Below are positions 1 through 64,000 of a stretch of 64,000 nucleotides of DNA, piece by piece. Numbering within the stretch: position 1 is the stretch's first letter; each line of letters starts with the position of its first letter. Below the pieces are notes generated by a model. It was not told where the DNA came from, made no database searches, and saw only the letters and a program-made list of their open reading frames with translations. This DNA comes from Desulforegulaceae bacterium. Lineage in GTDB: Bacteria; Desulfobacterota; Desulfobacteria; Desulfobacterales; JACKCP01. Position numbers and translations under genes: made by a program. Location of the stretch: the NCBI GenBank assembly GCA_034006035.1, contig JAVETN010000002.1, positions 124,001 to 188,000 on the forward strand, in the 5' to 3' direction.

Positions 1-447
1 ATAAGATATTTTTATGAAAAGGCAAAACAAAAAACAACTGAAAAAGAACCTTTAAAAAATCATTACAAATATCCAGGCCCCAAACCCCAGTCAAGGGTAG
101 CTGCCATTGTAATGCTTGCAGATATTACTGAAGCCGCAACCAGATCCCTTGATAATCCAAGCGTATCAAGAATTCAGGGAGTTGTTCACAAGCTGATAAA
201 CTCAACTTTTTCTGACAACCAGCTGGATGAGTGTAATCTTACTCTTAAAGATCTCCATAAAATAGCTAAAATTTTCAACAAAATTTTAAGCGGAATTCAT
301 CATCACAGAATAAAATATATTGAAGAAGAAAAGGAAGAATCTAAAAAAGATGGAAATCCTCCTCCAAAACAGGAAAAACCAGTCCAGGATAACAAACCAA
401 AGCCTTCGGAAGAAGACGGCTCTTATCTTAAACGCCTTGGACTGTAA
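1..447 (+). CDS. 7TM-HD (PgpH-type) phosphohydrolase, C-terminal fragment
   Basis: This is the last 148 codons of a gene that enters from the left edge; the reading frame is open from base 1, so no start is visible. The conserved PgpH/YqfF C-terminal signature is present: YPGPKPQSRVAAIVMLAD, then EAATRSL and the LDECNLTLKDL helix. In characterised members this is a membrane-bound HD-domain phosphodiesterase that degrades cyclic di-AMP; the metal-binding HD residues and the 7TM part lie outside the window. The tail after IHHHRIKYIEE is a Lys/Glu/Pro-rich low-complexity stretch of roughly 40 residues, which overlaps the start of ybeY in another frame. The neighbour ybeY supports the family call, since pgpH-ybeY is a common pair. 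Cyclic di-AMP activity is family knowledge, not shown here. Confidence 0.88.
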   Translation: MRYFYEKAKQKTTEKEPLKNHYKYPGPKPQSRVAAIVMLADITEAATRSLDNPSVSRIQGVVHKLINSTFSDNQLDECNLTLKDLHKIAKIFNKILSGIHHHRIKYIEEEKEESKKDGNPPPKQEKPVQDNKPKPSEEDGSYLKRLGL

Positions 448-811
448 AGATTTTGAAATTTCAATTGTAATAACAAACGATGAGGATATGAGGCAAATTA
501 ACCAAAAGTATAGAAATATTGACAAAACCACCAATGTTCTTTCTTTTCCCATGGATGATGAAAGTATGATTATCCCGGGAATAAAAATTTTGGGAGACCT
601 TGTAATTTCTGAAGACACTGCATTAAAAGAGGCTCAAGATGCCAGGATAACACTTGAACAAAGAGTTTCACAGCTCCTTGTCCACGGAATTTTGCACCTT
701 TTGGGTTATGACCATGAAACAAGCGATGAAGATGATAAAATTATGACAAAAAAAAGTAAAGAACTTATCTCCATAATTGAAAATGATAAAAATCTTTCCT
801 GGTGGATGTGA
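350..811 (+). CDS. ybeY: Endoribonuclease YbeY (rRNA maturation)
   Basis: This 153-aa protein is a single-strand endoribonuclease family member acting in 16S rRNA 3' maturation and ribosome quality control. The zinc site is intact: HGILHLLGYDHE carries His112, His116 and His122 of the H-x3-H-x5-H motif. The ATG at 350 is chosen because MEILLQNRKNQ is the usual N-terminal strand of the family and an AAGGAAG lies about 11 nt upstream. A further upstream in-frame ATG at 320 would add a Lys-rich stretch not typical of YbeY. The gene starts 98 nt inside the end of the PgpH-type gene, in a different frame, so it is co-transcribed and probably translated by coupling. Length is normal for the family. 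Confidence 0.93.
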   Translation: MEILLQNRKNQSRITNQSLRKKTALILNALDCKDFEISIVITNDEDMRQINQKYRNIDKTTNVLSFPMDDESMIIPGIKILGDLVISEDTALKEAQDARITLEQRVSQLLVHGILHLLGYDHETSDEDDKIMTKKSKELISIIENDKNLSWWM

Positions 812-958
812 AAATATTTGATTTGAGATGAAATTTTGACCTTGAATTTTCTTGAACTTTAAAATTTTATATGAAATTTTCAATAAAAAACTAAAATAAT
901 CCGTCGTTAATGATTATAATTATATCTAAACTTTTAAATTAATCGAGGGGGGTTAACC

Positions 959-1678
959 ATGAGTACTTTAGCTGTTAATGTAGACCATGTTGCAACACTA
1001 AGAGAAGCAAGAAAAATAAATTATCCAGATCCTGTCAGTGCAGCTTTACTTGCAGAGCTTGCAGGAGCCGACGGGATTGTGGTTCATCTTCGTGAAGACG
1101 TAAGACATATCCAGAAAAGGGATGTCAGGCTTTTAAGAGACACAGTTCAGACAAAACTTATTCTTGAAATGGCAACCACTGATAAAATGCTTAAATTTGC
1201 AATGGATATTCTTCCCGACTTTGTAACCCTTGTTCCTGAAAAAAGGGAAGAACTTACAACCGAAGGCGGCCTTGATCTTATTTCAAATCTGGACACTACA
1301 AAATATGCAGTTGAAAACCTTAAAAACGCAGCCATACCTGTAACTATTTTTATTGATCCCAACAATGAGCAAATAGATCTTGCCAAAAAAATAGGAGCTG
1401 ACGCAATAGAAATCCATACAGGAAATTTTTGTGACGCCAAAAACCAAGTTGAACAAAACCAGGAATTTGAAAGAATAATTAATTCTGCAAACCATGCCAA
1501 ATCATTGGGCCTTATGGTTAATGCAGGACATGGGCTTTGTTATTCAAGCATAAAAGCTTTTAAAGGAACAAATGTAATTGATGAATTCAGCATTGGTCAT
1601 TCAATTGTCTCAAGGGCAGTTCTTGTAGGTATGGAAAAAGCTGTAAGAGATATGTTGAAACTTATTGGTAACTTATAA
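959..1678 (+). CDS. pdxJ: Pyridoxine 5'-phosphate synthase PdxJ
   Basis: This 239-aa TIM barrel condenses 1-deoxyxylulose 5-phosphate with 3-amino-2-oxopropyl phosphate to pyridoxine 5'-phosphate, the last step of the DXP-dependent vitamin B6 route. Family motifs are visible from the first residues: VNVDHVATLREARK, HLREDVRHI (catalytic His), LEMA (catalytic Glu) and NAGHGL near the C-terminus. It is full length. The ATG at 959 follows a strong GAGGGGGG ribosome site. The stop codon shares a base with the next start (TAATG at 1676-1680), so pdxJ and nnr are translationally coupled. An AT-rich intergenic stretch precedes it, with a TATAAT at 915-920 but no convincing -35, so it may have its own promoter. 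No acpS follows, although pdxJ-acpS is the order in many relatives. Confidence 0.97.
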   Translation: MSTLAVNVDHVATLREARKINYPDPVSAALLAELAGADGIVVHLREDVRHIQKRDVRLLRDTVQTKLILEMATTDKMLKFAMDILPDFVTLVPEKREELTTEGGLDLISNLDTTKYAVENLKNAAIPVTIFIDPNNEQIDLAKKIGADAIEIHTGNFCDAKNQVEQNQEFERIINSANHAKSLGLMVNAGHGLCYSSIKAFKGTNVIDEFSIGHSIVSRAVLVGMEKAVRDMLKLIGNL

Positions 1679-3225
1679 TGTTTTCAGAAAGCTCAAGACT
1701 TGTCTACTCTTCTGTAATGCCCGAAATAGACAAAAAAACAATTTTTGAATTCGGACTTTCAGGTGAAGTGTTGATGGAAAACGCAGGAAGGGGCTGTGTC
1801 CGTGTTCTTGAAGAAAACATTGATATCTTCAAGAAAAAAATTGTTATTGTTTGTGGTCCGGGAAATAACGGAGGAGACGGATTTGTAATTGGAAGATATC
1901 TTTTTAAAAAAGCCCTTGATCTGAAAATTGTTTTTTTATCCAGTTCCAAAAAGCTTCCTGAAGATGCCCTTTTAAATTATCAAAGAGCAAAAAAGCTTGG
2001 AATTGAAATAATTGAAGAATCCACAAGTCTTACCAAAGAGATTCAAGACATAATTGCAAATTCAGATATTGTAATTGACTCAATTTTTGGTACAGGATTA
2101 AAGTCTGCTCCCAAAGGTGTTTTTGGAGAAACCATTGATTTTATAAACAACTCCAATAAATATCTAATGGCAGTTGATCTTCCCTCAGGAATAGAAGGAG
2201 ACACTGGACGCTACCTTAAAAAAGCAATTAAAGCAAATATATCTGCAACCTTTGGATTTGCAAAACCTGCCCATTATATTGAACCAGGCAAAAAAAACAG
2301 GGGAAAACTTTTTGTCATAGACATAGGCATTCCTTTTATTGTTTCAGACAAATTTGAAGAAAATATAAATATTTTAACAAAAAAATATATAAAAACTCTT
2401 TTTAAAAAAAGAGAGCCAAGTTCCCATAAAGGAAGTTTTGGTCACCTTGGAATAATTGGAGGTTCAGCAAGTAAACCAGGAGCTGCCCTTCTTTGTTCAA
2501 AGGCAGCCCACAGAAGCGGAGCAGGACTTGTAACCCTTTGCACTCCTTTTGATTGTGATTTAGGTTCATCATTTAATGAAACAATGAAATTTCCTGTTTC
2601 TTCTGAAAACGGAGAATTTTCTGAACAATCAAGAAATGAAATAAAAGAATTTGTTAAAGACAAAACTGCAATAGCAGTGGGCCCTGGAATGGGAAAAGGA
2701 AAAGGCGCCAAAAAAATAATTGAATTTCTTTTAAAAAATACCAGAATTCCTATTTTAATTGATGCTGACGGATTAAATCTTCTTTCTGAAAACAAAGAAC
2801 TTTTAAATTACCTTGATAAAAGAGTAATTTTAACTCCCCACCCCAGGGAAATGTCCAGAATTTCAGAAGTTTCCACAGAGGAAATCTTAAATGATCAAAT
2901 CAAGTCGGCAAAAGAGTTTGCACAAAAATATAAATGCACTCTTATTTTAAAAACATCTTCTTCAATAATTGCTTTTCCCAATGGAAAAATAAAGATAAAC
3001 ACCACAGGTAACCCAGGACTTGCTGCAGGCGGAAGCGGAGATGTTCTTTCAGGAATTTGTGGAGCTTTTCTTGCAAACGGTATGAGTCCTCAGGCTGCGG
3101 CCGAAGCAGGTGTTTTTATTCATGGATATTCAGCAGATATAATATCTTTAGAAAAAGGTCCATTTGGATACCTTCCTTTAGAAACAGCTGATAATCTTCC
3201 CCATATTTTTAAAGAGCTTTGTTAA
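1678..3225 (+). CDS. nnr: Bifunctional NAD(P)HX epimerase/dehydratase
   Basis: This 515-aa fusion repairs hydrated NADH/NADPH. The N-terminal YjeF domain (about 1-215) epimerises NAD(P)HX and carries the GPGNNGGDGFVIGRYL loop; the C-terminal ribokinase-like domain (about 225-510) is the ADP-dependent dehydratase and carries GPGMGKGKGAKK, DADGLNLL, LTPHPREMSR and the GNPGLAAGGSGDVLSGI nucleotide/catalytic loop with its Asp. Both halves look intact. It starts within the pdxJ stop and ends one base before tsaE, in a tightly packed pdxJ-nnr-tsaE-lysC run. The nnr-tsaE pair is widespread in bacteria, and the neighbourhood suggests a housekeeping operon rather than a dedicated pathway. Confidence 0.96.
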   Translation: MFSESSRLVYSSVMPEIDKKTIFEFGLSGEVLMENAGRGCVRVLEENIDIFKKKIVIVCGPGNNGGDGFVIGRYLFKKALDLKIVFLSSSKKLPEDALLNYQRAKKLGIEIIEESTSLTKEIQDIIANSDIVIDSIFGTGLKSAPKGVFGETIDFINNSNKYLMAVDLPSGIEGDTGRYLKKAIKANISATFGFAKPAHYIEPGKKNRGKLFVIDIGIPFIVSDKFEENINILTKKYIKTLFKKREPSSHKGSFGHLGIIGGSASKPGAALLCSKAAHRSGAGLVTLCTPFDCDLGSSFNETMKFPVSSENGEFSEQSRNEIKEFVKDKTAIAVGPGMGKGKGAKKIIEFLLKNTRIPILIDADGLNLLSENKELLNYLDKRVILTPHPREMSRISEVSTEEILNDQIKSAKEFAQKYKCTLILKTSSSIIAFPNGKIKINTTGNPGLAAGGSGDVLSGICGAFLANGMSPQAAAEAGVFIHGYSADIISLEKGPFGYLPLETADNLPHIFKELC

Positions 3226-3693
3226 ATGTTGATTAAAGAATTTGTTTTAGAAAATGAAAAGCAGACAAAAAATCTTGCTAAAAATCTTGGTGAAAATATC
3301 AAGCCACCCTTTTATATTGCTCTTAAAGGGGATTTGGGGGCTGGAAAAACAACTTTTGTTCAAGGTCTTGCCAAAGGTATTGAAACAGACCCAGCTTACT
3401 ATATAACAAGCCCTACCTATAATATTATCCAGACTTATCCGGGAAAAACATTTCTTATCCATTCAGATTTATACAGAATTTATGGAATAGAAGAACTTGA
3501 GCTTACAGGTTTTAATGATCTTCTCGAAGAGCAAAACTCTGTACTTGCTGTTGAATGGCCTGAAAAGATTGAAAATGATTTTGATTTTGACCTGATAATA
3601 GAATTTAAAATAACAAGTTTTGACAAAAGAAAAATCAGGCTAATTTCCTGTGGACGAAAGGCGGAGCTTCTGCTAAAAAAAATAAGCTTTTAG
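3226..3693 (+). CDS. tsaE: tRNA t6A biosynthesis ATPase TsaE
   Basis: This 155-aa P-loop protein assists TsaB/TsaD in making N6-threonylcarbamoyladenosine at position 37 of ANN-decoding tRNAs. The Walker A motif GDLGAGKTT lies at residues 35-43, followed by TSPTYNI (switch-like segment), HSDLYRI and VEWPEKI, all diagnostic of the YjeE/TsaE family. Length is normal. The ATG directly abuts the nnr stop (TAA-ATG), so translation is coupled and there is no separate ribosome site to speak of. TsaB and TsaD are not in this window. Confidence 0.95.
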   Translation: MLIKEFVLENEKQTKNLAKNLGENIKPPFYIALKGDLGAGKTTFVQGLAKGIETDPAYYITSPTYNIIQTYPGKTFLIHSDLYRIYGIEELELTGFNDLLEEQNSVLAVEWPEKIENDFDFDLIIEFKITSFDKRKIRLISCGRKAELLLKKISF

Positions 3694-3725
3694 ACAAAAT
3701 TGTTCCTAGAAAAGGAGATAAAAAA

Positions 3726-4946
3726 TTGGGTGTTATTGTTCAAAAATATGGGGGTTCATCAGTCAGCGACATTGAAAAAATAAAAAATGTCGCAAAAAGA
3801 GTAGCAAAAACCTGGGAAGAAGGAAACAAAGTAGTGGTTGTTGTTTCAGCAATGGGAGGAACAACAGACAAAATGGTTTCTATGGCACACGAAATTACGG
3901 AAATCCCTGACAAACGTGAACTTGATGTCCTTCTTTCAACTGGTGAGCAAATAACAATAGCACTTCTTACCATCTGTCTTAAATCCATGGGATACAAAGC
4001 CAAATCTCTTCTTGGATATCAGGCTGAAGTCAAAACCGACTCCAGGGCGGGAAGTGCAAGAATTCTTACTGTAGGCAAAGAAAAAGTAACCAGCCTTTTA
4101 AATGAAGGAAATATTGTTGTAATAGCAGGATTTCAAGGTGTTGATGAACAGGGAAATATAACAACTCTTGGAAGAGGTGGTTCAGATACTTCTGCAGTTG
4201 CTATTGCTGCAACAATTCATGCAGATATGTGTGAAATTTATACTGATGTTGACGGAATATATACAACCGACCCTGGTATTTGCAAAAAAGCAAGGAAAAT
4301 GGAAAAAGTCTATTATGATGAAATGCTTGAAATGGCAAGTCTTGGGGCAAAAGTATTACAAATAAGATCAGTGGAATTTGCAAAAAAATACCAGGTTCCG
4401 CTTCATGTCAGATCATCTTTTAAAGAAGAGGAAGGCACAATGGTAGTTAACGAGGATACAGATATGGAAAAAGTACTTGTTTCAGGAATTACATACAATA
4501 AAAACGAAGCTAGAATAACATTAAAAAACGTTCCTGACGAACCCGGGGTTGCAGCAAAAATTCTTACTCCTATTTCAAATGCGGGCTTTGTTGTTGATAT
4601 GATAATTCAAAACACAAGATCTTCGGGGCTTACTGATTTTACCTTCACTGTTCCAAAAACTGACTTTAACGATGCAATGGAAGTTTCAAAACAAACTGCA
4701 GACAAAATCGGTGCAACTGAGGTCCTTGGAGATCTAAATATCTCCAAAGTTTCTGTGATAGGCGTTGGAATGAAATCACACTCGGGTGTTGCCTCAAAAA
4801 TGTTTAAAGCACTTTCAGATGAAAATATAAATATAAAAATGATAAGCACTTCTGAAATCAGAATTTCATGTATAATCGAAGAAAAATACACTGAACTTGC
4901 AGTAAGGGCACTTCATACAGAATTTGGGCTGGATATAGAAGAATAA
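3726..4946 (+). CDS. lysC: Aspartate kinase
   Basis: This 406-aa enzyme phosphorylates L-aspartate at the entry to lysine, threonine, methionine and diaminopimelate synthesis. The kinase domain (about 1-245) has VQKYGGSSV, FQGVDEQGNITTLGRGGSD and TDVDGIYTTDP; the C-terminal 150 residues form two ACT modules (VPDEPGVAAKIL and VGMKSHSGVASKMF) that in relatives bind lysine and/or threonine for feedback inhibition. The start is a TTG at 3726, supported by AAAAGGAGATAAA just upstream and by the family N-terminus GVIVQKYGG. It closes the pdxJ-nnr-tsaE run and is followed by a strong terminator. It is a monofunctional class enzyme; no homoserine dehydrogenase is fused. Confidence 0.96.
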   Translation: MGVIVQKYGGSSVSDIEKIKNVAKRVAKTWEEGNKVVVVVSAMGGTTDKMVSMAHEITEIPDKRELDVLLSTGEQITIALLTICLKSMGYKAKSLLGYQAEVKTDSRAGSARILTVGKEKVTSLLNEGNIVVIAGFQGVDEQGNITTLGRGGSDTSAVAIAATIHADMCEIYTDVDGIYTTDPGICKKARKMEKVYYDEMLEMASLGAKVLQIRSVEFAKKYQVPLHVRSSFKEEEGTMVVNEDTDMEKVLVSGITYNKNEARITLKNVPDEPGVAAKILTPISNAGFVVDMIIQNTRSSGLTDFTFTVPKTDFNDAMEVSKQTADKIGATEVLGDLNISKVSVIGVGMKSHSGVASKMFKALSDENINIKMISTSEIRISCIIEEKYTELAVRALHTEFGLDIEE

Positions 4947-4990
4947 ATGAGATTTTTTTCCCCAAAACAAACAAGGGAAATTTTGATTTT

Positions 4991-5033
4991 AGCGGCAGTT
5001 ATAATTTTATTATATTTCTGCCGCTTTTTTTTT
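4991..5033 (+). terminator. Intrinsic terminator after lysC
   Basis: A perfect 8-bp stem AGCGGCAG / CTGCCGCT (4991-4998 with 5018-5025) is followed by a run of T to about 5033. It ends the pdxJ-lysC transcription unit. Confidence 0.85.
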
Positions 5034-5035
5034 AG

Positions 5036-5064
5036 TTGACAAAAGATTTTTATATTAAGATATT
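5036..5064 (+). promoter_or_regulatory. Putative sigma-70 promoter of the TauE/SafE gene
   Basis: A perfect TTGACA at 5036-5041 is followed after 17 nt by GATATT at 5059-5064 (4 of 6 matches to TATAAT). It begins right at the end of the lysC terminator. Transcription would run into the 41-nt box at 5060-5100 and the permease gene at 5113. Confidence 0.5.
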
Positions 5065-5100
5065 TTACTCGGCCAAAATTAAAGTTTTATCTATTATCAA
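5060..5100 (+). repeat. 41-nt upstream box, copy 1
   Basis: This segment matches 11519-11559 at 36 of 41 positions. The shared core is ATATTTTAC-CGGC-AAAATTAAAGTTT. Both copies sit in the leader of a gene on the same strand (12 nt before the permease ATG here, 140 nt before the lectin ATG there). A shorter related piece, CCGGCTAAAATT, occurs at 6063-6074. The function is unknown; it could be a regulator site or a leader element. Confidence 0.6.
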
Positions 5101-5112
5101 AAGGGGATTGAA

Positions 5113-6060
5113 ATGTTTTTTCAAACAGCAGGAATAGAAGTTGCCATCTGGATTCCTCCTTTAACAGCCTTTGTAATTTCATTTTTCACATCAATGGGCG
5201 GGGTTTCAGGAGCGTTTTTACTTTTACCCTTTCAAATGTCTTTTCTTTCCTATACAAATCCCTCTGTAAGTGCAACAAACCAGGTTTTCAATATTGTTGC
5301 AATCCCGGGCGGTGTTTACAGGTTCTGGAAAGAAGGAAGGCTTGTATGGCCCCTTGCCGCAATTGTCATCATAGGAACCCTTCCAGGTGTGTTTATCGGG
5401 GCAATGGTAAGGGTTCTCTACCTTCCGGATCCAAAAAACTTTAAATTTTTTGCCAGTCTTGTTCTTTTTTATATTGCATTAAAAATGATCTTAGACCTTG
5501 TAAAATCCAAAAACAAAAAAACAGCTGGGAACAAAAGCGAAGAACATTTCCAAAAAATGATGAAAAAAGGTGAAATCAAAAAGAAAAACACCAAAGATTT
5601 CAAACCTGTTGAAATTATAAAAATAAACTTTAGCCACCTTAATTTTAAATTTTACGAAGAAACTTTTAATGTATCAATTCCGGGGATTTTCAGCCTTAGC
5701 TTTATTGTTGGAATAATTGGAGGGATTTATGGAATAGGAGGAGGGGCAATTATTGCTCCTTTTTTTATAAGTTTTTTCCATCTCCCGGTTTATATTGTTG
5801 CAGGTGCTGCACTGATGGGAACTTTTGTTACTTCAATAGCCGGAGTAATTTTCTATTCTCTGATAGCTCCATTTTACCCTGAAATGTCCATTGCCCCGGA
5901 CTGGCTTCTTGGAGCTCTTTTTGGAGGAGGCGGACTTTTGGGAATTTACCTTGGAGCAAGGGTGCAAAAATTTGTTCCTGCAAACTTAATTAAATGGATG
6001 CTTGCTTTTATAATAATCTTTACAGCAGGAAAATATTTTACTGAATTTTTTGGCAGCTAG
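5113..6060 (+). CDS. TauE/SafE-family sulfite/anion exporter permease
   Basis: This 315-aa polytopic inner-membrane protein belongs to the TauE/SafE (DUF81) family, whose members are proposed exporters of sulfite, sulfoacetate or related organosulfur anions. Two family repeats are visible: an N-terminal one with SFFTSMGGVSGAFLLLP and a second with GIIGGIYGIGGGAIIAPF, each followed by several hydrophobic helices. A long Lys-rich cytoplasmic loop of about 60 residues (roughly 135-190) separates them. The ATG at 5113 follows AAAAGGGGATTG. It is a single-gene unit between two terminators. The specific substrate cannot be read from sequence; sulfite is plausible in a sulfur-metabolising anaerobe. 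Confidence 0.85.
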   Translation: MFFQTAGIEVAIWIPPLTAFVISFFTSMGGVSGAFLLLPFQMSFLSYTNPSVSATNQVFNIVAIPGGVYRFWKEGRLVWPLAAIVIIGTLPGVFIGAMVRVLYLPDPKNFKFFASLVLFYIALKMILDLVKSKNKKTAGNKSEEHFQKMMKKGEIKKKNTKDFKPVEIIKINFSHLNFKFYEETFNVSIPGIFSLSFIVGIIGGIYGIGGGAIIAPFFISFFHLPVYIVAGAALMGTFVTSIAGVIFYSLIAPFYPEMSIAPDWLLGALFGGGGLLGIYLGARVQKFVPANLIKWMLAFIIIFTAGKYFTEFFGS

Positions 6061-6126
6061 TGCCGGCTAAAATTTAGTGCAACAACAATATCTGAAATTC
6101 AAACCTAGCTTTTCCCGGTTTCCTTC

Positions 6127-6157
6127 AAACCTTTTAGCATTGTTAAAAGGTTTTTTT
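6127..6157 (+). terminator. Intrinsic terminator after the TauE/SafE gene
   Basis: A 10-bp perfect stem AAACCTTTTA / TAAAAGGTTT (6127-6136 with 6144-6153) has a 7-nt loop and runs into T7. Confidence 0.8.
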
Positions 6158-6492
6158 ACCTACAAAAATTTATGAGAAAAATCAACAATCCACTCAAAAA
6201 ACACCACTACAAAGAGAAATAAGTTAACCAAAGCTTGGTTTTTTAATTTTTTATACTTTAGACAGCAGATTTTTTAAAAAATCCGAGTTTGAGCTTTTGA
6301 TTTTCTCAAAGATAAAGTCTTGATATAAAAGAATTTTATCTTCAAAGCCAATTATCTTGGTTAACAATGAAAAATATATATAAATTTTTTGTTTTTCTTT
6401 TTTTATTAAAAATGTATGCTGATTCAGGTACTTTTCTGTTTCTTTTTATCCTCGATTTAATCAAAACGATGATTAAATCTTCAGCTAGCTAA

Positions 6493-6512
6493 AACTAACT
6501 AACTAACTAACT
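6493..6512 (+). repeat. AACT tetranucleotide tandem repeat (5 units)
   Basis: Five exact AACT units lie 10 nt upstream of the GGGGG ribosome site (6523-6527) of the giant surface lipoprotein. A slippage-prone repeat in this position could alter promoter or leader spacing, although five units is short for a phase-variable tract. Confidence 0.7.
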
Positions 6513-6531
6513 AAACATGTTAGGGGGAAAT

Positions 6532-9500
6532 ATGAAGAAAAACAAGCTTATCAAACTAATTTTTGTTCCGCTTTTATTGATATTTATATCTGGATGCGGA
6601 GGTGGCTCCTCTTCCTCAGATGAGGACAGTTCAAAATTTACTATTGATGCGGGAGTAGATAGAACTGAAGTCGAAGGTACTGAAGTAGTACTTTCCGGAA
6701 GTATAAAAGGTTCTGAAAAAGATGTTACAGACATCAAATGGGAGCAGCTCTCAGGAACCCCCGTTGATTTAAAAGACAGCAACAAATTAAATGCCAGATT
6801 TACAGCTCCAAAAACCCTTCTTGAAACAACTTTGGAATTCGAACTCACTGTTTCTGCAGGCTCTCAGCAAACATTAAAAGATAAGGTAATAATAACCGTA
6901 GTGGAAAAAAATACTGACCCCATTGCCAATATCGGCCCAGATCGTAAAGGAGCTCTGGCGTCAGACATTCCAAACCCGAAAAACTCCAAAATAATATTCA
7001 TTGACGGAACCCAATGCTCAGGAAACAAATTCACTTGGCAAGTGGTTTCAGCTCCTGAAAACAGTCAGTATTTTTTCACCAGCAAAAATACACCATCAAC
7101 AGGTTTTTATGCTGATAAATCAGGAGAATATAAACTTAAGCTGACAGCTGACAATGGTCAGGGCATCACTGCTGAAGATGAAATCCTGATAACTTTAATT
7201 CAAGATTCAGATGGAGACGGTATAGCAGATAAAGATGACCTGGATAGAGATGGTGACGGGTTTCTGAACATCAATGATGCATTTCCTGATGACCGTGCAT
7301 CCCACTTTGATTTCAACAACGACGGCAAAGGGAATTATTACGACGACGATGTTGACGGTGACGGTGTTATTGACATAGAAGACGACTATCCTCTGGATTC
7401 AACACGTTCGAAATACAAAGAATACAAAGAACAGGAAAAAACCCCTTTCAACACAAATGACGGCATCTCTGTCAGCGAAGATGCAGGTGAAATTCCTGTT
7501 AAGATTTCTGGGCTGATTCACTCGCCTAAAGGTCCGGATCTTGATTATTACAAGATTAAAATGGCCCCTGGGATCTATTCTGCCATGGTAGATGGAGGCG
7601 ATTCTGAAATGTCTCCTTCAGTTGCAATAGTAGATAGTTACGGCAACTCTCTCCCTTTAAAAAGGTATGATTTTACAACTCAGGTAGGTATAACAGGAGC
7701 AGGCGTATCTGTACCTTCTCAAGGCGATTATTATCTTGTTATCACAGATTCCTCCGGCAAAAGTGATGAGAAATGGGAATATGAGGCGAAAGTTTTTAAA
7801 GACACAGACATGGACGGACTTTCAGACGATCTGGAAATGGCCATAGACAGCAACCATTTGTCTGCAGACAGCGACGGAGATACAATCCCCGACTTTATTG
7901 AATTTTACATTACAGCAAAAGACTGGCCTAAAAACAAAGATATAGACAATGATGGACTGCCTGCCTGGTGGGATACTGACACTGACGGCGATATGATACC
8001 CGACAGAGTTGAATATTACACTCAAGCTGAAAAGCCCGAACTTGATTCAGCCGCCCTTGCTTTACTAAACGATGTAGATGGTGATGGCTATCCAAACTTC
8101 TTTGACACAAGCAGTGATAACACAAGCTATGCCGACGACACAGTACAGGCAGGGCCAAATCCAAACTTACCACTGGATACAGACAAGGATGGGATTCCCA
8201 ACTACCTGGACCTGGATAATGACAATGACGGACTTAAAGACTCTGAAGAGACAATAGAAACTTATAATGTTAAACTTATAGCTCCAGGAGCTGACAGGTC
8301 TGCCATAGCAGATTCTCTTCTCATTAAACGCCTTTACAATGCTACAAGAGGAATAGAAAATCTTTCCATAGCAGATGATGAACTGTCTCTAGAGATTGTA
8401 AACGGCCCAGGTTCTGCAGATGAACTCATTGGTGTTTTCAATACTCTAGAAGGAGCTATAACCCAGAAAGCCTCTTCTCTTATAAATAATATTGCCACTT
8501 TCACAGGTCCCGACAATATAGATTCAGGGCTTATTGAGTTTTTCATTGCTGCTGACGGTAAACGAAGTCATGGTATTGAACTTCAGATAAGAACAGATTC
8601 AATGCCTCTACTCAAAACAGCAGCTTACAACAGCTCAAATTCAAATGTCACTCTCACAGGTGAAAATCTTAATTCGGAATTGTCCGTAAATTTCAATGGA
8701 GCTTCTAAAAACATAAAGAATACATCAGATACAGAGCTTAAACTCAACCTTCCATCCCAAGCACAAACAGGCTATGTATCAGTAACTTCAGTTGCAGGTG
8801 AATCAAATTCTCTATGGCTAAAGATTACAAGAAAGATTAATGGAACTATAGATTCTCCAAATATTAATGTGGATCTTACAAAACTTGATGTTTCCCTAAA
8901 TCTTGATCAAGAAATTTATCCTGATATAAAAGGAAATTTTTCAACAGATGCAAATTTAAACAAACCAACAACTATAACTGCTCTTCTTGAAAAAGACGAA
9001 TCTACACCTGCAGTGCCTCAGTATGGACTCTATTTGTCAGGAGTTATTTTCCCACATCAGAACAATATCACACTGAATGAAGAGTCAACCGCCCTATCTC
9101 TTATATGGGACGGACTGGGGGTGGAGCAACTAATAAAAGATTCCGAATTAGCCAATATCTATGATGAAATTTCAAATCGTGATTCTGTTAGAAATTTAAA
9201 AGATCTTCTTAAAAACAAATTGATACAAAATCCTCAAGTTTTAAGTGATGGGGACACTGAATTAAATAAGGCACTGACCAATGCCTATAAAGATGTATCA
9301 CAATTAATTGCAGATTCTGATAAATTAAAAACAGCCCCTGAAGCGTCTAAAAAACTTCTTGGACTTTTTGGAGAAAACGCAGAGGTTACTCCTGAAGTGG
9401 CAGATGATATAAAAGTGTATGAATATGAAGATTCAGGCAATATTGCTATAAACAACGATACTCAATTATATCTTTCTGCAAAAATAACTGCCTCTGACGG

Positions 9501-11124
9501 AACCATACTTGAAGATCATATAACTGGTTTAAGCGGGATGGCAGGTCCCCAAGGTTACGGTCTTCTTTTTATTGCAACTGCTACAAAATTCAACCATCCC
9601 AAAGGAAAAAATGCTTTAGTTGAGGTCATCAGTCCAGGTATTGGCACAAAGCATTTACCTACCCAGATAAAATCGCTGGATGTCTGGAATAAACTTTATT
9701 TCAGAACAATTATTGAACGAGCCATCTGGCCTATATTGGAAGATGTCCTTCCGCTTCCTGAAAAAGATTTTGTAGCTATTTTATGGAACAATGCTCCCGG
9801 ACTTGTAGATATTGTAGTAACAAAAGCTTTAAACGGTGACGCGAGCGGCTCTATAAAATCACTTATAGATCTTTTATGGCAGGATATTGGAAGCGTACCC
9901 CCAGGACCTATTACAACTGCCCTTGCAAAAAAAATGGGCAAGGATGCTGCAGAAAAAATACTTGCAAAAATAGCTGCAAAAATAGGGGCTAAATTTGTAC
10001 CCGGTTTAGGCCAGCTCAAACTAGCGGCGGAAGTTGCCGGAATTATCAATAAAGGAGCTAATGTTACTAAAACTATATATGATATTGGAAACACAGACGC
10101 AGTTATTCATTTTAATGTTATTTTCCCTCTATCAATAGAAAAAATTGAACCAAATAAAATTATTCCCGATGGAACAGACAAGACTTTCAATATTACAGGA
10201 TCCGGATTCAGCAAAATCCAAAGAGGATGGTGGCCTTTTGAAAGCTACCTTAAACCTGAAATTAGAATAACTGACAATGATGATCTTAAAGTATGGGCAA
10301 CAATAAACAGTATCCGTTCAGACGGTACAGCTATGAATATAACCATACCCGGTTGGTATCTTGACGAATACACAAAGGGTCCTTTAAGTGTTGAGATTAA
10401 TCATCCAAACGATACTGCCGACGCAAAGGTAAACAAGCCCGATTCAATTGAGATTATTTCAGAACTTGAACTGACTTCAATTTCACCAGATATGGACGGA
10501 GTGGGAATTTATGCAACCCTGTACGGAGCCGGATTCAGCACAAATACTTCAGAAAACAAAGTAACAATAGGTGGTAATGATGCACTTATATATTCTGCTG
10601 CTGAAACAGCTCTGGAACTTATAATACCAGCCTCTCTTGATACAGGTATCCATAAGGTTACTGCCCAAGTAAAAGAAAAAGATAATTGGAGCAAGCCTTC
10701 AAATGCCATTACTTATGAAGTTGTTCAAGGAAATGTTTCAATTACGGTTTGCGATAACGGAGGTGCAAAAGATGACGCCTTTGCACTTTATATAGATGGG
10801 GCTTACATTGGAACAATGTATGCAACAAGCTACAGCAATTATTGCAAGACATTTACTCCCAGCCTGAAAATCGGCTATCATTCTGCAATGCTTGTAGGAG
10901 TAGAAGCACCTGACAATATAGGAACTTACTCTATAAGCTTCAGCGGAGTAACCAATCTCACTGGTTCTCCAAAAAGCGGAAGTGATTTAACTCCCGGGGT
11001 TCAGAAGACATACAACTTTGAAGTTGTTCCAGCAAAGGAGCTACAGTCAAAGACTCTTTTGAGAACCACACAACAGTCTTTAAAAAACAGCAGAAATGAT
11101 AATTTCAGATTAGAAATTGAATAG
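6532..11124 (+). CDS. Giant surface lipoprotein with Ig-like, Ca2+-binding and IPT/TIG domains
   Basis: This 1530-aa protein is an exported lipoprotein: a Lys-rich start, hydrophobic core and lipobox ISGC with Cys22, then a Gly/Ser linker. The start at 6532 is chosen over the in-frame ATG at 6517 because GGGGG lies between them. Regions in order: Ig/PKD-like modules (about 35-220); acidic thrombospondin-3-type Ca2+ repeats of the DxDGDGxxD kind (226-297); a PPC-like beta domain (about 303-423); a second long block of Ca2+ repeats (424-573); an IPT/TIG-like module (about 693-767); an Ala/Lys-rich helical stretch (about 1123-1187); two more IPT/TIG-like modules (about 1202-1400); and a C-terminal beta domain. 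The layout suggests a large Ca2+-stabilised adhesin or surface scaffold. No enzyme motif was found. It is probably monocistronic. Confidence 0.75.
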   Translation: MKKNKLIKLIFVPLLLIFISGCGGGSSSSDEDSSKFTIDAGVDRTEVEGTEVVLSGSIKGSEKDVTDIKWEQLSGTPVDLKDSNKLNARFTAPKTLLETTLEFELTVSAGSQQTLKDKVIITVVEKNTDPIANIGPDRKGALASDIPNPKNSKIIFIDGTQCSGNKFTWQVVSAPENSQYFFTSKNTPSTGFYADKSGEYKLKLTADNGQGITAEDEILITLIQDSDGDGIADKDDLDRDGDGFLNINDAFPDDRASHFDFNNDGKGNYYDDDVDGDGVIDIEDDYPLDSTRSKYKEYKEQEKTPFNTNDGISVSEDAGEIPVKISGLIHSPKGPDLDYYKIKMAPGIYSAMVDGGDSEMSPSVAIVDSYGNSLPLKRYDFTTQVGITGAGVSVPSQGDYYLVITDSSGKSDEKWEYEAKVFKDTDMDGLSDDLEMAIDSNHLSADSDGDTIPDFIEFYITAKDWPKNKDIDNDGLPAWWDTDTDGDMIPDRVEYYTQAEKPELDSAALALLNDVDGDGYPNFFDTSSDNTSYADDTVQAGPNPNLPLDTDKDGIPNYLDLDNDNDGLKDSEETIETYNVKLIAPGADRSAIADSLLIKRLYNATRGIENLSIADDELSLEIVNGPGSADELIGVFNTLEGAITQKASSLINNIATFTGPDNIDSGLIEFFIAADGKRSHGIELQIRTDSMPLLKTAAYNSSNSNVTLTGENLNSELSVNFNGASKNIKNTSDTELKLNLPSQAQTGYVSVTSVAGESNSLWLKITRKINGTIDSPNINVDLTKLDVSLNLDQEIYPDIKGNFSTDANLNKPTTITALLEKDESTPAVPQYGLYLSGVIFPHQNNITLNEESTALSLIWDGLGVEQLIKDSELANIYDEISNRDSVRNLKDLLKNKLIQNPQVLSDGDTELNKALTNAYKDVSQLIADSDKLKTAPEASKKLLGLFGENAEVTPEVADDIKVYEYEDSGNIAINNDTQLYLSAKITASDGTILEDHITGLSGMAGPQGYGLLFIATATKFNHPKGKNALVEVISPGIGTKHLPTQIKSLDVWNKLYFRTIIERAIWPILEDVLPLPEKDFVAILWNNAPGLVDIVVTKALNGDASGSIKSLIDLLWQDIGSVPPGPITTALAKKMGKDAAEKILAKIAAKIGAKFVPGLGQLKLAAEVAGIINKGANVTKTIYDIGNTDAVIHFNVIFPLSIEKIEPNKIIPDGTDKTFNITGSGFSKIQRGWWPFESYLKPEIRITDNDDLKVWATINSIRSDGTAMNITIPGWYLDEYTKGPLSVEINHPNDTADAKVNKPDSIEIISELELTSISPDMDGVGIYATLYGAGFSTNTSENKVTIGGNDALIYSAAETALELIIPASLDTGIHKVTAQVKEKDNWSKPSNAITYEVVQGNVSITVCDNGGAKDDAFALYIDGAYIGTMYATSYSNYCKTFTPSLKIGYHSAMLVGVEAPDNIGTYSISFSGVTNLTGSPKSGSDLTPGVQKTYNFEVVPAKELQSKTLLRTTQQSLKNSRNDNFRLEIE

Positions 11125-11164
11125 TAACAAAAAATTATCAGCCTGACTTTGAAACTAAACAACC

Positions 11165-11196
11165 ACTCCCCTCCCTTGCTTTTAAGTGAGGGGAGT
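11165..11196. terminator. Hairpin after the giant lipoprotein gene (weak terminator)
   Basis: A perfect 9-bp stem ACTCCCCTC / GAGGGGAGT (11165-11173 with 11188-11196) sits 40 nt after the stop. It is not followed by a T run on the + strand, so it may stabilise the 3' end or act only as a weak terminator. Confidence 0.45.
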
Positions 11197-11222
11197 TAAC
11201 TAAAAAAATCAGGAATTGGCAA

Positions 11223-11462
11223 ATGGAAAAAGGACTTCTCATAGCATATATCTTTGGAGGACTTACAATACTTTTAGGAATTAATATCATCCTTGTGGGA
11301 GCAGTGGGCACAGGCTTTGGCAATTCCGAGTTCAGCTTTCCGGGCTTTAAAAGATTATACGGACTATATCCCATTGGACTAGGGGCCTTTTTCATCTGGG
11401 CAGGACGAATAAAATATAAGCCTGAAGATAATGATAAAGGTCAGTCAAAAAAAGAAGAGTAA
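11223..11462 (+). CDS. Small two-helix membrane protein, unknown
   Basis: This 79-aa protein is not recognised. It has two hydrophobic segments (about residues 6-28 and 45-63) around a Gly/Phe-rich loop, and a charged C-terminal tail (KPEDNDKGQSKKEE) that is probably cytoplasmic. It lies about 100 nt after the giant lipoprotein gene on the same strand, and its coding frame is clean. A good ribosome site is not obvious, with only a weak purine stretch upstream. It may be read through from the lipoprotein gene. It is real by length and composition but not certain. Confidence 0.55.
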   Translation: MEKGLLIAYIFGGLTILLGINIILVGAVGTGFGNSEFSFPGFKRLYGLYPIGLGAFFIWAGRIKYKPEDNDKGQSKKEE

Positions 11463-11518
11463 TTCCTCGCATATTTTTGAATGCTTAAATTTACAAGCTT
11501 TTATTATCAATGATTTTT

Positions 11519-11559
11519 ATATTTTACCCGGCTAAAATTAAAGTTTCATCTTTTATTAA
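11519..11559 (+). repeat. 41-nt upstream box, copy 2
   Basis: This copy matches 5060-5100 at 36 of 41 positions. It lies 140 nt upstream of the lectin gene start, on the same strand as the other copy. Four of the five differences are transitions, and the core CGGC[C/T]AAAATTAAAGTTT is kept. Confidence 0.6.
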
Positions 11560-11699
11560 AAAAGAGGAAAACACACCAAAATACTGGCAAAACCAGCCTT
11601 GTTTGAAACCCCTATAAAAATTTAATTATTTCAGAACAGGAAATATTATGGTAAACAGTCGTTTTTTATTTTACATTCCATTAATTTAAAGGGGAAAAA

Positions 11700-12800
11700 A
11701 TGAGATATTTTTATTTTAAAATTGTAACTTTAATAATCATAGTTCTGGGAATGGGTATAAACTTAAATGCACTTCCACTTAGCGGTGCTACCCTGCCCAC
11801 GGGGAAAAAACTAATTATACAATCTGCAGTTAACTACGGCAGAGATGCTGGAGGATGCTGGGAAAAAGCAGGCGGAGGTTCACTGGCTACCAAAGGCGAT
11901 AACATTCGAGTCTGGACATTGGATAATGCAGCTACAAAAAGATTTACCCTTGTTCAGTCCAATGAAACCGGCTGGTATGAGATATATATAGGTGACCTGA
12001 AATCTTCAAGAGTTGATGCGGCAAGCGGAAAATTAAACAAAGGAGATAATATTCACATATGGGAAACAAACCGGAGCAAAGCTCAAAAGTTTCTTTTTTC
12101 TCACCTTGGTAACGGCCGCTATAAAATTTATACTAAAAACGGCCGGATTGTGAATCTTGAAGATCAGCAGGCAAAAAACGGTACAAATATACAACTTTGG
12201 GACGATCACGATGGCTTGCACAATGAATGGTATTTATTAGACAATTCCACCCGGGCCGCTGTTAAACCTCTAGGTCATAACACCATTGCTGAAAAATCGC
12301 TGAAAGGCACTGAAGTACCTCCTTATAAATTTTATATCCAATCAGCCATGAGTTACGGGCGAAGCAATAGAGGCTATTTAGAATTTCCAGGAAAAGACTG
12401 GAACTATAAGGGAAACACCATGGATATCTGGACAAAAGATTCAGGCCTGAACAAATTGTTTAAATTTGAAAAACCCTATCATTCATCCCATTATATTATA
12501 AGAGCAGCTCATAGCGGTGACGGTGTAATAGACTGCAGAGGCGGTAAAACAACAGATGGGACACCATTGCATTTATGGACAAAAGGAAACAATAATCAGG
12601 CACAACAATTTTATTTAAAACACCTGGGCTCAGGTCGGTTTAAAATTTATCACAAAAGCGGAAAAGTTGTTTGTTTGAAAAACAACAAAACCGACAAAAA
12701 CGGCAATAAAGTTCATATTTGGAAGGATCATAATTCAATAACAACCGAATGGTATTTAATAAATGCCTATACAAATAAAGCATATATTCCAAACAAATAG
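11700..12800 (+). CDS. Secreted duplicated ricin-type (RICIN) lectin-like protein
   Basis: This 366-aa protein begins with a signal peptide (about residues 1-25, hydrophobic core IVTLIIIVLGMGI). The mature part is two homologous halves (about 35-180 and 205-360). Each half begins with IQSA-x-x-YGR and carries RICIN/beta-trefoil repeats with Q-x-W-like blocks such as NIRVW, NIHIW, NIQLW, PLHLW and KVHIW, and ends with EWYL. Ricin-type trefoils usually bind carbohydrate, so a secreted glycan-binding role is inferred. No catalytic domain is attached. It has a good GGGG ribosome site and its own leader containing the 41-nt box, and it is followed by a terminator. The neighbouring giant lipoprotein suggests a surface or extracellular matrix function. 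Confidence 0.78.
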   Translation: MRYFYFKIVTLIIIVLGMGINLNALPLSGATLPTGKKLIIQSAVNYGRDAGGCWEKAGGGSLATKGDNIRVWTLDNAATKRFTLVQSNETGWYEIYIGDLKSSRVDAASGKLNKGDNIHIWETNRSKAQKFLFSHLGNGRYKIYTKNGRIVNLEDQQAKNGTNIQLWDDHDGLHNEWYLLDNSTRAAVKPLGHNTIAEKSLKGTEVPPYKFYIQSAMSYGRSNRGYLEFPGKDWNYKGNTMDIWTKDSGLNKLFKFEKPYHSSHYIIRAAHSGDGVIDCRGGKTTDGTPLHLWTKGNNNQAQQFYLKHLGSGRFKIYHKSGKVVCLKNNKTDKNGNKVHIWKDHNSITTEWYLINAYTNKAYIPNK

Positions 12801-12871
12801 CCAAAAAAAATCGTATATATTTTTAAGATTTTTTTAGTTAAAAAATAAACTTAATTGACAAAAACAAATTT

Positions 12872-12897
12872 AAGCCCTCAATTTTTAGAGGGCTTTT
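12872..12897. terminator. Bidirectional terminator between lectin gene and hisD
   Basis: An 8-bp perfect stem AAGCCCTC / GAGGGCTT (12872-12879 with 12888-12895) has T-rich flanks on both strands, fitting convergent genes on either side. Confidence 0.75.
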
Positions 12898-12914
12898 CAA
12901 AATTAAACAAAACT

Positions 12915-14216
12915 TTATTTTTCAACTCGAACTCTTACAGATTCAGCATGGCCATCAAGACCTTCAATATTAGCAAGCCTGATTACATGCTCAGCTTCTT
13001 CTTCAAGTGCTTCTTTTGAATAATGAATCAGGCTGGTTTTCTTAATAAAATTATCAACTGAAAGAGCTGAAGAAAACCTTGCAGTTCTTCCTGTTGGAAG
13101 TACATGATTTGGCCCCGCAATATAATCTCCCATAGGTTCAGGAGTGTATTTACCGGCAAAAATTGCTCCTGCATTTTTAACTTTTGAAAGATTTACAAGA
13201 GGATCTTCAATCATAAGCTCTAAATGCTCTGGAGCAAAAAAATTAGAAAGCTCAAATGCCTGATCAAGAGTTTGGGTAACAAGAATAATTCCGTAATCTT
13301 TGGTTGATTTAAGAGCAATTTCAGACCTTGAAAGATTTTTTATTCTTCTGTCAACTGCATCTTTTACTTTTTTTGCAAGCTCCATATCCGGAGTAACAAG
13401 AATTGAAGATGCCATTTCGTCATGCTCTGCCTGGGAAAGAAGATCAGCTGCAATAAACTCAGGATCTCCTGAAGAATCTGCAATAACAAGAATTTCGCTT
13501 GGCCCTGCAATCATATCTATTCCAACAATTCCAGAAACCATTTTTTTGGCTATTGTCACATAAATATTACCAGGCCCGACTATTATATCGGCAGAAGCTA
13601 TTGTATCGGTTCCATAAGCTAAAGCTCCAACAGCCCAGGCACTTCCTGTTTTGTAAATATGATCAAAACCAACATAATCCGCAGCAGCCAGAAGATAAGG
13701 GTTGATTTTACCTTCAGAAGTTGGAGGAGTAACCATTACAAGCTTTTCAACACCTGCAATTTTAGCCGGGATTCCTCCCATTAAAACAGTTGAAACCAAA
13801 GGAGTTTCTCCACCTGTTGCACCAGGAACGTAAACAGCAGCCGACTGAACAGGAATTATAAGCTGACCTAAAAGAACTCCATCTCTTTCTATGTCTATAT
13901 AGGAAATATTTTTTTGTTTTTCATGGAAAGATGAAATCTGTGAAACTGCTCTTTTAAGGGATTTTTTAAAATCATCAGAAACAAGACCTATAGCTTCTTC
14001 AATTTCTTCTTTTGTAACTTCAAGGTCAGCCTCTTTAAGATTTGGAGCGTCAAATTTGTTTGTATATTCAATTACAGCTTTGTCTCCCCTTTTTTTTACA
14101 TCTTCCAAAATTGCAGATACCTGGGAGTTTAGTTCATCAGTATCTCCAATTCCCCGACTTTTTACTCTTTCAATTCTATCCAAAGCTTCCTTTGAAGGAT
14201 AATTGTATATCTTCAT
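12915..14216 (-). CDS. hisD: Histidinol dehydrogenase
   Basis: This 433-aa enzyme oxidises L-histidinol to L-histidine in two NAD-dependent steps, ending histidine synthesis. Family motifs include YVPGATGGETPLVSTVLM, GSAWAVGALAYGT, GPGNIYVT, IAGPSEILVIAD, SQAEHDEMASS, FAPEHLELM and GPNHVLPTGRTARF, which include the zinc and catalytic His/Glu residues. The ATG at 14216 is preferred because MKIYNYPSKEAL is the usual beginning and GGTGAA lies just upstream; a longer in-frame start would add 20 unusual residues. It stands alone, divergent from serC, with no other his genes nearby, so the his genes are scattered in this genome. Confidence 0.96.
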   Translation of the reverse strand: MKIYNYPSKEALDRIERVKSRGIGDTDELNSQVSAILEDVKKRGDKAVIEYTNKFDAPNLKEADLEVTKEEIEEAIGLVSDDFKKSLKRAVSQISSFHEKQKNISYIDIERDGVLLGQLIIPVQSAAVYVPGATGGETPLVSTVLMGGIPAKIAGVEKLVMVTPPTSEGKINPYLLAAADYVGFDHIYKTGSAWAVGALAYGTDTIASADIIVGPGNIYVTIAKKMVSGIVGIDMIAGPSEILVIADSSGDPEFIAADLLSQAEHDEMASSILVTPDMELAKKVKDAVDRRIKNLSRSEIALKSTKDYGIILVTQTLDQAFELSNFFAPEHLELMIEDPLVNLSKVKNAGAIFAGKYTPEPMGDYIAGPNHVLPTGRTARFSSALSVDNFIKKTSLIHYSKEALEEEAEHVIRLANIEGLDGHAESVRVRVEK

Positions 14217-14334
14217 GTTTTTCACCATTATTTTATTATTAAATATATCAGACTTATGATAATAGCTCTTTATCACAAGTTTTTAAGTTATTACATACCT
14301 TATTAGAACAAAATGCTTGGAGGCAGGTTACAAA

Positions 14335-15420
14335 ATGGAAAAAAGAATTTTCAATTTCAATCCGGGACCGGCTGTTCAGCCCCTGCCGGTTTTGAAGCAG
14401 ATTCAAAAAGATTTTATAAATTACAATAATACAGGAATGTCCATAATAGAAATAAGTCATAGATCAAAAGATTTTATGGCTATTCTTGAGTCTTCCAAGA
14501 AAAGAGTAAAAAGACTTTATAATCTAGATGATTCCTGGAAAGTTATTTTTGTTCCGGGAGGAGCCAGTCTTCAATTTGCAATGGTTCCTATGAATTTTCT
14601 TACCAAAGACAAAAAGGCCGGATATATAAACACAGGCACCTGGTCAACCAAAGCAATAGAAGAAGCCCAAATTCAGGGTAAAAATATAAAAGTTACAGCT
14701 TCATCAGAAGATAAAAACTTTTCATATATTCCCAAAAACTTTACCATCCAAAAAGACTTGGCTTATCTTCATATAACAACAAACAATACAATCAGGGGAA
14801 CCCAATGGCAAAATCTTCCTGAAACTGAAATTCCCCTTGCTGCAGACATGTGTTCGGATATTTTAAGCAGGCCTCTTGATATTGAAAAATTCGGGATAAT
14901 TTATGCGGGTATCCAAAAAAACATAGGCCCTTCAGGAACAGCACTTGTGCTTATTAAAGACAAAATGCTAGACCTTGTACCCGAGGATCTGCCCACAATG
15001 TTGAGCTATAAAACCTATGTTAAAAAAGATTCAATGCACAATACTCCTTCAACATTTTCAATTTACTGCTGTGAACTTGTTTTAAAATGGATTGAAGAAG
15101 AAATTGGAGGCCTTGAAAATATGGCAGCCTTAAATAAAGAAAAAGCTGACTATATTTACAATACAATTGATGAAAGCAATGGATTTTATAAAGGAACAGC
15201 TCAAAAAGAAGACAGATCATTTATGAATGTAACTTTCAGGCTCTTAAACGAGGATCTTGAAAATAAATTTATAAACCTAGCCCTTGAAAATGGACTTGGA
15301 GGCCTTAAAGGTCACAGAATTGCTGGAGGAGTAAGGGCTTCCATTTACAATGCAATGCCCCTTGAGGGAATTAAGACTCTTTGTAAATTCATGGAAGATT
15401 TTAAAAACCAAAATTCATAA
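14335..15420 (+). CDS. serC: Phosphoserine aminotransferase
   Basis: This 361-aa PLP enzyme converts 3-phosphohydroxypyruvate and glutamate to phosphoserine, and in some bacteria it also serves the vitamin B6 route with PdxJ. Visible motifs are FNFNPGPAVQPLPVL, GMSIIEISHRSKDF, VPGGASLQFAM, and the PLP lysine region YAGIQKNIGPSGTA. The C-terminus GLKGHRIAGGVRASIYNA is typical. The ATG at 14335 follows GGAGG at 14319-14323; an in-frame TTG at 14317 overlaps that site and is unlikely. It diverges from hisD across a 118-nt gap that must hold both promoters. Confidence 0.96.
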   Translation: MEKRIFNFNPGPAVQPLPVLKQIQKDFINYNNTGMSIIEISHRSKDFMAILESSKKRVKRLYNLDDSWKVIFVPGGASLQFAMVPMNFLTKDKKAGYINTGTWSTKAIEEAQIQGKNIKVTASSEDKNFSYIPKNFTIQKDLAYLHITTNNTIRGTQWQNLPETEIPLAADMCSDILSRPLDIEKFGIIYAGIQKNIGPSGTALVLIKDKMLDLVPEDLPTMLSYKTYVKKDSMHNTPSTFSIYCCELVLKWIEEEIGGLENMAALNKEKADYIYNTIDESNGFYKGTAQKEDRSFMNVTFRLLNEDLENKFINLALENGLGGLKGHRIAGGVRASIYNAMPLEGIKTLCKFMEDFKNQNS

Positions 15421-15509
15421 GCAAAAAAAGTTAATAACCAGCTTTTGACAAATTACCGGATATTGAATTAAACATATTTATTTCTAATAATTATTTATGG
15501 GTGATTAAA

Positions 15510-16352
15510 ATGAAAGTTTTCCGGAACCTTTTAAAATACCTAATTGTTTTTGCTTTTCTTTTTTCTCAAAGCCTTGTTTTTTCAAAAGATTTAACCCTTC
15601 AAAAAGCTTTAGTCTACCAAGGTGATGAAAAAATCACAGGCTTTTATATGAGCGAAAAACTGGATGGAATAAGAGGATATTGGGACGGAGAAAAACTTTT
15701 AACCAGAAGCGGAAAACTTATAAATACTCCAAAATGGTTTATTGAAAACTTCCCTCCTTTTGAGCTGGATGGTGAACTTTGGAGTAAAAGAAATGATTTT
15801 GAGTTTATTCAATCCGCTGTTCTTAAAAAAATCCCCACAGATTCCTGGGAAAAAATAACTTATAATATTTTTGAAGTCCCAAATACAAAAGGGGATTTTT
15901 CAAAACGTCTTGAAAAAGCAAATAAATGGTTTGAAACCAATCCAAATAAAAATGTCAAAATCATTCCCCAAATAATTTGTACTGGAAAAGATCATCTTAA
16001 CGGATTTTTAAAAAAAATTGAATCAAAAGGCGGGGAAGGAGTAATTCTTAAAGACCCCAGCCAAAATTACCATAATGGCAAAATCCCCTATATTCTCAAA
16101 GTAAAAAATTTTAGCAAAATGGAGGGGATTGTTATTGGAATAAACAAGGGTAAAGGAAAATATAAAAACATGATGGGAAGCCTTAAAATTAAACTTGATA
16201 ACGGAATAATTTTTAACCTTGGTTCAGGTTTTTCAGATTTAGAAAGAGCAAATCCTCCAAAAATAAATTCAAGGGTAGTTTTCAAGCATTATGGATTCAC
16301 AAAAAATAAAATCCCTAAATTCCCATCTTTTTTAGATTTGAAAAAAGAATGA
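15510..16352 (+). CDS. Exported ATP-dependent DNA ligase (Lig E-like)
   Basis: This 280-aa minimal ATP-dependent DNA ligase carries an N-terminal signal peptide (about 1-25: LKYLIVFAFLFSQSLVFS). The nucleotidyltransferase motifs are intact: motif I SEKLDGIRGYWDG (adenylated Lys), motif III FELDGELW, motif IV GGEGVILKDP and motif V YILKVKNF, followed by an OB-fold domain ending near KIPKFPSFLDL. Small exported ligases of this kind (Lig E) occur in Gram-negative bacteria and are thought to act on DNA in the periplasm or outside the cell. The ATG at 15510 follows GGGTGAT; an upstream GTG at 15501 overlaps it. It lies between serC and tex with no obvious functional partner. Confidence 0.85.
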   Translation: MKVFRNLLKYLIVFAFLFSQSLVFSKDLTLQKALVYQGDEKITGFYMSEKLDGIRGYWDGEKLLTRSGKLINTPKWFIENFPPFELDGELWSKRNDFEFIQSAVLKKIPTDSWEKITYNIFEVPNTKGDFSKRLEKANKWFETNPNKNVKIIPQIICTGKDHLNGFLKKIESKGGEGVILKDPSQNYHNGKIPYILKVKNFSKMEGIVIGINKGKGKYKNMMGSLKIKLDNGIIFNLGSGFSDLERANPPKINSRVVFKHYGFTKNKIPKFPSFLDLKKE

Positions 16353-16401
16353 TCATACAAAGAAATTAACTTTATACAAATAAACCTGGAACGGATTTTA
16401 A

Positions 16402-18540
16402 ATGGACACAATGATAATTGAAAAGGCATCAAAGGCTCTAAATATAAATAAAGCCGGGGTTGAAGCAGTAGATTCTCTTTTAAAAGAAGGCTCAACCATT
16501 GCCTTTATAGCAAGATATAGAAAGGAAAAAACAGGCTCACTTGATGAAGTTGAAATCAGTCTTATAAAAGACACCCTTGAGCAGATAAAAACTTTAGAAA
16601 AACGCAAAGAAGCTGTTTTGGCTTCACTTGAAGAACAAAAAGTTTTAACCCCTGAACTTAAATCAAAGCTAATTAATTGTGTAGCTCTTCCAGAGCTTGA
16701 AGATATTTACCTTCCGTTTCGTCCTAAAAAAAGAACTAAAGCATCCATGGCAAGGGAAAAAGGACTTTTGCCCCTTGCTGAAAAAATCCTTCTTCAGGTT
16801 GAAGGTTTTGATCCTTTAAAAGAATCAAAAAAATTTATCAACCCTGAAAAGGGAGTAAATTCAGAAGACGAAGCAATTGAAGGAGCAAAATTTATAATTG
16901 CTGAAATTGTTTCTGAAAATCCTGATTTAAGAGGTAAAATAAGAGAAATTTTTAAAACTCAGTCAATTATTAAAGCAAAGCTTGTAAAAACAAAGGAAAA
17001 TGAAGCTCAAAAATTTAAAGATTATTTTGATTATCAGGAAGAAATAAGAAAATCACCCGGACATAGAATTTTAGCTGTTTTAAGAGGAAATTCCCTTGGA
17101 TATCTTTCTTTTTCCATAAGGCCTGATGATTCAAAACCTCTTCAGGTTTTAAAAAACAATTATCTAAGAAACAGCAAGTTTTCCTATCTTGTAAACGAGG
17201 CAATTGAAGACTCTTATAAAAGACTGATTCTTCCTTCAATGGAAACTGAAATTAAAAACTCTTTAAAGGAAAAAGCAGACCTTGAAGCAATTGAAGTATT
17301 TGCCTCAAATTTAAAAGAACTTTTAATGGCTCCGCCCCTGGGTAAAAAAAGAGTTCTTGCAATTGATCCCGGCCTTAGAACAGGATGTAAAACTGTTGTT
17401 TTAGATGACAAGGGAGATTTAAAAGAAGATTTTATAATCTTTCCCTTTGAAAAAAACAAGGTAAACCAGGCCAAAGATTTAATAAAAAAAGCAATTGAAA
17501 AATACAAGATTGAAACGATAACTGTTGGAAACGGAACAGGAGGAAGGGAAACCCAAAACTTTTTAAAATCCATTAATCTTGAAATTCCAATTATCCTCAC
17601 CGATGAAAGCGGAGCTTCCATTTATTCGGCTTCTGAAGCTGCAAGGGAAGAATTCCCTGACCATGATCTCACTGTAAGGGGAGCTGTTTCAATTGGAAGA
17701 AGACTTTTAGATCCTTTGGCAGAGCTTGTTAAAATTGACCCCAAATCAATTGGTGTGGGCCAATACCAGCATGATGTGGATCAAAAGCTTTTAAAATCAA
17801 AACTTGATACTGTGGTTTTTTCCTGTGTTAACCAGGTTGGAGTTGATTTAAACCTGGCAAGCAAAGAACTCCTTTCCTATGTTTCAGGCCTTGGGCCCAG
17901 GCTGGCAAAAAATATAATAGATTTCAGGACAGAAAATAAAGGATTTAAAACCAGGAAAGAGCTTAAAAAAGTTCCAAAACTAGGTCCCAAAACCTTTGAG
18001 CAATGCGCTGGTTTTTTAAGAATTTCAAATTCAGCCAATCCCCTTGATTCCAGTGCTGTTCATCCAGAATCTTATAAAATAGTGGAAAAAATGGCAAAAG
18101 ACCTTTCTTCTGAAGTAATTGATCTTATAAAAAATAAAAGCTTAAGGGATAAAATTGACTTAAATCTTTATATAACCGAAAAAACAGGGCTTCCCACCTT
18201 AAAAGACATAATTGATGAGCTTGCAAAACCAGGGCGTGACCCAAGAAGTAATTTTGAAATATTTTCCTTTAAAGAAGGAATAAATTCAATTTCAGATCTT
18301 GAAGAAAAAATGCTCCTCCCAGGAATTGTAACAAATGTAACAAAGTTTGGTGCTTTTGTTGATATTGGAGTTCACCAGGACGGACTTGTCCATATAAGCG
18401 AAATGGCAGATAAATTTATTAAAGATCCCTCTGAAGTGGTCAAGGTAAATCAAAAAGTCATGGTAAGAGTTATTTCAATTGATCCTCAAAGAAAAAGAAT
18501 TGGCCTTTCCATGAAAAAAGAAGCCGCCCTAAATCATTAA
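16402..18540 (+). CDS. tex: Transcription accessory protein Tex
   Basis: This 712-aa RNA-binding protein is the bacterial relative of Spt6. The N-terminal Tex domain includes IAFIARYRKEKTGSLDE and LEDIYLPFRPKKRTKASMAR; the central YqgF/RNase H-like domain begins AIDPGLRTGCKTVVLD; helix-hairpin-helix motifs follow (LSYVSGLGPRLAKNI and KKVPKLGPKTFEQC); and an S1 domain ends the protein (GIVTNVTKFGAFVDIGVHQD, then GLVHISEMAD). Length is slightly short of the usual 720-780 aa but all domains are present. The start ATG has GGAACGG upstream. It ends at a terminator hairpin. Tex affects transcription of toxin and stress genes in other bacteria; its role here is not visible. Confidence 0.96.
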   Translation: MDTMIIEKASKALNINKAGVEAVDSLLKEGSTIAFIARYRKEKTGSLDEVEISLIKDTLEQIKTLEKRKEAVLASLEEQKVLTPELKSKLINCVALPELEDIYLPFRPKKRTKASMAREKGLLPLAEKILLQVEGFDPLKESKKFINPEKGVNSEDEAIEGAKFIIAEIVSENPDLRGKIREIFKTQSIIKAKLVKTKENEAQKFKDYFDYQEEIRKSPGHRILAVLRGNSLGYLSFSIRPDDSKPLQVLKNNYLRNSKFSYLVNEAIEDSYKRLILPSMETEIKNSLKEKADLEAIEVFASNLKELLMAPPLGKKRVLAIDPGLRTGCKTVVLDDKGDLKEDFIIFPFEKNKVNQAKDLIKKAIEKYKIETITVGNGTGGRETQNFLKSINLEIPIILTDESGASIYSASEAAREEFPDHDLTVRGAVSIGRRLLDPLAELVKIDPKSIGVGQYQHDVDQKLLKSKLDTVVFSCVNQVGVDLNLASKELLSYVSGLGPRLAKNIIDFRTENKGFKTRKELKKVPKLGPKTFEQCAGFLRISNSANPLDSSAVHPESYKIVEKMAKDLSSEVIDLIKNKSLRDKIDLNLYITEKTGLPTLKDIIDELAKPGRDPRSNFEIFSFKEGINSISDLEEKMLLPGIVTNVTKFGAFVDIGVHQDGLVHISEMADKFIKDPSEVVKVNQKVMVRVISIDPQRKRIGLSMKKEAALNH

Positions 18541-18560
18541 AAACATAAAAACAAATTTAT

Positions 18561-18581
18561 CCCGGCAGAATAACTGCCGGG
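18561..18581. terminator. Hairpin between convergent tex and the next gene
   Basis: A perfect 8-bp stem CCCGGCAG / CTGCCGGG with loop AATAA lies between convergent genes. The T tract is weak on + and better on -, so it may serve both directions. Confidence 0.7.
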
Positions 18582-18589
18582 AAATTTAA

Positions 18590-19183
18590 CTACCATTGAG
18601 GAATTTCATCCTCCATTTCCATTTCATATTCATCTTCTCCAAGCTCTGAATCAAGCTTGTCAAACATTGTTGAAGATTTTTGCCTTACAATCTTTTCCCT
18701 TAAAATACTTATTCTTTCCTCCTGATAATCAAGAAGAGATTTTTTTGATAAAATTGCACTGCCAAAAGTTCTTTCAGGTCTTCCCTTAAATATAAGCCCT
18801 TTTTCCCTCAAATCCTGATGAACTATCCGCTCTATTTTAATTTTTGATTTTACAAAAAGGTTTAGGTTTGAATCTTTGCTGAACTGACTTACAAGTTCCT
18901 TTTCCTTTGGCTCTTTTAAGTTCCTAAAGTTTTCATAAACAACAAGGTCAATAACTCCCTGGATTTTTTTCTCCATCAAAACACAAAGATCTGTTTTTAA
19001 AGGCTCTATGGTTTCTATTCCCCCGTCTTTATAGGAAAACACATAAATATAATCATTGTTTGATTCTTCATAATACCAGGAAGGCGCCCCTGCAACCTGA
19101 AATTTATCCATGGAGACAAGCCCCTGCTCAAACAAAAATCCAGCCAGAACAGTTATAAGTTTGATGCCAATTGCTTCAAGCAT
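18590..19183 (-). CDS. Unknown protein with weak LPP20-like segment
   Basis: This 197-aa protein is not recognised with certainty. The first 20 residues are hydrophobic (IGIKLITVLAGFLF), so it may be anchored or exported. A central segment starting APSWYYEESNNDYIYVFSY resembles the start of the LPP20/LptM-like lipoprotein fold, in which a P-x-W is followed by a Y-x-Y strand and helices, but the match is weak. The C-terminal 30 residues are strongly acidic (DSELGEDEYEMEMEDE). The ATG at 19183 has AAGGAAA upstream. It lies downstream of the DsbC-like gene on the same strand with a 58-nt gap and could be co-transcribed with it. Confidence 0.6.
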   Translation of the reverse strand: MLEAIGIKLITVLAGFLFEQGLVSMDKFQVAGAPSWYYEESNNDYIYVFSYKDGGIETIEPLKTDLCVLMEKKIQGVIDLVVYENFRNLKEPKEKELVSQFSKDSNLNLFVKSKIKIERIVHQDLREKGLIFKGRPERTFGSAILSKKSLLDYQEERISILREKIVRQKSSTMFDKLDSELGEDEYEMEMEDEIPQW

Positions 19184-19241
19184 GGAAGTTTCCTTTCTTT
19201 AAATTGTTATAAACCCGGATAAGCTGGTGCTTTAAACTGAT

Positions 19242-20039
19242 TTAATTAGAACAATTTTTAAGCTTTTCTTTTAAAACTTCAAGATCAGCTCCTTCAACTG
19301 ACCATTTAAAGTTTGAATCAACAATATATGGAATAAAATTTAAATCTGCATTTTTAAAAAAATCTTCCTGGCTCATAAAAAGGGAATCTGATTTTTCACA
19401 AATATATGGCTTTGAATCATCTTCCATTCCAAGGTATTCACTTATTCCAAAATCATTGCAAACAGCCCTGGCCGCCATATCTTTGCTTTCATCTCCCATT
19501 ACAGGATAAAGAATTGTATTGACCTTGATTTTATCTTCCACACTTACTTTCTCAAGCCAGATTAAAAGTTGTTTGCAATGAAAACATTTGGGATCAGTGA
19601 TTACAAAAATTGTCTTATCTGGATTCTTTGCTCCAAACTCAAAAGCTGTAAACTCTTTTAACTTATCATTGTTTTGTTTGAAAAATAAAATTCGCTGATT
19701 TTCTTCGGATTTTTCTTTTTCTTCAAATTCTTTTTTTCTTTTATTAATTTTGTCAGCTAAAGTTTCAATGGTTTTTAGTGTGATAACTTCCTTATCTTTT
19801 AACATCTGACCTGAAATAAAAAAATCTTTTCCGCAATAAAGAGACATGGGTTCAGTGTTTATAAGAACAATCAGTTCACAAAGCCCAAAAACATCTTTTT
19901 TTGATATGATTTCAGCATTCTCTGGAAAAGGAGCATGATTTAAAAGCCAGGGAATATCAATGTTTTCACATATATTTTCTGAGCTTAAATTAAAAACTAG
20001 ACTAAAATAAATTAAAATTAAAAAAACTATTTTTCTCAT
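19242..20039 (-). CDS. DsbC/DsbG-like periplasmic thiol:disulfide protein
   Basis: This 265-aa exported protein has a signal peptide (about 1-20). An N-terminal part contains the strand pattern ending in LYCGKDFFISGQML, which resembles the DsbC dimerisation domain. A coiled, charged linker (about 95-125) follows, then a thioredoxin-like domain with FVITDPKCFHCKQ (Cys152-x-x-Cys155). DsbC-type proteins isomerise wrong disulfides or shuttle electrons in the periplasm. The CFHC dipeptide differs from the CGYC of E. coli DsbC. Neighbours on the same strand are two exported proteins of unknown function, so it may serve them. The start ATG has an AAGGAAA site. Confidence 0.75.
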   Translation of the reverse strand: MRKIVFLILIYFSLVFNLSSENICENIDIPWLLNHAPFPENAEIISKKDVFGLCELIVLINTEPMSLYCGKDFFISGQMLKDKEVITLKTIETLADKINKRKKEFEEKEKSEENQRILFFKQNNDKLKEFTAFEFGAKNPDKTIFVITDPKCFHCKQLLIWLEKVSVEDKIKVNTILYPVMGDESKDMAARAVCNDFGISEYLGMEDDSKPYICEKSDSLFMSQEDFFKNADLNFIPYIVDSNFKWSVEGADLEVLKEKLKNCSN

Positions 20040-20055
20040 AAAATTTCCTTAGAAT

Positions 20056-20886
20056 CTAATAAATATACTCATAATTATATTCTCTTTTTTCTTTCATCAA
20101 GATCTCTTCTTTTCCAGTTCCAATTGTAAAATCACGTTCTGAAAGAACAGAGTAAACATCCATGGTTAAAGGGTTTAGATAAATTTCTATCTGCCCTTTC
20201 AAATCTTTGGCTGATATATCGGGAATTTTAAATAAAATTTTGATTTTTGCACAGTCTTTTCCTTTAATTTTTTCATTTAAAAAGAAAATAGTTTCAAAAT
20301 CAACCTTGGTTTTTTGGCCTCCGGGAATAACCATTACTTCTTTGTTTTTCCATTTTTCCCCGTGATAAACTGTTTTTCCAAGATAATTTCCTGTTTTTTG
20401 ATCCCAATCAGATTTTGCTTTTTCCTTCATTTTATCTTCTGAATAAATCTTTGAAATCTCATCTGCAAATTCTTTGGTAAATTTTTCATACAAAAGGGAA
20501 TTGAATTTATCATAACCTTTTAAATCAACAAAATTGCCAAATTTATCAACTTCATAAATAATAGGACACTCTTTCAACACTTCAAAAACAGGGTTTTCTG
20601 TTTTTTCTCCATTTATAAAAAATTCAATTTTAGTTATTTCAGCTTTAAGCTCAAAACCGTTTTTAGTTTTATTGTATGTAATTCTTGTACTTATTGAAGA
20701 TTCCTGTTTTTCTAAAACTTCTTCATTTAAAATTTGTTCATTTACAGCCACAACCCTTTCAAGCATGACCATTTTGTCTTTTGGTGCAAATATAAATTTA
20801 ACCTTATTTTCAGAAGCCTTAGACAATTGAGCCCCAAAACTAAAAAAAAAGACTATAAAAAATATTGAATAAACATTTTTTTTCAT
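20056..20886 (-). CDS. Unknown exported protein
   Basis: This 276-aa protein starts with a signal peptide (NVYSIFFIVFFFSFGAQLSKA). The mature part is beta-rich and Lys-rich, with a Y-x-V-DKFGNFVDLKGYD segment and a late DVYSVLSERDFTIGTG segment. The overall pattern resembles exported proteins of the DUF6263 kind, which is a weak impression. The start at 20886 is preferred to the ATG at 20898 because GGGAAAA lies between them. It is followed by the DsbC-like gene after 16 nt, so the two are likely co-transcribed. It contains a single cysteine pair of uncertain role. Confidence 0.6.
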   Translation of the reverse strand: MKKNVYSIFFIVFFFSFGAQLSKASENKVKFIFAPKDKMVMLERVVAVNEQILNEEVLEKQESSISTRITYNKTKNGFELKAEITKIEFFINGEKTENPVFEVLKECPIIYEVDKFGNFVDLKGYDKFNSLLYEKFTKEFADEISKIYSEDKMKEKAKSDWDQKTGNYLGKTVYHGEKWKNKEVMVIPGGQKTKVDFETIFFLNEKIKGKDCAKIKILFKIPDISAKDLKGQIEIYLNPLTMDVYSVLSERDFTIGTGKEEILMKEKREYNYEYIY

Positions 20887-20962
20887 TTGTTTTCCCATTT
20901 AAAATTAAGCTTATTAAAAAAATACTTAAATACAAACTAAAGTCAAAATTAAAAACACAAAA

Positions 20963-20993
20963 AAAAGACTGCCCAAAAATCAGACAGTCTTTT
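20963..20993 (-). terminator. Intrinsic terminator after the penicillin acylase gene
   Basis: A 9-bp perfect stem AAAAGACTG / CAGTCTTTT (20963-20971 with 20985-20993) is followed on the - strand by a long T run. It separates the acylase gene from the exported-protein pair downstream. Confidence 0.85.
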
Positions 20994-21010
20994 ACAAAAA
21001 CATTGGTTTA

Positions 21011-23518
21011 TCAGGGGGTGAGAATATAAGCTTTTTTATAAATTTTATCGATGTTTTCCTCTTTAAAAGGAAAATTCATATATTCACCTTTAAGCCAGGC
21101 CTTTATTCCATCATCATAATGAACACTTGAAGGATGTTCTGACTGCCCTGTGGAATTTATTCCCCAAAAAGGTTCATCCAGTGAAAAATCCACAATTATC
21201 CTCATGGACGGAATCATACATACATCAAAATCTTTTGAGGGAAAATTACCCGCAACATTTACTGTCCCAAAATCTCCGGGAGCAGGATAAGGCCCTCTAT
21301 TAAAATAATCTGAAAGCAGATTAACTCCTTTTCTTTGGAAAAAACCAAGATGTTTTGAAAGCTTTGATGTTTCAGTCTGAAAATAATAAGTATGAAGTTT
21401 TCCCCATTGCCAATTATTTTTATCCTTACCCAATTCTTTTTCAAGAAACTGCTTTGTATCAGCCAGCGCATAGGCAAGAACTTCGTATTTTGTTTCCTTT
21501 TTATCTGTGTTTATATCATTAAAAAAAGGACTGTTTTCTCTTTGAAGAAGATGGTCATAAAAAGGTGAATAATTAAAGAATTCATTGGCACAAAAAGATT
21601 TCCATTGGGTGGAAGTTTCTGGTCCAAGTTCGTCCATAAAAATTCTTTTTGAGGCACAATGCAAAAAAACCTGATAAACACAGCCGTTTATAGAATCTAC
21701 TGTCATCTCCCCATCAAAGGATGAAATCATGTCCAAAATTTCCTGGGCATTGGATCTTTGGGGTTCTTCCATACTTGAAATAACAAGATTTATTTTTGAG
21801 GTAAAAGGAGAAAAAATTCCTTTTTTACGAAGTTTCAGGGGAAGACTTGCTTTTACATCCATCTGAATTTCCTTCATTTTTTTAAAATCATTTCCCCCTT
21901 CTTCTATCATTTCTTTTATTCTTTCAAATCTATCCGGGTAATACCAGGAAGATGAAAGAGTATGGGGAAAATCCTTTGAAACGGTTCTATGGTTTGCTGT
22001 GGCAACAAATCCCCATTTTGGATTTATGCTAAATGGAAATTCATCATTTGAAAGTGTTCCTGTCCACTCATATTCTCCTGTCCATCCAGGGGAAGGAAAA
22101 AGCCCTCTTCCATTTTTTCTTAAGGGATAATTTCCTGTAACCTGCCAGCCTATGTTTTCTTTATCTGCAAACACAAGATTAAGGGAAATTGTCTTTATTT
22201 CCTTAATATACTCCCTTGCTTCAAAAACATCTTTTGCCTGGTTCAGTTTAAAAAACTGCTCCATGCTGTCATCTTTTTCAAAAAAAGGAGTTTTTAAAGA
22301 AACAGCATATTCCATTTCACCGGAAACAGGCTGAAGCACAGAAATTCTATCGTTTTTAAATGTATGATTTATAATCGGTCCATGATGGGTTTCATGGATA
22401 ATAAACTCAAAGGTTTTTCCTTCCTTTGTTTTAAAAACCTCTGTTCTTTTCTTTGTCCTGAGCCAATTGTCCTCATAAAGATAATAAAGAGAACCTTCGA
22501 TATTTCTTATTTTTTCAACAAAAACATCCTGATTATCAGCCATTGACATTGTCATTCCCCAGGCAAGATTTCCATTAAATCCTGCTATAATTGCAGGAAA
22601 CCCTGCTCCGGAAACTCCGGCTGAATTAAATCCAGGACATTTTAAATGCTTTAAATTCCAAATTCCTGGAAGGGAAATTGGAAGATGGGTGTCATTGGCA
22701 AAAATAGACTTATTATTTAAGGCAATGTTTTTTGAAACAGCCCAGTTATTTGAAGCTGCCAAATGGTTGAGCCCAAGATCTTCAAGCATTGCAGATACTT
22801 TTTCTAAAGAACCATAAATATTCTTACCTGATGCTTTTTTAAGGGCCTTAAGTTTTGGAACTTCATCAAAAGGAAGATCTTCATCTGGATAAACAGGAAA
22901 AAGATAGGGAATTTTCTCTGGTTCTAATTTCTCAAGAAAATGAAGTGCTGTAATTTCTTCGTGAAAATTTAAGGAAAGCCCAAAATTAAGCACCATAAAA
23001 AGTGAAGCTGAATCAAAAGGAGTCCATTTCTCAGGAATATAGTCTGCCATTTTTAAGGTAGGAGTCAAATCATCCTTATGCCTTTCCAAATAAGCATTTA
23101 CCCCTTCGCTGTATAATTCAAGAAGCTTGATTGTTTCTTCACTTGTTCCTTTTAAAAGGGAGTTGGCTCTTTTTTTAAAATCAAGGCTTCTCATAAACAA
23201 ATCAAGATCAATAAAAACTTCACCTCCAAATTCAGAAAGTCTTCCCTGGGAAACAAGCTTTAACTGAACCATTTGAGCAAGTCTGTCTGAAGCATCTGAG
23301 TATCCGCAGGCAAAAGCAAGATCTTCCATGTTTTGAGCTTCTATTAAAGGAATTCCAAAACTATTCTTTTTTACAACCACCCTGTTTTCAAGCTGGGAAA
23401 AACTCCCCTGATCTTCATTCTTAAAAACAGAACTTTTAAACTTATTTGTTACAATTCCAGCACATCCGTTTAAAACAAAGGGAACTAAAATTAATAGGAC
23501 CAAAAAATTTTTCCTCAT
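21011..23518 (-). CDS. Penicillin acylase-family Ntn hydrolase, lipoprotein
   Basis: This 835-aa protein belongs to the penicillin amidase family of self-processing Ntn hydrolases, which cleave amide bonds of penicillins, acyl-homoserine lactones or other N-acyl compounds. The lipobox LNGC (Cys19) predicts a lipoprotein. The alpha part covers about 20-240; the autocatalytic site is AASNNWAVS with candidate nucleophile Ser256, and the beta part follows with PGIWNLKHL, GFNGNLAWGMTMS, THHGPIIN and VATANHRTV. The C-terminal GDFGTVNVAGNF is also typical. All key pieces are present. It is a single-gene unit with its own terminator. The substrate cannot be read from sequence. Confidence 0.88.
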   Translation of the reverse strand: MRKNFLVLLILVPFVLNGCAGIVTNKFKSSVFKNEDQGSFSQLENRVVVKKNSFGIPLIEAQNMEDLAFACGYSDASDRLAQMVQLKLVSQGRLSEFGGEVFIDLDLFMRSLDFKKRANSLLKGTSEETIKLLELYSEGVNAYLERHKDDLTPTLKMADYIPEKWTPFDSASLFMVLNFGLSLNFHEEITALHFLEKLEPEKIPYLFPVYPDEDLPFDEVPKLKALKKASGKNIYGSLEKVSAMLEDLGLNHLAASNNWAVSKNIALNNKSIFANDTHLPISLPGIWNLKHLKCPGFNSAGVSGAGFPAIIAGFNGNLAWGMTMSMADNQDVFVEKIRNIEGSLYYLYEDNWLRTKKRTEVFKTKEGKTFEFIIHETHHGPIINHTFKNDRISVLQPVSGEMEYAVSLKTPFFEKDDSMEQFFKLNQAKDVFEAREYIKEIKTISLNLVFADKENIGWQVTGNYPLRKNGRGLFPSPGWTGEYEWTGTLSNDEFPFSINPKWGFVATANHRTVSKDFPHTLSSSWYYPDRFERIKEMIEEGGNDFKKMKEIQMDVKASLPLKLRKKGIFSPFTSKINLVISSMEEPQRSNAQEILDMISSFDGEMTVDSINGCVYQVFLHCASKRIFMDELGPETSTQWKSFCANEFFNYSPFYDHLLQRENSPFFNDINTDKKETKYEVLAYALADTKQFLEKELGKDKNNWQWGKLHTYYFQTETSKLSKHLGFFQRKGVNLLSDYFNRGPYPAPGDFGTVNVAGNFPSKDFDVCMIPSMRIIVDFSLDEPFWGINSTGQSEHPSSVHYDDGIKAWLKGEYMNFPFKEENIDKIYKKAYILTP

Positions 23519-23766
23519 TTTTATCTCCAGATTTTATGGTGATTTTTTGCCTGAACAATCAATAAACACAACAAACAAAACTTAAATTTCCGCCCAGGTA
23601 TTAAATATTGATTTTGAAGATTTATAATGATTGAACTTTATGAAATATTTTTTATAAATGCAATAAAACCTTAAATTTCAGTTTTTTATTTCTCTTAAAC
23701 AAAGTTTAGTTTAGTATTGAGCCATTTAACCATAAAACATGAAAAACTAACACAAAAGGAGATTCA

Positions 23767-24378
23767 ATGAAAAAACTATTTTTCCTGATTCAAGCTTTAT
23801 TTTTAACTGGTTTTATATCTTTGGGAATTTCTGCTGAAATTAAAGTTGGAACCAGGCTTCCCCAAGTTAAAATTGAAGACAAGGGTATTTTTACCTTTGA
23901 TTATGAAATCCAAAACAAAAAAATGACTATTAAAAAAAATTCTCAAATAAATTACAGACCATGGTCTTTGGCAGAGCTTGAAGGAAAAGTCTCAACAATT
24001 TATCATCTTGCAGCAAGAACTGGAATTGACGAAATAAACAAAGACTATATAGATGCTCTTATTGAAGCAGATTTCCCTGCCAATCTTCCTGATTCCCCAT
24101 ACAAAACAACAACAATTTTAAATATGGACGATGCCCTCTGGGGAACTTCTAAAATTGCAGTTTCAAGGTTTCATAAAAGCCAGGTTGAATTCCCCTATGC
24201 CTATTATGTGGTGGATGGAAAAGGCAAAGCCCTTGAAAAGTGGGGATTAAAAACCAAAGAATCTGCAGTAATTATTATTGATAAAAAAGGAGAAGTTCTT
24301 TTTTTTAAAGAAGGAAAATTAACTCCTGAAGAAATTAATCTGGCAATTTTAAAAATAAGAGAAGCACTTAATAAATAA
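23767..24378 (+). CDS. YtfJ-family periplasmic thioredoxin-like protein
   Basis: This 203-aa exported protein has a signal peptide (LFFLIQALFLTGFISLGISA) and the YtfJ layout: a short beta region with RLPQVKIEDKG, then a thioredoxin-like domain with WSLAELEGKVSTIYHLAARTG, NMDDALWGTSKIAVSRF and a C-terminal KWGLKTKESAVIIIDKKGEVLF. No CxxC active site is present, so a thiol redox role is unlikely. Function of the family is unknown. It is divergent from the penicillin acylase gene across a 248-nt AT-rich gap and ends at a terminator. AAAAGGAGATT is a strong ribosome site. Confidence 0.85.
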   Translation: MKKLFFLIQALFLTGFISLGISAEIKVGTRLPQVKIEDKGIFTFDYEIQNKKMTIKKNSQINYRPWSLAELEGKVSTIYHLAARTGIDEINKDYIDALIEADFPANLPDSPYKTTTILNMDDALWGTSKIAVSRFHKSQVEFPYAYYVVDGKGKALEKWGLKTKESAVIIIDKKGEVLFFKEGKLTPEEINLAILKIREALNK

Positions 24379-24386
24379 AAAAATCT

Positions 24387-24420
24387 GCCGGAAACTTAAT
24401 TTTCAAAATTTCCGGCTTTT
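24387..24420 (+). terminator. Intrinsic terminator after the YtfJ-like gene
   Basis: An 8-bp perfect stem GCCGGAAA / TTTCCGGC (24387-24394 with 24409-24416) ends in TTTT. Confidence 0.8.
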
Positions 24421-24442
24421 AGCCAATTCAAAAAAAGATATT

Positions 24443-24517
24443 TAACTATTAAGCTAAAAAACTAAAAAAATCCAGTTTGCTAAAAAAAGCAACAGCCTTT
24501 CCAATTTAGACTGAACA
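24443..24517 (-). repeat. thi 3'-end repeat, copy A (end of thiE)
   Basis: About 75 nt covering the last codons of thiE (CSV-stop) and the following sequence. It matches 25191-25258 imperfectly, sharing CCAGTTTGCT, an A run, TTCCAA and ACTGAACA on the + strand. A 7-nt length difference lies in the A-rich part. On the - strand each copy contains CAGT...ACTG pairing followed by a T run, so it may act as a terminator or 3' stabiliser. Confidence 0.65.
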
Positions 24518-25141
24518 ATTACAGATACGTTTTAAATTCATAATTTTTTCGTCTATATTTTCAGCTTCTGTAATTTCAGTAACAAGACAAACGCAATTTG
24601 CCCCCCTTTTAATCACAGATAAAAGATTATCTTCTTTAATTCCCCCTATTGCCACAAAGGGAATTTTTATATTTTTCACAACAAAATCAAGATAAGTTAA
24701 ACCTACAGGTTCACAAACATCAACTTTTGTAGAAGTTTTAAATATGGGCCCAACTCCTATATAATCAGCTCCTGATTTTTGGGCTTCAATTGCCTGTGAG
24801 GGGTTGTGTGTTGAAATTCCTATTATTTTATTGTTGCCAATAAGTTTTCTTACTTCTTTTAAAGGAAGATCATCCTGACCTAGATGAACTCCGTCTGCAT
24901 CGCATAAAATTGCAAGATCAACATGATCATTTACAATAAAACAACAATTGTATTTTTTTGTAAGCTTTCTTATTTCAAGGCATTCAAGATATTTTTCCTT
25001 GATTGACTTAAATTTTTCCCTGTATTGAAGAATTTTTATTCCGTTTTCAAGCATCTTTTTTACTACAAAAAGATTATCACGGCCTTTTGAATGGCTGTGA
25101 TCTGTTATGCAGTAAATATCTGTTTGAGGAAAAACAGTCAT
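24506..25141 (-). CDS. thiE: Thiamine phosphate synthase
   Basis: This 211-aa TIM barrel joins hydroxymethylpyrimidine diphosphate and thiazole phosphate to thiamine phosphate. Motifs: YCITDHSHSKGRDN, QYREKFKSIKEKY, NDHVDLAILCDADGVHLGQDDLP, GISTHNPSQA, YIGVGPIFKTSTK and AIGGIKEDN. The protein ends RICNCSV, and this last CSV is encoded in a repeat shared with the end of thiF. It lies at the end of the thiSGHFE operon. AAGGATTAAATAA precedes the ATG at 25141. Confidence 0.96.
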   Translation of the reverse strand: MTVFPQTDIYCITDHSHSKGRDNLFVVKKMLENGIKILQYREKFKSIKEKYLECLEIRKLTKKYNCCFIVNDHVDLAILCDADGVHLGQDDLPLKEVRKLIGNNKIIGISTHNPSQAIEAQKSGADYIGVGPIFKTSTKVDVCEPVGLTYLDFVVKNIKIPFVAIGGIKEDNLLSVIKRGANCVCLVTEITEAENIDEKIMNLKRICNCSV

Positions 25142-25190
25142 TTATTTAATCCTTTCTAAAACCTGAATTAAGCAATTTAGGTAAAAAATC

Positions 25191-25258
25191 TAACTATTCA
25201 ACTAAAAAAAACCAGTTTGCTGAAAAAATCCACCCGCCGTTCCAACTTAAACTGAACA
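25191..25258 (-). repeat. thi 3'-end repeat, copy B (end of thiF)
   Basis: About 68 nt covering the last codons of thiF (CSV-stop) and its downstream sequence, imperfectly duplicated at the end of thiE (24443-24517). On the - strand CAGTTT can pair with AAACTG before T8, so the copy could form a terminator between thiF and thiE. Confidence 0.65.
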
Positions 25259-25873
25259 TTTATAAAAAAATTCAAAAACAATATCTGCCTGTTTTGCAGC
25301 AGCAATATTTACACATGGGCTGAACGGAGGGGTTTTTTCATTTGATTCTGAAACAAAATCTCCCACTATATAAAAAGTTTCACTTATTTTTTTGACTTTT
25401 ATTCTGTCACTGTTTCCAAATCCTGAAATACCTGATGCAGAAACAAGAAGATTTCTTCTTTTCATAAAATATTCTGCTGTAATTTTTTTATAAAAACTAT
25501 TGTCAAAAGCTTCTATTATGGCATCACAATCATCAAATGTTTTTAAGTCATTTTTTGATTCAATTTTTTGGCAAAAGGTTTCAATTTCAAGATCAGGATT
25601 AATTTTCAAAAGATTTTCTTTTAATGCTTCAACCTTTGGTTTGCCGCATTGATTTAAAAAATAAAACTGCCTGTTTAAATTTGAGGGTTCAACTATATCA
25701 AAATCTATTAAAACAAATTTTGTAAATCCGCACCTTACAAGATTAAAGGCACAATTTGAACCAAGGCCCCCTGCACCTAAAACAGCAATTTTTATTTCTT
25801 TTAAAAAAAAATATTTTTCACTGCCAAGATAAGTTAAAATTCCTTTTTCAAATTCATTTATAACTTTTTCCAT
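25247..25873 (-). CDS. thiF: Sulfur carrier adenylyltransferase ThiF
   Basis: This 208-aa E1-like enzyme adenylates the C-terminal Gly of ThiS, the sulfur carrier for thiazole synthesis. The nucleotide-binding GAGGLGSNCAFNL and the LIDFDIVEPSNLNRQFYF motif are present, as is NPDLEIE. It is the short ThiF form. The ATG at 25873 shares bases with the thiH stop (TGATG), so translation is coupled; an upstream in-frame TTG would sit directly on the AAGGA site and is unlikely. The end KCSV falls in a repeat shared with thiE. Confidence 0.92.
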   Translation of the reverse strand: MEKVINEFEKGILTYLGSEKYFFLKEIKIAVLGAGGLGSNCAFNLVRCGFTKFVLIDFDIVEPSNLNRQFYFLNQCGKPKVEALKENLLKINPDLEIETFCQKIESKNDLKTFDDCDAIIEAFDNSFYKKITAEYFMKRRNLLVSASGISGFGNSDRIKVKKISETFYIVGDFVSESNEKTPPFSPCVNIAAAKQADIVFEFFYKCSV

Positions 25874-26976
25874 CAGATATACTGCCAATCCTTGTATACA
25901 GGCTGATAACCAAAATTTTTTAAATCCCCAGCCATTTCAACAACATTTCTTGTATCTGAAATATCAAATTGCCCTGTATCTTTTTCTTCCTGGGTATGTC
26001 CTCCTACCTTTGTTGAAACCCCGGCTGACATTTTTGTAACACCAAGTGGTAAAACATTATTTCTAAATTCCATATTTTCCCTTGTTGAAATTGTTATCCC
26101 GCATCTTGGCATAAAAAGTCTCAAAGCTGTCATAATCTGAACCATATTTTTATCTGTTACATCATAATCCGGCATAAAATCCCCTTCATGGGGTCTTATT
26201 CTTGGCAAAGAAACGCTTATTTCTGCATCTGTAAATTCACTAAAAAGATAATCTGCGTGAAGACCTGTAAAAAAGGCTTCTTTTCTCCATTCATCAAGAC
26301 CTAGAAGAGCTCCGATATTAATTGACCTCATACCTGCAGCTGCTCCCCGTTTTGGAGTATCAAGCCTGAATTTATAATCTTTTTTCGGGCCTTTGGGATG
26401 AAGTTTTTCATAAAGTTTTTCATTATAGGTTTCCTGATAAACGGTAAGAGAATCTCCGCCTGAATCAACAACCATTTTATATTCATCAATTGTCATAGGA
26501 TAAATTTCTATTGCAATTGATGTGAAATATTTCTTTAAAATCTCACAAGCTTTTGAAATATATTCAGGATTTGCCTTTTTTTTATCTTCTCCTGTTAAAA
26601 CAAGAATATGCTTTAATCCGGATGATGAAATAAACTTTGCTTCCCTTTCAATTTCATCATAGGTAAGATGTTTTCTTAAAATTTTATTTTTACAATTATA
26701 TCCACAATAAACACAGTGGTTTATACAATAATTTGAGATATACATGGGAGTAAATAAAGTAATAACACGGCCAAATTGCCTTAAAGTTATTTCATTTGCC
26801 TTTACTGCCATTTCTTCAAGAAAATTTTGGGCTTCCAAAGAAAGAAGGACAAAAAAATCATTTGCAGATAGAAAAGTTTTGTCAAGAACATCAATTACCT
26901 GATTTTTGGTTACAATGCTAAACTCATTTTCAAAATCAAAGTCTTTAAATTCTTTAATTTTTCCATAAAAATCCAT
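25873..26976 (-). CDS. thiH: 2-iminoacetate synthase ThiH (radical SAM)
   Basis: This 367-aa radical SAM enzyme cleaves tyrosine to 2-iminoacetate (dehydroglycine) for the thiazole ring under anaerobic conditions. The [4Fe-4S] motif is YCINHCVYCGYNC (C-x3-C-x2-C), and GGDSLTVYQETYN, GMRSINIGALLGL and ISVSLPRIRPHEG are typical. It uses tyrosine rather than the oxygen-dependent ThiO route, which fits an anaerobe. It is packed between thiG (1-nt gap) and thiF (overlap). Confidence 0.96.
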   Translation of the reverse strand: MDFYGKIKEFKDFDFENEFSIVTKNQVIDVLDKTFLSANDFFVLLSLEAQNFLEEMAVKANEITLRQFGRVITLFTPMYISNYCINHCVYCGYNCKNKILRKHLTYDEIEREAKFISSSGLKHILVLTGEDKKKANPEYISKACEILKKYFTSIAIEIYPMTIDEYKMVVDSGGDSLTVYQETYNEKLYEKLHPKGPKKDYKFRLDTPKRGAAAGMRSINIGALLGLDEWRKEAFFTGLHADYLFSEFTDAEISVSLPRIRPHEGDFMPDYDVTDKNMVQIMTALRLFMPRCGITISTRENMEFRNNVLPLGVTKMSAGVSTKVGGHTQEEKDTGQFDISDTRNVVEMAGDLKNFGYQPVYKDWQYI

Positions 26977-26977
26977 T

Positions 26978-27757
26978 TTAATTCTCCCCGCCCAAAAAGC
27001 CTGTCAAAGGAGATGAGGCACTGGCTTTTGTTTTTATTTTCCCGGCTTTTGCAAGAAAGCAACTTCTTCCTGCATTTACTGCATTTTTAAAAGCTTCTGC
27101 CATTAAAACAGGATTATCTGATGATGCAATTGCAGTATTTACAAGACAGGCATCAGCTCCCATTTCCATTGCCTCGCATGCATGGGAAGGCTTTCCAATT
27201 CCTGCGTCAACAATTACAGCTACCTTAATTTCATCAATAATAATCTGAATCATTTCCTTTGTTTTAAGACCCCTGTTTGATCCTATTGGAGCACCAAGAG
27301 GCATTACAGCAGCTACACCTGCATTTTCAAGCTGTTTTGCAACAACAAAATCAGGACTTATATAGGGAAGAACAACAAAACCTTCCTTTACAAGAATTTC
27401 TGAAGCCTTTAATGTTTCGTGGTTGTCCGGAAATAGATATTTTGTATCTGAAATAACTTCAATTTTCACCCAGTTGCCACACCCCGATGCCCTTGCAAGC
27501 CTTGCAATTCTTACAGCCTCATCATGGTTTCTTGCCCCTGATGTATTTGGAAGAAGTGTCATATGTCTTGGTATATAGTCTGTAAGATTTTCTGTTTTTG
27601 AATTAAAATCCACTCTTCTTAAAGCAATTGTTATAACTTCGCACTCAGATTTTTCTATTACTTCAGGAATCAGTGAATCATTAAAATATTTTCCTGTTCC
27701 TGTAAAAAGTCTGCTTTTAAGTTTTTTCCCGCCTATTTCCAAAAAATCTTCCATCAT
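26978..27757 (-). CDS. thiG: Thiazole synthase
   Basis: This 259-aa TIM barrel forms the thiazole phosphate ring from deoxyxylulose phosphate, ThiS-thiocarboxylate and dehydroglycine. Diagnostic segments are [36 protein letters not shown] (Schiff-base Lys), [14 protein letters not shown] and [20 protein letters not shown]. The first ATG overlaps the thiS stop (ATGA); the second ATG (27754) is slightly better spaced from GGAGG, so either may be used. Confidence 0.97.
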
Positions 27758-27954
27758 CCGCCTCCCACAAACCTTAAAACCTCAAGCCTGTCGTTTTCTT
27801 TTAAAATTGTTTGATTATAATTTTTTGTTTCAATAACAGATTCATTTAACTCAACTACTATTTCATCAAAATTGGCTCCCTTTGATTTTAAAAATTCACC
27901 AAGAGCTGTTCCCCTTGGAATTTTTTCCTTTTGACCGTTTAAAATTACTACCAT
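27754..27954 (-). CDS. thiS: Sulfur carrier protein ThiS
   Basis: This 66-aa ubiquitin-like protein carries sulfur as a C-terminal thiocarboxylate. It ends RFVGGG with the required Gly-Gly. It is the first gene of the thi operon and starts about 105 nt downstream of the riboswitch terminator. It overlaps thiG by 4 nt. Confidence 0.95.
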
Positions 27955-28057
27955 TGATCATCCTTTCTTAAATTTGAATTTTACCTAAATCAAAGGCTCC
28001 TGAGTCTACCCGGACATAGAAGGTATTTAATTAGAAAAAAATTCAGGCTTAAAACAC

Positions 28058-28091
28058 AAAAGGCCTGCCCTCTATTGAAGGCAAGCCTTTT
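28058..28091 (-). terminator. Riboswitch-controlled intrinsic terminator
   Basis: On the - strand AAAAGGCTTGCC (28091-28080) pairs with GGCAGGCCTTTT (28069-28058), a 12-bp stem with one G-U pair, followed by GTGTTTT. It lies directly after the TPP aptamer and before thiS, as expected for attenuation. Confidence 0.8.
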
Positions 28092-28107
28092 AAATTTAAT
28101 CTTTAAC

Positions 28108-28193
28108 TTGGCTTCCCTTCGGCAGTACTAACTGCATCAGGTTCCAAGGGTTGGAAAATATTTTTCCTCTCAGCCTTTTATAAGGCACCCCCA
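28108..28193 (-). ncRNA. TPP riboswitch (THI element)
   Basis: Read on the - strand, the consensus blocks are in order: GGGGGTGCC, GGCTGAGAGGAA, ACCCTTGGAACCTGATGCAG and TTAGTACTGCCGAAGGGAAG. CTGAGA and ACCTGATC-type blocks are the invariant TPP contacts. It heads the thiSGHFE operon and is followed by a terminator stem, so TPP binding is expected to stop transcription before thiS. Confidence 0.96.
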
Positions 28194-28209
28194 GCATTAA
28201 TTTTTAAAA

Positions 28210-28238
28210 ATGCTAATTCATAGTTTTTTAAATGTAAA
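28210..28238 (-). promoter_or_regulatory. Putative promoter of the thi operon
   Basis: On the - strand TTTACA (28238-28233) and TAGCAT (28215-28210) are separated by 17 nt. They lie immediately upstream of the riboswitch aptamer. The match is good but not perfect. Confidence 0.55.
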
Positions 28239-28325
28239 GAAAATCTTTCTGGATTTTAATTTTAATTTATATAATAAAAAAATCTGAATCAAATTTGTAA
28301 ATATTTTTAAACAAAGGAAACATAA

Positions 28326-28952
28326 ATGCTTACCCCTGATGTTTTTATAACTTTTTTTGCAGCATCAACAATTCTTGCCCTTGCTCCAGGCCCTGATAAT
28401 ATTTTTGTTCTTACCCAGTCTGCCATTTATGGAAGACTTTCAGGAATTTTTGTAACTTTAGGTCTTTGCACAGGCCTTATTTTTCACACAACAGCTGTTG
28501 CTCTTGGAGTTGCTGTGATTTTCAAAACATCTATAATTGCTTTTAATATTTTAAAATATGCAGGGGCTGCCTATCTTTTATATCTTGCCTGGATGAGCTT
28601 TAAGGCTGGATCCACTGAAATTATCAATAAAGAACAACAAAAACTGCCTTTTTCAAAACTTTATAAAAGAGGAATAATAATGAATATAACAAACCCTAAG
28701 GTTTCAATATTTTTCCTTGCTTTTTTACCTCAATTTGCTTCTCCTGAAAGGGGTTTGGTTTCCCTTCAGATTATTTCCCTGGGACTTATATTTATTCTTG
28801 CAACAATTATAGTTTTTGGATCAATTGCTTTTCTTTCAGGAACTATAGGAACCTGGTTTTCAAAATCAGCTAAAGCCCAATCAATTTTAAATAAAACTGC
28901 TGCAGCTGTTTTTTTTGCACTGGCATTAAAACTTGCTATTATAAAACAATAG
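28326..28952 (+). CDS. LysE/RhtB-family amino acid exporter
   Basis: This 208-aa inner-membrane protein has six hydrophobic segments and the family signature ALAPGPDNIFVLTQSAIYGR at the N-terminus, then KYAGAAYLLYLAWMSF and MNITNPKVSIFFLAFLPQF. The family exports amino acids such as homoserine, threonine, leucine or lysine. The substrate is not readable. AAAGGAAACATAA precedes the ATG. It is divergent from the thi riboswitch and convergent with the YbaK gene, only 5 nt from its stop. Confidence 0.92.
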   Translation: MLTPDVFITFFAASTILALAPGPDNIFVLTQSAIYGRLSGIFVTLGLCTGLIFHTTAVALGVAVIFKTSIIAFNILKYAGAAYLLYLAWMSFKAGSTEIINKEQQKLPFSKLYKRGIIMNITNPKVSIFFLAFLPQFASPERGLVSLQIISLGLIFILATIIVFGSIAFLSGTIGTWFSKSAKAQSILNKTAAAVFFALALKLAIIKQ

Positions 28953-28957
28953 CCTAT

Positions 28958-29431
28958 TTAATCACAAATATCTCCAAATTCAGCATTAGTTATTTTTGCA
29001 AGATCTAATGGTGAAAGTTCCAGCTCAAGTCCTCTTTTACCGCCACTTACAATAATTGTGTCAAAATTCAAGGCTGAAATATCAATTATGGTTTCAAGCT
29101 TTTTCTTTTGCCCCAAAGGACTTATTCCTCCAACTAAATATCCTGTAACTCTCGAGGCTTCATCCGAGTTGGCAATCTCAATTTTTTTCACTTTAAGTTC
29201 CTTTGAAACAAGCTTGAGACTCAGCCTTTGTTCAGCCGGTACAATTGAGGTAAAATAATTTTTGGGTGAAGATGAATCCTTGACAATAAGTGTTTTAAAA
29301 ATTTTCAAAGGGTCTTCATCAAGTTTGTTTACAGCCTCTTTTCCATAGGATGATATTTCTTTATCATGTTCAAACCTTAAAATTTTAAATTTTACTTTAT
29401 TTTTCTTTAATAAATTAACCGCAGGTGTCAT
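28958..29431 (-). CDS. ybaK: YbaK/EbsC-family Cys-tRNA(Pro) deacylase
   Basis: This 157-aa protein hydrolyses mischarged Cys-tRNA(Pro). Family features are TPAVNLLKKNKVKFKILRF, KIFKTLIVKD (catalytic Lys), IVPAEQRLSLKLVSKEL and GYLVGGISPLGQKKKLETI, close to the E. coli YbaK pattern. It is a single gene convergent with the LysE-type exporter. Confidence 0.92.
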   Translation of the reverse strand: MTPAVNLLKKNKVKFKILRFEHDKEISSYGKEAVNKLDEDPLKIFKTLIVKDSSSPKNYFTSIVPAEQRLSLKLVSKELKVKKIEIANSDEASRVTGYLVGGISPLGQKKKLETIIDISALNFDTIIVSGGKRGLELELSPLDLAKITNAEFGDICD

Positions 29432-29793
29432 TTTTTGCTCTTTGTATATTTAATACTTTCATCGATAACAAATACTAGCTTTTGTTTTAATAGTTTTTCT
29501 AACTACTTGAATATATAATGACAAAAAGGTCATTCAAAAATCAAAAGGATAAGACCAAGTTAGATCCAGTATAAACTTTAGTGCCAATGGTTTCATCTCT
29601 TATTTTACAAAATATAAAAAGAACTATTTCACTATTTAATCTTCAAGTACATCAAGAAATTAAACAGATTACAATAAAATGAGTCATGTTCTGAACTTTT
29701 TATTAATCTGAGTTTATTTGCAATCCTAAAAAGATTCAGCTATAACGACCACAAATAAATGTTTCACTTTAGCATAAGTAATAAGGAGGATTT
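29432..29793. other. 362-nt intergenic region before the NCS2 permease
   Basis: No gene or known riboswitch is recognised. A small hairpin AATGAC / GTCATT lies at 29517-29534. The region is strongly AT-rich and must hold the promoters of the divergent ybaK and permease genes. No purine or xanthine aptamer core was seen. Confidence 0.5.
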
Positions 29794-31092
29794 ATGAACC
29801 AGATTAAAATCAAATACGGTCTTGATGAACGCCCGCCTTTACATAAAACTTTAATTTTTGGACTCCAATGGCTGGCTGTAACAATTGCAGCTGTGGTAAT
29901 TATAGGAAAAGTTGTGGCAGGTCTTCACTTTGATGAGCCGGCAAGACAGCTGCTTTATATGCAAAAATTATTTTTTATAATGGGACTGTCTTTATTCCTC
30001 CAATTAATCTGGGGTCATAAACTTCCTCTTATCACAGGGCCTGCTTCAGTTTTACTTATTGGTATTCTTGCAGGAGCAGGAAGGGATATAAATGCAATTT
30101 ATACCACAATTGCCATAGGAGGAGCTCTACAGGCAGTTTTAAGTGCAACAGGTTTATTTGCAAAAATTACCAAACTCTTTACTTCAAGGGTGGTTGCCAC
30201 CATTTTAATTCTTATAGCTTTGACAATTACACCCACAATTTTAAATCTTATTGTAACAGCAAAAACTCCTGAAATTTCTCTTTTAAATCTTTTGTTTGCC
30301 CTTTGTTTTTTTGCTGCAATGATCACTGCAGACAGAGTTCTTCCAGGTATTTGGAAAGCCACCATGCTTGTATGGGCAATTATTTTTGGAGCTTTTGCCT
30401 ATATGATTGTTGGCTCCCCTGAAATCTGGCTTGGCCAGGGCGAAGTTGGAATAATCTCTAATTTTTTTAAAGACTTTACAATTAAACCTGTTTTTGACCC
30501 GGGGCTTTTGATTTCTTTTTTTGTATGTTTTATTGCCTTGGCAATCAATGATCTTGGCTCAATTCAATCCATTGGAAGACTTATAAATCCTCCAGGCATG
30601 GAAAAAAGAACAAAAAATGGAATAACAATTACTGGAATTTCAAATATATTGGCAGGCTTTTTTGGAGTTATAGGCTCTGTTAACTTTTCAATGAGTGCAG
30701 GTATAATAGCTGACAATGGAAATGCTTCAAGATTTACAATGATTCCAACAAGTGCGGCCCTTATTCTCACAGCTTTCTTCCCTGGAATAGTTATAATTGC
30801 CTGGAATGTACCTTCTGTTGTAGTTGGTGTTCTTCTTCTTTATATAATGTGTGCCCAGATGGCCGCTGGATTAATGGTTGCTTTTTCACAAAAAGGATTT
30901 TCATTTCAAGACGGTCTTGTAATTGGAATCCCTGCCATGATAAGCATTTTGGTTTCCTACCTTCCTTTGGGTGTAAAAGATGCTCTTCCCTCTGTCCTTG
31001 TACCTGTTATTGGGAACGGATTTGTAATGGGAGTGGTTGCTGTGATGATTCTTGAGCATATTGCTTACAAACCTTCAAATATCAAACAATAA
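29794..31092 (+). CDS. NCS2-family uracil/xanthine permease
   Basis: This 432-aa inner-membrane transporter belongs to the nucleobase-cation symporter 2 family. Family motifs: LFLQLIWGHKLPLITGPASV, NDLGSIQSIG (the conserved N/Q-x-G-type substrate loop) and FFGVIGSVNFSMSAGIIADNG. About 12-14 helices are expected. Substrate is uracil, xanthine or urate and cannot be fixed. A strong AAGGAGG site precedes the ATG. It is followed by a large hairpin. Confidence 0.88.
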   Translation: MNQIKIKYGLDERPPLHKTLIFGLQWLAVTIAAVVIIGKVVAGLHFDEPARQLLYMQKLFFIMGLSLFLQLIWGHKLPLITGPASVLLIGILAGAGRDINAIYTTIAIGGALQAVLSATGLFAKITKLFTSRVVATILILIALTITPTILNLIVTAKTPEISLLNLLFALCFFAAMITADRVLPGIWKATMLVWAIIFGAFAYMIVGSPEIWLGQGEVGIISNFFKDFTIKPVFDPGLLISFFVCFIALAINDLGSIQSIGRLINPPGMEKRTKNGITITGISNILAGFFGVIGSVNFSMSAGIIADNGNASRFTMIPTSAALILTAFFPGIVIIAWNVPSVVVGVLLLYIMCAQMAAGLMVAFSQKGFSFQDGLVIGIPAMISILVSYLPLGVKDALPSVLVPVIGNGFVMGVVAVMILEHIAYKPSNIKQ

Positions 31093-31125
31093 ACCAATTA
31101 ACTGCTAAGGAATAATGACAGATTT

Positions 31126-31199
31126 TTTCTAAGCCGGTTTCAGGAGAAAAAGCTTTTTTTTCTCCTGTCCCAAAGCAAAAAAAGAATGAGGCTTAGAAA
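31126..31199. terminator. Nested inverted repeat, bidirectional terminator
   Basis: An inner stem CAGGAGAAAAA / TTTTTCTCCTG (31141-31151 with 31157-31167) sits inside an outer 10-bp inverted repeat TTTCTAAGCC / GGCTTAGAAA (31126-31135 with 31190-31199). It lies between the convergent permease and flagellar genes and can terminate both. Confidence 0.7.
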
Positions 31200-31257
31200 G
31201 AACAAAGCTTGATATTTTTAAATTTAAAAAGGCAAAACCCTGAACTTAGATATTTAA

Positions 31258-31830
31258 TTATTTTTTCACAAGCTCTTCTTTTTCTGTAAGAGCCCTGCTT
31301 ATAAGAGCGGCTTTTTCCGGATTTGTATTGGAAAGAATTTCTGCTGCTGCCTGGGGACGCATATAAGAAAACATTTGTTTGGCCACTTCAATATCCATAT
31401 TATTTACTATTTCAGCAGCTTTTTTGGCCTTCATATTTTCATAAACCTTGGAAAGATCTTTGTATTTTTGTTCTTCAGCATCAATAATTTTTTGTTCATG
31501 GGCTTCTTTTTCAATGGCTAAGTTTGCCAGAGCATTTTTTATTTTTTCATCAAGACTTTTAAGATTTTCAAGTTTAGCTTCAATTTCAAGCTCAAACCTG
31601 TCTAGTTTTCTTTCTCTTTCATTGAGCTTTTTTTCTTTTTCCTCAAGCTCTTTTTTCAAAGTTTCATAATATTTAACAGCACGAAACAATTCTCTATCCT
31701 GAATTACCCTGGGATCTTCTGTTTGATCTTCAATAGGAACAGAACCCTTTTCATCCTGGGCATAAAAAACCCCTGGAAAAAGACTTAAAGAAAAAAATAA
31801 TATAGTAAATAAAATTGTTTTAAGCTTCAT
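31258..31830 (-). CDS. MotE-like flagellar chaperone protein
   Basis: This 190-aa exported protein has a signal peptide (about 1-24), a long coiled coil rich in Lys/Glu (about 50-125) and a C-terminal MgtE-N-like helical domain (ENMKAKKAAEIVNNM, ... RPQAAAEIL, NPEKAALISRAL). This is the layout of MotE-type proteins that stabilise MotC or assist the stator in the periplasm, encoded at the end of fli operons. It overlaps fliJ by 11 nt. The name is by context and architecture. Confidence 0.75.
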   Translation of the reverse strand: MKLKTILFTILFFSLSLFPGVFYAQDEKGSVPIEDQTEDPRVIQDRELFRAVKYYETLKKELEEKEKKLNERERKLDRFELEIEAKLENLKSLDEKIKNALANLAIEKEAHEQKIIDAEEQKYKDLSKVYENMKAKKAAEIVNNMDIEVAKQMFSYMRPQAAAEILSNTNPEKAALISRALTEKEELVKK

Positions 31831-32275
31831 TGCATATTTCCCTGGCTTTTCTTATAGATGAAATTTCATCAAGTTCTTTTTGCTCTTCATAAATCATTTT
31901 CTCAATATATTGTTTCTTTTTTCTTGACTTAAGCTTTTCCAGGGCTTCTTTATTCTTTCTTGCCTGAATAAGCTTTTCAGTTCTTAAATCTTTTTCCCTG
32001 AAAAGCTCTAAAAGTCTGTGCTCTTCACTTTCCAGCCTTTGCTCAACAGAAGAAATATAACTTTGAAACATATTAAAATATTCTATGGTAATTCCCTTAT
32101 CAGTTTCTTCTTCAAGTTCTTGAAAAATAAGCATTCTTTGATACTTGATTGACTCAATATTTGCTTCACACTCGGTTATATCAAGGTTGATTGACATAAG
32201 TTCCTGAAGTGCTTCTTTTTCAAGAAAAGTTCTATATCTTAAAACAGATTCCAGCGAAAACTTAAACTTCTTCAT
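31820..32275 (-). CDS. fliJ: Flagellar export protein FliJ
   Basis: This 151-aa protein is a long Glu/Lys/Arg-rich coiled coil typical of FliJ, the stalk-like component of the flagellar export ATPase complex that contacts FliI and FlhA. It begins FKFSLESVLRYRTFLEKEA, the usual FliJ start. Sequence conservation is low in the family, so position directly after fliI is the main support. Confidence 0.88.
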   Translation of the reverse strand: MKKFKFSLESVLRYRTFLEKEALQELMSINLDITECEANIESIKYQRMLIFQELEEETDKGITIEYFNMFQSYISSVEQRLESEEHRLLELFREKDLRTEKLIQARKNKEALEKLKSRKKKQYIEKMIYEEQKELDEISSIRKAREICNEA

Positions 32276-32282
32276 TCATTCC

Positions 32283-33614
32283 TCACTTTGCAGGTGAAAG
32301 AATACTTTTAAGTATTGGGAAAGCCTGCTCAATTCTCATTTTTTTGTTTATTTCTTGCCTCAAAAACTCATTTATTTTTGGAGCAAGATTTTTCGCCCTG
32401 TCTATTTCAGGATCTGACCCGTCTCTATATGCTCCTATGGAAATCATATCTTCGGCATCACGATATTTTGAAAGAATCCTGACAGCCTGCTCCCTTAAAT
32501 TAAGATATTCAACTGGAGTTACATCACGGGCTACCCTGCTCACACTTGATAAAACATCAATTGCCGGATAATGACCTTTGGATGCAAGATCCCTTGAAAG
32601 TACAATATGGCCGTCAACTATTGATCTTACAGTATCTCCTACAGGGTCATTCATATCGTCACCTTCCACAAGAACAGTATAAATTCCTGTAATACTTCCA
32701 CTGCCTTTTATAGCTCCTGCTCTTTCAAGAAGAACTGGAATTTTTACAAAAAAAGAAGGTGTATATCCCCTTGTTGTTGGAGGTTCTCCGGCTGCAAGCC
32801 CCACATCTCTTGAAGACATTGCATATCTTGTAAGTGAATCAAGCAAAAGAAGGACTGTTTTTCCCTGATCTCTGAAATATTCTGAAATTGTAGTTGCAAG
32901 ATAAGCTCCCCTCATTCTTACAAGAGGAGGAGCATCTGAAGTTGCAGCTACAACCACAGCTCTTTTCATTCCTTCTTTACCAAGAATTTCCTCAACAAAA
33001 TCTTTTACCTCTCTTCCTCTCTCGCCTATAAGGCCTATAACAACAACATCAGCAGAAGTATGCCTGGTCATCATTCCCATGAGAACTGACTTGCCCACAC
33101 CTGAACCTGCCATAATGGCAACCCTTTGACCTCTTCCAAGGGGAATCATTGTATTAATAGCTGTGATTCCAACATCCATGGGTTCTTTTATGGGTTCTCT
33201 GTCAAGGGGATTAAGCGGTTTACCATAAAGATTGTAAAATTGTTGGGTTTTTATTTCACCTTTTCCATCAAGGGGATCTCCAAGACCGTCCACCACTCTT
33301 CCAAGCAAGGCATCTCCCACCGGAGCCACAGGTTTATCATCAATTTTAACAATTTTACTTCCCGGCTTAATTCCCCTTGTATCTCCATAGGGCATAAGTA
33401 CAGTTCTTCCCTGACTGAAACCAACCACTTCTGCAAGAACAGAGGAATTTTCGTCTGGAAAAATTTCACAAAGAGTCCCTATTCCAAGTCCTATGCCCGA
33501 AGCTTCAACAGCCAGGCCTTTTACAACCTCAATACGGCCTTCAATCTTTGAAAAAGAAGTGCTTTCAACAAGATCAAAATATTTGGAAAAATCTATATCA
33601 AGACCTATGTTCAT
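32283..33614 (-). CDS. fliI: Flagellar export ATPase FliI
   Basis: This 443-aa F1-beta-like ATPase powers flagellar protein export. Walker A is MAGSGVGKSVLM; VIGLIGERGREVKDF, TVLLLLDSLTRYAMSSRDVG (Walker B) and GEPPTTRGYTPSFF are diagnostic, as is RDVTPVEYLNL. Length is normal. It lies between fliH and fliJ in the flagellar operon. Confidence 0.97.
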   Translation of the reverse strand: MNIGLDIDFSKYFDLVESTSFSKIEGRIEVVKGLAVEASGIGLGIGTLCEIFPDENSSVLAEVVGFSQGRTVLMPYGDTRGIKPGSKIVKIDDKPVAPVGDALLGRVVDGLGDPLDGKGEIKTQQFYNLYGKPLNPLDREPIKEPMDVGITAINTMIPLGRGQRVAIMAGSGVGKSVLMGMMTRHTSADVVVIGLIGERGREVKDFVEEILGKEGMKRAVVVAATSDAPPLVRMRGAYLATTISEYFRDQGKTVLLLLDSLTRYAMSSRDVGLAAGEPPTTRGYTPSFFVKIPVLLERAGAIKGSGSITGIYTVLVEGDDMNDPVGDTVRSIVDGHIVLSRDLASKGHYPAIDVLSSVSRVARDVTPVEYLNLREQAVRILSKYRDAEDMISIGAYRDGSDPEIDRAKNLAPKINEFLRQEINKKMRIEQAFPILKSILSPAK

Positions 33615-33633
33615 AATTTATGCCTTTGCACCC

Positions 33634-34581
33634 TTAAGAGTTTCTTTTTGATGAAGCATTTTTTAAAATCTGGGCTTCAAGTTCTTTAATTCTATTTTCA
33701 ATTGTCTGAACTACTGTTCCTGTTTCAGAATCTATTGTGCATCCTCCCCTGCCTATTGAGGGATCAGAAACTATTGTTATATTTTTAAGCTTTTCAAATC
33801 TTTGAAAAAAATCCTCTTTTATCATCTCAATTATATTATAATCTTCAGGATTTACCCCTATGGTAACATTAAGAGGAGCAGGAATATCTTTTAATGCCTC
33901 TTTGATTGCAAGCTTTACAAAATCAGAGTCAAGGGTAAGATTTGAATACAAAATCTTTTTTGCCATTTTTAAAGAAAGTTCAACAATTTCATCTTCATAC
34001 TTTTCAATTATCTGATTCCATGAATTTCCAAGGTTTTCCATAAGGGAAGTAAATTTTTCCTTTACCTCTTCAAGGTTTTTTTCTGCTTCTTCAAAAGATT
34101 CTTTTTTACCGGCTTCAGAACCTTCTGCTTTTCCCTGTTCAAATCCTTTGGTTTTTTCTTCTTCAAAAGCCTTTTGGTTTTCATCCCTTATTTGTTTTTC
34201 AATCTCTTGTTTAAGCTTTATTTTCCCCTCTTCAAAACCTTTTTCATAAGCTTCTTTTTTTTCTTCTTCTACAACAAGTGAAAGGGCATCAAGCCTTGAC
34301 TTTTCCTTTTTATTAGCTGGCTTATTTTTCTTTGGCAGATCCGACTTTTCAGACTCAGATTTTTTTGGGCTTTCATTTTGAACAAATTCTTCAAAAGAAT
34401 CCCCTCCTGTGCCAAGAGGAATAAAAGACTCATCATCTGAAGAAACATCAAGCTGGGTAAAAGAATCTTCATCTCCTGAAAAAGACCTGGCATTATCAAA
34501 TTCTTTTGTACTGTAAACCTCAAGAGTATCAGGACCAAATGAGCTAAACTCGTCACTGTTTTTTTTTATTTTATCAGACAA
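33634..34581 (-). CDS. fliH: Flagellar assembly protein FliH
   Basis: This 315-aa protein is the regulator of the FliI ATPase. The N-terminal 120 residues are acidic and low-complexity; a Glu/Lys/Gly-rich region with GKAEGSEAGKKES (A/G-x3-G spacing as in FliH) follows, then the V-ATPase E-like C-terminal domain with EIVELSLKMAKKIL and SDPSIGRGGCTIDSETG. A TTG at 34581 is taken as start because AGAGGA is 4 nt before it and it overlaps the fliG stop by only 8 nt; a longer in-frame ATG at 34647 would overlap fliG by 74 nt. Confidence 0.92.
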   Translation of the reverse strand: MSDKIKKNSDEFSSFGPDTLEVYSTKEFDNARSFSGDEDSFTQLDVSSDDESFIPLGTGGDSFEEFVQNESPKKSESEKSDLPKKNKPANKKEKSRLDALSLVVEEEKKEAYEKGFEEGKIKLKQEIEKQIRDENQKAFEEEKTKGFEQGKAEGSEAGKKESFEEAEKNLEEVKEKFTSLMENLGNSWNQIIEKYEDEIVELSLKMAKKILYSNLTLDSDFVKLAIKEALKDIPAPLNVTIGVNPEDYNIIEMIKEDFFQRFEKLKNITIVSDPSIGRGGCTIDSETGTVVQTIENRIKELEAQILKNASSKRNS

Positions 34582-35584
34582 GTTCCTCTCCCTTTCCCTT
34601 GCCAAGAGAAATAACCCCTTCTTCCTCAAGCTCCTTTGCTGCCCCAACTATCTCCTGCTGGGCAGCCTCTACATCTGAAAGCTTTTGAGGTCCCATTGTC
34701 TCAAGATCGTCAAGAAGCATCTCGGCTGCTCTTGAAGAAAGGTTTCCAAGTATTTTTTGTTTCATATCTTCACTTGCAGTTTTAAGTGAAAGTGTAAGCT
34801 GCTGTCCTTCAACCTTTTTAAGAACTTCCCTCATTGCCCTGTCATCAACATTTACAAGATCTTCAAATACAAACATAAGATCTCTTATCTCCTGGGCCAT
34901 TTCAGAATCTTCACCTTCAATTATGTCCATGATTATATCTTCTGAAGCCTTGTCAACTCCATTTAAAATATCAACAAGAACCTGAACTCCTCCTTTTTTA
35001 CCTCCCTTTACTCCCGCAGTCTTCATTTCGTTTTTCAAAGTCTCATCAACATCTCGAACCACATCTTCTGAAATCTGACCAAGCTGAGCAATTCTAAAGG
35101 CAATATCTCCTTTTTTATGTTCATCAATGCTTGCAAGCACATCAGAAGACACTTCCGAAGGAAGATGGGCTAAAATCAATGCTATTGTCTGGGGATGCTC
35201 GCCTCTTATATAGGAAGTCAGGCTGGCAAGATCCACTTTCCTGCTCCAATCAAAGGGCCGCCCTCTTTTTTCTTCTTCAAGCTGTTTTAATATAAGATCT
35301 GCTTGTTCAACTCCTGCTGTTTTTTCAAGAACCTTGCGTAAAAAAGAATTTCCTTCTATATAAAGACTTGTTTCTTCTCCAAATGTTTCAACAAATTCAT
35401 CAAGTACCTCCTTCATTTCCTCAGGAGTTATCTCATCAATATCTGCCATTGCCATTGCTGCTTTTTTAATTTCACTTTCATTCATTCTGGCAAAAAGATC
35501 TGTTGTAAACTCTTCTCCCATAACTAAAAGAAAAACAGCGGCTTTTCTTGCACCTGCAGATGTTTCACCACTGGAGTCAGCCAT
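34574..35584 (-). CDS. fliG: Flagellar motor switch protein FliG
   Basis: This 336-aa C-ring protein transmits torque from the stator. N-terminal RKAAVFLLVMGEEFTTDLFARMNESE, the middle EHPQTIALILAHL (EHPQ-motif) and the C-terminal VLKKVEGQQLTLSLKTASEDM and NLSSRAAEMLLDDLE are characteristic. Charged residues for torque are in the C-terminal domain. It is full length and follows fliF with a 3-nt gap. Confidence 0.97.
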   Translation of the reverse strand: MADSSGETSAGARKAAVFLLVMGEEFTTDLFARMNESEIKKAAMAMADIDEITPEEMKEVLDEFVETFGEETSLYIEGNSFLRKVLEKTAGVEQADLILKQLEEEKRGRPFDWSRKVDLASLTSYIRGEHPQTIALILAHLPSEVSSDVLASIDEHKKGDIAFRIAQLGQISEDVVRDVDETLKNEMKTAGVKGGKKGGVQVLVDILNGVDKASEDIIMDIIEGEDSEMAQEIRDLMFVFEDLVNVDDRAMREVLKKVEGQQLTLSLKTASEDMKQKILGNLSSRAAEMLLDDLETMGPQKLSDVEAAQQEIVGAAKELEEEGVISLGKGKGEELV

Positions 35585-35587
35585 TAG

Positions 35588-37186
35588 TTATCCCTCTCTC
35601 AACCAAGATTTTAAAATATTTGAAGCTTTTTCCATATCTTGCTTTGCAAGCTCTTCTGCTTTTTTGATTGAAGGCAGTTCATCCCACTCCCTGTCCTCAT
35701 CATCTTCATCTGTTATGTCCAGCATTGAACCTTTTCGTGCCTCTTCCTCTGCCTCTCCTGCATCCCTTATTTCTTTTACGGTTTTTAACACTGGACGTAA
35801 AACAAAAAGAAAAAACATGAGCACAAGAATAATATTAGCGGCCAACTTGCCATAATCTTTTTTCAGTTTATCAAAACCTGTAATAGCTGCTTTTTTCATT
35901 CTGTCATCAGGTAATGAAGAAAACTGAAAAGACTGGACAGTCACCTGATCTCCCCTTGCCTCATTATATCCCATTGCATTTTTTACAACTTCCTCAAATC
36001 TTTGAATATCTTCATCTACTCTTGGAATATATTTTTTGGCAGTTCTTCCGCTTTCATCTGTTTCATACTGATAAACTCCGTCAATTACCGCAGCCACAGA
36101 AAGTCTTTGAAGAACAGCAAAGGGTTTTTCAGTATTTCTCACTCTTTTACTTATTTCATAATTTACAATATCGTCCTGTTTATTGCCTCTTGATATTATA
36201 TTTTCAAGCCCATACTCTTCTCCAGGAGGAACTATGGGATTGACACTGGAAACCATTTCATCGCTTGGTCTTAATTCCTCTTTGTTTTCCGCAAGATTTT
36301 TTCTACTTCTCACATGGGTGGTGCCAAGCTCTTCAGGATCATAAATTTCTTCACTCATATCTTCTTTGCTAAAATCCATCTCAGTTGAAACCCTTACAAT
36401 GGCACGGTCTTTTCCCACCACTCTTTCAAGCATTGACTCAATTCTTGAAGCAAGACTTTCCTCATAAAACTTTTTATATTTCATCTGGGTTGACACTCTT
36501 TTATCTGCAATTTCCACAGCCTTTTCAGCTTCTGTCTTCCCTTTATATAAAATTCTTCCGCTTGTATCTGTTACAGTGACTCTTTCTGAGGGTAGATCTT
36601 TTACTGCACTTGAAACAAGGTTTACCACAGCCTCAACTTTTGAATCTTCAATATTTTTATTCAACCTTAAAAGAACAGAGGCGGACGCAGGTCTTGTGTC
36701 TTCCACAAAAACTGAATCCTTTGGCATCACCACCATCACCCTTGCTTCCTCAACTTCATCAAATTTTTCTATGGTTCTGGAAAGCTCTCCCTGCAAAGCT
36801 CTTTTATAGTTTATCTTCTGAACAAATTCTGTTGTTCCAAATTCTGTTTTATCAAAAATTTCAAATCCCACCCCTCCGCCTTTTGGAAGTCCCTGAGCTG
36901 CAAGATCAAGCCTTGTTTCATAAACCTTGGTTGAATCAACAACAATTGTGGATCCGCCTTCCCTAAGCTTGTAGGGAACCCGGTTTTCTTTAAGTTTTTG
37001 GACAACAGCAGAGGCATCTTCTCCAGAAAGGCCTGAATATAAAGGAATAAATTCAGTTTTATTGGCTGCATAAAACATAATTGCAAAACCTGTAATAACG
37101 AGAATAATTACTGAAGCAGCAATAATCCTCCTTGGGGTAGGCATGTTTTTATAAATATTGACTATTTGTTCTATTACAGGATTCAT
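35588..37186 (-). CDS. fliF: Flagellar MS-ring protein FliF
   Basis: This 532-aa inner-membrane protein forms the MS ring. It has an N-terminal helix (RRIIAASVIILVITGFAIMF), the YscJ/FliF lipoprotein-like ring domains (YSGLSGEDASAVVQKLKE and the EEARVMVVMPKDSVFVE motif), a second helix (ANIILVLMFFLFVLRPVL) and the C-terminal acidic FliG-binding tail. It is of normal length. Confidence 0.97.
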   Translation of the reverse strand: MNPVIEQIVNIYKNMPTPRRIIAASVIILVITGFAIMFYAANKTEFIPLYSGLSGEDASAVVQKLKENRVPYKLREGGSTIVVDSTKVYETRLDLAAQGLPKGGGVGFEIFDKTEFGTTEFVQKINYKRALQGELSRTIEKFDEVEEARVMVVMPKDSVFVEDTRPASASVLLRLNKNIEDSKVEAVVNLVSSAVKDLPSERVTVTDTSGRILYKGKTEAEKAVEIADKRVSTQMKYKKFYEESLASRIESMLERVVGKDRAIVRVSTEMDFSKEDMSEEIYDPEELGTTHVRSRKNLAENKEELRPSDEMVSSVNPIVPPGEEYGLENIISRGNKQDDIVNYEISKRVRNTEKPFAVLQRLSVAAVIDGVYQYETDESGRTAKKYIPRVDEDIQRFEEVVKNAMGYNEARGDQVTVQSFQFSSLPDDRMKKAAITGFDKLKKDYGKLAANIILVLMFFLFVLRPVLKTVKEIRDAGEAEEEARKGSMLDITDEDDEDREWDELPSIKKAEELAKQDMEKASNILKSWLREG

Positions 37187-37230
37187 TTAAAATCATCCCT
37201 GGTTAAATGTTAGCTGAATTAAGGTTTAAA

Positions 37231-37536
37231 TTAAAACTGCATCCTCATAATTTCCTGGTATGCGGCAACAGCCTTGCTTCTTACCTGGTTTAAAAACCTT
37301 AAAGAAAGCTCGGCCTCCTGAAGGGCCATCATTCCCTCATGAACTCCAAGTTCTCCTCTTATAACAGCTTCTGAAGCATCATCTGAAATATGCTGCAAAG
37401 AGTTAACCTGTCCAACAGCAGATTTAAGTCTTTCATTAAAAGAAACCCCTGAAAAAAGATTTTTATCGGGATTATCAACTTTTCCACTGCTCTGACTGAC
37501 CAGGTTTGAGGGATAAACTGAATTGATTATATTCAT
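37231..37536 (-). CDS. fliE: Flagellar hook-basal body protein FliE
   Basis: This 101-aa protein links the MS ring to the proximal rod. The C-terminal half is typical: GELGVHEGMMALQEAELSL and LRFLNQVRSKAVAAYQEIMR. It lies between flgC and fliF with a normal ribosome site (GGAGAAAT). Confidence 0.93.
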   Translation of the reverse strand: MNIINSVYPSNLVSQSSGKVDNPDKNLFSGVSFNERLKSAVGQVNSLQHISDDASEAVIRGELGVHEGMMALQEAELSLRFLNQVRSKAVAAYQEIMRMQF

Positions 37537-37548
37537 TTAAATTTCTCC

Positions 37549-38055
37549 TTATTGTCTTCCAATTTCAAGGGCTTTCATTATCATTTCCTTGGTGTTTTTC
37601 ATGGCTGTAACACTTGCTTCGTAAGATCTTTTTGCAACAATCATATCTGCAATCTCTGAAAGTGTGTCAATATTGGGCATGGCAACATATCCGGTTACAG
37701 GATCTGCGTCAGGATGGCTGGGATTATATACAAGCCTGAAATCCTCCTGAGATTTTACAACCCTTGTAACTTCAACACCTTTATATTTATCCTTTTCATC
37801 CTCAAACATACTTTCAAACGAGGAAAAACTTTCCCCTTTCTCAATCCCTCTTTCTTTTTCATATTTTTCAAGACCAGAAGGAATATTTGAAGCCTCGTTA
37901 CTCCTGAACACCACCATTTGACGCCTGTATGGCCCACCTTCGGGTGTTCTTGTAGTTTCAGCATTTGCAATGTTTTGAGAGATAACATTCATTTTGGTTC
38001 GATGGGCTGCAAGTGCTGTGGAGCTGATTTTAAATGAACTTAAAAGATCTGACAT
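37549..38055 (-). CDS. flgC: Flagellar basal-body rod protein FlgC
   Basis: This 168-aa proximal rod protein has the FlgC start FKISSTALAAHRTKMNVISQNIANAE and the end VNP-like region NIDTLSEIADMIVAKRSYEASVTAMKNTKEM. Its ATG shares a base with the flgB stop (TGATG). Confidence 0.96.
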   Translation of the reverse strand: MSDLLSSFKISSTALAAHRTKMNVISQNIANAETTRTPEGGPYRRQMVVFRSNEASNIPSGLEKYEKERGIEKGESFSSFESMFEDEKDKYKGVEVTRVVKSQEDFRLVYNPSHPDADPVTGYVAMPNIDTLSEIADMIVAKRSYEASVTAMKNTKEMIMKALEIGRQ

Positions 38056-38462
38056 CAGCGGCCTCCTTCATCTATTGAGTATTTTAAAATCCTCATCTTT
38101 CTTGTCATAAGCTCAATTGCACTTCTGTATTTTATGTTATTTTCAGCAAGATTGGACATCTGCTCATCTATATCAACTCTATCTAGATGAAAAGTATCTG
38201 AATTGTCATAAACAGAAGCATTGATTCCTTTTTCAATTTCAAAATCTTCAAAATGTTTAGAATTTGTTGTATAAATCTCTTTTGGGGGAAGACCTTCAAT
38301 TTGTTTTTCAAGGGTTTTTTGAAAATCAAGATCCCTTGGTTTATATGAAATTGTATCCATATTGGCAATGTTTCCTGATACAAGACTATGCCTGAATGAA
38401 GACACATCCATTGCCTTACCTAGAAACTTGTATGTTGAATCAAAGATTCTTGAATTTTGCAT
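38055..38462 (-). CDS. flgB: Flagellar basal-body rod protein FlgB
   Basis: This 135-aa proximal rod protein has the typical SGNIANMDTISYKPRDLDFQ motif (rod-type N-terminus) and the end MSNLAENNIKYRSAIELM. The ATG at 38462 is chosen because GGAGG lies just before it, inside an upstream in-frame ATG at 38474. It is the first gene of the flagellar operon, about 35 nt downstream of a sigma-54 promoter. Confidence 0.96.
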   Translation of the reverse strand: MQNSRIFDSTYKFLGKAMDVSSFRHSLVSGNIANMDTISYKPRDLDFQKTLEKQIEGLPPKEIYTTNSKHFEDFEIEKGINASVYDNSDTFHLDRVDIDEQMSNLAENNIKYRSAIELMTRKMRILKYSIDEGGR

Positions 38463-38496
38463 ATTTACCTCCATTAATTGTTTCTAAGAATAAGTA

Positions 38497-38512
38497 TGCA
38501 AGAACTGTGCCT
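38497..38512 (-). promoter_or_regulatory. Sigma-54 promoter of the flgB-fliJ operon
   Basis: On the - strand the sequence is AGGCAC-AGTTC-TTGCA. The GG at -24 and GC at -12 are separated by exactly 10 nt, and the match to TGGCAC-N5-TTGCA is nearly perfect. It lies upstream of flgB and explains the sigma-54 activators encoded just beyond. Confidence 0.88.
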
Positions 38513-38610
38513 TATAAAAAACAGCTAAATTAAAACAAAACCATCCTGGTCGGGTATTTAAAAAGCAAATACAAAATTAATTAATTTAGAATAAATCAGA
38601 TGGAAAAATC

Positions 38611-39987
38611 TTAGGAAAGATTCATATTTTCTTTATATAAGTTTAACTTGTTTCTCAAGGTTCTTACACTGATCCCAAGAAGCTCGGCAGCATGGGTTCT
38701 GTTTCCCTCGGTTTCTTCAAGGGTTTTGAAAATAACTTCCTTTTCAACTTCTTTTAGAGGTCTTGAAGAAAAAACATGGGAATTGTCATTTGTTTTTGCT
38801 GGAGAAGGCTCATTTTCACTAAATTCTTCGGCAGTTAAAATTTCATCTTCATCTATAAATTCGCCCATAGAAATGAGCATTCCTCTTCTTATTATATTTT
38901 CAAGCTCCCTTACATTTCCATGGAAATAAAGACTGGAAAGTTTTTTCAAGGCCTTCTCCGTCAATCCTTTGACGCTTTTATTGTCAATTTTATTATATTT
39001 ATCAACAAAATACCTGCAAAGCTCTTTTATATCTTCAGGTCTTTCCCTTAAAGGAGGAATTAAAAGGGGAATTGTATTTATTCTATGGTAAAGGTCGTTT
39101 CTAAATTCTCCCCGTTTAACTGATTCAAGAGGATTTCTATTAGTGGCTGCAATAACCCTTACATCAATTTTCACAGCTCCGGTTCCCCCAAGCCTGTCAA
39201 TTTCATCTTCCTGAAGAACCCTTAAAAGTTTTGCCTGAAGATAAACCGGCATTTCAGCAATTTCATCAAGAAGAAGGGTTCCTTTGTCAGCAAGTTCAAA
39301 TTTCCCCGGCTTTTTTGAAACAGCCCCTGTAAAAGCCCCTTTTTCATGACCAAACAATGAACTCTCAAGAAGAGTCTCTGGCAGAGCTGCACAATTGACT
39401 CCTATAAAAGGACCGGTTCTTTTACTTTTTTTATGGATAAATCTTGCCAAGACTTCTTTTCCTGTTCCACTTTCACCGGCAAGAAGTACGGGAGCTTTGG
39501 AAGGAGCTATTTTTTCTGCCAGTGCTAGAACCTTTTTCATTCTTTTATCTACAGCAATAATTTTACTGCTTTCACTAAAATCTTTAGCTAAAGATTTTTC
39601 TTTTTCCTGATCAATTGTTTCCTTTTTTATAATCAAAGAACAAATACTTTCAATATCTTCCTTTGACCCGGGCATTATAATAAAATCATCGGCTCCGTTT
39701 TTTATACAGCTTACAGCTGCTGTGACTCCAGTATCTTTACTGAAAACAACAACCTTATTTTTTGGATTCAGATTTTTAAGCTCAATCACCAGCAAAGGAA
39801 GATCATTTTCACTGGACTTAAGCCCCAGAATTATAAGTGAACCTCCTTTTTTTTCAGCAAATACAAAAGCCTCTTCCTTTGAAAGAACAGGCTTGGCTTC
39901 AATTCCTGAACTGGTGAAAAAAGCAGAGGCACAATCTCTTAAAAGATTGTTTCCAGTCCAGACAACAACCCTTTCAAAATCAAGCAT
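38611..39987 (-). CDS. Sigma-54-dependent activator with degenerate receiver
   Basis: This 458-aa protein is a bacterial enhancer-binding protein. The N-terminal 125 residues have a receiver-like fold, but the expected phospho-acceptor Asp position in SLIILGLKSSEND is Gly, so it is probably not phosphorylated in the usual way. The AAA+ domain (about 145-370) has Walker [14 protein letters not shown], the sigma-54 contact loop GAFTGA, Walker B-type TLLLDEIAEMP and RDDL-like arginine fingers. A C-terminal Fis-type HTH follows (GNRTHAAELLGISVRTLRN). Position beside flgB suggests a FlrC/FleR or FleQ-type flagellar regulator. It shares an operon with the TPR gene upstream. Confidence 0.88.
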   Translation of the reverse strand: MLDFERVVVWTGNNLLRDCASAFFTSSGIEAKPVLSKEEAFVFAEKKGGSLIILGLKSSENDLPLLVIELKNLNPKNKVVVFSKDTGVTAAVSCIKNGADDFIIMPGSKEDIESICSLIIKKETIDQEKEKSLAKDFSESSKIIAVDKRMKKVLALAEKIAPSKAPVLLAGESGTGKEVLARFIHKKSKRTGPFIGVNCAALPETLLESSLFGHEKGAFTGAVSKKPGKFELADKGTLLLDEIAEMPVYLQAKLLRVLQEDEIDRLGGTGAVKIDVRVIAATNRNPLESVKRGEFRNDLYHRINTIPLLIPPLRERPEDIKELCRYFVDKYNKIDNKSVKGLTEKALKKLSSLYFHGNVRELENIIRRGMLISMGEFIDEDEILTAEEFSENEPSPAKTNDNSHVFSSRPLKEVEKEVIFKTLEETEGNRTHAAELLGISVRTLRNKLNLYKENMNLS

Positions 39988-40013
39988 AAAAACAACTCCT
40001 ATTTCCGGGTAAT

Positions 40014-42518
40014 TCAGGACTTTTCAAGTGTTTTTTCAAGTTCTATTTCTCTTATTCTCTGTTCTGCAAGCTTTTTAAAAAGCAGGCCTGATTCCTCAGC
40101 TAAAAAAACAGCCCTGTATTCTTTCAGAGCATCCTCAATTTTCCCGCTTCCCCGCAAAGCTTCACCCATACTAAACTTTGCCTCATAAAAATTTTCTTTT
40201 CCAGCATTAAAATCTAATACAATTTTAAAAGAAGATACAGCTTTTTCAAACCTTTTAAGCTTGAGATTTATTTCTCCTGATTTTTTAGCTGAATAGGCAA
40301 TTTGATTTTTATAATCATTTTTTCCAAGTGAAGAATAAATAGAAACAGCCCTGTCAAAAGAATTTATAGATTCTAGGTTTTTATTTTCAGACTTGTAAAG
40401 CTCTCCAAGTTTTACAAAAACAGATGCTTTTGATAATTTGTCATTAAATACTGATATTGAGTTTTTATAAAAAGATTCGGATTTATCAAAATCATTTAGA
40501 GCTGCTGAAATATCAGCTTTTTTTTCATAGGCAAACCCCTTCAAACCACCATCATTAAATTTTTTCAAAATTTCATCACAAACTCCAAGGGCTTCATCAT
40601 AATTTTTAAGCTCTATATCTGTTAAAACCATATATTCAAGAAGTTCAAAAGGAATTTTTGCCTTGTTGGGAAAAAGCTTGTAAGCAAGTCCAAGCCTTTC
40701 CTTTGATTCCCCATACATATGGGTTTCATTGTAAACTTTACCTGAAATAAAATGAACTTTGTAATTTTTCATATCTTCAATGAAAAATCTGTTCTTTTCA
40801 ACAAGCCTGAGAGCAGCCGCATAATTATCATTTTCAATATAGTTTTCTAACAAACCGCCCATTGCCACTCCCATTAAATGGAGAGCATCTTTTCTCAGGG
40901 CCCTGGGATTTTCCCTTAAAAGTATTTTAATTGAATCAATACTTTCCTCAAACCTTTGTTGATCATTATAAATAGTGGCTAGACGAAGAAGTGAAATTCT
41001 TCCCTCTACAGAATCGGGAAAGTCCTTTACTATCATTTTGTAAATAATTTCTCTTTTTTCAGGGTCGTCCATATTATCAGCCAGTTTAAGCGAACTTTTG
41101 ATAAACCCTTCAGTTCCCGGATAACGCTCAATTACCAGCTTGTAAATATTTTCAGCTTTTTTTAAATCTCCCTGATTTTCAAAGGTTTCCCCTATGCTTG
41201 CCAAAACAATATCTTTTTTGTCCATTTCAGGAAACATATTGAAAATTTGTGAAAACAGCTCCCTTGCTTTTTCATTACTCCCTGTAAGAAAATAAGAATC
41301 TGCTACAAACTTCAACAAATCCGGGCTTTCATAAATCACCCTTGAATTTTCATTCACAAAAGGACCAAGAGTTCTTATTGTGTCAAAATATCTTTTCCTT
41401 GAGTAAAGAATCTGACCGTAAATCAGCTTTGCATCATCATTAAACTTTGTATCGCTATATTCTTTTTCAAGTTTTTCAAGATATTCTTCAGATTTTCTAA
41501 GCTCTTTTTCTTCATAATAAATTTCCCCAAGATTAAAATACACCTCGGCCATCCCCTGATAGTCCGGATAGCCCTGCTCTGCTAAATGAAAAAAACCTTT
41601 TGAAAGTGGATAATTTGCCAGATCCTTGTTTATCAAACCGGCAAGGGCGTAACCATAGGGAATAAAAGAAGAATCCTGATATCTTAACAAAAGAGATTCT
41701 ACCTGATTTTTTAAAGCATACAAAGAATTATTATCTTGGTCTGACTTTACAACCATATACTCAAGCCATGATTTTAAAAAAACCAGTTTGTCTTCACATT
41801 CAAAGATAAAACCACCTTTGAGTTCAGCTTCCATTCTTCCAAGAGCAGCCTGAAAATTCTTTTCTTTTGCAAGCCTTAAAGCAGTTTTAACATTTATAGA
41901 ATCACGGCATGGGCTTTTTTCCATGGCATCAACTATATTTCCAACTGAACTTGTTTTTGAATAAACTTTTTCACCAGGAATGGTTTTAATAATTCTATCT
42001 TCTTGTTTTACAAACTTATCAGTCTTTTTATCTTTCCCTGATTCAAAGGATTTGAAATGTTTTTTGTCACCAGACTGAAGTTTATCAGCCATACTTTTAT
42101 CAAGCTGCTTTTTTTGAATGTACACAGGGCTTTTATTTGAATAATAAACTCTTTTGGGTATAAAATTTACAATAAGTCTGTTCCTGGCATAGTCGAAGCT
42201 TTTATTTATATCTTCTATTTCTTTTTTAGTAATTATGGTTACAATTGAAATACTTTCTAAAAACTCCTCATAGAAAATTTTTGAAATAAAATCCCCGCCT
42301 CTTCCTGAGGTAATGATATTTTCATGAAGATCTGTGTCTTTAAAACTGATTATCACCTCGTTTTTATCTGACTGATAAACCCTGAAATTTGGGTATTGAT
42401 CAAGACCGATTACAATTTTTTCTCCAGAATTTTCCAGACTGATCTCCCGTATGACAGCAGACTCAGCAAATAGAGGAGCTGATAAAACAATGATTAAAAT
42501 TAAAAGCAGTTTCTTCAT
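40014..42518 (-). CDS. Exported TPR-repeat protein
   Basis: This 834-aa protein has a signal peptide (MKKLLLILIIVLSAPLFAESA). The next 110 residues form a beta-rich AMIN-like domain (VIREISLENSGEKIVIGLDQ). From about residue 210 to the end it is made of many TPR-like helix pairs, for example YPLSKGFFHLAEQGYPD and RKSEEYLEKLEKEYSD. TPR arrays mediate protein-protein contacts. The ATG at 42518 follows AAAAGGG. It has its own sigma-54 promoter and lies in the flagellar/sigma-54 block, so a role in flagellar or pilus assembly at the envelope is inferred, not shown. Confidence 0.75.
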   Translation of the reverse strand: MKKLLLILIIVLSAPLFAESAVIREISLENSGEKIVIGLDQYPNFRVYQSDKNEVIISFKDTDLHENIITSGRGGDFISKIFYEEFLESISIVTIITKKEIEDINKSFDYARNRLIVNFIPKRVYYSNKSPVYIQKKQLDKSMADKLQSGDKKHFKSFESGKDKKTDKFVKQEDRIIKTIPGEKVYSKTSSVGNIVDAMEKSPCRDSINVKTALRLAKEKNFQAALGRMEAELKGGFIFECEDKLVFLKSWLEYMVVKSDQDNNSLYALKNQVESLLLRYQDSSFIPYGYALAGLINKDLANYPLSKGFFHLAEQGYPDYQGMAEVYFNLGEIYYEEKELRKSEEYLEKLEKEYSDTKFNDDAKLIYGQILYSRKRYFDTIRTLGPFVNENSRVIYESPDLLKFVADSYFLTGSNEKARELFSQIFNMFPEMDKKDIVLASIGETFENQGDLKKAENIYKLVIERYPGTEGFIKSSLKLADNMDDPEKREIIYKMIVKDFPDSVEGRISLLRLATIYNDQQRFEESIDSIKILLRENPRALRKDALHLMGVAMGGLLENYIENDNYAAALRLVEKNRFFIEDMKNYKVHFISGKVYNETHMYGESKERLGLAYKLFPNKAKIPFELLEYMVLTDIELKNYDEALGVCDEILKKFNDGGLKGFAYEKKADISAALNDFDKSESFYKNSISVFNDKLSKASVFVKLGELYKSENKNLESINSFDRAVSIYSSLGKNDYKNQIAYSAKKSGEINLKLKRFEKAVSSFKIVLDFNAGKENFYEAKFSMGEALRGSGKIEDALKEYRAVFLAEESGLLFKKLAEQRIREIELEKTLEKS

Positions 42519-42570
42519 AATACCCTTTTCAAGCATTATTAATTATAATAAAACTTCTCAGAAACCGATA

Positions 42571-42586
42571 TGCACAATAGATGCCA
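42571..42586 (-). promoter_or_regulatory. Sigma-54 promoter of the TPR-protein gene
   Basis: On the - strand TGGCATCTATTGTGCA has GG and GC separated by 10 nt. The -24 box TGGCA is perfect and the -12 box has TGC. It lies about 55 nt upstream of the TPR gene. Confidence 0.75.
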
Positions 42587-42719
42587 TATTGACAAAATCA
42601 ATCAGTCTTTATTTAACAAAGAAAAAAACAGCTTAAGCTAACAAGTATTTACAAACCTTGCTAAAAATTAAATTCAGCAGGATTGTCCAACAAATCAAAC
42701 CCTGACTGTTAATTTTTAA

Positions 42720-42759
42720 GTTTAATCAGGCTGAAAACAAGTTAAATCTGTTTAATCAG
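42720..42759. repeat. Direct repeat GTTTAATCAG x2, possible enhancer sites
   Basis: Two exact 10-nt copies start 30 nt apart (about three helical turns), roughly -165 and -195 from the predicted start of the TPR gene. They are candidate binding sites for one of the local sigma-54 activators. Confidence 0.45.
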
Positions 42760-42881
42760 AAAAAAATCTTATCTTAAATTCTATGAGTTTTTTTAATTTA
42801 TTAAGCTGAAATTAAATAGTTTTTGGAATAAAAAGGGGGAAGGATTATCTAAATCAAAAAATAAAAGTCAAAAAAATGACG

Positions 42882-43916
42882 CTAGAAAACAAGAATTTCA
42901 AGTTCATCCTGCTCTGAAATTCCAAGCTTCTTAATTCTTTCTACAAGAGTAGTTCTGTTCATTTTAAGAAGTTTTGCAGCTTTGGCCTTTACCCATCCTG
43001 TTTTTCTTAAGGCCTCTAAAATTATGGCACGCTGATAATTATCCACAGCATCATTAAAGCTTATTCCGCTTTCTATTGTATTGATTATCATTTCAGATGA
43101 AGAACCTGAAGTTGAGTCATCTTTAAGATCAAGAGGAAGATCATCGGCAGTTACCTCATCTCCATCGCTCATAACTGCAACCTGTTCCATTATATTTTCA
43201 AGTTCTCTAATATTTCCCGGCCAATGATATCCCAGGAGAATATCCAAAACTTCTTTTGAAAGAGTTTTCATGGGCTCTTCAAATCTTTTAGACAACCTTT
43301 CAAGAAAAAAACTAGATAAAAGAGGAATGTCTGTTTTTCTTTCCCTTAAGGCAGGGACTTCAACAGGAATGACATTAAGCCTATAATAAAGATCTTCTCT
43401 GAACTCACTTTCTTCTATTGCTTTTTTAAGATTTTTATTTGTTGCTGAAATAAACCTTACATCAACTTTCACAGGTTTTGATCCGCCCACTTTTTCAAAC
43501 TGCTGTTCCTGAATAGCACGTAAAAGCTTTACCTGGAGAACAGGAGACATGTCACCGATTTCATCAAGAAACAAAGTCCCTTTATCTGCTCTTTCAAACC
43601 TTCCAATATGGGAGGAAATTGCACCTGTAAAAGAGCCTTTTTCATGGCCGAATAGCTCACTTTCCAAAAGATTGCCTGGAATTGCCCCGCAGTTTATAAT
43701 GACAAGCTCATTTGCACTTCTTTTGCTAAGATTGTGAATTGCCTTTGCAATCAGCTCTTTTCCTGTTCCACTTTCTCCGGTGACCAAAACTGAACTATCA
43801 GTTTTTGCCACTTTTTTAATTATTTTTGCAACTTTAACAATAGCCGGGCTTTCTCCGACTATTCCCTGAAATGAAGGTATTTTTATTTTTTTATTTTCTC
43901 CAGAACTAACAGCCAA
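42882..43916 (-). CDS. Sigma-54-dependent activator without receiver domain
   Basis: This 344-aa protein is an AAA+ enhancer-binding protein that begins almost directly with the AAA+ domain ([21 protein letters not shown]). Walker A is [13 protein letters not shown], the sigma-54 loop is GSFTGA (usual GAFTGA), Walker B-type [13 protein letters not shown] and [16 protein letters not shown] are present. The C-terminal Fis-like HTH is [23 protein letters not shown]. With no input domain it is likely controlled by amount or partner proteins, as for PspF- or FlrA-type regulators. The start codon is TTG at 43916. It lies between cheX and the TPR gene. Confidence 0.87.
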
Positions 43917-43978
43917 AGTATAAACCTAAATATTATAAGTTTTTGTTTAAAACCATCTGAAGCCAGGTTATGAAAATT

Positions 43979-44440
43979 TTAATCTCCAAGACAAACTTCA
44001 ATTGTAAAAGTACCGCCTTCGGTTTTAAAGGGTATTGCAATTACAGGACCTTCAGTGTAATGGGAAATTTCATGATCTTTACCTGAAACAACAGAAGGAA
44101 TTGCCGCTTCAAAAACTCTTCCAAGCCCTTCAAGCTCCCTTCTTGCCTGCCCTGAAATCATATTGGTTATTTCTCCCACTGCATCAGCAACTTCATGATT
44201 CAATGAAACCATTTCTTCACCAAACATGTTTGATACTATTTTTAAAATGGCATTTTCTTCAAAGGTTACTGCTATTGTACCGTTTGCAACACCGGTAAGA
44301 CCGATTATTCCAGTTACATCCCCCTTGGCAACCTTGTCTTTTTTGAGATAGGGCTTCCCAGCTCCTGATTTGATAAAAGCCATTGTCTCCAAAACATTCA
44401 TTGTTGCATTAATAAAAGGATTTATAAGTGAAGCATCCAT
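43979..44440 (-). CDS. cheX: Chemotaxis protein CheX
   Basis: This 153-aa protein belongs to the CheC/CheX family of CheY-P phosphatases. The family core is DVTGIIGLTGVANGTIAVTF and the catalytic E-x2-N motif is GEITNMISGQAR. Length and the start MDASLINPFINATMNVLETM match CheX. No cheY lies in the window. Confidence 0.9.
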   Translation of the reverse strand: MDASLINPFINATMNVLETMAFIKSGAGKPYLKKDKVAKGDVTGIIGLTGVANGTIAVTFEENAILKIVSNMFGEEMVSLNHEVADAVGEITNMISGQARRELEGLGRVFEAAIPSVVSGKDHEISHYTEGPVIAIPFKTEGGTFTIEVCLGD

Positions 44441-44483
44441 TCTGTTTCTTTCCTACCCCTCTTTAATTCAGGATACAAAAAAT

Positions 44484-44520
44484 CAAGTTTTTATCTATAT
44501 TTGCAACAGATAAAAGCTTG
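44484..44520 (-). terminator. Hairpin between the PilZ gene and cheX
   Basis: Read on -, CAAG-C-TTTTATCT pairs with AGATAAAA-A-CTTG (one mismatch) and is followed by ATTTTTT. It probably ends transcription from the HD-GYP/PilZ genes before cheX. Confidence 0.6.
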
Positions 44521-44610
44521 AATCATAAATTATTTTTTAATCTTAATAAACTAAAGCCACAGTCTTTGACCAACAACTGTTTTTTTCCAAATTAAAAACC
44601 CGGACCAGTT

Positions 44611-44961
44611 TCAGGCGTTATCTTCTTTTGTATTAAATTTTACAATATTTTTAAGATGGGTGTAGCTGTCAAGATCCATTTCCTTGAATTCCAATCCTAT
44701 ACCCTCACTTGTTTTTCTTGCCACAGTGCCGATTATATCAAGAACAACAGGAGGAGATGAGCCTGAAAGGATTATTTTAATCTCACAGATTGTATCAAGA
44801 GGAATTTCATTATCTGTATAAATAAAAACACCTTTCTGGCTGATATCTTTCGAGCTTCCCTCAAGACGAAAGATCTGGCTTGGGGTTTTAAGATAAATTT
44901 CAGTGTTGAAAGTAACCCTTTTACCCTGCCTTCTATCTTGATCATTGTTTTTTTCTGTCAT
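44611..44961 (-). CDS. PilZ-domain protein
   Basis: This 116-aa protein is a single PilZ domain, the c-di-GMP receiver fold. The motif DRRQGKRVTFNTEI supplies the R-x3-R arginines and SKDISQKGVFIYT the D-x-S-x-x-G block (S/D-IS-x-G). The ATG at 44961 follows TTTGGAG; an in-frame TTG lies on that site. It sits 27 nt downstream of the HD-GYP response-regulator gene on the same strand, so the pair may share an operon and act in one c-di-GMP circuit. Confidence 0.88.
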   Translation of the reverse strand: MTEKNNDQDRRQGKRVTFNTEIYLKTPSQIFRLEGSSKDISQKGVFIYTDNEIPLDTICEIKIILSGSSPPVVLDIIGTVARKTSEGIGLEFKEMDLDSYTHLKNIVKFNTKEDNA

Positions 44962-44987
44962 TACAGACTCCAAAGGGTATTAAATTA

Positions 44988-46529
44988 TTATAAAAGATTC
45001 TGCTCAAAAACTTGATTATCATCAGCAAAATCAGAATTAAACTGATTTATTCCATATTTTATAATTTTCAAAAAAACCTTAACCATTTTAGGATCAAACT
45101 GAGTTCCCGCACCTTTTTCAAGATTTTCAAAAATTTCTGCTTCAGACAGTTTATCCCTGTATGATCTATCCGAAGCCATGGCATCATAGGCATCAGCAAT
45201 GCTTGTGATCCTTGCAAGATATGGAATTGCTTCGCCTTTTAGACCTTGAGGATAACCTTTACCATCGTATCTTTCATGATGGTAACGTATTATGGATTCT
45301 TCCCTGCTCCACAATCCAAGCTTACCAACTATATTTGCTCCTATTACAGGGTGTTTTTTTATTTCCTCAAATTCTTCTTCTGTCAACTTACCGTTTTTTA
45401 AAAGTACTTTGTCTCTTACACCTATTTTACCAATATCATGAAGTCTGCCTGCAAAATGTAAAACATCAAACTCCTCATCGCTGCACCCAAGCTCTTTTCC
45501 AAGAATGACTGCCAAAGCGGCAACTCTTTTAGAGTGAAGGCTGGTGTAATTATCCCTTACCTCTATTGCTGTTACAAAAGCATACAAAGTAGAAAAAAGA
45601 TTATCGTATATATTCTCATACAAGGCAAGATTTTCAATGGCATAAGCTGCCTTTTGACACATAAAGGAAATATAGAAAAGTTCCTTTTCACTAAACTTTA
45701 ATTCTGAATCAAAAACACAGGTTGCAATTATTGCAAAGGTTTTTTCTCTTATTTTAAGGGGAGTCAGCATCAAAGACTTAATTTGAGGAGGAATTGATTT
45801 TTTCCTGGAACCATCTGAAATAAGCATAGGCAGTCCGCCTTCTACAGTTTCATTTATCAAAGAAAAAGGAATCTTATATTTTTTCAGACAACTGCCTTTT
45901 TCCGTTGAAACAAAAAAATCATCATCCCTTCTATTATCATTGACAATATAAAGAGCACTGGAATCCCCTCCTGAAATTTCAACAGCCAAATCAAGAAGTT
46001 TTCTAAAAACATCTTCTGAAGAAGATCCACCTGTAAATTCAGTCATTATCCTGTTAAGTCTTATTAATTCTTCAACCTTTCCTGAAAGTTGAATATTGAG
46101 TTCCTCAAGCCTTTTTTTATTTTCAACTTCTTTTTTTAAAAGAATGTTATTTATAAAAAGGTCTCTTTCTCTTAAAACCCTGATAAGACAAAGTTCCATC
46201 TGATTAAGGTTTATTGGTTTTATCAAAAAATCAACAACCCCGTTTTTAAGAGTATGAAGAGTATTGTCCATAGAAGGATAGCCCGTCATTATTACCACAG
46301 GAATGGTGTTGTCCATCTTTCGTATTGCTTCAGCCAGATCAAGACCGTCCATTTCAGGCATATTTATATCAGTAAAACAGCAATCAATCCTTTCTTTTTC
46401 TAAAATAGAAATTGCTTCAAAGCCGTTTCCTGCAGTAAAAACCCTGTAGTTTTTTAGCTGAAAAAATTCTTTTACTATTTCAAGAATACTTTCTTCGTCA
46501 TCTACAAAAAGAATTGAATAGGTTTCCAT
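44988..46529 (-). CDS. Response regulator with GAF and HD-GYP domains
   Basis: This 513-aa protein has a receiver domain (1-120, Asp54 in FTDINMPEMDG), a coiled linker, a GAF-like domain (about 165-305) and a C-terminal HD-GYP domain (about 310-490) with HSKRVAALAVILGKEL, HFAGRLHDIGKIGV and HHERYDGKGYPQGL. HD-GYP proteins degrade c-di-GMP. Its receiver is intact, so a histidine kinase should control it; none is in the window. It precedes the PilZ gene on the same strand. Confidence 0.92.
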   Translation of the reverse strand: METYSILFVDDEESILEIVKEFFQLKNYRVFTAGNGFEAISILEKERIDCCFTDINMPEMDGLDLAEAIRKMDNTIPVVIMTGYPSMDNTLHTLKNGVVDFLIKPINLNQMELCLIRVLRERDLFINNILLKKEVENKKRLEELNIQLSGKVEELIRLNRIMTEFTGGSSSEDVFRKLLDLAVEISGGDSSALYIVNDNRRDDDFFVSTEKGSCLKKYKIPFSLINETVEGGLPMLISDGSRKKSIPPQIKSLMLTPLKIREKTFAIIATCVFDSELKFSEKELFYISFMCQKAAYAIENLALYENIYDNLFSTLYAFVTAIEVRDNYTSLHSKRVAALAVILGKELGCSDEEFDVLHFAGRLHDIGKIGVRDKVLLKNGKLTEEEFEEIKKHPVIGANIVGKLGLWSREESIIRYHHERYDGKGYPQGLKGEAIPYLARITSIADAYDAMASDRSYRDKLSEAEIFENLEKGAGTQFDPKMVKVFLKIIKYGINQFNSDFADDNQVFEQNLL

Positions 46530-46656
46530 TTACCCCCTCATATTAAAAAACACTAAAAAACCAGGCTCCTGAATTTTATCTGTGATTAAAAAAACATTAT
46601 CATGGGCTTTGATTTAATTCCAAACTGAATTGAATCAAGCAACAAACTAAAACAGC

Positions 46657-47088
46657 CTATTCAAGCTCGGGATATCTTGCAACAACAGTAGAGGTTATCC
46701 CCCCCCTTGGGGTAAAAACTCCCTTAACTTCCATTCTTTTAGGATTTACAACACTTAAAAGATCATCAAGAATTTTATTTACAATATGCTCATAAAAAAT
46801 CCCCACATTCCTAAACTGAAAAAAATAAAATTTTAAAGACTTTAGCTCTATAATTTTATCATTTGGAACATAGGTGACTATTATTTCACCATTGTCAGGA
46901 AGTCCCGTCATTGGGCATACAGAAGTGTGCTCAGGGTGACTTATTACAATTTCTATATCTCTTTTACCTTTATAGAGATAATCAACAGGATCGAGCATAT
47001 CTGTGCTTACCGAGTCAGGCCCTGATATTTCATAAGGAACCTGTTTATCATGTGTTATTTTCATTCTGCCTCTTTGTAAATTAGTCAT
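46657..47088 (-). CDS. queF: 7-cyano-7-deazaguanine reductase QueF
   Basis: This 143-aa enzyme reduces preQ0 to preQ1 with NADPH in queuosine synthesis. Motifs: HTSVCPMTGLPDNGEI with the catalytic Cys and Asp, then ELKSLKFYFFQFRNVGIFYEH with the substrate Glu. It is the short unimodular form. The first ATG overlaps the preceding gene stop by 4 nt (ATGA); an alternative start at 47064 has AGAGG before it, so both are possible. A promoter lies upstream of the two-gene unit. Confidence 0.93.
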   Translation of the reverse strand: MTNLQRGRMKITHDKQVPYEISGPDSVSTDMLDPVDYLYKGKRDIEIVISHPEHTSVCPMTGLPDNGEIIVTYVPNDKIIELKSLKFYFFQFRNVGIFYEHIVNKILDDLLSVVNPKRMEVKGVFTPRGGITSTVVARYPELE

Positions 47089-47279
47089 AAAGTGAAATAA
47101 TAAATAATAACCGCACTAAAGCAAAGAAGAACTATAATTCCAGGGGTTGTAAAATAAGCGTAATACATGGGTTTTCCTTTGTCTTTAATTTTTTTTGCTT
47201 CTTCGGAAAACCACTTACCAAGTAACAATGATGTTATAAGAACAATTCCGGCTATTGCCCAAAATAAAGTTTTTTCCAA
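47085..47279 (-). CDS. Small two-helix membrane protein, unknown
   Basis: This 64-aa protein is not recognised. It has two hydrophobic segments (about 4-20 and 44-62) separated by a Lys-rich loop (SEEAKKIKDKGKP). The start is TTG at 47279 with a strong AGGAGG. It overlaps queF by 4 nt, so the two are co-translated. A role in queuosine precursor handling is only a guess from position. Confidence 0.65.
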   Translation of the reverse strand: MEKTLFWAIAGIVLITSLLLGKWFSEEAKKIKDKGKPMYYAYFTTPGIIVLLCFSAVIIYYFTL

Positions 47280-47340
47280 AACCTGCCTCCTGCTAAATCA
47301 TTTCATAAATTAAAATTAGCCTATTTTAAATTTGTGTACA

Positions 47341-47369
47341 TGTATGCAATCTGATTAAAAGACTGTCAA
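47341..47369 (-). promoter_or_regulatory. Putative promoter of the queF unit
   Basis: On the - strand TTGACA (47369-47364) and CATACA (47346-47341) are separated by 17 nt. It lies about 60 nt upstream of the small membrane gene. Confidence 0.5.
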
Positions 47370-47443
47370 TACAAAATATCAACGGGAAAAAGGATTTGGT
47401 TTGGAAAAAGATAAAACTCAACCTAAAATTATTCTTCATAAGC

Positions 47444-50400
47444 TTAAGACTCTTTTGTCCTAAAAACAGCAAAATAAGTAACAGGAATAATAATAAGGGT
47501 AAAAAGAGTTGAAGCTGTAATTCCAAAAATCAAAGCCCAGGCAAGTCCTGAAAAAACAGGATCAAAGGTAATTGGCCAGGCTCCAATTGCCGTTGTAAGT
47601 GCTGTAAGAACTATTGGCCTGAATCTTATTGCTCCGCTTTCCAAAACAGCCTCTTTAAAATCTTTGCCCTGATTTAGGGCCTCCTGGATAAAATCTATTA
47701 ATACAAGGGAGTTTCTTATTACAATTCCTCCAAGGGCAATCATTCCTATCATACTTGTAGCCGTAAAAAACACAGGATTATAAAAACCTCCAATTGTTTC
47801 TCCGGTAATTATATTCAATAAAAAGAAACCCGGCATAATTCCAAGAAGAGTAAGCGGAATAGCCATCATTATTATAAGGGGCATAAAAAACGAATTGGAC
47901 TGAACAACAAGGATTAAGTAAATTGCAACAAGAGCGGCTGCAAAAGCAATTCCCATATCCCTGAATACTCTAAGGGTAATTTTCCATTCACCTTCCCCTG
48001 CCCACTGGATTTTAATTTTTTTATCTTCAAAATGATTATCTTTACCCATTATATCAATAACAGCTTCTGCCGGAGCTTTTCCTGCCATTTCCGCTGTAAC
48101 ATAAACCACTCTTTTAAGATTTTTGTGGTAAATGGGCTGCTCTGAATCAACTTCTTTTAAATTTACCATTTCAGCAAGAGAAACCATTTTGCCGGACGAA
48201 GTTTTTACTGGAATTTCAAGAAGTTCAAATATACTTGATCTTTTTTCAATGGGAAAAATAACATTAACAGGATATGGCTGCCTTTCATTTTCAATATGAA
48301 GATAAGCAGGTTTTGCTCCGCTTAGAGCTGTTTTTAAAGCTGAAAGAATCTTAGGGGTATTTACTCCGTGCAAAGCTGCCTTTTCCTTATCAATTTCAAA
48401 CTCAAACCTTTTTCTTGGGGCTTCGGTCATATCATCAACTTCAACAATGCCTTTTTCCTTTTTCATTATTTCCTGAAGCTCTTTACCTGCAAATATAAGC
48501 TCAGAATAATCCTTTGACTGATCTCCGTAAATTTCAGCAACAACAGTTGCAAGAACCGGCGGACCGGGAGGAACTTCAACAAGCTTTAGATTGGCATTGT
48601 AATTTTTGCCTATTTTTTCAATATCATTTCTTATTCTTAAAACTATTCCATGGCTTTGCATTTTTCTTTTACTTTTATCAACAAGATTTACCCTGATATC
48701 AGCCATATTTTCTCCCTGTCTGAGATAATAATGCCTTACCATTCCATTGAAATCCATGGGTGAACCCTCACCTGAAAAAGAAACATAATTTTTCACTTCA
48801 GGAACTTCTGAAAGATAATCTTCAATAACCCTTACAACTCTGTCTGTATATTCAAGGGTTGTTCCTTCGGGCATATCAACAATAACCTGAAATTCATTTT
48901 TATTATCAAAAGGCAGGAGTTTTAAAGGTACAAGACGAAAAACTGCAAGTAAAATTGAAACAATAAAAAAAAAAACAACCACAGCCAAAAGACCATATCT
49001 TAATTTTCTGCTTCCAAGAAAAGGACCTACTACTTTTCTATAAAGTCTATCAACAACAGGATTTACTCCACTTGAAGAATCCTTTTCAGAAGGCTTTCGA
49101 TTTTTTAAAAGCTGATAAGACATAAAAGGAACTATGGTAATTGCACACAAAGTTGAAAAAGTAACTGTAAGGGGAACATTGATTGCCATGGGAGCCATAT
49201 AAGGCCCCATCATTCCTGTAATAAAAAACAAAGGAATAAAACAAACAATAATAGCCAAAGTTGACATTACAACAGGAGTTAAAACCTCAGACACACCAAA
49301 AAGTGTGCTTTTTTCAGGGTCATCTGGCCTTAGTCTCAGGTTTCTTTGAATATTATCCACATTGGTAATTGGGTCATCTACTACAAGTCCAAGGGATAAA
49401 ATAAGGGCAAAAAGAGTAACTCTGTTTATTGTATATCCAAAAAGATAGTTACAAAAAAGTGCCAGAGAAAAACTTACAGGAACAGCAATTGCAACTATCA
49501 TGGCTTCTTTTTTACCTATGGTAAAGGCAAGAAGAATAACAACACAAAAAATTGCAAATCCAAGGGAAGTTAACAAAGAGTTGACTTTTTCGCTGGCAGT
49601 CTCGCCGTAATTTCTTGTTACTTCAATAAAAATACCTTCAGGCATAATTTCAGTTTTAAGCTTTTCAACTTCACTTATTACAGTTTTTGCAACATTTACA
49701 GCATTGGTGCCTTTTTTCTTTGCAATTGCAAGGGTAACTGCTGAAGCAGACTCAGGATAGTTTTCATTTCCCTTTGCCTGCCTGAAATAAGATGAAAAAC
49801 CTATTCTTGAATAGGATTTTGCCTCTTTGGCACAACAGCTTATTTTTGCCACATCCCTTAAATAAACCGGTCTTCCATCCTTTACTCCCACAACAAGAGA
49901 TTTTACATCATCAGCATCACTTAAAAATGAGTTGCTTTCAACCTTATAAACTTTATTGTTTTCTGAAAAAGTGCCTGCTGTAACTGAAGAATCAGAAGCC
50001 TTGAGGGCATTTACAATTTCATTGATGGAAACATTTAAACTTTTCATTTTTTCAGGGCTTACTTCAACCTTTAATTCTTCGGGTCTTCCCCCTGTGATTG
50101 TAGCTTTTGAAATATTATCAAGTTCTGAAAGTCTTGATAAAACTTCTTCACCAATTCTTTCCATTGCATGGTCATCATAAATTTTGGAATATAAAGTAAT
50201 ATTTACTATTGGAACATCATCAATACTAACTGGTTTTACAACCCAGTTTTTAACTATTGAAGGAACCATGTCTTTATTCATCATTATTTTATCATGAAGT
50301 CTTACAAGAGCCCTTGTTTCGTCCTCGCCAACATAAAATCTCACTGTTACAAGTGCCATGTCCTTTTGGGAAGTTGAATATACATACTCAACACCTTTGG

Positions 50401-50656
50401 TCTGCCACAAAAGTCTTTCAAGGGGTGTTGCCACAAGCTTTTCAATTTCCTTTGCACTTGCTCCTGGTGCACTGACAATTATATCTGCCATTGGTACAAT
50501 TATCTGGGGTTCTTCTTCCTTGGGAGTTAAAATTACAGCACTTATTCCAAGGATAAAGGCTGTTAAAAGAAAAATTATTGAAAGCCTGGCTGATAAAAAA
50601 GCTTTTACTGTTTTCATCAAAGGTCCAAAAGAATTGTTCTGAAAATCATTGTTCAT
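47444..50656 (-). CDS. RND efflux transporter permease subunit
   Basis: This 1070-aa inner-membrane pump protein has the AcrB/HAE-type layout: helix 1 near residue 20, a long periplasmic loop (SAPGASAKEIEKLVATPLER and RDVAKISCCAKEA), a central helix bundle with LGLVVDDPITNVDNIQRNL (proton-relay Asp pair), a second periplasmic loop and a C-terminal helix bundle (GIVIRNSLVLIDF and ALTTAIGAWPITFDPVFSGLA). Length is normal. It is the last gene of a TolC/adaptor/RND operon. Substrate is not readable. Confidence 0.95.
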   Translation of the reverse strand: MNNDFQNNSFGPLMKTVKAFLSARLSIIFLLTAFILGISAVILTPKEEEPQIIVPMADIIVSAPGASAKEIEKLVATPLERLLWQTKGVEYVYSTSQKDMALVTVRFYVGEDETRALVRLHDKIMMNKDMVPSIVKNWVVKPVSIDDVPIVNITLYSKIYDDHAMERIGEEVLSRLSELDNISKATITGGRPEELKVEVSPEKMKSLNVSINEIVNALKASDSSVTAGTFSENNKVYKVESNSFLSDADDVKSLVVGVKDGRPVYLRDVAKISCCAKEAKSYSRIGFSSYFRQAKGNENYPESASAVTLAIAKKKGTNAVNVAKTVISEVEKLKTEIMPEGIFIEVTRNYGETASEKVNSLLTSLGFAIFCVVILLAFTIGKKEAMIVAIAVPVSFSLALFCNYLFGYTINRVTLFALILSLGLVVDDPITNVDNIQRNLRLRPDDPEKSTLFGVSEVLTPVVMSTLAIIVCFIPLFFITGMMGPYMAPMAINVPLTVTFSTLCAITIVPFMSYQLLKNRKPSEKDSSSGVNPVVDRLYRKVVGPFLGSRKLRYGLLAVVVFFFIVSILLAVFRLVPLKLLPFDNKNEFQVIVDMPEGTTLEYTDRVVRVIEDYLSEVPEVKNYVSFSGEGSPMDFNGMVRHYYLRQGENMADIRVNLVDKSKRKMQSHGIVLRIRNDIEKIGKNYNANLKLVEVPPGPPVLATVVAEIYGDQSKDYSELIFAGKELQEIMKKEKGIVEVDDMTEAPRKRFEFEIDKEKAALHGVNTPKILSALKTALSGAKPAYLHIENERQPYPVNVIFPIEKRSSIFELLEIPVKTSSGKMVSLAEMVNLKEVDSEQPIYHKNLKRVVYVTAEMAGKAPAEAVIDIMGKDNHFEDKKIKIQWAGEGEWKITLRVFRDMGIAFAAALVAIYLILVVQSNSFFMPLIIMMAIPLTLLGIMPGFFLLNIITGETIGGFYNPVFFTATSMIGMIALGGIVIRNSLVLIDFIQEALNQGKDFKEAVLESGAIRFRPIVLTALTTAIGAWPITFDPVFSGLAWALIFGITASTLFTLIIIPVTYFAVFRTKES

Positions 50657-50713
50657 TTAAAATATCTCCATGATTGTTCACTTAAAAATCAAGCACTTAA
50701 CCAAGCTGAGTTT

Positions 50714-51826
50714 TTAATTTATTCCAACCTTGTCGTTTTCATTTATCCCCGCTAAAATTTCTACACCTTTTTCAGTATGGGCACCTGTTTTTACATAAAC
50801 CCTCATAAATTTTCCATTTTCAAAAACATTGACCATTTTAAGCTGACCCACCTCAATAACTGAATTTGCAGGGATAACCACAGCCTTTCTTTTATTTACA
50901 GGAATAAGAAGCTTGGCATACATTCCCGGATAAAGCCCTTTTACATCTCCAATTGAAGCTTTAACCAAAAAAGTACGGGTTTCAGGATCAGCATAGGGAA
51001 CTATTTCTTCAATAATTCCGCTTAATTTTTTTTTTGCAGACTCAACAAAAATTTCAGCCTTATTCCCTTTTTCAAGTGAAGAAACAAGACCTTCCCTTAC
51101 ATAAACCTCCGCCACAAGAGCACCTGAGGTTTGAATAATAAAAAGAGGTTTTCCAGGAAGGGCAAGGTCTCCTTCATCAACCATTTTTTTCAAAATCTCC
51201 CCGTCTTCACGGGCAATAATTTTTGTATAATCAAAAGCTACTTCAGCTTCTTTTACCTGTTGTGATGCTGCACTTATAAAAGAATCTGAGGATTCAAAAG
51301 CATCCTTTGCCCTTGCATAAGCCGCCTTTGACTGAAGATAGGCTGACCTTGCCTTTTCATATTCTCTTTTAGTGGCTGCCTTTGAATCATAATATTTTTT
51401 TACTCTTTGATAATCGGATTTAGCCTGATCAAAATTTGCTTTTGCAGAAACCACTTCCTGATTTGCCTGACTTTTTGAAGAATATGCAGATTTTAAATTT
51501 GACTTTGCCTGGCTAAGCTTAGCACCAAGACTTCTATTGTCTAAAAGAGCTATAACATCGCCCTTTTTAACCCTGTCTCCTGCCCTATAATTAATTTTTA
51601 AAACCTGGGCCTGAATCTGGGAGTCTATTCGTGATTCTGTTTTAGGTCTTATTGTTCCAACAGCCTCATATTTTTCAGTCAATTCAACAATACTTGCCAA
51701 TACAGTTTCAGACGGAGGATTTAAAACTTTAGAAGAGCTTTGAACTTCTTCGTCGCCCTTAATTTTATCTGAACCGCAGCCAACTAAAAAAATAGCAAAA
51801 GCCAGAATGTATATTGTTTTTCTCAT
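50714..51826 (-). CDS. RND efflux periplasmic adaptor, lipoprotein
   Basis: This 370-aa membrane fusion protein links RND pump and TolC. The lipobox is FLVGCGSD (Cys about 17). The biotinyl-lipoyl block has INYRAGDRVKKGDVIALLDNR and, after a long coiled hairpin (AYSSKSQANQEVVSAKANFD), IIAREDGEILKKMVDEGD. The ATG at 51826 follows GGAGATAAAA. It lies between the TolC-type and RND genes. Confidence 0.93.
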   Translation of the reverse strand: MRKTIYILAFAIFLVGCGSDKIKGDEEVQSSSKVLNPPSETVLASIVELTEKYEAVGTIRPKTESRIDSQIQAQVLKINYRAGDRVKKGDVIALLDNRSLGAKLSQAKSNLKSAYSSKSQANQEVVSAKANFDQAKSDYQRVKKYYDSKAATKREYEKARSAYLQSKAAYARAKDAFESSDSFISAASQQVKEAEVAFDYTKIIAREDGEILKKMVDEGDLALPGKPLFIIQTSGALVAEVYVREGLVSSLEKGNKAEIFVESAKKKLSGIIEEIVPYADPETRTFLVKASIGDVKGLYPGMYAKLLIPVNKRKAVVIPANSVIEVGQLKMVNVFENGKFMRVYVKTGAHTEKGVEILAGINENDKVGIN

Positions 51827-51895
51827 TTTTATCTCCATAATTTGTATAATAATTGCAAAATTGAAGCTTTTATTTGAATTAAAATTTTATATTTT

Positions 51896-53266
51896 TTAAA
51901 GCTCAAAAAGAGAGAACAAATTCCCCCCTGTCTCAGCTAATTTGGCTTCAATTTTTTTTATCCTGTAAAATGCTTTTCTTTCTGCTGTGCTTGCAGAATT
52001 TCTGGCAAGTTCTGCCTCAAGATATCTTGTAATACTTACAGAACCACCTTCATATTGTCTTTTAACAAGTTCAAAAGAAGCCTGGGCATCTTTTTTCTGA
52101 AGTTTGGCAACTTTTTGTCTTTCTTTGGCAAGCTCAAAATCAAACCATGCTTTTCTTGCCTGCATTTTTATATCAAGAAGAACTTTTCTTTCATTTTCCA
52201 ATGCTTTTTTCATAAGTGCATCAGCTTTTTTTATTTTTGACGAAGTGGAAAATCCACTAAAAAGCTTTACTCCCATCACCACCCCTACCCTGTAATTTTG
52301 TCTTTCCTTTGAAAATTTAAAATCAGGGTCATCGTGATAATAATCTGCCTGTAAATCAAGGGTGGGAAGATATCCCCCTTTTTCTATTTTATATTGATAG
52401 TTTGCAATTTCAGTCTGCTTTTTTACAGCCTTGAGGTAAGGACTGTTGATTATGGCCTTTTGAACAAGGTTTTCATATGATAAAGGCAGGTTTTTAATTT
52501 CAAAATCATCTTTTAAAGCATCTATTTCAGCCGAAGGGTCAAGCCCTAAAATCATTGCAAGCCGGGCTCTTATAATCCTGCATCTGTTTTCTGCTTCCAT
52601 AAGATTTTCTTTAGCTGCAAGAAATCTTGCCCTAAGTGATAAAAGATCCGATTCAAGTACACTTCCCCCTTTGAATTTAATTCCTGCTATTCTTACCTGC
52701 TCTTCAATGGCTGTTGCTGATTCATTGGCTATTTTAACCATATCATTAGCATTTAAAATATCGTACCAAACTGAAATAACCAAATATATAAGAGAATTTT
52801 TAATTTCATTTTCCATTAATTCCCCTGCAACAACACCTTCTTTGGCCATTTTTTTAGAATTAAATGTTCTGTTTCCATTGAAAAGTCTCATTTTGGCAGA
52901 AATTCCGGTTTCAAAATTATCAAAACTTCCAGGATCGTTAAAATTTGCATCTAAAGGAAGCTTTCTTTGATCTATTGCCTTGAAAAGATAAGAAGAAGGA
53001 GAATCTCCATGGAGATATTCCACATATGCTGAAATTTCAGGCATAAATCCGGAAACAGCATTATCATATTCTGCTATATAAGATTTTGTGTCATAAAGGG
53101 CTTTTTGAACATCGGGGTTGTTTTTAAGGGCTGTTTCTATAGCTTCTTTTAAAGAAAGTTTTTTTACCATTGAGCCGTATTTGGGCAAATTGCAAGGATC
53201 CATTGAAAAAGCAGAAGAAACTCCAAAAAGGATAAAAACAATTGAAAATAAAAAATATTTTTTCAT
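51896..53266 (-). CDS. TolC-family outer membrane protein
   Basis: This 456-aa exported protein has a signal peptide (FLFSIVFILFGVSSAFS) and two repeats of the outer-membrane efflux domain, beginning LSLKEAIETALKNNPDVQKALYD and LSYENLVQKAIINSPYLKAVKK, with long helices and short strand regions (GVVMGVKLFSGF). It is the first gene of the tripartite pump operon. Confidence 0.93.
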   Translation of the reverse strand: MKKYFLFSIVFILFGVSSAFSMDPCNLPKYGSMVKKLSLKEAIETALKNNPDVQKALYDTKSYIAEYDNAVSGFMPEISAYVEYLHGDSPSSYLFKAIDQRKLPLDANFNDPGSFDNFETGISAKMRLFNGNRTFNSKKMAKEGVVAGELMENEIKNSLIYLVISVWYDILNANDMVKIANESATAIEEQVRIAGIKFKGGSVLESDLLSLRARFLAAKENLMEAENRCRIIRARLAMILGLDPSAEIDALKDDFEIKNLPLSYENLVQKAIINSPYLKAVKKQTEIANYQYKIEKGGYLPTLDLQADYYHDDPDFKFSKERQNYRVGVVMGVKLFSGFSTSSKIKKADALMKKALENERKVLLDIKMQARKAWFDFELAKERQKVAKLQKKDAQASFELVKRQYEGGSVSITRYLEAELARNSASTAERKAFYRIKKIEAKLAETGGNLFSLFEL

Positions 53267-53377
53267 TTTTTCTCCGATATTTTATTTAAATGACTTTAGC
53301 AAATTTATTTTTCTAAAAACTAAAAAGACTGATTTTTTATTTGATTTTAGCCTGAACCAAAAAAGTTTTTAATTCTG

Positions 53378-53407
53378 ATTATAAGAAGTAAATTCAAGAT
53401 TTTGCAA
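53378..53407 (-). promoter_or_regulatory. Putative promoter of the RND pump operon
   Basis: On the - strand TTGCAA (53407-53402) and TATAAT (53383-53378) are separated by 18 nt. The -10 is perfect. It starts just after the desulfoferrodoxin stop. Confidence 0.55.
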
Positions 53408-53412
53408 GAAAT

Positions 53413-53790
53413 TTAAACCTTGGATTCATAAACACCGTGAATAAGACAATAAGAACTTACCTTCATCTTATCACTTGTTTTCGCAAACTTTAATTTTGGA
53501 TTTTCTCCTGGTCTAAAAAAATGCCTCAATTCATTTTTCTCATCTACTGCCTGAAGAAAGCCAATATAGTGAGACTTGACCATGGGATGGGGGTGCTTAC
53601 CTGTTTTTGCCTCAAAACCTGAGTCTGTTTCTTTTATAAAAGGGAGATGCTTTTCCGAGGCAGGATCTCCTGATTTTGGTTTTAACCAGAACATTTTTTC
53701 ACCGCAACACTCCAACTTTCCCTTTCCCGGCCTTAAAACTGAAACCAGATTTCCGCAGATGTCACATTGAAAAACACAGTTCTTACCCAT
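53413..53790 (-). CDS. dfx: Desulfoferrodoxin (superoxide reductase)
   Basis: This 125-aa two-iron protein reduces superoxide to hydrogen peroxide with rubredoxin as electron donor. Centre I: Cys9-x2-Cys12 and Cys28-Cys29 (desulforedoxin-like). Centre II: EKHLPF (His48, with Lys47), His68 in HPHPM, His74 in KSHY, and Cys115/His118 in YCLIHG. Sites look intact. The substrate electron partner could be the rubredoxins 2 kb away on the other strand. AAGGAAAA precedes the ATG. Confidence 0.95.
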   Translation of the reverse strand: MGKNCVFQCDICGNLVSVLRPGKGKLECCGEKMFWLKPKSGDPASEKHLPFIKETDSGFEAKTGKHPHPMVKSHYIGFLQAVDEKNELRHFFRPGENPKLKFAKTSDKMKVSSYCLIHGVYESKV

Positions 53791-53897
53791 AAAGGCTTTT
53801 CCTTAAAAAAACAAATTTTAATAATTTTATAAAAATGATATTGTTCTTTATAATTACAAAAGTTTTGGATCTTGTCCAACCGACATTTTTATTATGA

Positions 53898-54074
53898 GAA
53901 GTTAAAAAACTATCCCCTGGAAGTAAACTTCTTTTTGCAGCCATTGCAGCCTATCTTCTGGTTTCAATTGTCAGGGGAAAAATTGAAATAAACACAATCA
54001 AAACTGTATCAAGATTTGAGACAATTTTGTATCAAATCCAAAATCAGCATCAAAATTTAATTTATTATTTTTAA
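53898..54074 (+). pseudogene. Possible IS4-type transposase C-terminal remnant
   Basis: An open stretch of about 58 codons has no start codon and begins just after a stop. It includes LLFAAIAAYLLVSIVRGKIE, resembling the hydrophobic strand and basic turn near the end of IS4/DUF4372 transposases (W-I-A-x-x-x-Y-x-L-V-x-I-[VI]-[KR]). The match is short and by eye, no terminal inverted repeats were found, and it may be chance. Confidence 0.3.
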
Positions 54075-54192
54075 AAAAATAACCATTGGAAACAATTTGT
54101 CAAAGCATACAAGATCTTAATTTTATGGAGTGTTTATATAGTTTTACCTAAAAAGACTTTAGCTTGAATCAGAGAAAAAAACCTTGGCATTT

Positions 54193-54222
54193 AATTTGCT
54201 TAGCTATTGACATAAGCAAATT
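54193..54222 (+). promoter_or_regulatory. Palindromic operator with -35-like TTGACA in its centre
   Basis: Perfect 10-bp inverted repeat AATTTGCTTA / TAAGCAAATT with a 10-nt spacer that ends in TTGACA (54207-54212). A weak -10 region lies 17-20 nt downstream. It is 50-80 nt before the thioesterase gene that leads the oxygen/sulfur cluster, so a regulator may control the cluster here. Confidence 0.55.
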
Positions 54223-54274
54223 GAATGCTGATTTTAATAAGACAATCACAACTTGAAAATAATAGGGAATCTAA

Positions 54275-54775
54275 ATGGAACCAAAAAAAGTAAATCCTTC
54301 CAAAGTTATCATCTGCCACTTAATGCAGCCTGAACACGCCAATCCAGGTGGAATAGTTCACGGTGGAGTGGTAATGAAAGAAATAGACAATGCAGCTGGA
54401 GCTGTTGCTATAAAACACGCAAGAAAGCTCGCAGTTACAGCTTCAATAGACAGGATCGACTTTCATAATATGGTTTTTATAGGAAATCTTGTTTCAATCA
54501 AAGCATCAATAAACAAAGCCTGGAAGTCATCAATGGAAATAGGAGTAAGAGTTGAGGCAGAAGATCTTTTAACCGGAGAAGTAAGGCATGTAGCCTCAGC
54601 ATATTTAACTTTTGTTGCCGTAAACGACCAAGGCAAACCTGTTGAAGTTCCCCAGGTTCTTCCTGTAACAGAAGATGAAAAAAGACGGATAAAACAAGCA
54701 GAATATAGAAAAAAAATAAGGTTAAAAGTAAAACAGTCTGAAAAAAAATGTCAGGCAGACCCAGGTCAATGTTAA
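54275..54775 (+). CDS. Hotdog-fold acyl-CoA thioesterase (YciA/BACH-like)
   Basis: This 166-aa protein hydrolyses acyl-CoA thioesters. It has MQPEHANPGGIVHGGVVMKEIDNAAG (catalytic Asp/Asn region of the YciA/BACH group) and SASINKAWKSSMEIGVRVEAE. The C-terminus carries extra Lys/Arg (about 135-166) and ends CQADPGQC. It heads a same-strand run with the zinc-ribbon and rhodanese-ferritin genes, with a short gap to the next gene. Confidence 0.87.
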   Translation: MEPKKVNPSKVIICHLMQPEHANPGGIVHGGVVMKEIDNAAGAVAIKHARKLAVTASIDRIDFHNMVFIGNLVSIKASINKAWKSSMEIGVRVEAEDLLTGEVRHVASAYLTFVAVNDQGKPVEVPQVLPVTEDEKRRIKQAEYRKKIRLKVKQSEKKCQADPGQC

Positions 54776-54801
54776 TAAACTAAAAACCAGGAGGCAGTCA
54801 A

Positions 54802-54984
54802 ATGGGAAAAAAACGTAAAATCCAAACATCATGTCCTCAGTGTGGATGCTCCAACATAGCTCATCTAAGTGAAAAGGATCTTAAGGAAAAATACGGAGAT
54901 GTTCCAAATATTGAACTTGAATGCCATGAGTGTCTTTTAAAATACCACCCGGACAAAAAAGATATCAAAGGAGCAGAGGAATAA
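54802..54984 (+). CDS. Small zinc-ribbon protein
   Basis: This 60-aa protein has two Cys pairs, TSCPQCGCSN and ECHECLLKYH, as expected for a zinc or iron ribbon. A strong AGGAGG precedes the ATG. Its stop shares a base with the next start (TAATG), so it is translated with the rhodanese-ferritin fusion. Function unknown; it may bind metal for, or interact with, that protein. Confidence 0.7.
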   Translation: MGKKRKIQTSCPQCGCSNIAHLSEKDLKEKYGDVPNIELECHECLLKYHPDKKDIKGAEE

Positions 54985-55799
54985 TGGCTCCAAAAACTAT
55001 CTCTGATATCCAGTCCGATGAACTGAGAAAGTTTATTGCAGAAAAAAAAGAAAAGGATTTTGCCCTTGTTGATGTAAGGGAAGATTTTGAATACAATGAA
55101 AGCCATATTCCGGGTGCAGCCTGGATAAAGCTTTCAGAACTTGAAAAAAACCCTTCCCTTGTTCCCCAATCAAAAGAGGTTGTTTTTTACTGCAGATCAG
55201 GGGCAAGATCTTTTGCTGCAGCAAGAATTTTCCTTGATTCGGAAAACTCCAAGGAAACCCAGGTTGTGTATAATCTCAAATCCGGAATTCTTGGCTGGGA
55301 TGGTGTTCAGCTGGAAGAAATACCTAAATTCGATGTTTTCAAAGGGAAAACAAAAATTGAAGATCTTTTAATAAGGGCAATGGAGCTTGAAAAAGGAGCA
55401 TTTAATCTTTACAATTCCATTTCTGAAAAATATAAAAATCTTCCATATATAGACTTAATCAACAGGCTTAAAAAAGCAGAAATCGCCCATGGAAAAATCC
55501 TTTTTAAAAGACTTGGGAAGCCAATGGAAGAATTTGATTCATATTTTGCATCCCTTAAAGGAGATCTTATGGAGTCAGGAATTTCAACAGATCAAGCCTT
55601 AAAAAAAATAGAATCAGTGGAAACCAATCTATGTATAGGCCTTCTTGAATTTCTTGTATTGATGGAAGTTATGGCCTATGATTTGTACAAAGTAATGGCA
55701 GAAAAAGAAAAATCAGCAAAAGAAACTTTTCTTTTAATTGCCCAGGAGGAAAAGTCTCACATAAGGACAATTGCCTCAGCTTTTGCCTTATGCGGGTAG
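54984..55799 (+). CDS. Rhodanese-ferritin-like (diiron) fusion protein
   Basis: This 271-aa protein joins two domains. The N-terminal rhodanese domain (about 1-110) has ALVDVREDFEYNESHIPGA and the active-site loop FYCRSGARSFAA with catalytic Cys. The C-terminal domain (about 125-271) is a four-helix ferritin/rubrerythrin-like bundle with the ligand pattern MELEKGAFNLY, EIAHGKILF, EVMAYDLY and EEKSHIRTI, i.e. two E-x-x-H-type motifs plus additional Glu, consistent with a diiron site. The ATG at 54984 overlaps the preceding stop; an upstream in-frame ATG at 54930 lies in the zinc-ribbon gene and is not used. Context with rubredoxins and flavodiiron protein suggests a peroxide or sulfur-oxidant role. 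Confidence 0.85.
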   Translation: MAPKTISDIQSDELRKFIAEKKEKDFALVDVREDFEYNESHIPGAAWIKLSELEKNPSLVPQSKEVVFYCRSGARSFAAARIFLDSENSKETQVVYNLKSGILGWDGVQLEEIPKFDVFKGKTKIEDLLIRAMELEKGAFNLYNSISEKYKNLPYIDLINRLKKAEIAHGKILFKRLGKPMEEFDSYFASLKGDLMESGISTDQALKKIESVETNLCIGLLEFLVLMEVMAYDLYKVMAEKEKSAKETFLLIAQEEKSHIRTIASAFALCG

Positions 55800-55881
55800 T
55801 AAATCCTGAATTTTTTTAAATTTAAATTAGTAATTTTTTTAAACAGAACAAATTTAATTATAAACAACAAAGGAGATTATT

Positions 55882-56037
55882 ATGTCTAAGTACGAATGCC
55901 CATGCGGTTATGTTTATGATCCAAAAGAAGGAGATATTGATAACGGGGTTGAGCCCGGAACTGCTTTTAAAGATATCCCGGATACCTGGGTTTGCCCACT
56001 TTGCGGAGCTGAAAAAGAGTATTTTGAAAAAGTATAA
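55882..56037 (+). CDS. Rubredoxin with CPC first knuckle
   Basis: This 51-aa rubredoxin is [18 protein letters not shown] at its start. The first metal knuckle is Cys6-Pro-Cys8, with one residue between cysteines instead of the usual two; the second is the normal Cys38-x2-Cys41 ([10 protein letters not shown]). AGGAGATTATT precedes the ATG. It is the first of two rubredoxins directly before the flavodiiron gene, to which it probably donates electrons, as known for Roo of sulfate reducers. Confidence 0.9.
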
Positions 56038-56072
56038 ACCCTACTTTAAACTAACCCAAAGGATAAAACTTA

Positions 56073-56231
56073 ATGGATAAATATAAATGCACAACTTGCG
56101 GTTATACCTATGATCCCAAAGAAGGTGACTCAGAAGGCGGAATTAAACCTGGAGTTGATTTTAAAGATCTCCCGGACGACTGGACCTGCCCTGTATGCGG
56201 AGTAGGCAAAGAAGAATTTGAAAAGGAGTAA
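56073..56231 (+). CDS. Rubredoxin
   Basis: This 52-aa canonical rubredoxin has [16 protein letters not shown] (Cys6-x2-Cys9) and [13 protein letters not shown] (Cys39-x2-Cys42). It lies 35 nt after the first rubredoxin and 9 nt before the flavodiiron gene. AAAGGATAAAACTTA precedes the ATG. It and its neighbour differ at many positions and so are an old duplication. Confidence 0.95.
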
Positions 56232-56240
56232 TTTGTCACA

Positions 56241-57440
56241 ATGGATATGACTAAAGTTTGCAAAGGTATTTACAATGTTGGAGTAAGAGACTGGGATATC
56301 AGAGATTTTCACGGGTATTCCACTTATCAGGGAACAACCTACAATGCATTTCTTATTATAGATGAAAAAGTTGTTCTCATTGATACAGTGAAAAAACCTT
56401 TTACAACCCAGCTTCTGGAAAATATTAAAAAAATAATTGATCCCACAAAAATTGACATGGTTATAAGCAACCATTCTGAAATGGATCATACAGGGGCACT
56501 CCCTCACATCATGCATCATATAGGTATAGACAAGCCTATTTATTGCTCAAAAGCCGGAAAAAACAATATTGAGGCTCATTTTGGCAAGGACAGGTTTAAT
56601 TTTCAGGTGGTAAAATCAGGAGAAGAAATAAACACAGGAACCAAAACCCTTTCTTTTCTTGAAACAAAAATGCTTCACTGGCCCGACAGCATGTTCACCT
56701 ATGCAAAGGAAGATAAGGTACTTTTTTCAAGTGATGCTTTTGGTCAGCATTATGCAGGCCCTGCAGCATTTGACGATCAGCTGACTGAAGAGGAAATGCT
56801 TGGTCATGCAAAAAAATATTATGCAAACATCCTCCTTCCTTTTTCTGCTCTTGTAAAAAAACTTGTTAAAGATGTTGAGGAAATGAATCTTGAAATAGAT
56901 TTTATTTGCCCTGACCACGGGGTGATGTTTAGAAAAGACCCTGGAAAAATTATAAACAAATACAAGGAATGGGCTGAGCAGAAACCTGGTAAAAAAGCAG
57001 TGCTTATCTATGATACAATGTGGGAAAGCACAAGAAGAATGGCTGATGAAATTGCAAATGCAATATCTGAAAAAAACATCTCAGTTGTATGTATGAATAC
57101 AAGAAGATGCCATAGAAGCGATATAATCACAGAAGTGATGGACTGCGGAGCAGTGGTTATAGGATCGCCAACTTTAAACAACAATATTTTCCCAGCTCTT
57201 TCAGACATACTTACCTATATGAAAGGGCTTAAGCCGAAAAACAAAATCGGAGCAGCTTTTGGTTCTTACGGATGGAGTGGAGAAGCTGTGGGAATTTTAA
57301 ATAAATATATTGAAGAGGCCGGATATGAGCTTGCTGATCCCGGTGTTAAAGTTCAATATGTTCCAGATGAGTCAGACCTTGAAAAATGTCGGGAACTTGG
57401 ATATAAAATCGCCGACATGCTTGAAAAACTAGATTCTTAA
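56241..57440 (+). CDS. FprA/Roo-type flavodiiron protein
   Basis: This 399-aa A-type flavoprotein reduces oxygen to water (or NO to N2O) with electrons from rubredoxin. The N-terminal metallo-beta-lactamase domain has the diiron ligands in SNHSEMDHTGALP (H-x-E-x-D-H), LHWPDSMFTY and SSDAFGQHY; the C-terminal flavodoxin domain begins KKAVLIYDTMWESTRRMADE. There is no fused rubredoxin domain, which fits the separate rubredoxins upstream. It ends at a strong terminator. Spacing from GGAG to ATG is 12 nt, rather long. Confidence 0.95.
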   Translation: MDMTKVCKGIYNVGVRDWDIRDFHGYSTYQGTTYNAFLIIDEKVVLIDTVKKPFTTQLLENIKKIIDPTKIDMVISNHSEMDHTGALPHIMHHIGIDKPIYCSKAGKNNIEAHFGKDRFNFQVVKSGEEINTGTKTLSFLETKMLHWPDSMFTYAKEDKVLFSSDAFGQHYAGPAAFDDQLTEEEMLGHAKKYYANILLPFSALVKKLVKDVEEMNLEIDFICPDHGVMFRKDPGKIINKYKEWAEQKPGKKAVLIYDTMWESTRRMADEIANAISEKNISVVCMNTRRCHRSDIITEVMDCGAVVIGSPTLNNNIFPALSDILTYMKGLKPKNKIGAAFGSYGWSGEAVGILNKYIEEAGYELADPGVKVQYVPDESDLEKCRELGYKIADMLEKLDS

Positions 57441-57468
57441 TGGAATAACTTAATTTGATTCACTAAAA

Positions 57469-57493
57469 AGCCGGCTATTGCCGGCTTTTTTTT
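57469..57493 (+). terminator. Intrinsic terminator after the flavodiiron gene
   Basis: Stem GCCGGC / GCCGGC (57470-57475 with 57480-57485) with loop TATT and A/T flanks, followed by T8. Confidence 0.85.
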
Positions 57494-57508
57494 ACAAGGA
57501 GATAAATT

Positions 57509-57856
57509 TTGAAAAAAATAGCTTTTTTTGTATTCAACGGAGATCCCATGTGTTTTGTTCATGTACTTTTAAACAGCCTTGATATGAAAGAAAAAGGATA
57601 TGATATCAAACTTGTCATAGAAGGAGCTTCAGCAGGACTTATTCCCAAACTTGATTCTTTAGACAAGCCAATACCTGATTTATGGGAAAAAGTTAAATCC
57701 AAAAATATAGTTGATGCTGTTTGCAAGGCATGTGCATATAAACTTGGCGGGCTAGATTCTGCAAAAGAACAAAATCTTCCCCTTAAAGGAGATATGAGCG
57801 GCCATCCTTCAATGACCTCATATATTGAAGAAGGTTATGAAATAATTACTTTTTAA
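57509..57856 (+). CDS. DsrE-family protein
   Basis: This 115-aa small alpha/beta protein has the DsrE/YchN fold pattern: KKIAFFVFNGDPMCFVHVLL, KLVIEGASAGLIPKL and KSKNIVDAVCKACAYKLG. In sulfur bacteria DsrE proteins bind or transfer sulfur on a Cys; here the pair CKACA is a candidate. It follows the flavodiiron terminator by only 16 nt, with an AAGGAGAT site, so it may have some read-through. Function is not fixed. Confidence 0.8.
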   Translation: MKKIAFFVFNGDPMCFVHVLLNSLDMKEKGYDIKLVIEGASAGLIPKLDSLDKPIPDLWEKVKSKNIVDAVCKACAYKLGGLDSAKEQNLPLKGDMSGHPSMTSYIEEGYEIITF

Positions 57857-57899
57857 ATCTACTTTTAATTCAGATTTTATTATTTTCCTAACCTCAAAT

Positions 57900-57935
57900 C
57901 AGAATGGTGTTTCAAGACATCATTCTGGTGTTTTT
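57900..57935 (+). terminator. Intrinsic terminator after the DsrE-like gene
   Basis: CAGAATGGTGT (57900-57910) pairs with ACATCATTCTG (57917-57927), an 11-bp stem with one G-U, followed by GGTGTTTTT. Confidence 0.75.
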
Positions 57936-58122
57936 AACTTCCTAAAGCCCTGGAAAAACTCTAATGAACATTTAATAATCAACCCGGGCCAAGAAAACAT
58001 TGTTTCTTTTAAATTCCAAAAGTTATTTTTCAAACTTCATCCAAGAAGTTTTATTAGCTTAAGTCCAAATCAAGACTGGCTTAGCCGCTTAAAAAGACTT
58101 GTTAAACCAAACTGGTTGAAAC

Positions 58123-58151
58123 TTGACATAATGCCAATAAAGGCATAAAAA
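58123..58151 (+). promoter_or_regulatory. Sigma-70-type promoter of the pilus operon
   Basis: TTGACA (58123-58128) and TAAAAA (58146-58151) are separated by 17 nt. It lies 36 nt upstream of the PilM/PilN gene start. Confidence 0.6.
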
Positions 58152-58186
58152 TTAAACTTAATTTAAAAAATTATCGGGGTAGTGTA

Positions 58187-59868
58187 ATGGGAATAAAGCA
58201 AAACTTTTTCTCTGCCATAAAAAAAAGATAAATCTTAAAAAAAAGTTCAATTCAAAACTCCATTTAGGTATAATAATATCCAAAGAAAGCCTCACCTTTG
58301 CAATTCCCGATTACACTCAAAGTAAAGTTAAAACTCTGGGTCGGATAAAACAATTTTACTACCCTGACAACATTTCATTTTTATCTGAAAATTTTGGTAG
58401 TTTTGTATCTAAGTGCTTAAAAACAATTCCAAGGGAGATTTCATCAAGGGTATGGGTGATTTTACCCTATGACCAAATGGAAACAAGATATATCAAAGTC
58501 CCTAAAACCAATGAAAAGGAAGCTGAAAACGCAGTATACTGGACCCTTAAAAAAGAAATAGATTTTGATATAAAAAATTATTTCCTTGATTTTAAAAAAA
58601 CAGAAACCATAACCGAAAAAGGGGTAACAAAAGAAGGTACCTGTGCTTATATTGCCAAAAAATCAACTGTTTACTCCATAAAATCTCTATTTGAAAAATC
58701 AGGCTTCAATGTAGTTGGAATTACTTCTATTCCATTTGCAGTTAGAGCTATAGTTGAAAATGAAAAATTAAGACAGGGTCCCAAAAATATATGTTTTATT
58801 AATCCCAGAAATGATTCACTTGAAATTTACATATTTACCAAAGGATATATAAAGCTTGTAAGGCAGACAAAAACCGGAATAATGAGCCTTGCTGAATCTC
58901 TTATCCTCAATGCTTTGGAAAATAATAATGAAGAAATCAAATCAAAAACACCTGAAGAACTTACTGAAATTATTTTAGAACATATAAAAAGCAAAAAAGA
59001 TAATGAAGAAAACAATGAAATAGATAAAAACATAGAAAGCACCATTGAAAGAATAGCCAGGCAGGTAGAAAGAACTGTAAACTATTATAACAACCAGATT
59101 CACTCAGATAATATTGAAGCAGTGATAGTCAACGGAGTACTTGCAGATTATCCCCCTCTTACTGAAATGATTGCCCGGTACACAGAAACAAATGTTTTTT
59201 CTTCACTTGATATTATCAATGAATCTGTAGCAGCCAGCCATAAAAATGAAATTTTTAAAAACAATGACTTTCTCACAGCACTTGGCTCAATTTATTGCTC
59301 AAATAAAAACACTCCCAATATTTTATTCACCCAAAGACATCAAAAAGCTTCAAAAACAATAACTCTTGCAAACAGAGCTGTTTTTGCAGGTGTTTTTTTA
59401 ACAATAATTTTTTGTACAGGGTTTTATTTTGTCCAGAAAAATCAAATAAGCAATCTAAAGCAAAAAAAACAAAATCTTGAAAATCAGCTTTCAAAATATC
59501 AGCCAAAAATAAATTCTTCAATGCTTAGTGAAAAAGCCTTAGAAACCCGTAAAAACAAGGGTTTCTTAAAAGAAAAAGCCAAAAAAATGGAACCCCGGGT
59601 TCTCTTAAAAGAATTTTCAGATTTTACCTGTGAAAATATAAAAATTAAGGATTTAAAACTTAATTTAGATTTAGATGATAAAAAAGAAGAAATATTTTTT
59701 TCAGGTTATGTTTTTGGAGAAGAATTTTCTCTTAATTCAATACTTGCAAATTATATCCAGGATTTAAGATCATCAGGCCTTTTTACCCATGTTTCTCTAG
59801 AATCACAAAATAAGTTAACCCTTGATGACAAAACAATAATAGCTTTTTCAGCTTTAATCAAAATTTAG
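58187..59868 (+). CDS. MshI-like PilM-PilN fusion, with -1 frameshift near its start
   Basis: This gene makes the cytoplasmic/inner-membrane platform of a type IV pilus. The start ATG at 58187 has GGGG seven nt upstream and encodes MGIKQNFFSAIKKR, then meets a stop. A -1 shift at the A8 tract (58219-58226) joins it to the main frame, which continues INLKKKFNSKLHLGIIIS, matching the usual PilM/MshI start. The main frame has no good start of its own before a GTG at 58456. The PilM-like part spans about 1-350, the membrane helix is FAGVFLTIIFCTGFYF, and a PilN-like C-terminus follows. Frameshift may be real, phase-variable, slippage-driven, or a sequence error. Fused PilM-PilN followed by PilO, PilP and secretin is the MSHA order. 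Confidence 0.8.
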
Positions 59869-59875
59869 GTTTTTT

Positions 59876-60430
59876 ATGACAAAAAGAACAAAAGTACAAA
59901 AAAGAAAAGCCGAAAGTATAAGTTACGCCATTTCAGGATTTGGCTTAATTATTATTTTTATAATCCTAGTTGTTTACCCTGCTAAAAAACAATCTTCTTC
60001 TCTTAATAAAGAAATAAATGCCCTTGATTCAAAAATAAAAAGACAAGAGGTGTTAAATCCTTCTTACACCCAGCTTTTGATTAAAAACAAGGAAATTGAA
60101 AAACAAATAAAAGAAATTGAAAGCACAGGGTTTGAAAGTTTTTTAAACCACAACAATCTTCTAAAACTGCCAGACTCTTTCAAAGAAATTGCCTCAAAAT
60201 CAAAGATGAAGATGATTTCATGTTCTCCTGATATTAATTCTTCAAAAAACAACAAAAACAAACTCCTGCTCAACCTGGAGCTTGAAGGGGATTTTCTTGA
60301 TTTCCCAAATCTTCTTTCTGCCTTTGAAGCTGAAAAGAAAATTACTTATTTAGAGTCAATCGAAATCAGCTCTGAAAAAACAAAAACTTATTTAATAAAA
60401 CTTTGGCTAAACATGGATAAACAACTATGA
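59876..60430 (+). CDS. PilO/MshJ-like pilus protein
   Basis: This 184-aa protein has one N-terminal membrane helix (SISYAISGFGLIIIFIILVVYPA), a coiled coil and a small ferredoxin-like C-terminal fold ending with LLNLELEGDFLDFPNLLSAF. This is the PilO/GspM layout. It starts 8 nt after the preceding gene and overlaps the next by 4 nt. Confidence 0.78.
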   Translation: MTKRTKVQKRKAESISYAISGFGLIIIFIILVVYPAKKQSSSLNKEINALDSKIKRQEVLNPSYTQLLIKNKEIEKQIKEIESTGFESFLNHNNLLKLPDSFKEIASKSKMKMISCSPDINSSKNNKNKLLLNLELEGDFLDFPNLLSAFEAEKKITYLESIEISSEKTKTYLIKLWLNMDKQL

Positions 60431-60966
60431 GTGCAAGAGAAAAAATTATTCTTATTTTTGCAGGGATAGCTCTTTTGTGGGGAATTTTTGAAATTGGTTC
60501 AACCTATATTTGGAACAAAGACTCCAAATCCCCTGGAACACTAAAATCAAGGGCAGAAATTGACCAGGATATTTCCACTCTTACCGCCAATATTTCAGCC
60601 CAAGTTTCTTCTGCTGATTTAAGTGCAAAGGAAAAGCTGATAATTTCAAAAGGCAACCAAAGCCTTGATAAAGACCCTTTTATAAATTTTAAGGAACTGG
60701 AATCAATGAATACAAAAGGCACGACAAAGGCTGGAAATAAAGGAGAAGGAGTAATTCCAGAACTTACTTCCTACAAATATCTTGGATATATTAAAATAAA
60801 CGAGCTTGAAATAGCTGTGATAAACAATCTGGATTATTTAAAAAATGAACAAATAGAAGGCAGTAAATATAAATTAAAAGAAATTTCACCTTCAAGTGTT
60901 ATTTTAAGCGACGGCTTAACCAGCGTAGAAATATTCAACGAAGAAACAAAATCAGGGTTAAAATAA
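60427..60966 (+). CDS. PilP/GspC-like pilus protein
   Basis: This 179-aa protein has an N-terminal membrane helix (EKIILIFAGIALLWGIFEIG), a linker with low complexity, and a C-terminal PilP/GspC HR-like beta domain (YKYLGYIKINELEIAVINNL and YKLKEISPSSVILSDG). It would couple PilO to the secretin. It overlaps the PilO-like gene and abuts the secretin gene. Confidence 0.75.
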   Translation: MSAREKIILIFAGIALLWGIFEIGSTYIWNKDSKSPGTLKSRAEIDQDISTLTANISAQVSSADLSAKEKLIISKGNQSLDKDPFINFKELESMNTKGTTKAGNKGEGVIPELTSYKYLGYIKINELEIAVINNLDYLKNEQIEGSKYKLKEISPSSVILSDGLTSVEIFNEETKSGLK

Positions 60967-62553
60967 ATGATAAATACAAAAACAGCTTTAAAACTTCTTG
61001 GTTTAGTTCTTATTTTTATTTTTGCATTTTCTTCATGTTCATCAAAAGAAACTGAAGTGGGCAAAGACAATTTTTTTAAAGAGTGGAAAGCAAAAGCAGA
61101 AATTTCAAGGGGATATTCCCCTCCTGATCCTTTGTCAGAGGAAATAACTGAAGAAACTATTTTTCAAAAACCTGGAGACAAGGAAGTTGTCCAGGTAAAA
61201 CCTCAATTTATTCCGGGCGGAGTTGACTTAGACGCTCTTTCAGGAATGGATGAACTACCTGACAGCTTAATGACAATCAAAATGAGAAATGTTGAGGTTG
61301 CCACTCTTTTAAGAGCTCTTGCAAAAGGTGCTGGTAAAAATATAATCCTGAGTCAAAATATAAGCGGACAGGCTGATATTCATGCAGAAAACACTCCCTG
61401 GAAAGAAATCTTTGCCAGTATTTTAAGAAGTCATGGACTCACCTACAATATTATTGGAAATACAATCAGAATCAAAACCCTTGAAGACATGAAAAGGGAT
61501 TTTGAAATTGAAAATCAATTTATAGATCAAAAACAAAAAAGAAAAAGCCTTAAACAACAGGAAATTATTACAAAAGTATTTTTTCTCAAATACTCAGACC
61601 CTGAAACTTCTGCTGAACTTATAAGGCCTTTTATAAGCAAAACCAATTCCCAGGCAGATTCAATTCAAAAAGCCGTGGCAATAGATAAAAGAAACAACGC
61701 CATTATTGTCCATGCTTCTGCTCAGGATATAGCCCAATGTGAAGACCTTCTTAAAAAAACAGACAAACCTGTAAAACAAATTTTAATAGAAGCCCAGATT
61801 GTTGAAACAAGTAAAGATACAGCCCGTGAACTTGGAATCCAATGGGGTGGAGTTGGAAAAGGAAAAAACAATCATTATATAACAACCGGAACTATAGATC
61901 CTTCTTCCCATTCTTTGGACACTCCTGTAAATCCAGAAGGAGGCTGGGGAGCAAACTTTGGAGTTGATGTTGCAGAAAAGGGTTTTTCCCTTGGCTATAT
62001 TTATGAAGATCTCGGGGTAAGCCTTATTTCAGCCCAGCTTACAGCCCTTGAAAATGAAGGAAGATTAAATATTCTTTCAAGACCTTCAATTTCAACCCTA
62101 AATAATTCAACTGCAATTATTGAAAGCGGAAGCGATGTTCCATACCAGACAGTTGAAGACGGGGAAGTAAGTACTGAATGGAAAAAAGCAGTGCTTAAAC
62201 TTGAAGTGGTTCCCCATATAATTGACGATAAAACCTTAAAAGTTAAAATCAAAACAAATAAAGATGAATTAGACTGGTCAAAAGCCAATATTTCACAGGG
62301 AAACCCTACAGTGATAACCAAAAGTGCTGAAACAGAAATGATTCTTTTTGATGGGGAAACTACAGTTATAGGCGGTCTTAACAAAGAGACTCAAAACAAA
62401 AGCAGTTATGGAGTTCCTTTTTTAAAGGATATTCCCCTTCTTGGATATCTTTTTAAAGGTTCTGAAAAAAACAATGGTTATGAAGAAATTTTAATTTTCA
62501 TAACTCCCCATATTCTGAAATCCCATAATCAGTATTCAGAAATTTCAAACTAG
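60967..62553 (+). CDS. Secretin (MshL/PilQ-like), lipoprotein
   Basis: This 528-aa outer-membrane pore has a lipobox AFSSC (Cys about 19), an STN/N-domain (MTIKMRNVEVATLLRALAKG then ILSQNISGQADIHAENTPW), a second N-domain with the DKRNNAIIVHASAQDI pattern, and the secretin core IEAQIVETSKDTARELGIQW, LSRPSISTLNNSTAIIESG, VVPHIIDDKTLKVKI and GVPFLKDIPLLGYLF. The end EEILIFITPHIL is typical. It is short for PilQ but near MshL in size. Confidence 0.93.
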   Translation: MINTKTALKLLGLVLIFIFAFSSCSSKETEVGKDNFFKEWKAKAEISRGYSPPDPLSEEITEETIFQKPGDKEVVQVKPQFIPGGVDLDALSGMDELPDSLMTIKMRNVEVATLLRALAKGAGKNIILSQNISGQADIHAENTPWKEIFASILRSHGLTYNIIGNTIRIKTLEDMKRDFEIENQFIDQKQKRKSLKQQEIITKVFFLKYSDPETSAELIRPFISKTNSQADSIQKAVAIDKRNNAIIVHASAQDIAQCEDLLKKTDKPVKQILIEAQIVETSKDTARELGIQWGGVGKGKNNHYITTGTIDPSSHSLDTPVNPEGGWGANFGVDVAEKGFSLGYIYEDLGVSLISAQLTALENEGRLNILSRPSISTLNNSTAIIESGSDVPYQTVEDGEVSTEWKKAVLKLEVVPHIIDDKTLKVKIKTNKDELDWSKANISQGNPTVITKSAETEMILFDGETTVIGGLNKETQNKSSYGVPFLKDIPLLGYLFKGSEKNNGYEEILIFITPHILKSHNQYSEISN

Positions 62554-62566
62554 GCAAAGGCATAAA

Positions 62567-64000
62567 ATGGCTATGACTCAGAATAGAAGAAAAAGACTTG
62601 GAGAAATGCTTGTAGACTCCGGGCATCTTACAGAAGAAGATTTACTAAAACATATAAATGTTCAAAAAAAATCAGGGCTTAAACTTGGAGAATTCCTTAT
62701 AAAAGAAGGAGTTGTAAGTGAAGCCAGGATTGTTGACATGATATCAAAACAAGCAGGGATAAAAAAATACAACCCAGACAATTACCCTGTGAGTTCTTAT
62801 CTTTCAAAATATATTGATAAAAATTCAGCAAGAAAATATCTATCAGCTCCCTTAAACAAAAAATTCAACCTTCTTCAGGTTGCAATGACAGATCCCCTTG
62901 ATATTAGAATTGTGGATTCCATTGAAGTTGAAACCAATATGGAAGTTGAACCTGTAATCTGCACAGAACAGGAGTTCAACCATCTTTTCAGTATAATTTA
63001 CGGTTCCGATGTTGAAAATGAGCTGATTGAAGAAGGAAGAGCTGCAGCTGAAGAAATGGATTTTAAAGATGAGCCGGATCAAGGAAGTTATTCAGAAGAT
63101 ACAGAAATCTCATCACTTCAGAATATGGCCGAAGAAGCTCCTGTAATAAGGCTTGTAAATGCTCTTTTATCCCAGGCAATCAAACAAGGGGCAAGTGATG
63201 TTCATATAAGCCCGGAAAGAACCTATGTTCAGGTAAGATTTAGAATTGACGGCAAACTCCAGGAAGTGCCGGGCCCTCCAAAATCAATGTTTTTATCAAT
63301 TATTTCAAGACTTAAAATTCTTGCCCATTTAGATATTTCTATTTCAAGAATTCCCCAGGACGGAAGATTTTCAGTACAAATAAATAATAAAGAAATAAAT
63401 ATAAGGGTTTCCACAATTCCAACAATTTATGGGGAAAATCTTGTAATGAGGCTTCTTAATACCTCAACCGGGATTTTAACCCTGGATCAGATGGGACTTT
63501 ATAAAAAAGATAAAGAAAAACTTTTAAGAGCAGTAAAAAGACCTTACGGAATGATTCTTGCCACAGGCCCAACAGGCAGCGGTAAAAGCACGACCTTATT
63601 TGCACTTTTAAATGAAATAAACAAACCGGATATAAATATAATAACCCTTGAAGATCCTGTAGAATACAGAATGGAAAAAATAAGACAGGCCCAGCTAAAT
63701 AGAAAAGCCGGAATGACATTCGCCAACGGACTTAAATCCATTCTCCGCCAGGACCCTGACGTAATCATGGTGGGAGAAATAAGAGACAGTGAAACAGCAG
63801 GAGTTGCAACCCAGGCAGCCCTTACAGGCCATCTTGTTTTTTCAACTGTTCATACAAACGACTCAGCAGGAGCAATTACAAGATTTATAGACATGGGAAT
63901 TGAACCTTTTCTTGTTTCTTCAGTAATGGTTGTTTCCATTGCCCAAAGGCTTATTAGAAAAATCTGTCCCTATTGTGCAGAACCCTATTCTCCTCCACAA
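62567..64000 (+). CDS. MshE-type pilus assembly ATPase with MshEN c-di-GMP motifs (3' end cut)
   Basis: The visible 478 codons run to the window end and lack a stop. Two MshEN motifs lie at the N-terminus, RLGEMLVDSGHLTEEDLLKH (from residue 10) and KLGEFLIKEGVVSEARIVDM (from residue 39), each ending with Q; such pairs bind c-di-GMP in MshE. The GspE/PilB ATPase domain has DVHISPERTYVQVRFRIDG, Walker A GPTGSGKST (from residue 334), the Asp box TLEDPVEY, Walker B MVGEIRDSETA and HTNDSAGAITRFIDMG, then the Zn motif CPYC with two Cys seen before the edge. A 13-nt gap separates it from the secretin gene. Confidence 0.93.
   Translation, partial: MAMTQNRRKRLGEMLVDSGHLTEEDLLKHINVQKKSGLKLGEFLIKEGVVSEARIVDMISKQAGIKKYNPDNYPVSSYLSKYIDKNSARKYLSAPLNKKFNLLQVAMTDPLDIRIVDSIEVETNMEVEPVICTEQEFNHLFSIIYGSDVENELIEEGRAAAEEMDFKDEPDQGSYSEDTEISSLQNMAEEAPVIRLVNALLSQAIKQGASDVHISPERTYVQVRFRIDGKLQEVPGPPKSMFLSIISRLKILAHLDISISRIPQDGRFSVQINNKEINIRVSTIPTIYGENLVMRLLNTSTGILTLDQMGLYKKDKEKLLRAVKRPYGMILATGPTGSGKSTTLFALLNEINKPDINIITLEDPVEYRMEKIRQAQLNRKAGMTFANGLKSILRQDPDVIMVGEIRDSETAGVATQAALTGHLVFSTVHTNDSAGAITRFIDMGIEPFLVSSVMVVSIAQRLIRKICPYCAEPYSPPQ

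Follow-up and report, generated by a model that had tools for sequence, protein, structure and literature searches.

A gene for a PilM–PilN-like fusion protein, at the head of a type IV pilus operon in a Desulforegulaceae bacterium (genome of 2.64 Mb), is out of frame with its apparent start codon by a single base. In the window, by which we mean the whole 64,000-nt stretch of DNA analysed, an ATG opens a short frame that soon reaches a stop codon, while the long main frame is coding up to an A8 run; readable relatives have the gene intact, and its neighbours in the operon are intact as well. We give about an even chance to the explanation that this is a single-base slip allele which is off or leaky and may be able to revert, the pilus operon being otherwise intact. 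This explanation is preferred because the ATG has a good ribosome-binding site, family sequence reaches up to the run, and both the relatives and the rest of the gene are intact.

A frame break at the start of the gene

The features of the gene are as follows.

58187..58231, + strand: short frame MGIKQNFFSAIKKR, then TAA (sequence; ribosome-site energy −6.3 kcal/mol)
58219..58226, + strand: A8 run, likeliest site of the frame change (sequence; frame overlap)
58237..58244, + strand: second A8 run, in the main frame (sequence)
58183..59868, + strand: main PilM–PilN-like frame, with no usable start before 58456 (Pfam PilM_2, NCBIfam pilM and PilM fold)
58261..58278, + strand: first actin-like strand LGIIIS, aligned to VGVDIG of relatives (alignment; model)
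58456..58458, + strand: first GTG of the main frame (model; ribosome-site energy −4.3)

Direct reading of the sequence bears out what an earlier sequence-only reading had described here: the ATG at 58187–58189 with its ribosome-binding site, the 14-codon frame ending in TAA at 58229–58231, and the A8 run. A second A8 run, inside the main frame, was absent from that reading. The anti-Shine–Dalgarno pairing before ATG 58187 is stronger than the median of true starts (−5.6 kcal/mol), and only 6% of random ATGs have a site as good; in 3 of 232 cases (around 1% of long frames) the beginning of a long frame was overlapped by an ATG that is out of frame with it and carries a site of this kind. The support for the ATG 58187 peptide as coding sequence is this ribosome-binding site and its position, the peptide being too short for proof.

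The ATG frame and the main frame overlap only at 58187–58231, and the change of frame is therefore confined to these positions. Composition does not place it further, as the best-scoring switch points are spread across the overlap. The nearest relative (L053) reads RKKIRPWLRSDVHAGIIIGKDSVS (AGG AAA AAG ATA, RKKI) where the main frame has KKKINLKKKFNSKLHLGIIISKES (AAA AAA AAG ATA, KKKI); it aligns in the main frame through the A run, so the main frame is the working frame there and the shift lies in the run or just before it. Of the −1 split at the A8 run that had been proposed, what stands is one gene divided by a −1 change, with the run as its likeliest site within the limits of 58187–58231. 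The tract by itself is unremarkable in this genome, since A8 is common (130 of 370 genes in a sample of 464 kb, made up of 400 kb plus the window); the frame break is the remarkable part.

A divergent PilM–PilN-like fusion

The main frame is open over 561 codons (546 codons is also given for the PilM–PilN-like frame), and its first ATG, GTG or TTG is GTG 58456; the absence of any ATG or GTG before this point, as claimed from the sequence, thus extends to TTG. Homologues align to the main frame from query residue 3, upstream of the first actin strand (E about 1e-93), and an AlphaFold model has strands at residues 12–17, 21–29 and 35–44. By alignment and model, the main-frame sequence before 58456 is coding and belongs to the protein. 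GTG 58456 corresponds to residue 77, and a start there would, in the model, delete strands 1–3, helix 1 and the first half of strand 4, a larger loss than that of the first actin strand that had been foreseen.

The assignment to the PilM/PilN family is supported by profile and fold matches. The model (mean pLDDT 84) has PilM structures as its top Foldseek matches (5eou, E 7e-19; 2ych, E 2e-17), and a profile search matches PilM chains (best E 1e-29), in agreement with the actin-like fold of PilM. Long predicted helices at 369–423 and 430–466 are followed by a small alpha/beta domain, a layout found also in the relatives; there is no direct match to a PilN family. The protein misses the curated family cut-offs for PilM (Pfam PilM_2, E 1e-5, 25.2 bits against 27; NCBIfam pilM, TIGR01175, E 5e-10, 39 bits against 133) and is classed here as a divergent fusion form and not as PilM of the canonical kind. 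The same genome has a canonical pilM at another place (contig C4).

The surrounding operon

The genes and signals around the frame break are as follows.

57509–57856: DsrE-like gene, upstream of the pilus operon (Pfam)
57898..57929, + strand: Rho-independent terminator-like hairpin, 14 pairs with a T tail, closing the DsrE-like gene
58123..58152, + strand: sigma-70-like promoter match (TTGACA, 18 nt, AAAAAT), a weak candidate for the operon promoter
59876..60430, + strand: PilO-like gene (Pfam PilO, E 0.002, just under the cut-off)
60427..60966, + strand: small gene in the PilP/GspB/GspC position (weak matches only)
60967..62553, + strand: secretin of PilQ/MshL type, intact (PilQ 305 bits against a cut-off of 284; MshL 125 bits, below its cut-off)
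62567..64000, + strand: PilB/GspE-type assembly ATPase, intact and running past the window (Walker motif GPTGSGKST in the sequence)

Because the terminator-like hairpin closes the DsrE-like gene, transcription of the pilus operon probably begins at a separate promoter beyond the hairpin; sigma-70-like matches in the region number no more than expected by chance. Further downstream of the ATPase lie a platform protein, a sigma-54-type regulator and pilins, giving the order PilO, secretin, assembly ATPase, platform protein and pilin. No damage is seen in the remainder of the 546-codon frame or in the genes that follow. We take the locus to resemble that of an MSHA-type pilus; in the secretin, the PilQ model is above its cut-off and the MshL model below.

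A 100-codon open frame without a start codon, of weakly coding-like composition, occupies 57846–58148 (+) and overlaps the terminator. As a coding 5′ part of the pilus gene it was rejected, with no convincing homologue in 58 genomes and in view of this overlap.

Relatives and the N-terminal motif

Comparison with orthologues, which the sequence-only reading had called for, found the gene uninterrupted in its relatives. Matches are present in 148 of 389 genomes of the order. In each of the 43 homologues whose motif and start are readable, the gene is a single open frame with no frame change at the start. In several, the same lysine-rich linker ahead of strand 1 contains runs of A7–A9, none of which breaks the frame. 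The two nearest relatives start at ATG and show no shift. The genomes searched included no other member of the species, genus or family, and the ancestral run length is hence not seen.

Across the 43 homologues the start codon is TTG in 36, GTG in 4 and ATG in 3, and ATG is the start codon of the following gene in 25 of 32 cases. The retention of TTG across the order suggests that the dosage of the platform protein is held low. The TTG start in homologues L004–L073 is usually preceded by a GGAG-type site.

The 43 homologues share the motif DEISSTEKLLxLIR (in longer form DEISSTEKLLxLIRxK) at their N-terminus, despite only about 25% identity to the query. The motif is absent from all three forward frames upstream of the gene here, and its longer form has no match in 464 kb of this genome. 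The start region is thus unusual in a second way, which counts against a simple slip allele and could instead indicate that the 5′ end was lost or rebuilt and that the ATG peptide is irrelevant, the gene being a 5′-truncated pseudogene or being translated from GTG 58456 or a non-canonical codon, for example ATA 58228. We judge this account quite improbable. It would fit the moderate ribosome-binding site of GTG 58456 and the apparent ATA start of infC in the same genome, but a ribosome-binding site is missing at ATA 58228 (+1.6) and good at ATG 58187, which as a coincidence is seen in about 1% of frames; the modelled actin fold would lose its first three strands if translation began at 58456; and the motif is likewise absent from one relative (L012), whose gene nevertheless starts at an ordinary in-frame ATG.

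As a decayed form of the motif, the MGIKQNFFSAIKKR peptide scored no better than shuffles (0.51) or other gene starts, and this candidate was rejected.

Possible assembly or base-calling error

Alternatively, the organism's run could have one base more and its gene be intact, the break being an error of assembly or base calling. We regard this as somewhat unlikely. Such errors usually fall in homopolymers, the gene is intact in every relative, and a single base separates this gene from an ordinary one. Against this, the 464 kb contain about 260 A/T runs of at least 8 inside intact coding frames, and no second frame break at a homopolymer turned up there; a scan for start-less frames returned, as further real cases, only prfB, infC and a gene with an in-frame TAG. 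The scan was not exhaustive, as a break near a chance start codon could pass as a normal junction, and an error rate of about 1% per run is compatible with it; a genuine null allele has at least the same probability. An error is therefore possible, and replication slippage is favoured over it as the simplest reading. The gene with the in-frame TAG is a second sampled gene, unrelated to the pilus gene, that is broken, and natural null alleles therefore exist in this genome.

The three other cases differ in kind. In prfB (L038, G000:C1:200001-220000, minus strand near 8714) we recognize the usual programmed +1 frameshift, CTT TGA, in the first codons. At the start of the IF3-like gene infC (L034, G000:C1:40001-60000, minus strand near 5420), ATG, GTG and TTG are all missing, and translation appears to begin at ATA after AAGGAG. 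The third, a secreted binding-protein-like gene (MKKIIALSLFVFIIFANTSYSAPQ...; L048, G000:C4:1-20000), is interrupted on the minus strand at 14950–14952 (GAC TAG CTG) and stays open for 246 more codons after the TAG. Pyrrolysine at this TAG was considered and rejected, PylS not rising above the cut-off in the genome.

Poly-A runs in this genome

We compared run lengths in the 370 sampled genes with an expectation from synonymous-codon shuffles. Runs of A5–A8 are over-represented, A8 occurring 165 times against 120 expected (sd 9), whereas A9 is below expectation (23 against 33) and runs of A10 or longer are nearly absent (1 against 22). The length of poly-A runs in these genes thus has a sharp cut-off: they are commoner than expected up to eight and nearly gone from ten. 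Because of this shortfall at nine and near-absence from ten, slippage seems to become costly at nine or ten A in this genome, A8 being tolerated, by the logic of a survey of bacterial A/T runs in which the length where avoidance begins is taken as a sign of slippage (PMC1088944).

These counts bear on the possibility that the break is a site of programmed or utilized recoding, in which transcriptional slippage on A8 or −1 ribosomal frameshifting on A_AAA_AAA would yield a small, regulated amount of fusion protein. We hold this to be improbable. The heptamer A_AAA_AAA at 58219–58225 does stand in the −1 slippery register relative to the ATG 58187 frame, and the frame entered would be the right one; the usual start of the gene in the order is a weak TTG, so that low synthesis may be wanted; and there are precedents in the A11 run of tssM of Citrobacter (PMC4256274) and the A9 run of Thermus dnaX (PMC1088944). 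However, the avoidance of A8 in coding regions that a utilized transcriptional slippage site would lead one to expect is not seen in the 370 genes, where A8 is instead in excess, and the bare heptamer occurs in the same register 295 times, in 172 of the 370 genes, all intact. RNA around the run and downstream of it is predicted to fold no more stably than shuffled sequences (z of 0.16 and 0.61), and no internal Shine–Dalgarno sequence is seen upstream of it. Of the marks of a programmed −1 frameshift, only the heptamer in register is present: an upstream Shine–Dalgarno sequence, a downstream structure and conservation in relatives are lacking, none of the readable homologues changing frame and the two nearest starting at ATG with no shift.

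The earlier proposal that the pilus is tuned by slippage or programmed frameshifting accordingly finds no support, given the excess of A8, the lack of RNA structure and the A7–A9 runs of relatives that carry no break. Some leak from A8 is expected; a switch or tuner acting by transcriptional slippage is not supported.

A proposed slip allele in a pilus operon

If the preferred single-base slip allele is correct, the gene, first in a type IV (MSHA-like) pilus operon that is intact in other respects, would encode a PilM–PilN fusion and have ATG 58187 as its start codon. A one-base change of length in the A-rich linker, most likely in the A8 run at 58219–58226, would put this start out of frame with the body of the gene, and ribosomes entering at the ATG would halt after 14 codons, giving little or no full-length protein. 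Residual product could come from leakage through rare slippage of RNA polymerase or ribosome, or as a truncated protein from GTG 58456. The change would most likely be ordinary replication slippage and so could revert. We infer both its origin by slippage in the A run and a reduced pilus output.

We see no sign that the cell uses the frame break as a switch. That the break is kept on purpose, with a strong ATG and rare A8 slippage replacing the weak TTG of the order so as always to supply small amounts of PilM–PilN, we consider very improbable.

If the eight A's are true, a further surface-pilus gene would be known to be silenced by a slip of one base, and the locus would be a candidate for a reversible switch in an environmental lineage. 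The run-length spectrum also offers a simple test, usable again for other genomes, of whether slippage can work at a poly-A run.

Comparison with known systems

Pilus switching at homopolymers and the rescue by slippage of interrupted machine genes are both of already known kinds, and a review has listed interrupted pili genes as candidates for frameshifting (PMC5009743). In the sortase pili of Bifidobacterium breve, replication slippage at a G-tract acts as an ON/OFF switch, with run-length populations measured and enrichment in vivo in mice (PMC9187656). The likeness is a pilus gene out of frame at a homopolymer, with expression dependent on run length; here, however, the tract is A8 and not a G-tract, the pilus is of type IV, and the break is known from one assembly. 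In tssM1 of Citrobacter rodentium, transcriptional slippage on A11 occurs at 20–25% and two products are needed (PMC4256274). That gene, too, belongs to an envelope machine and is interrupted beside poly-A, and an A added in the mRNA restores its frame; the run here is A8 and lies near the start, and nothing seen here points to such slippage.

In E. coli and Buchnera, insertions were found to become exponentially more frequent as A/T runs lengthen, and no case was found in which such an insertion restored a frame (PMC5574713). In the survey of bacterial runs, avoidance begins at nine in many genomes (PMC1088944), close to the onset in this genome, and the run here is one below that threshold. 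Compared with the type IVa pilus proteins PilM and PilN (PDB 2ych, 5eou), the main-frame protein matches PilM in predicted fold and profile, and the model places after this part a long helix and a small domain in a PilN-like layout; it differs in that the PilM and PilN-like parts are fused in one protein, whose start is out of frame.
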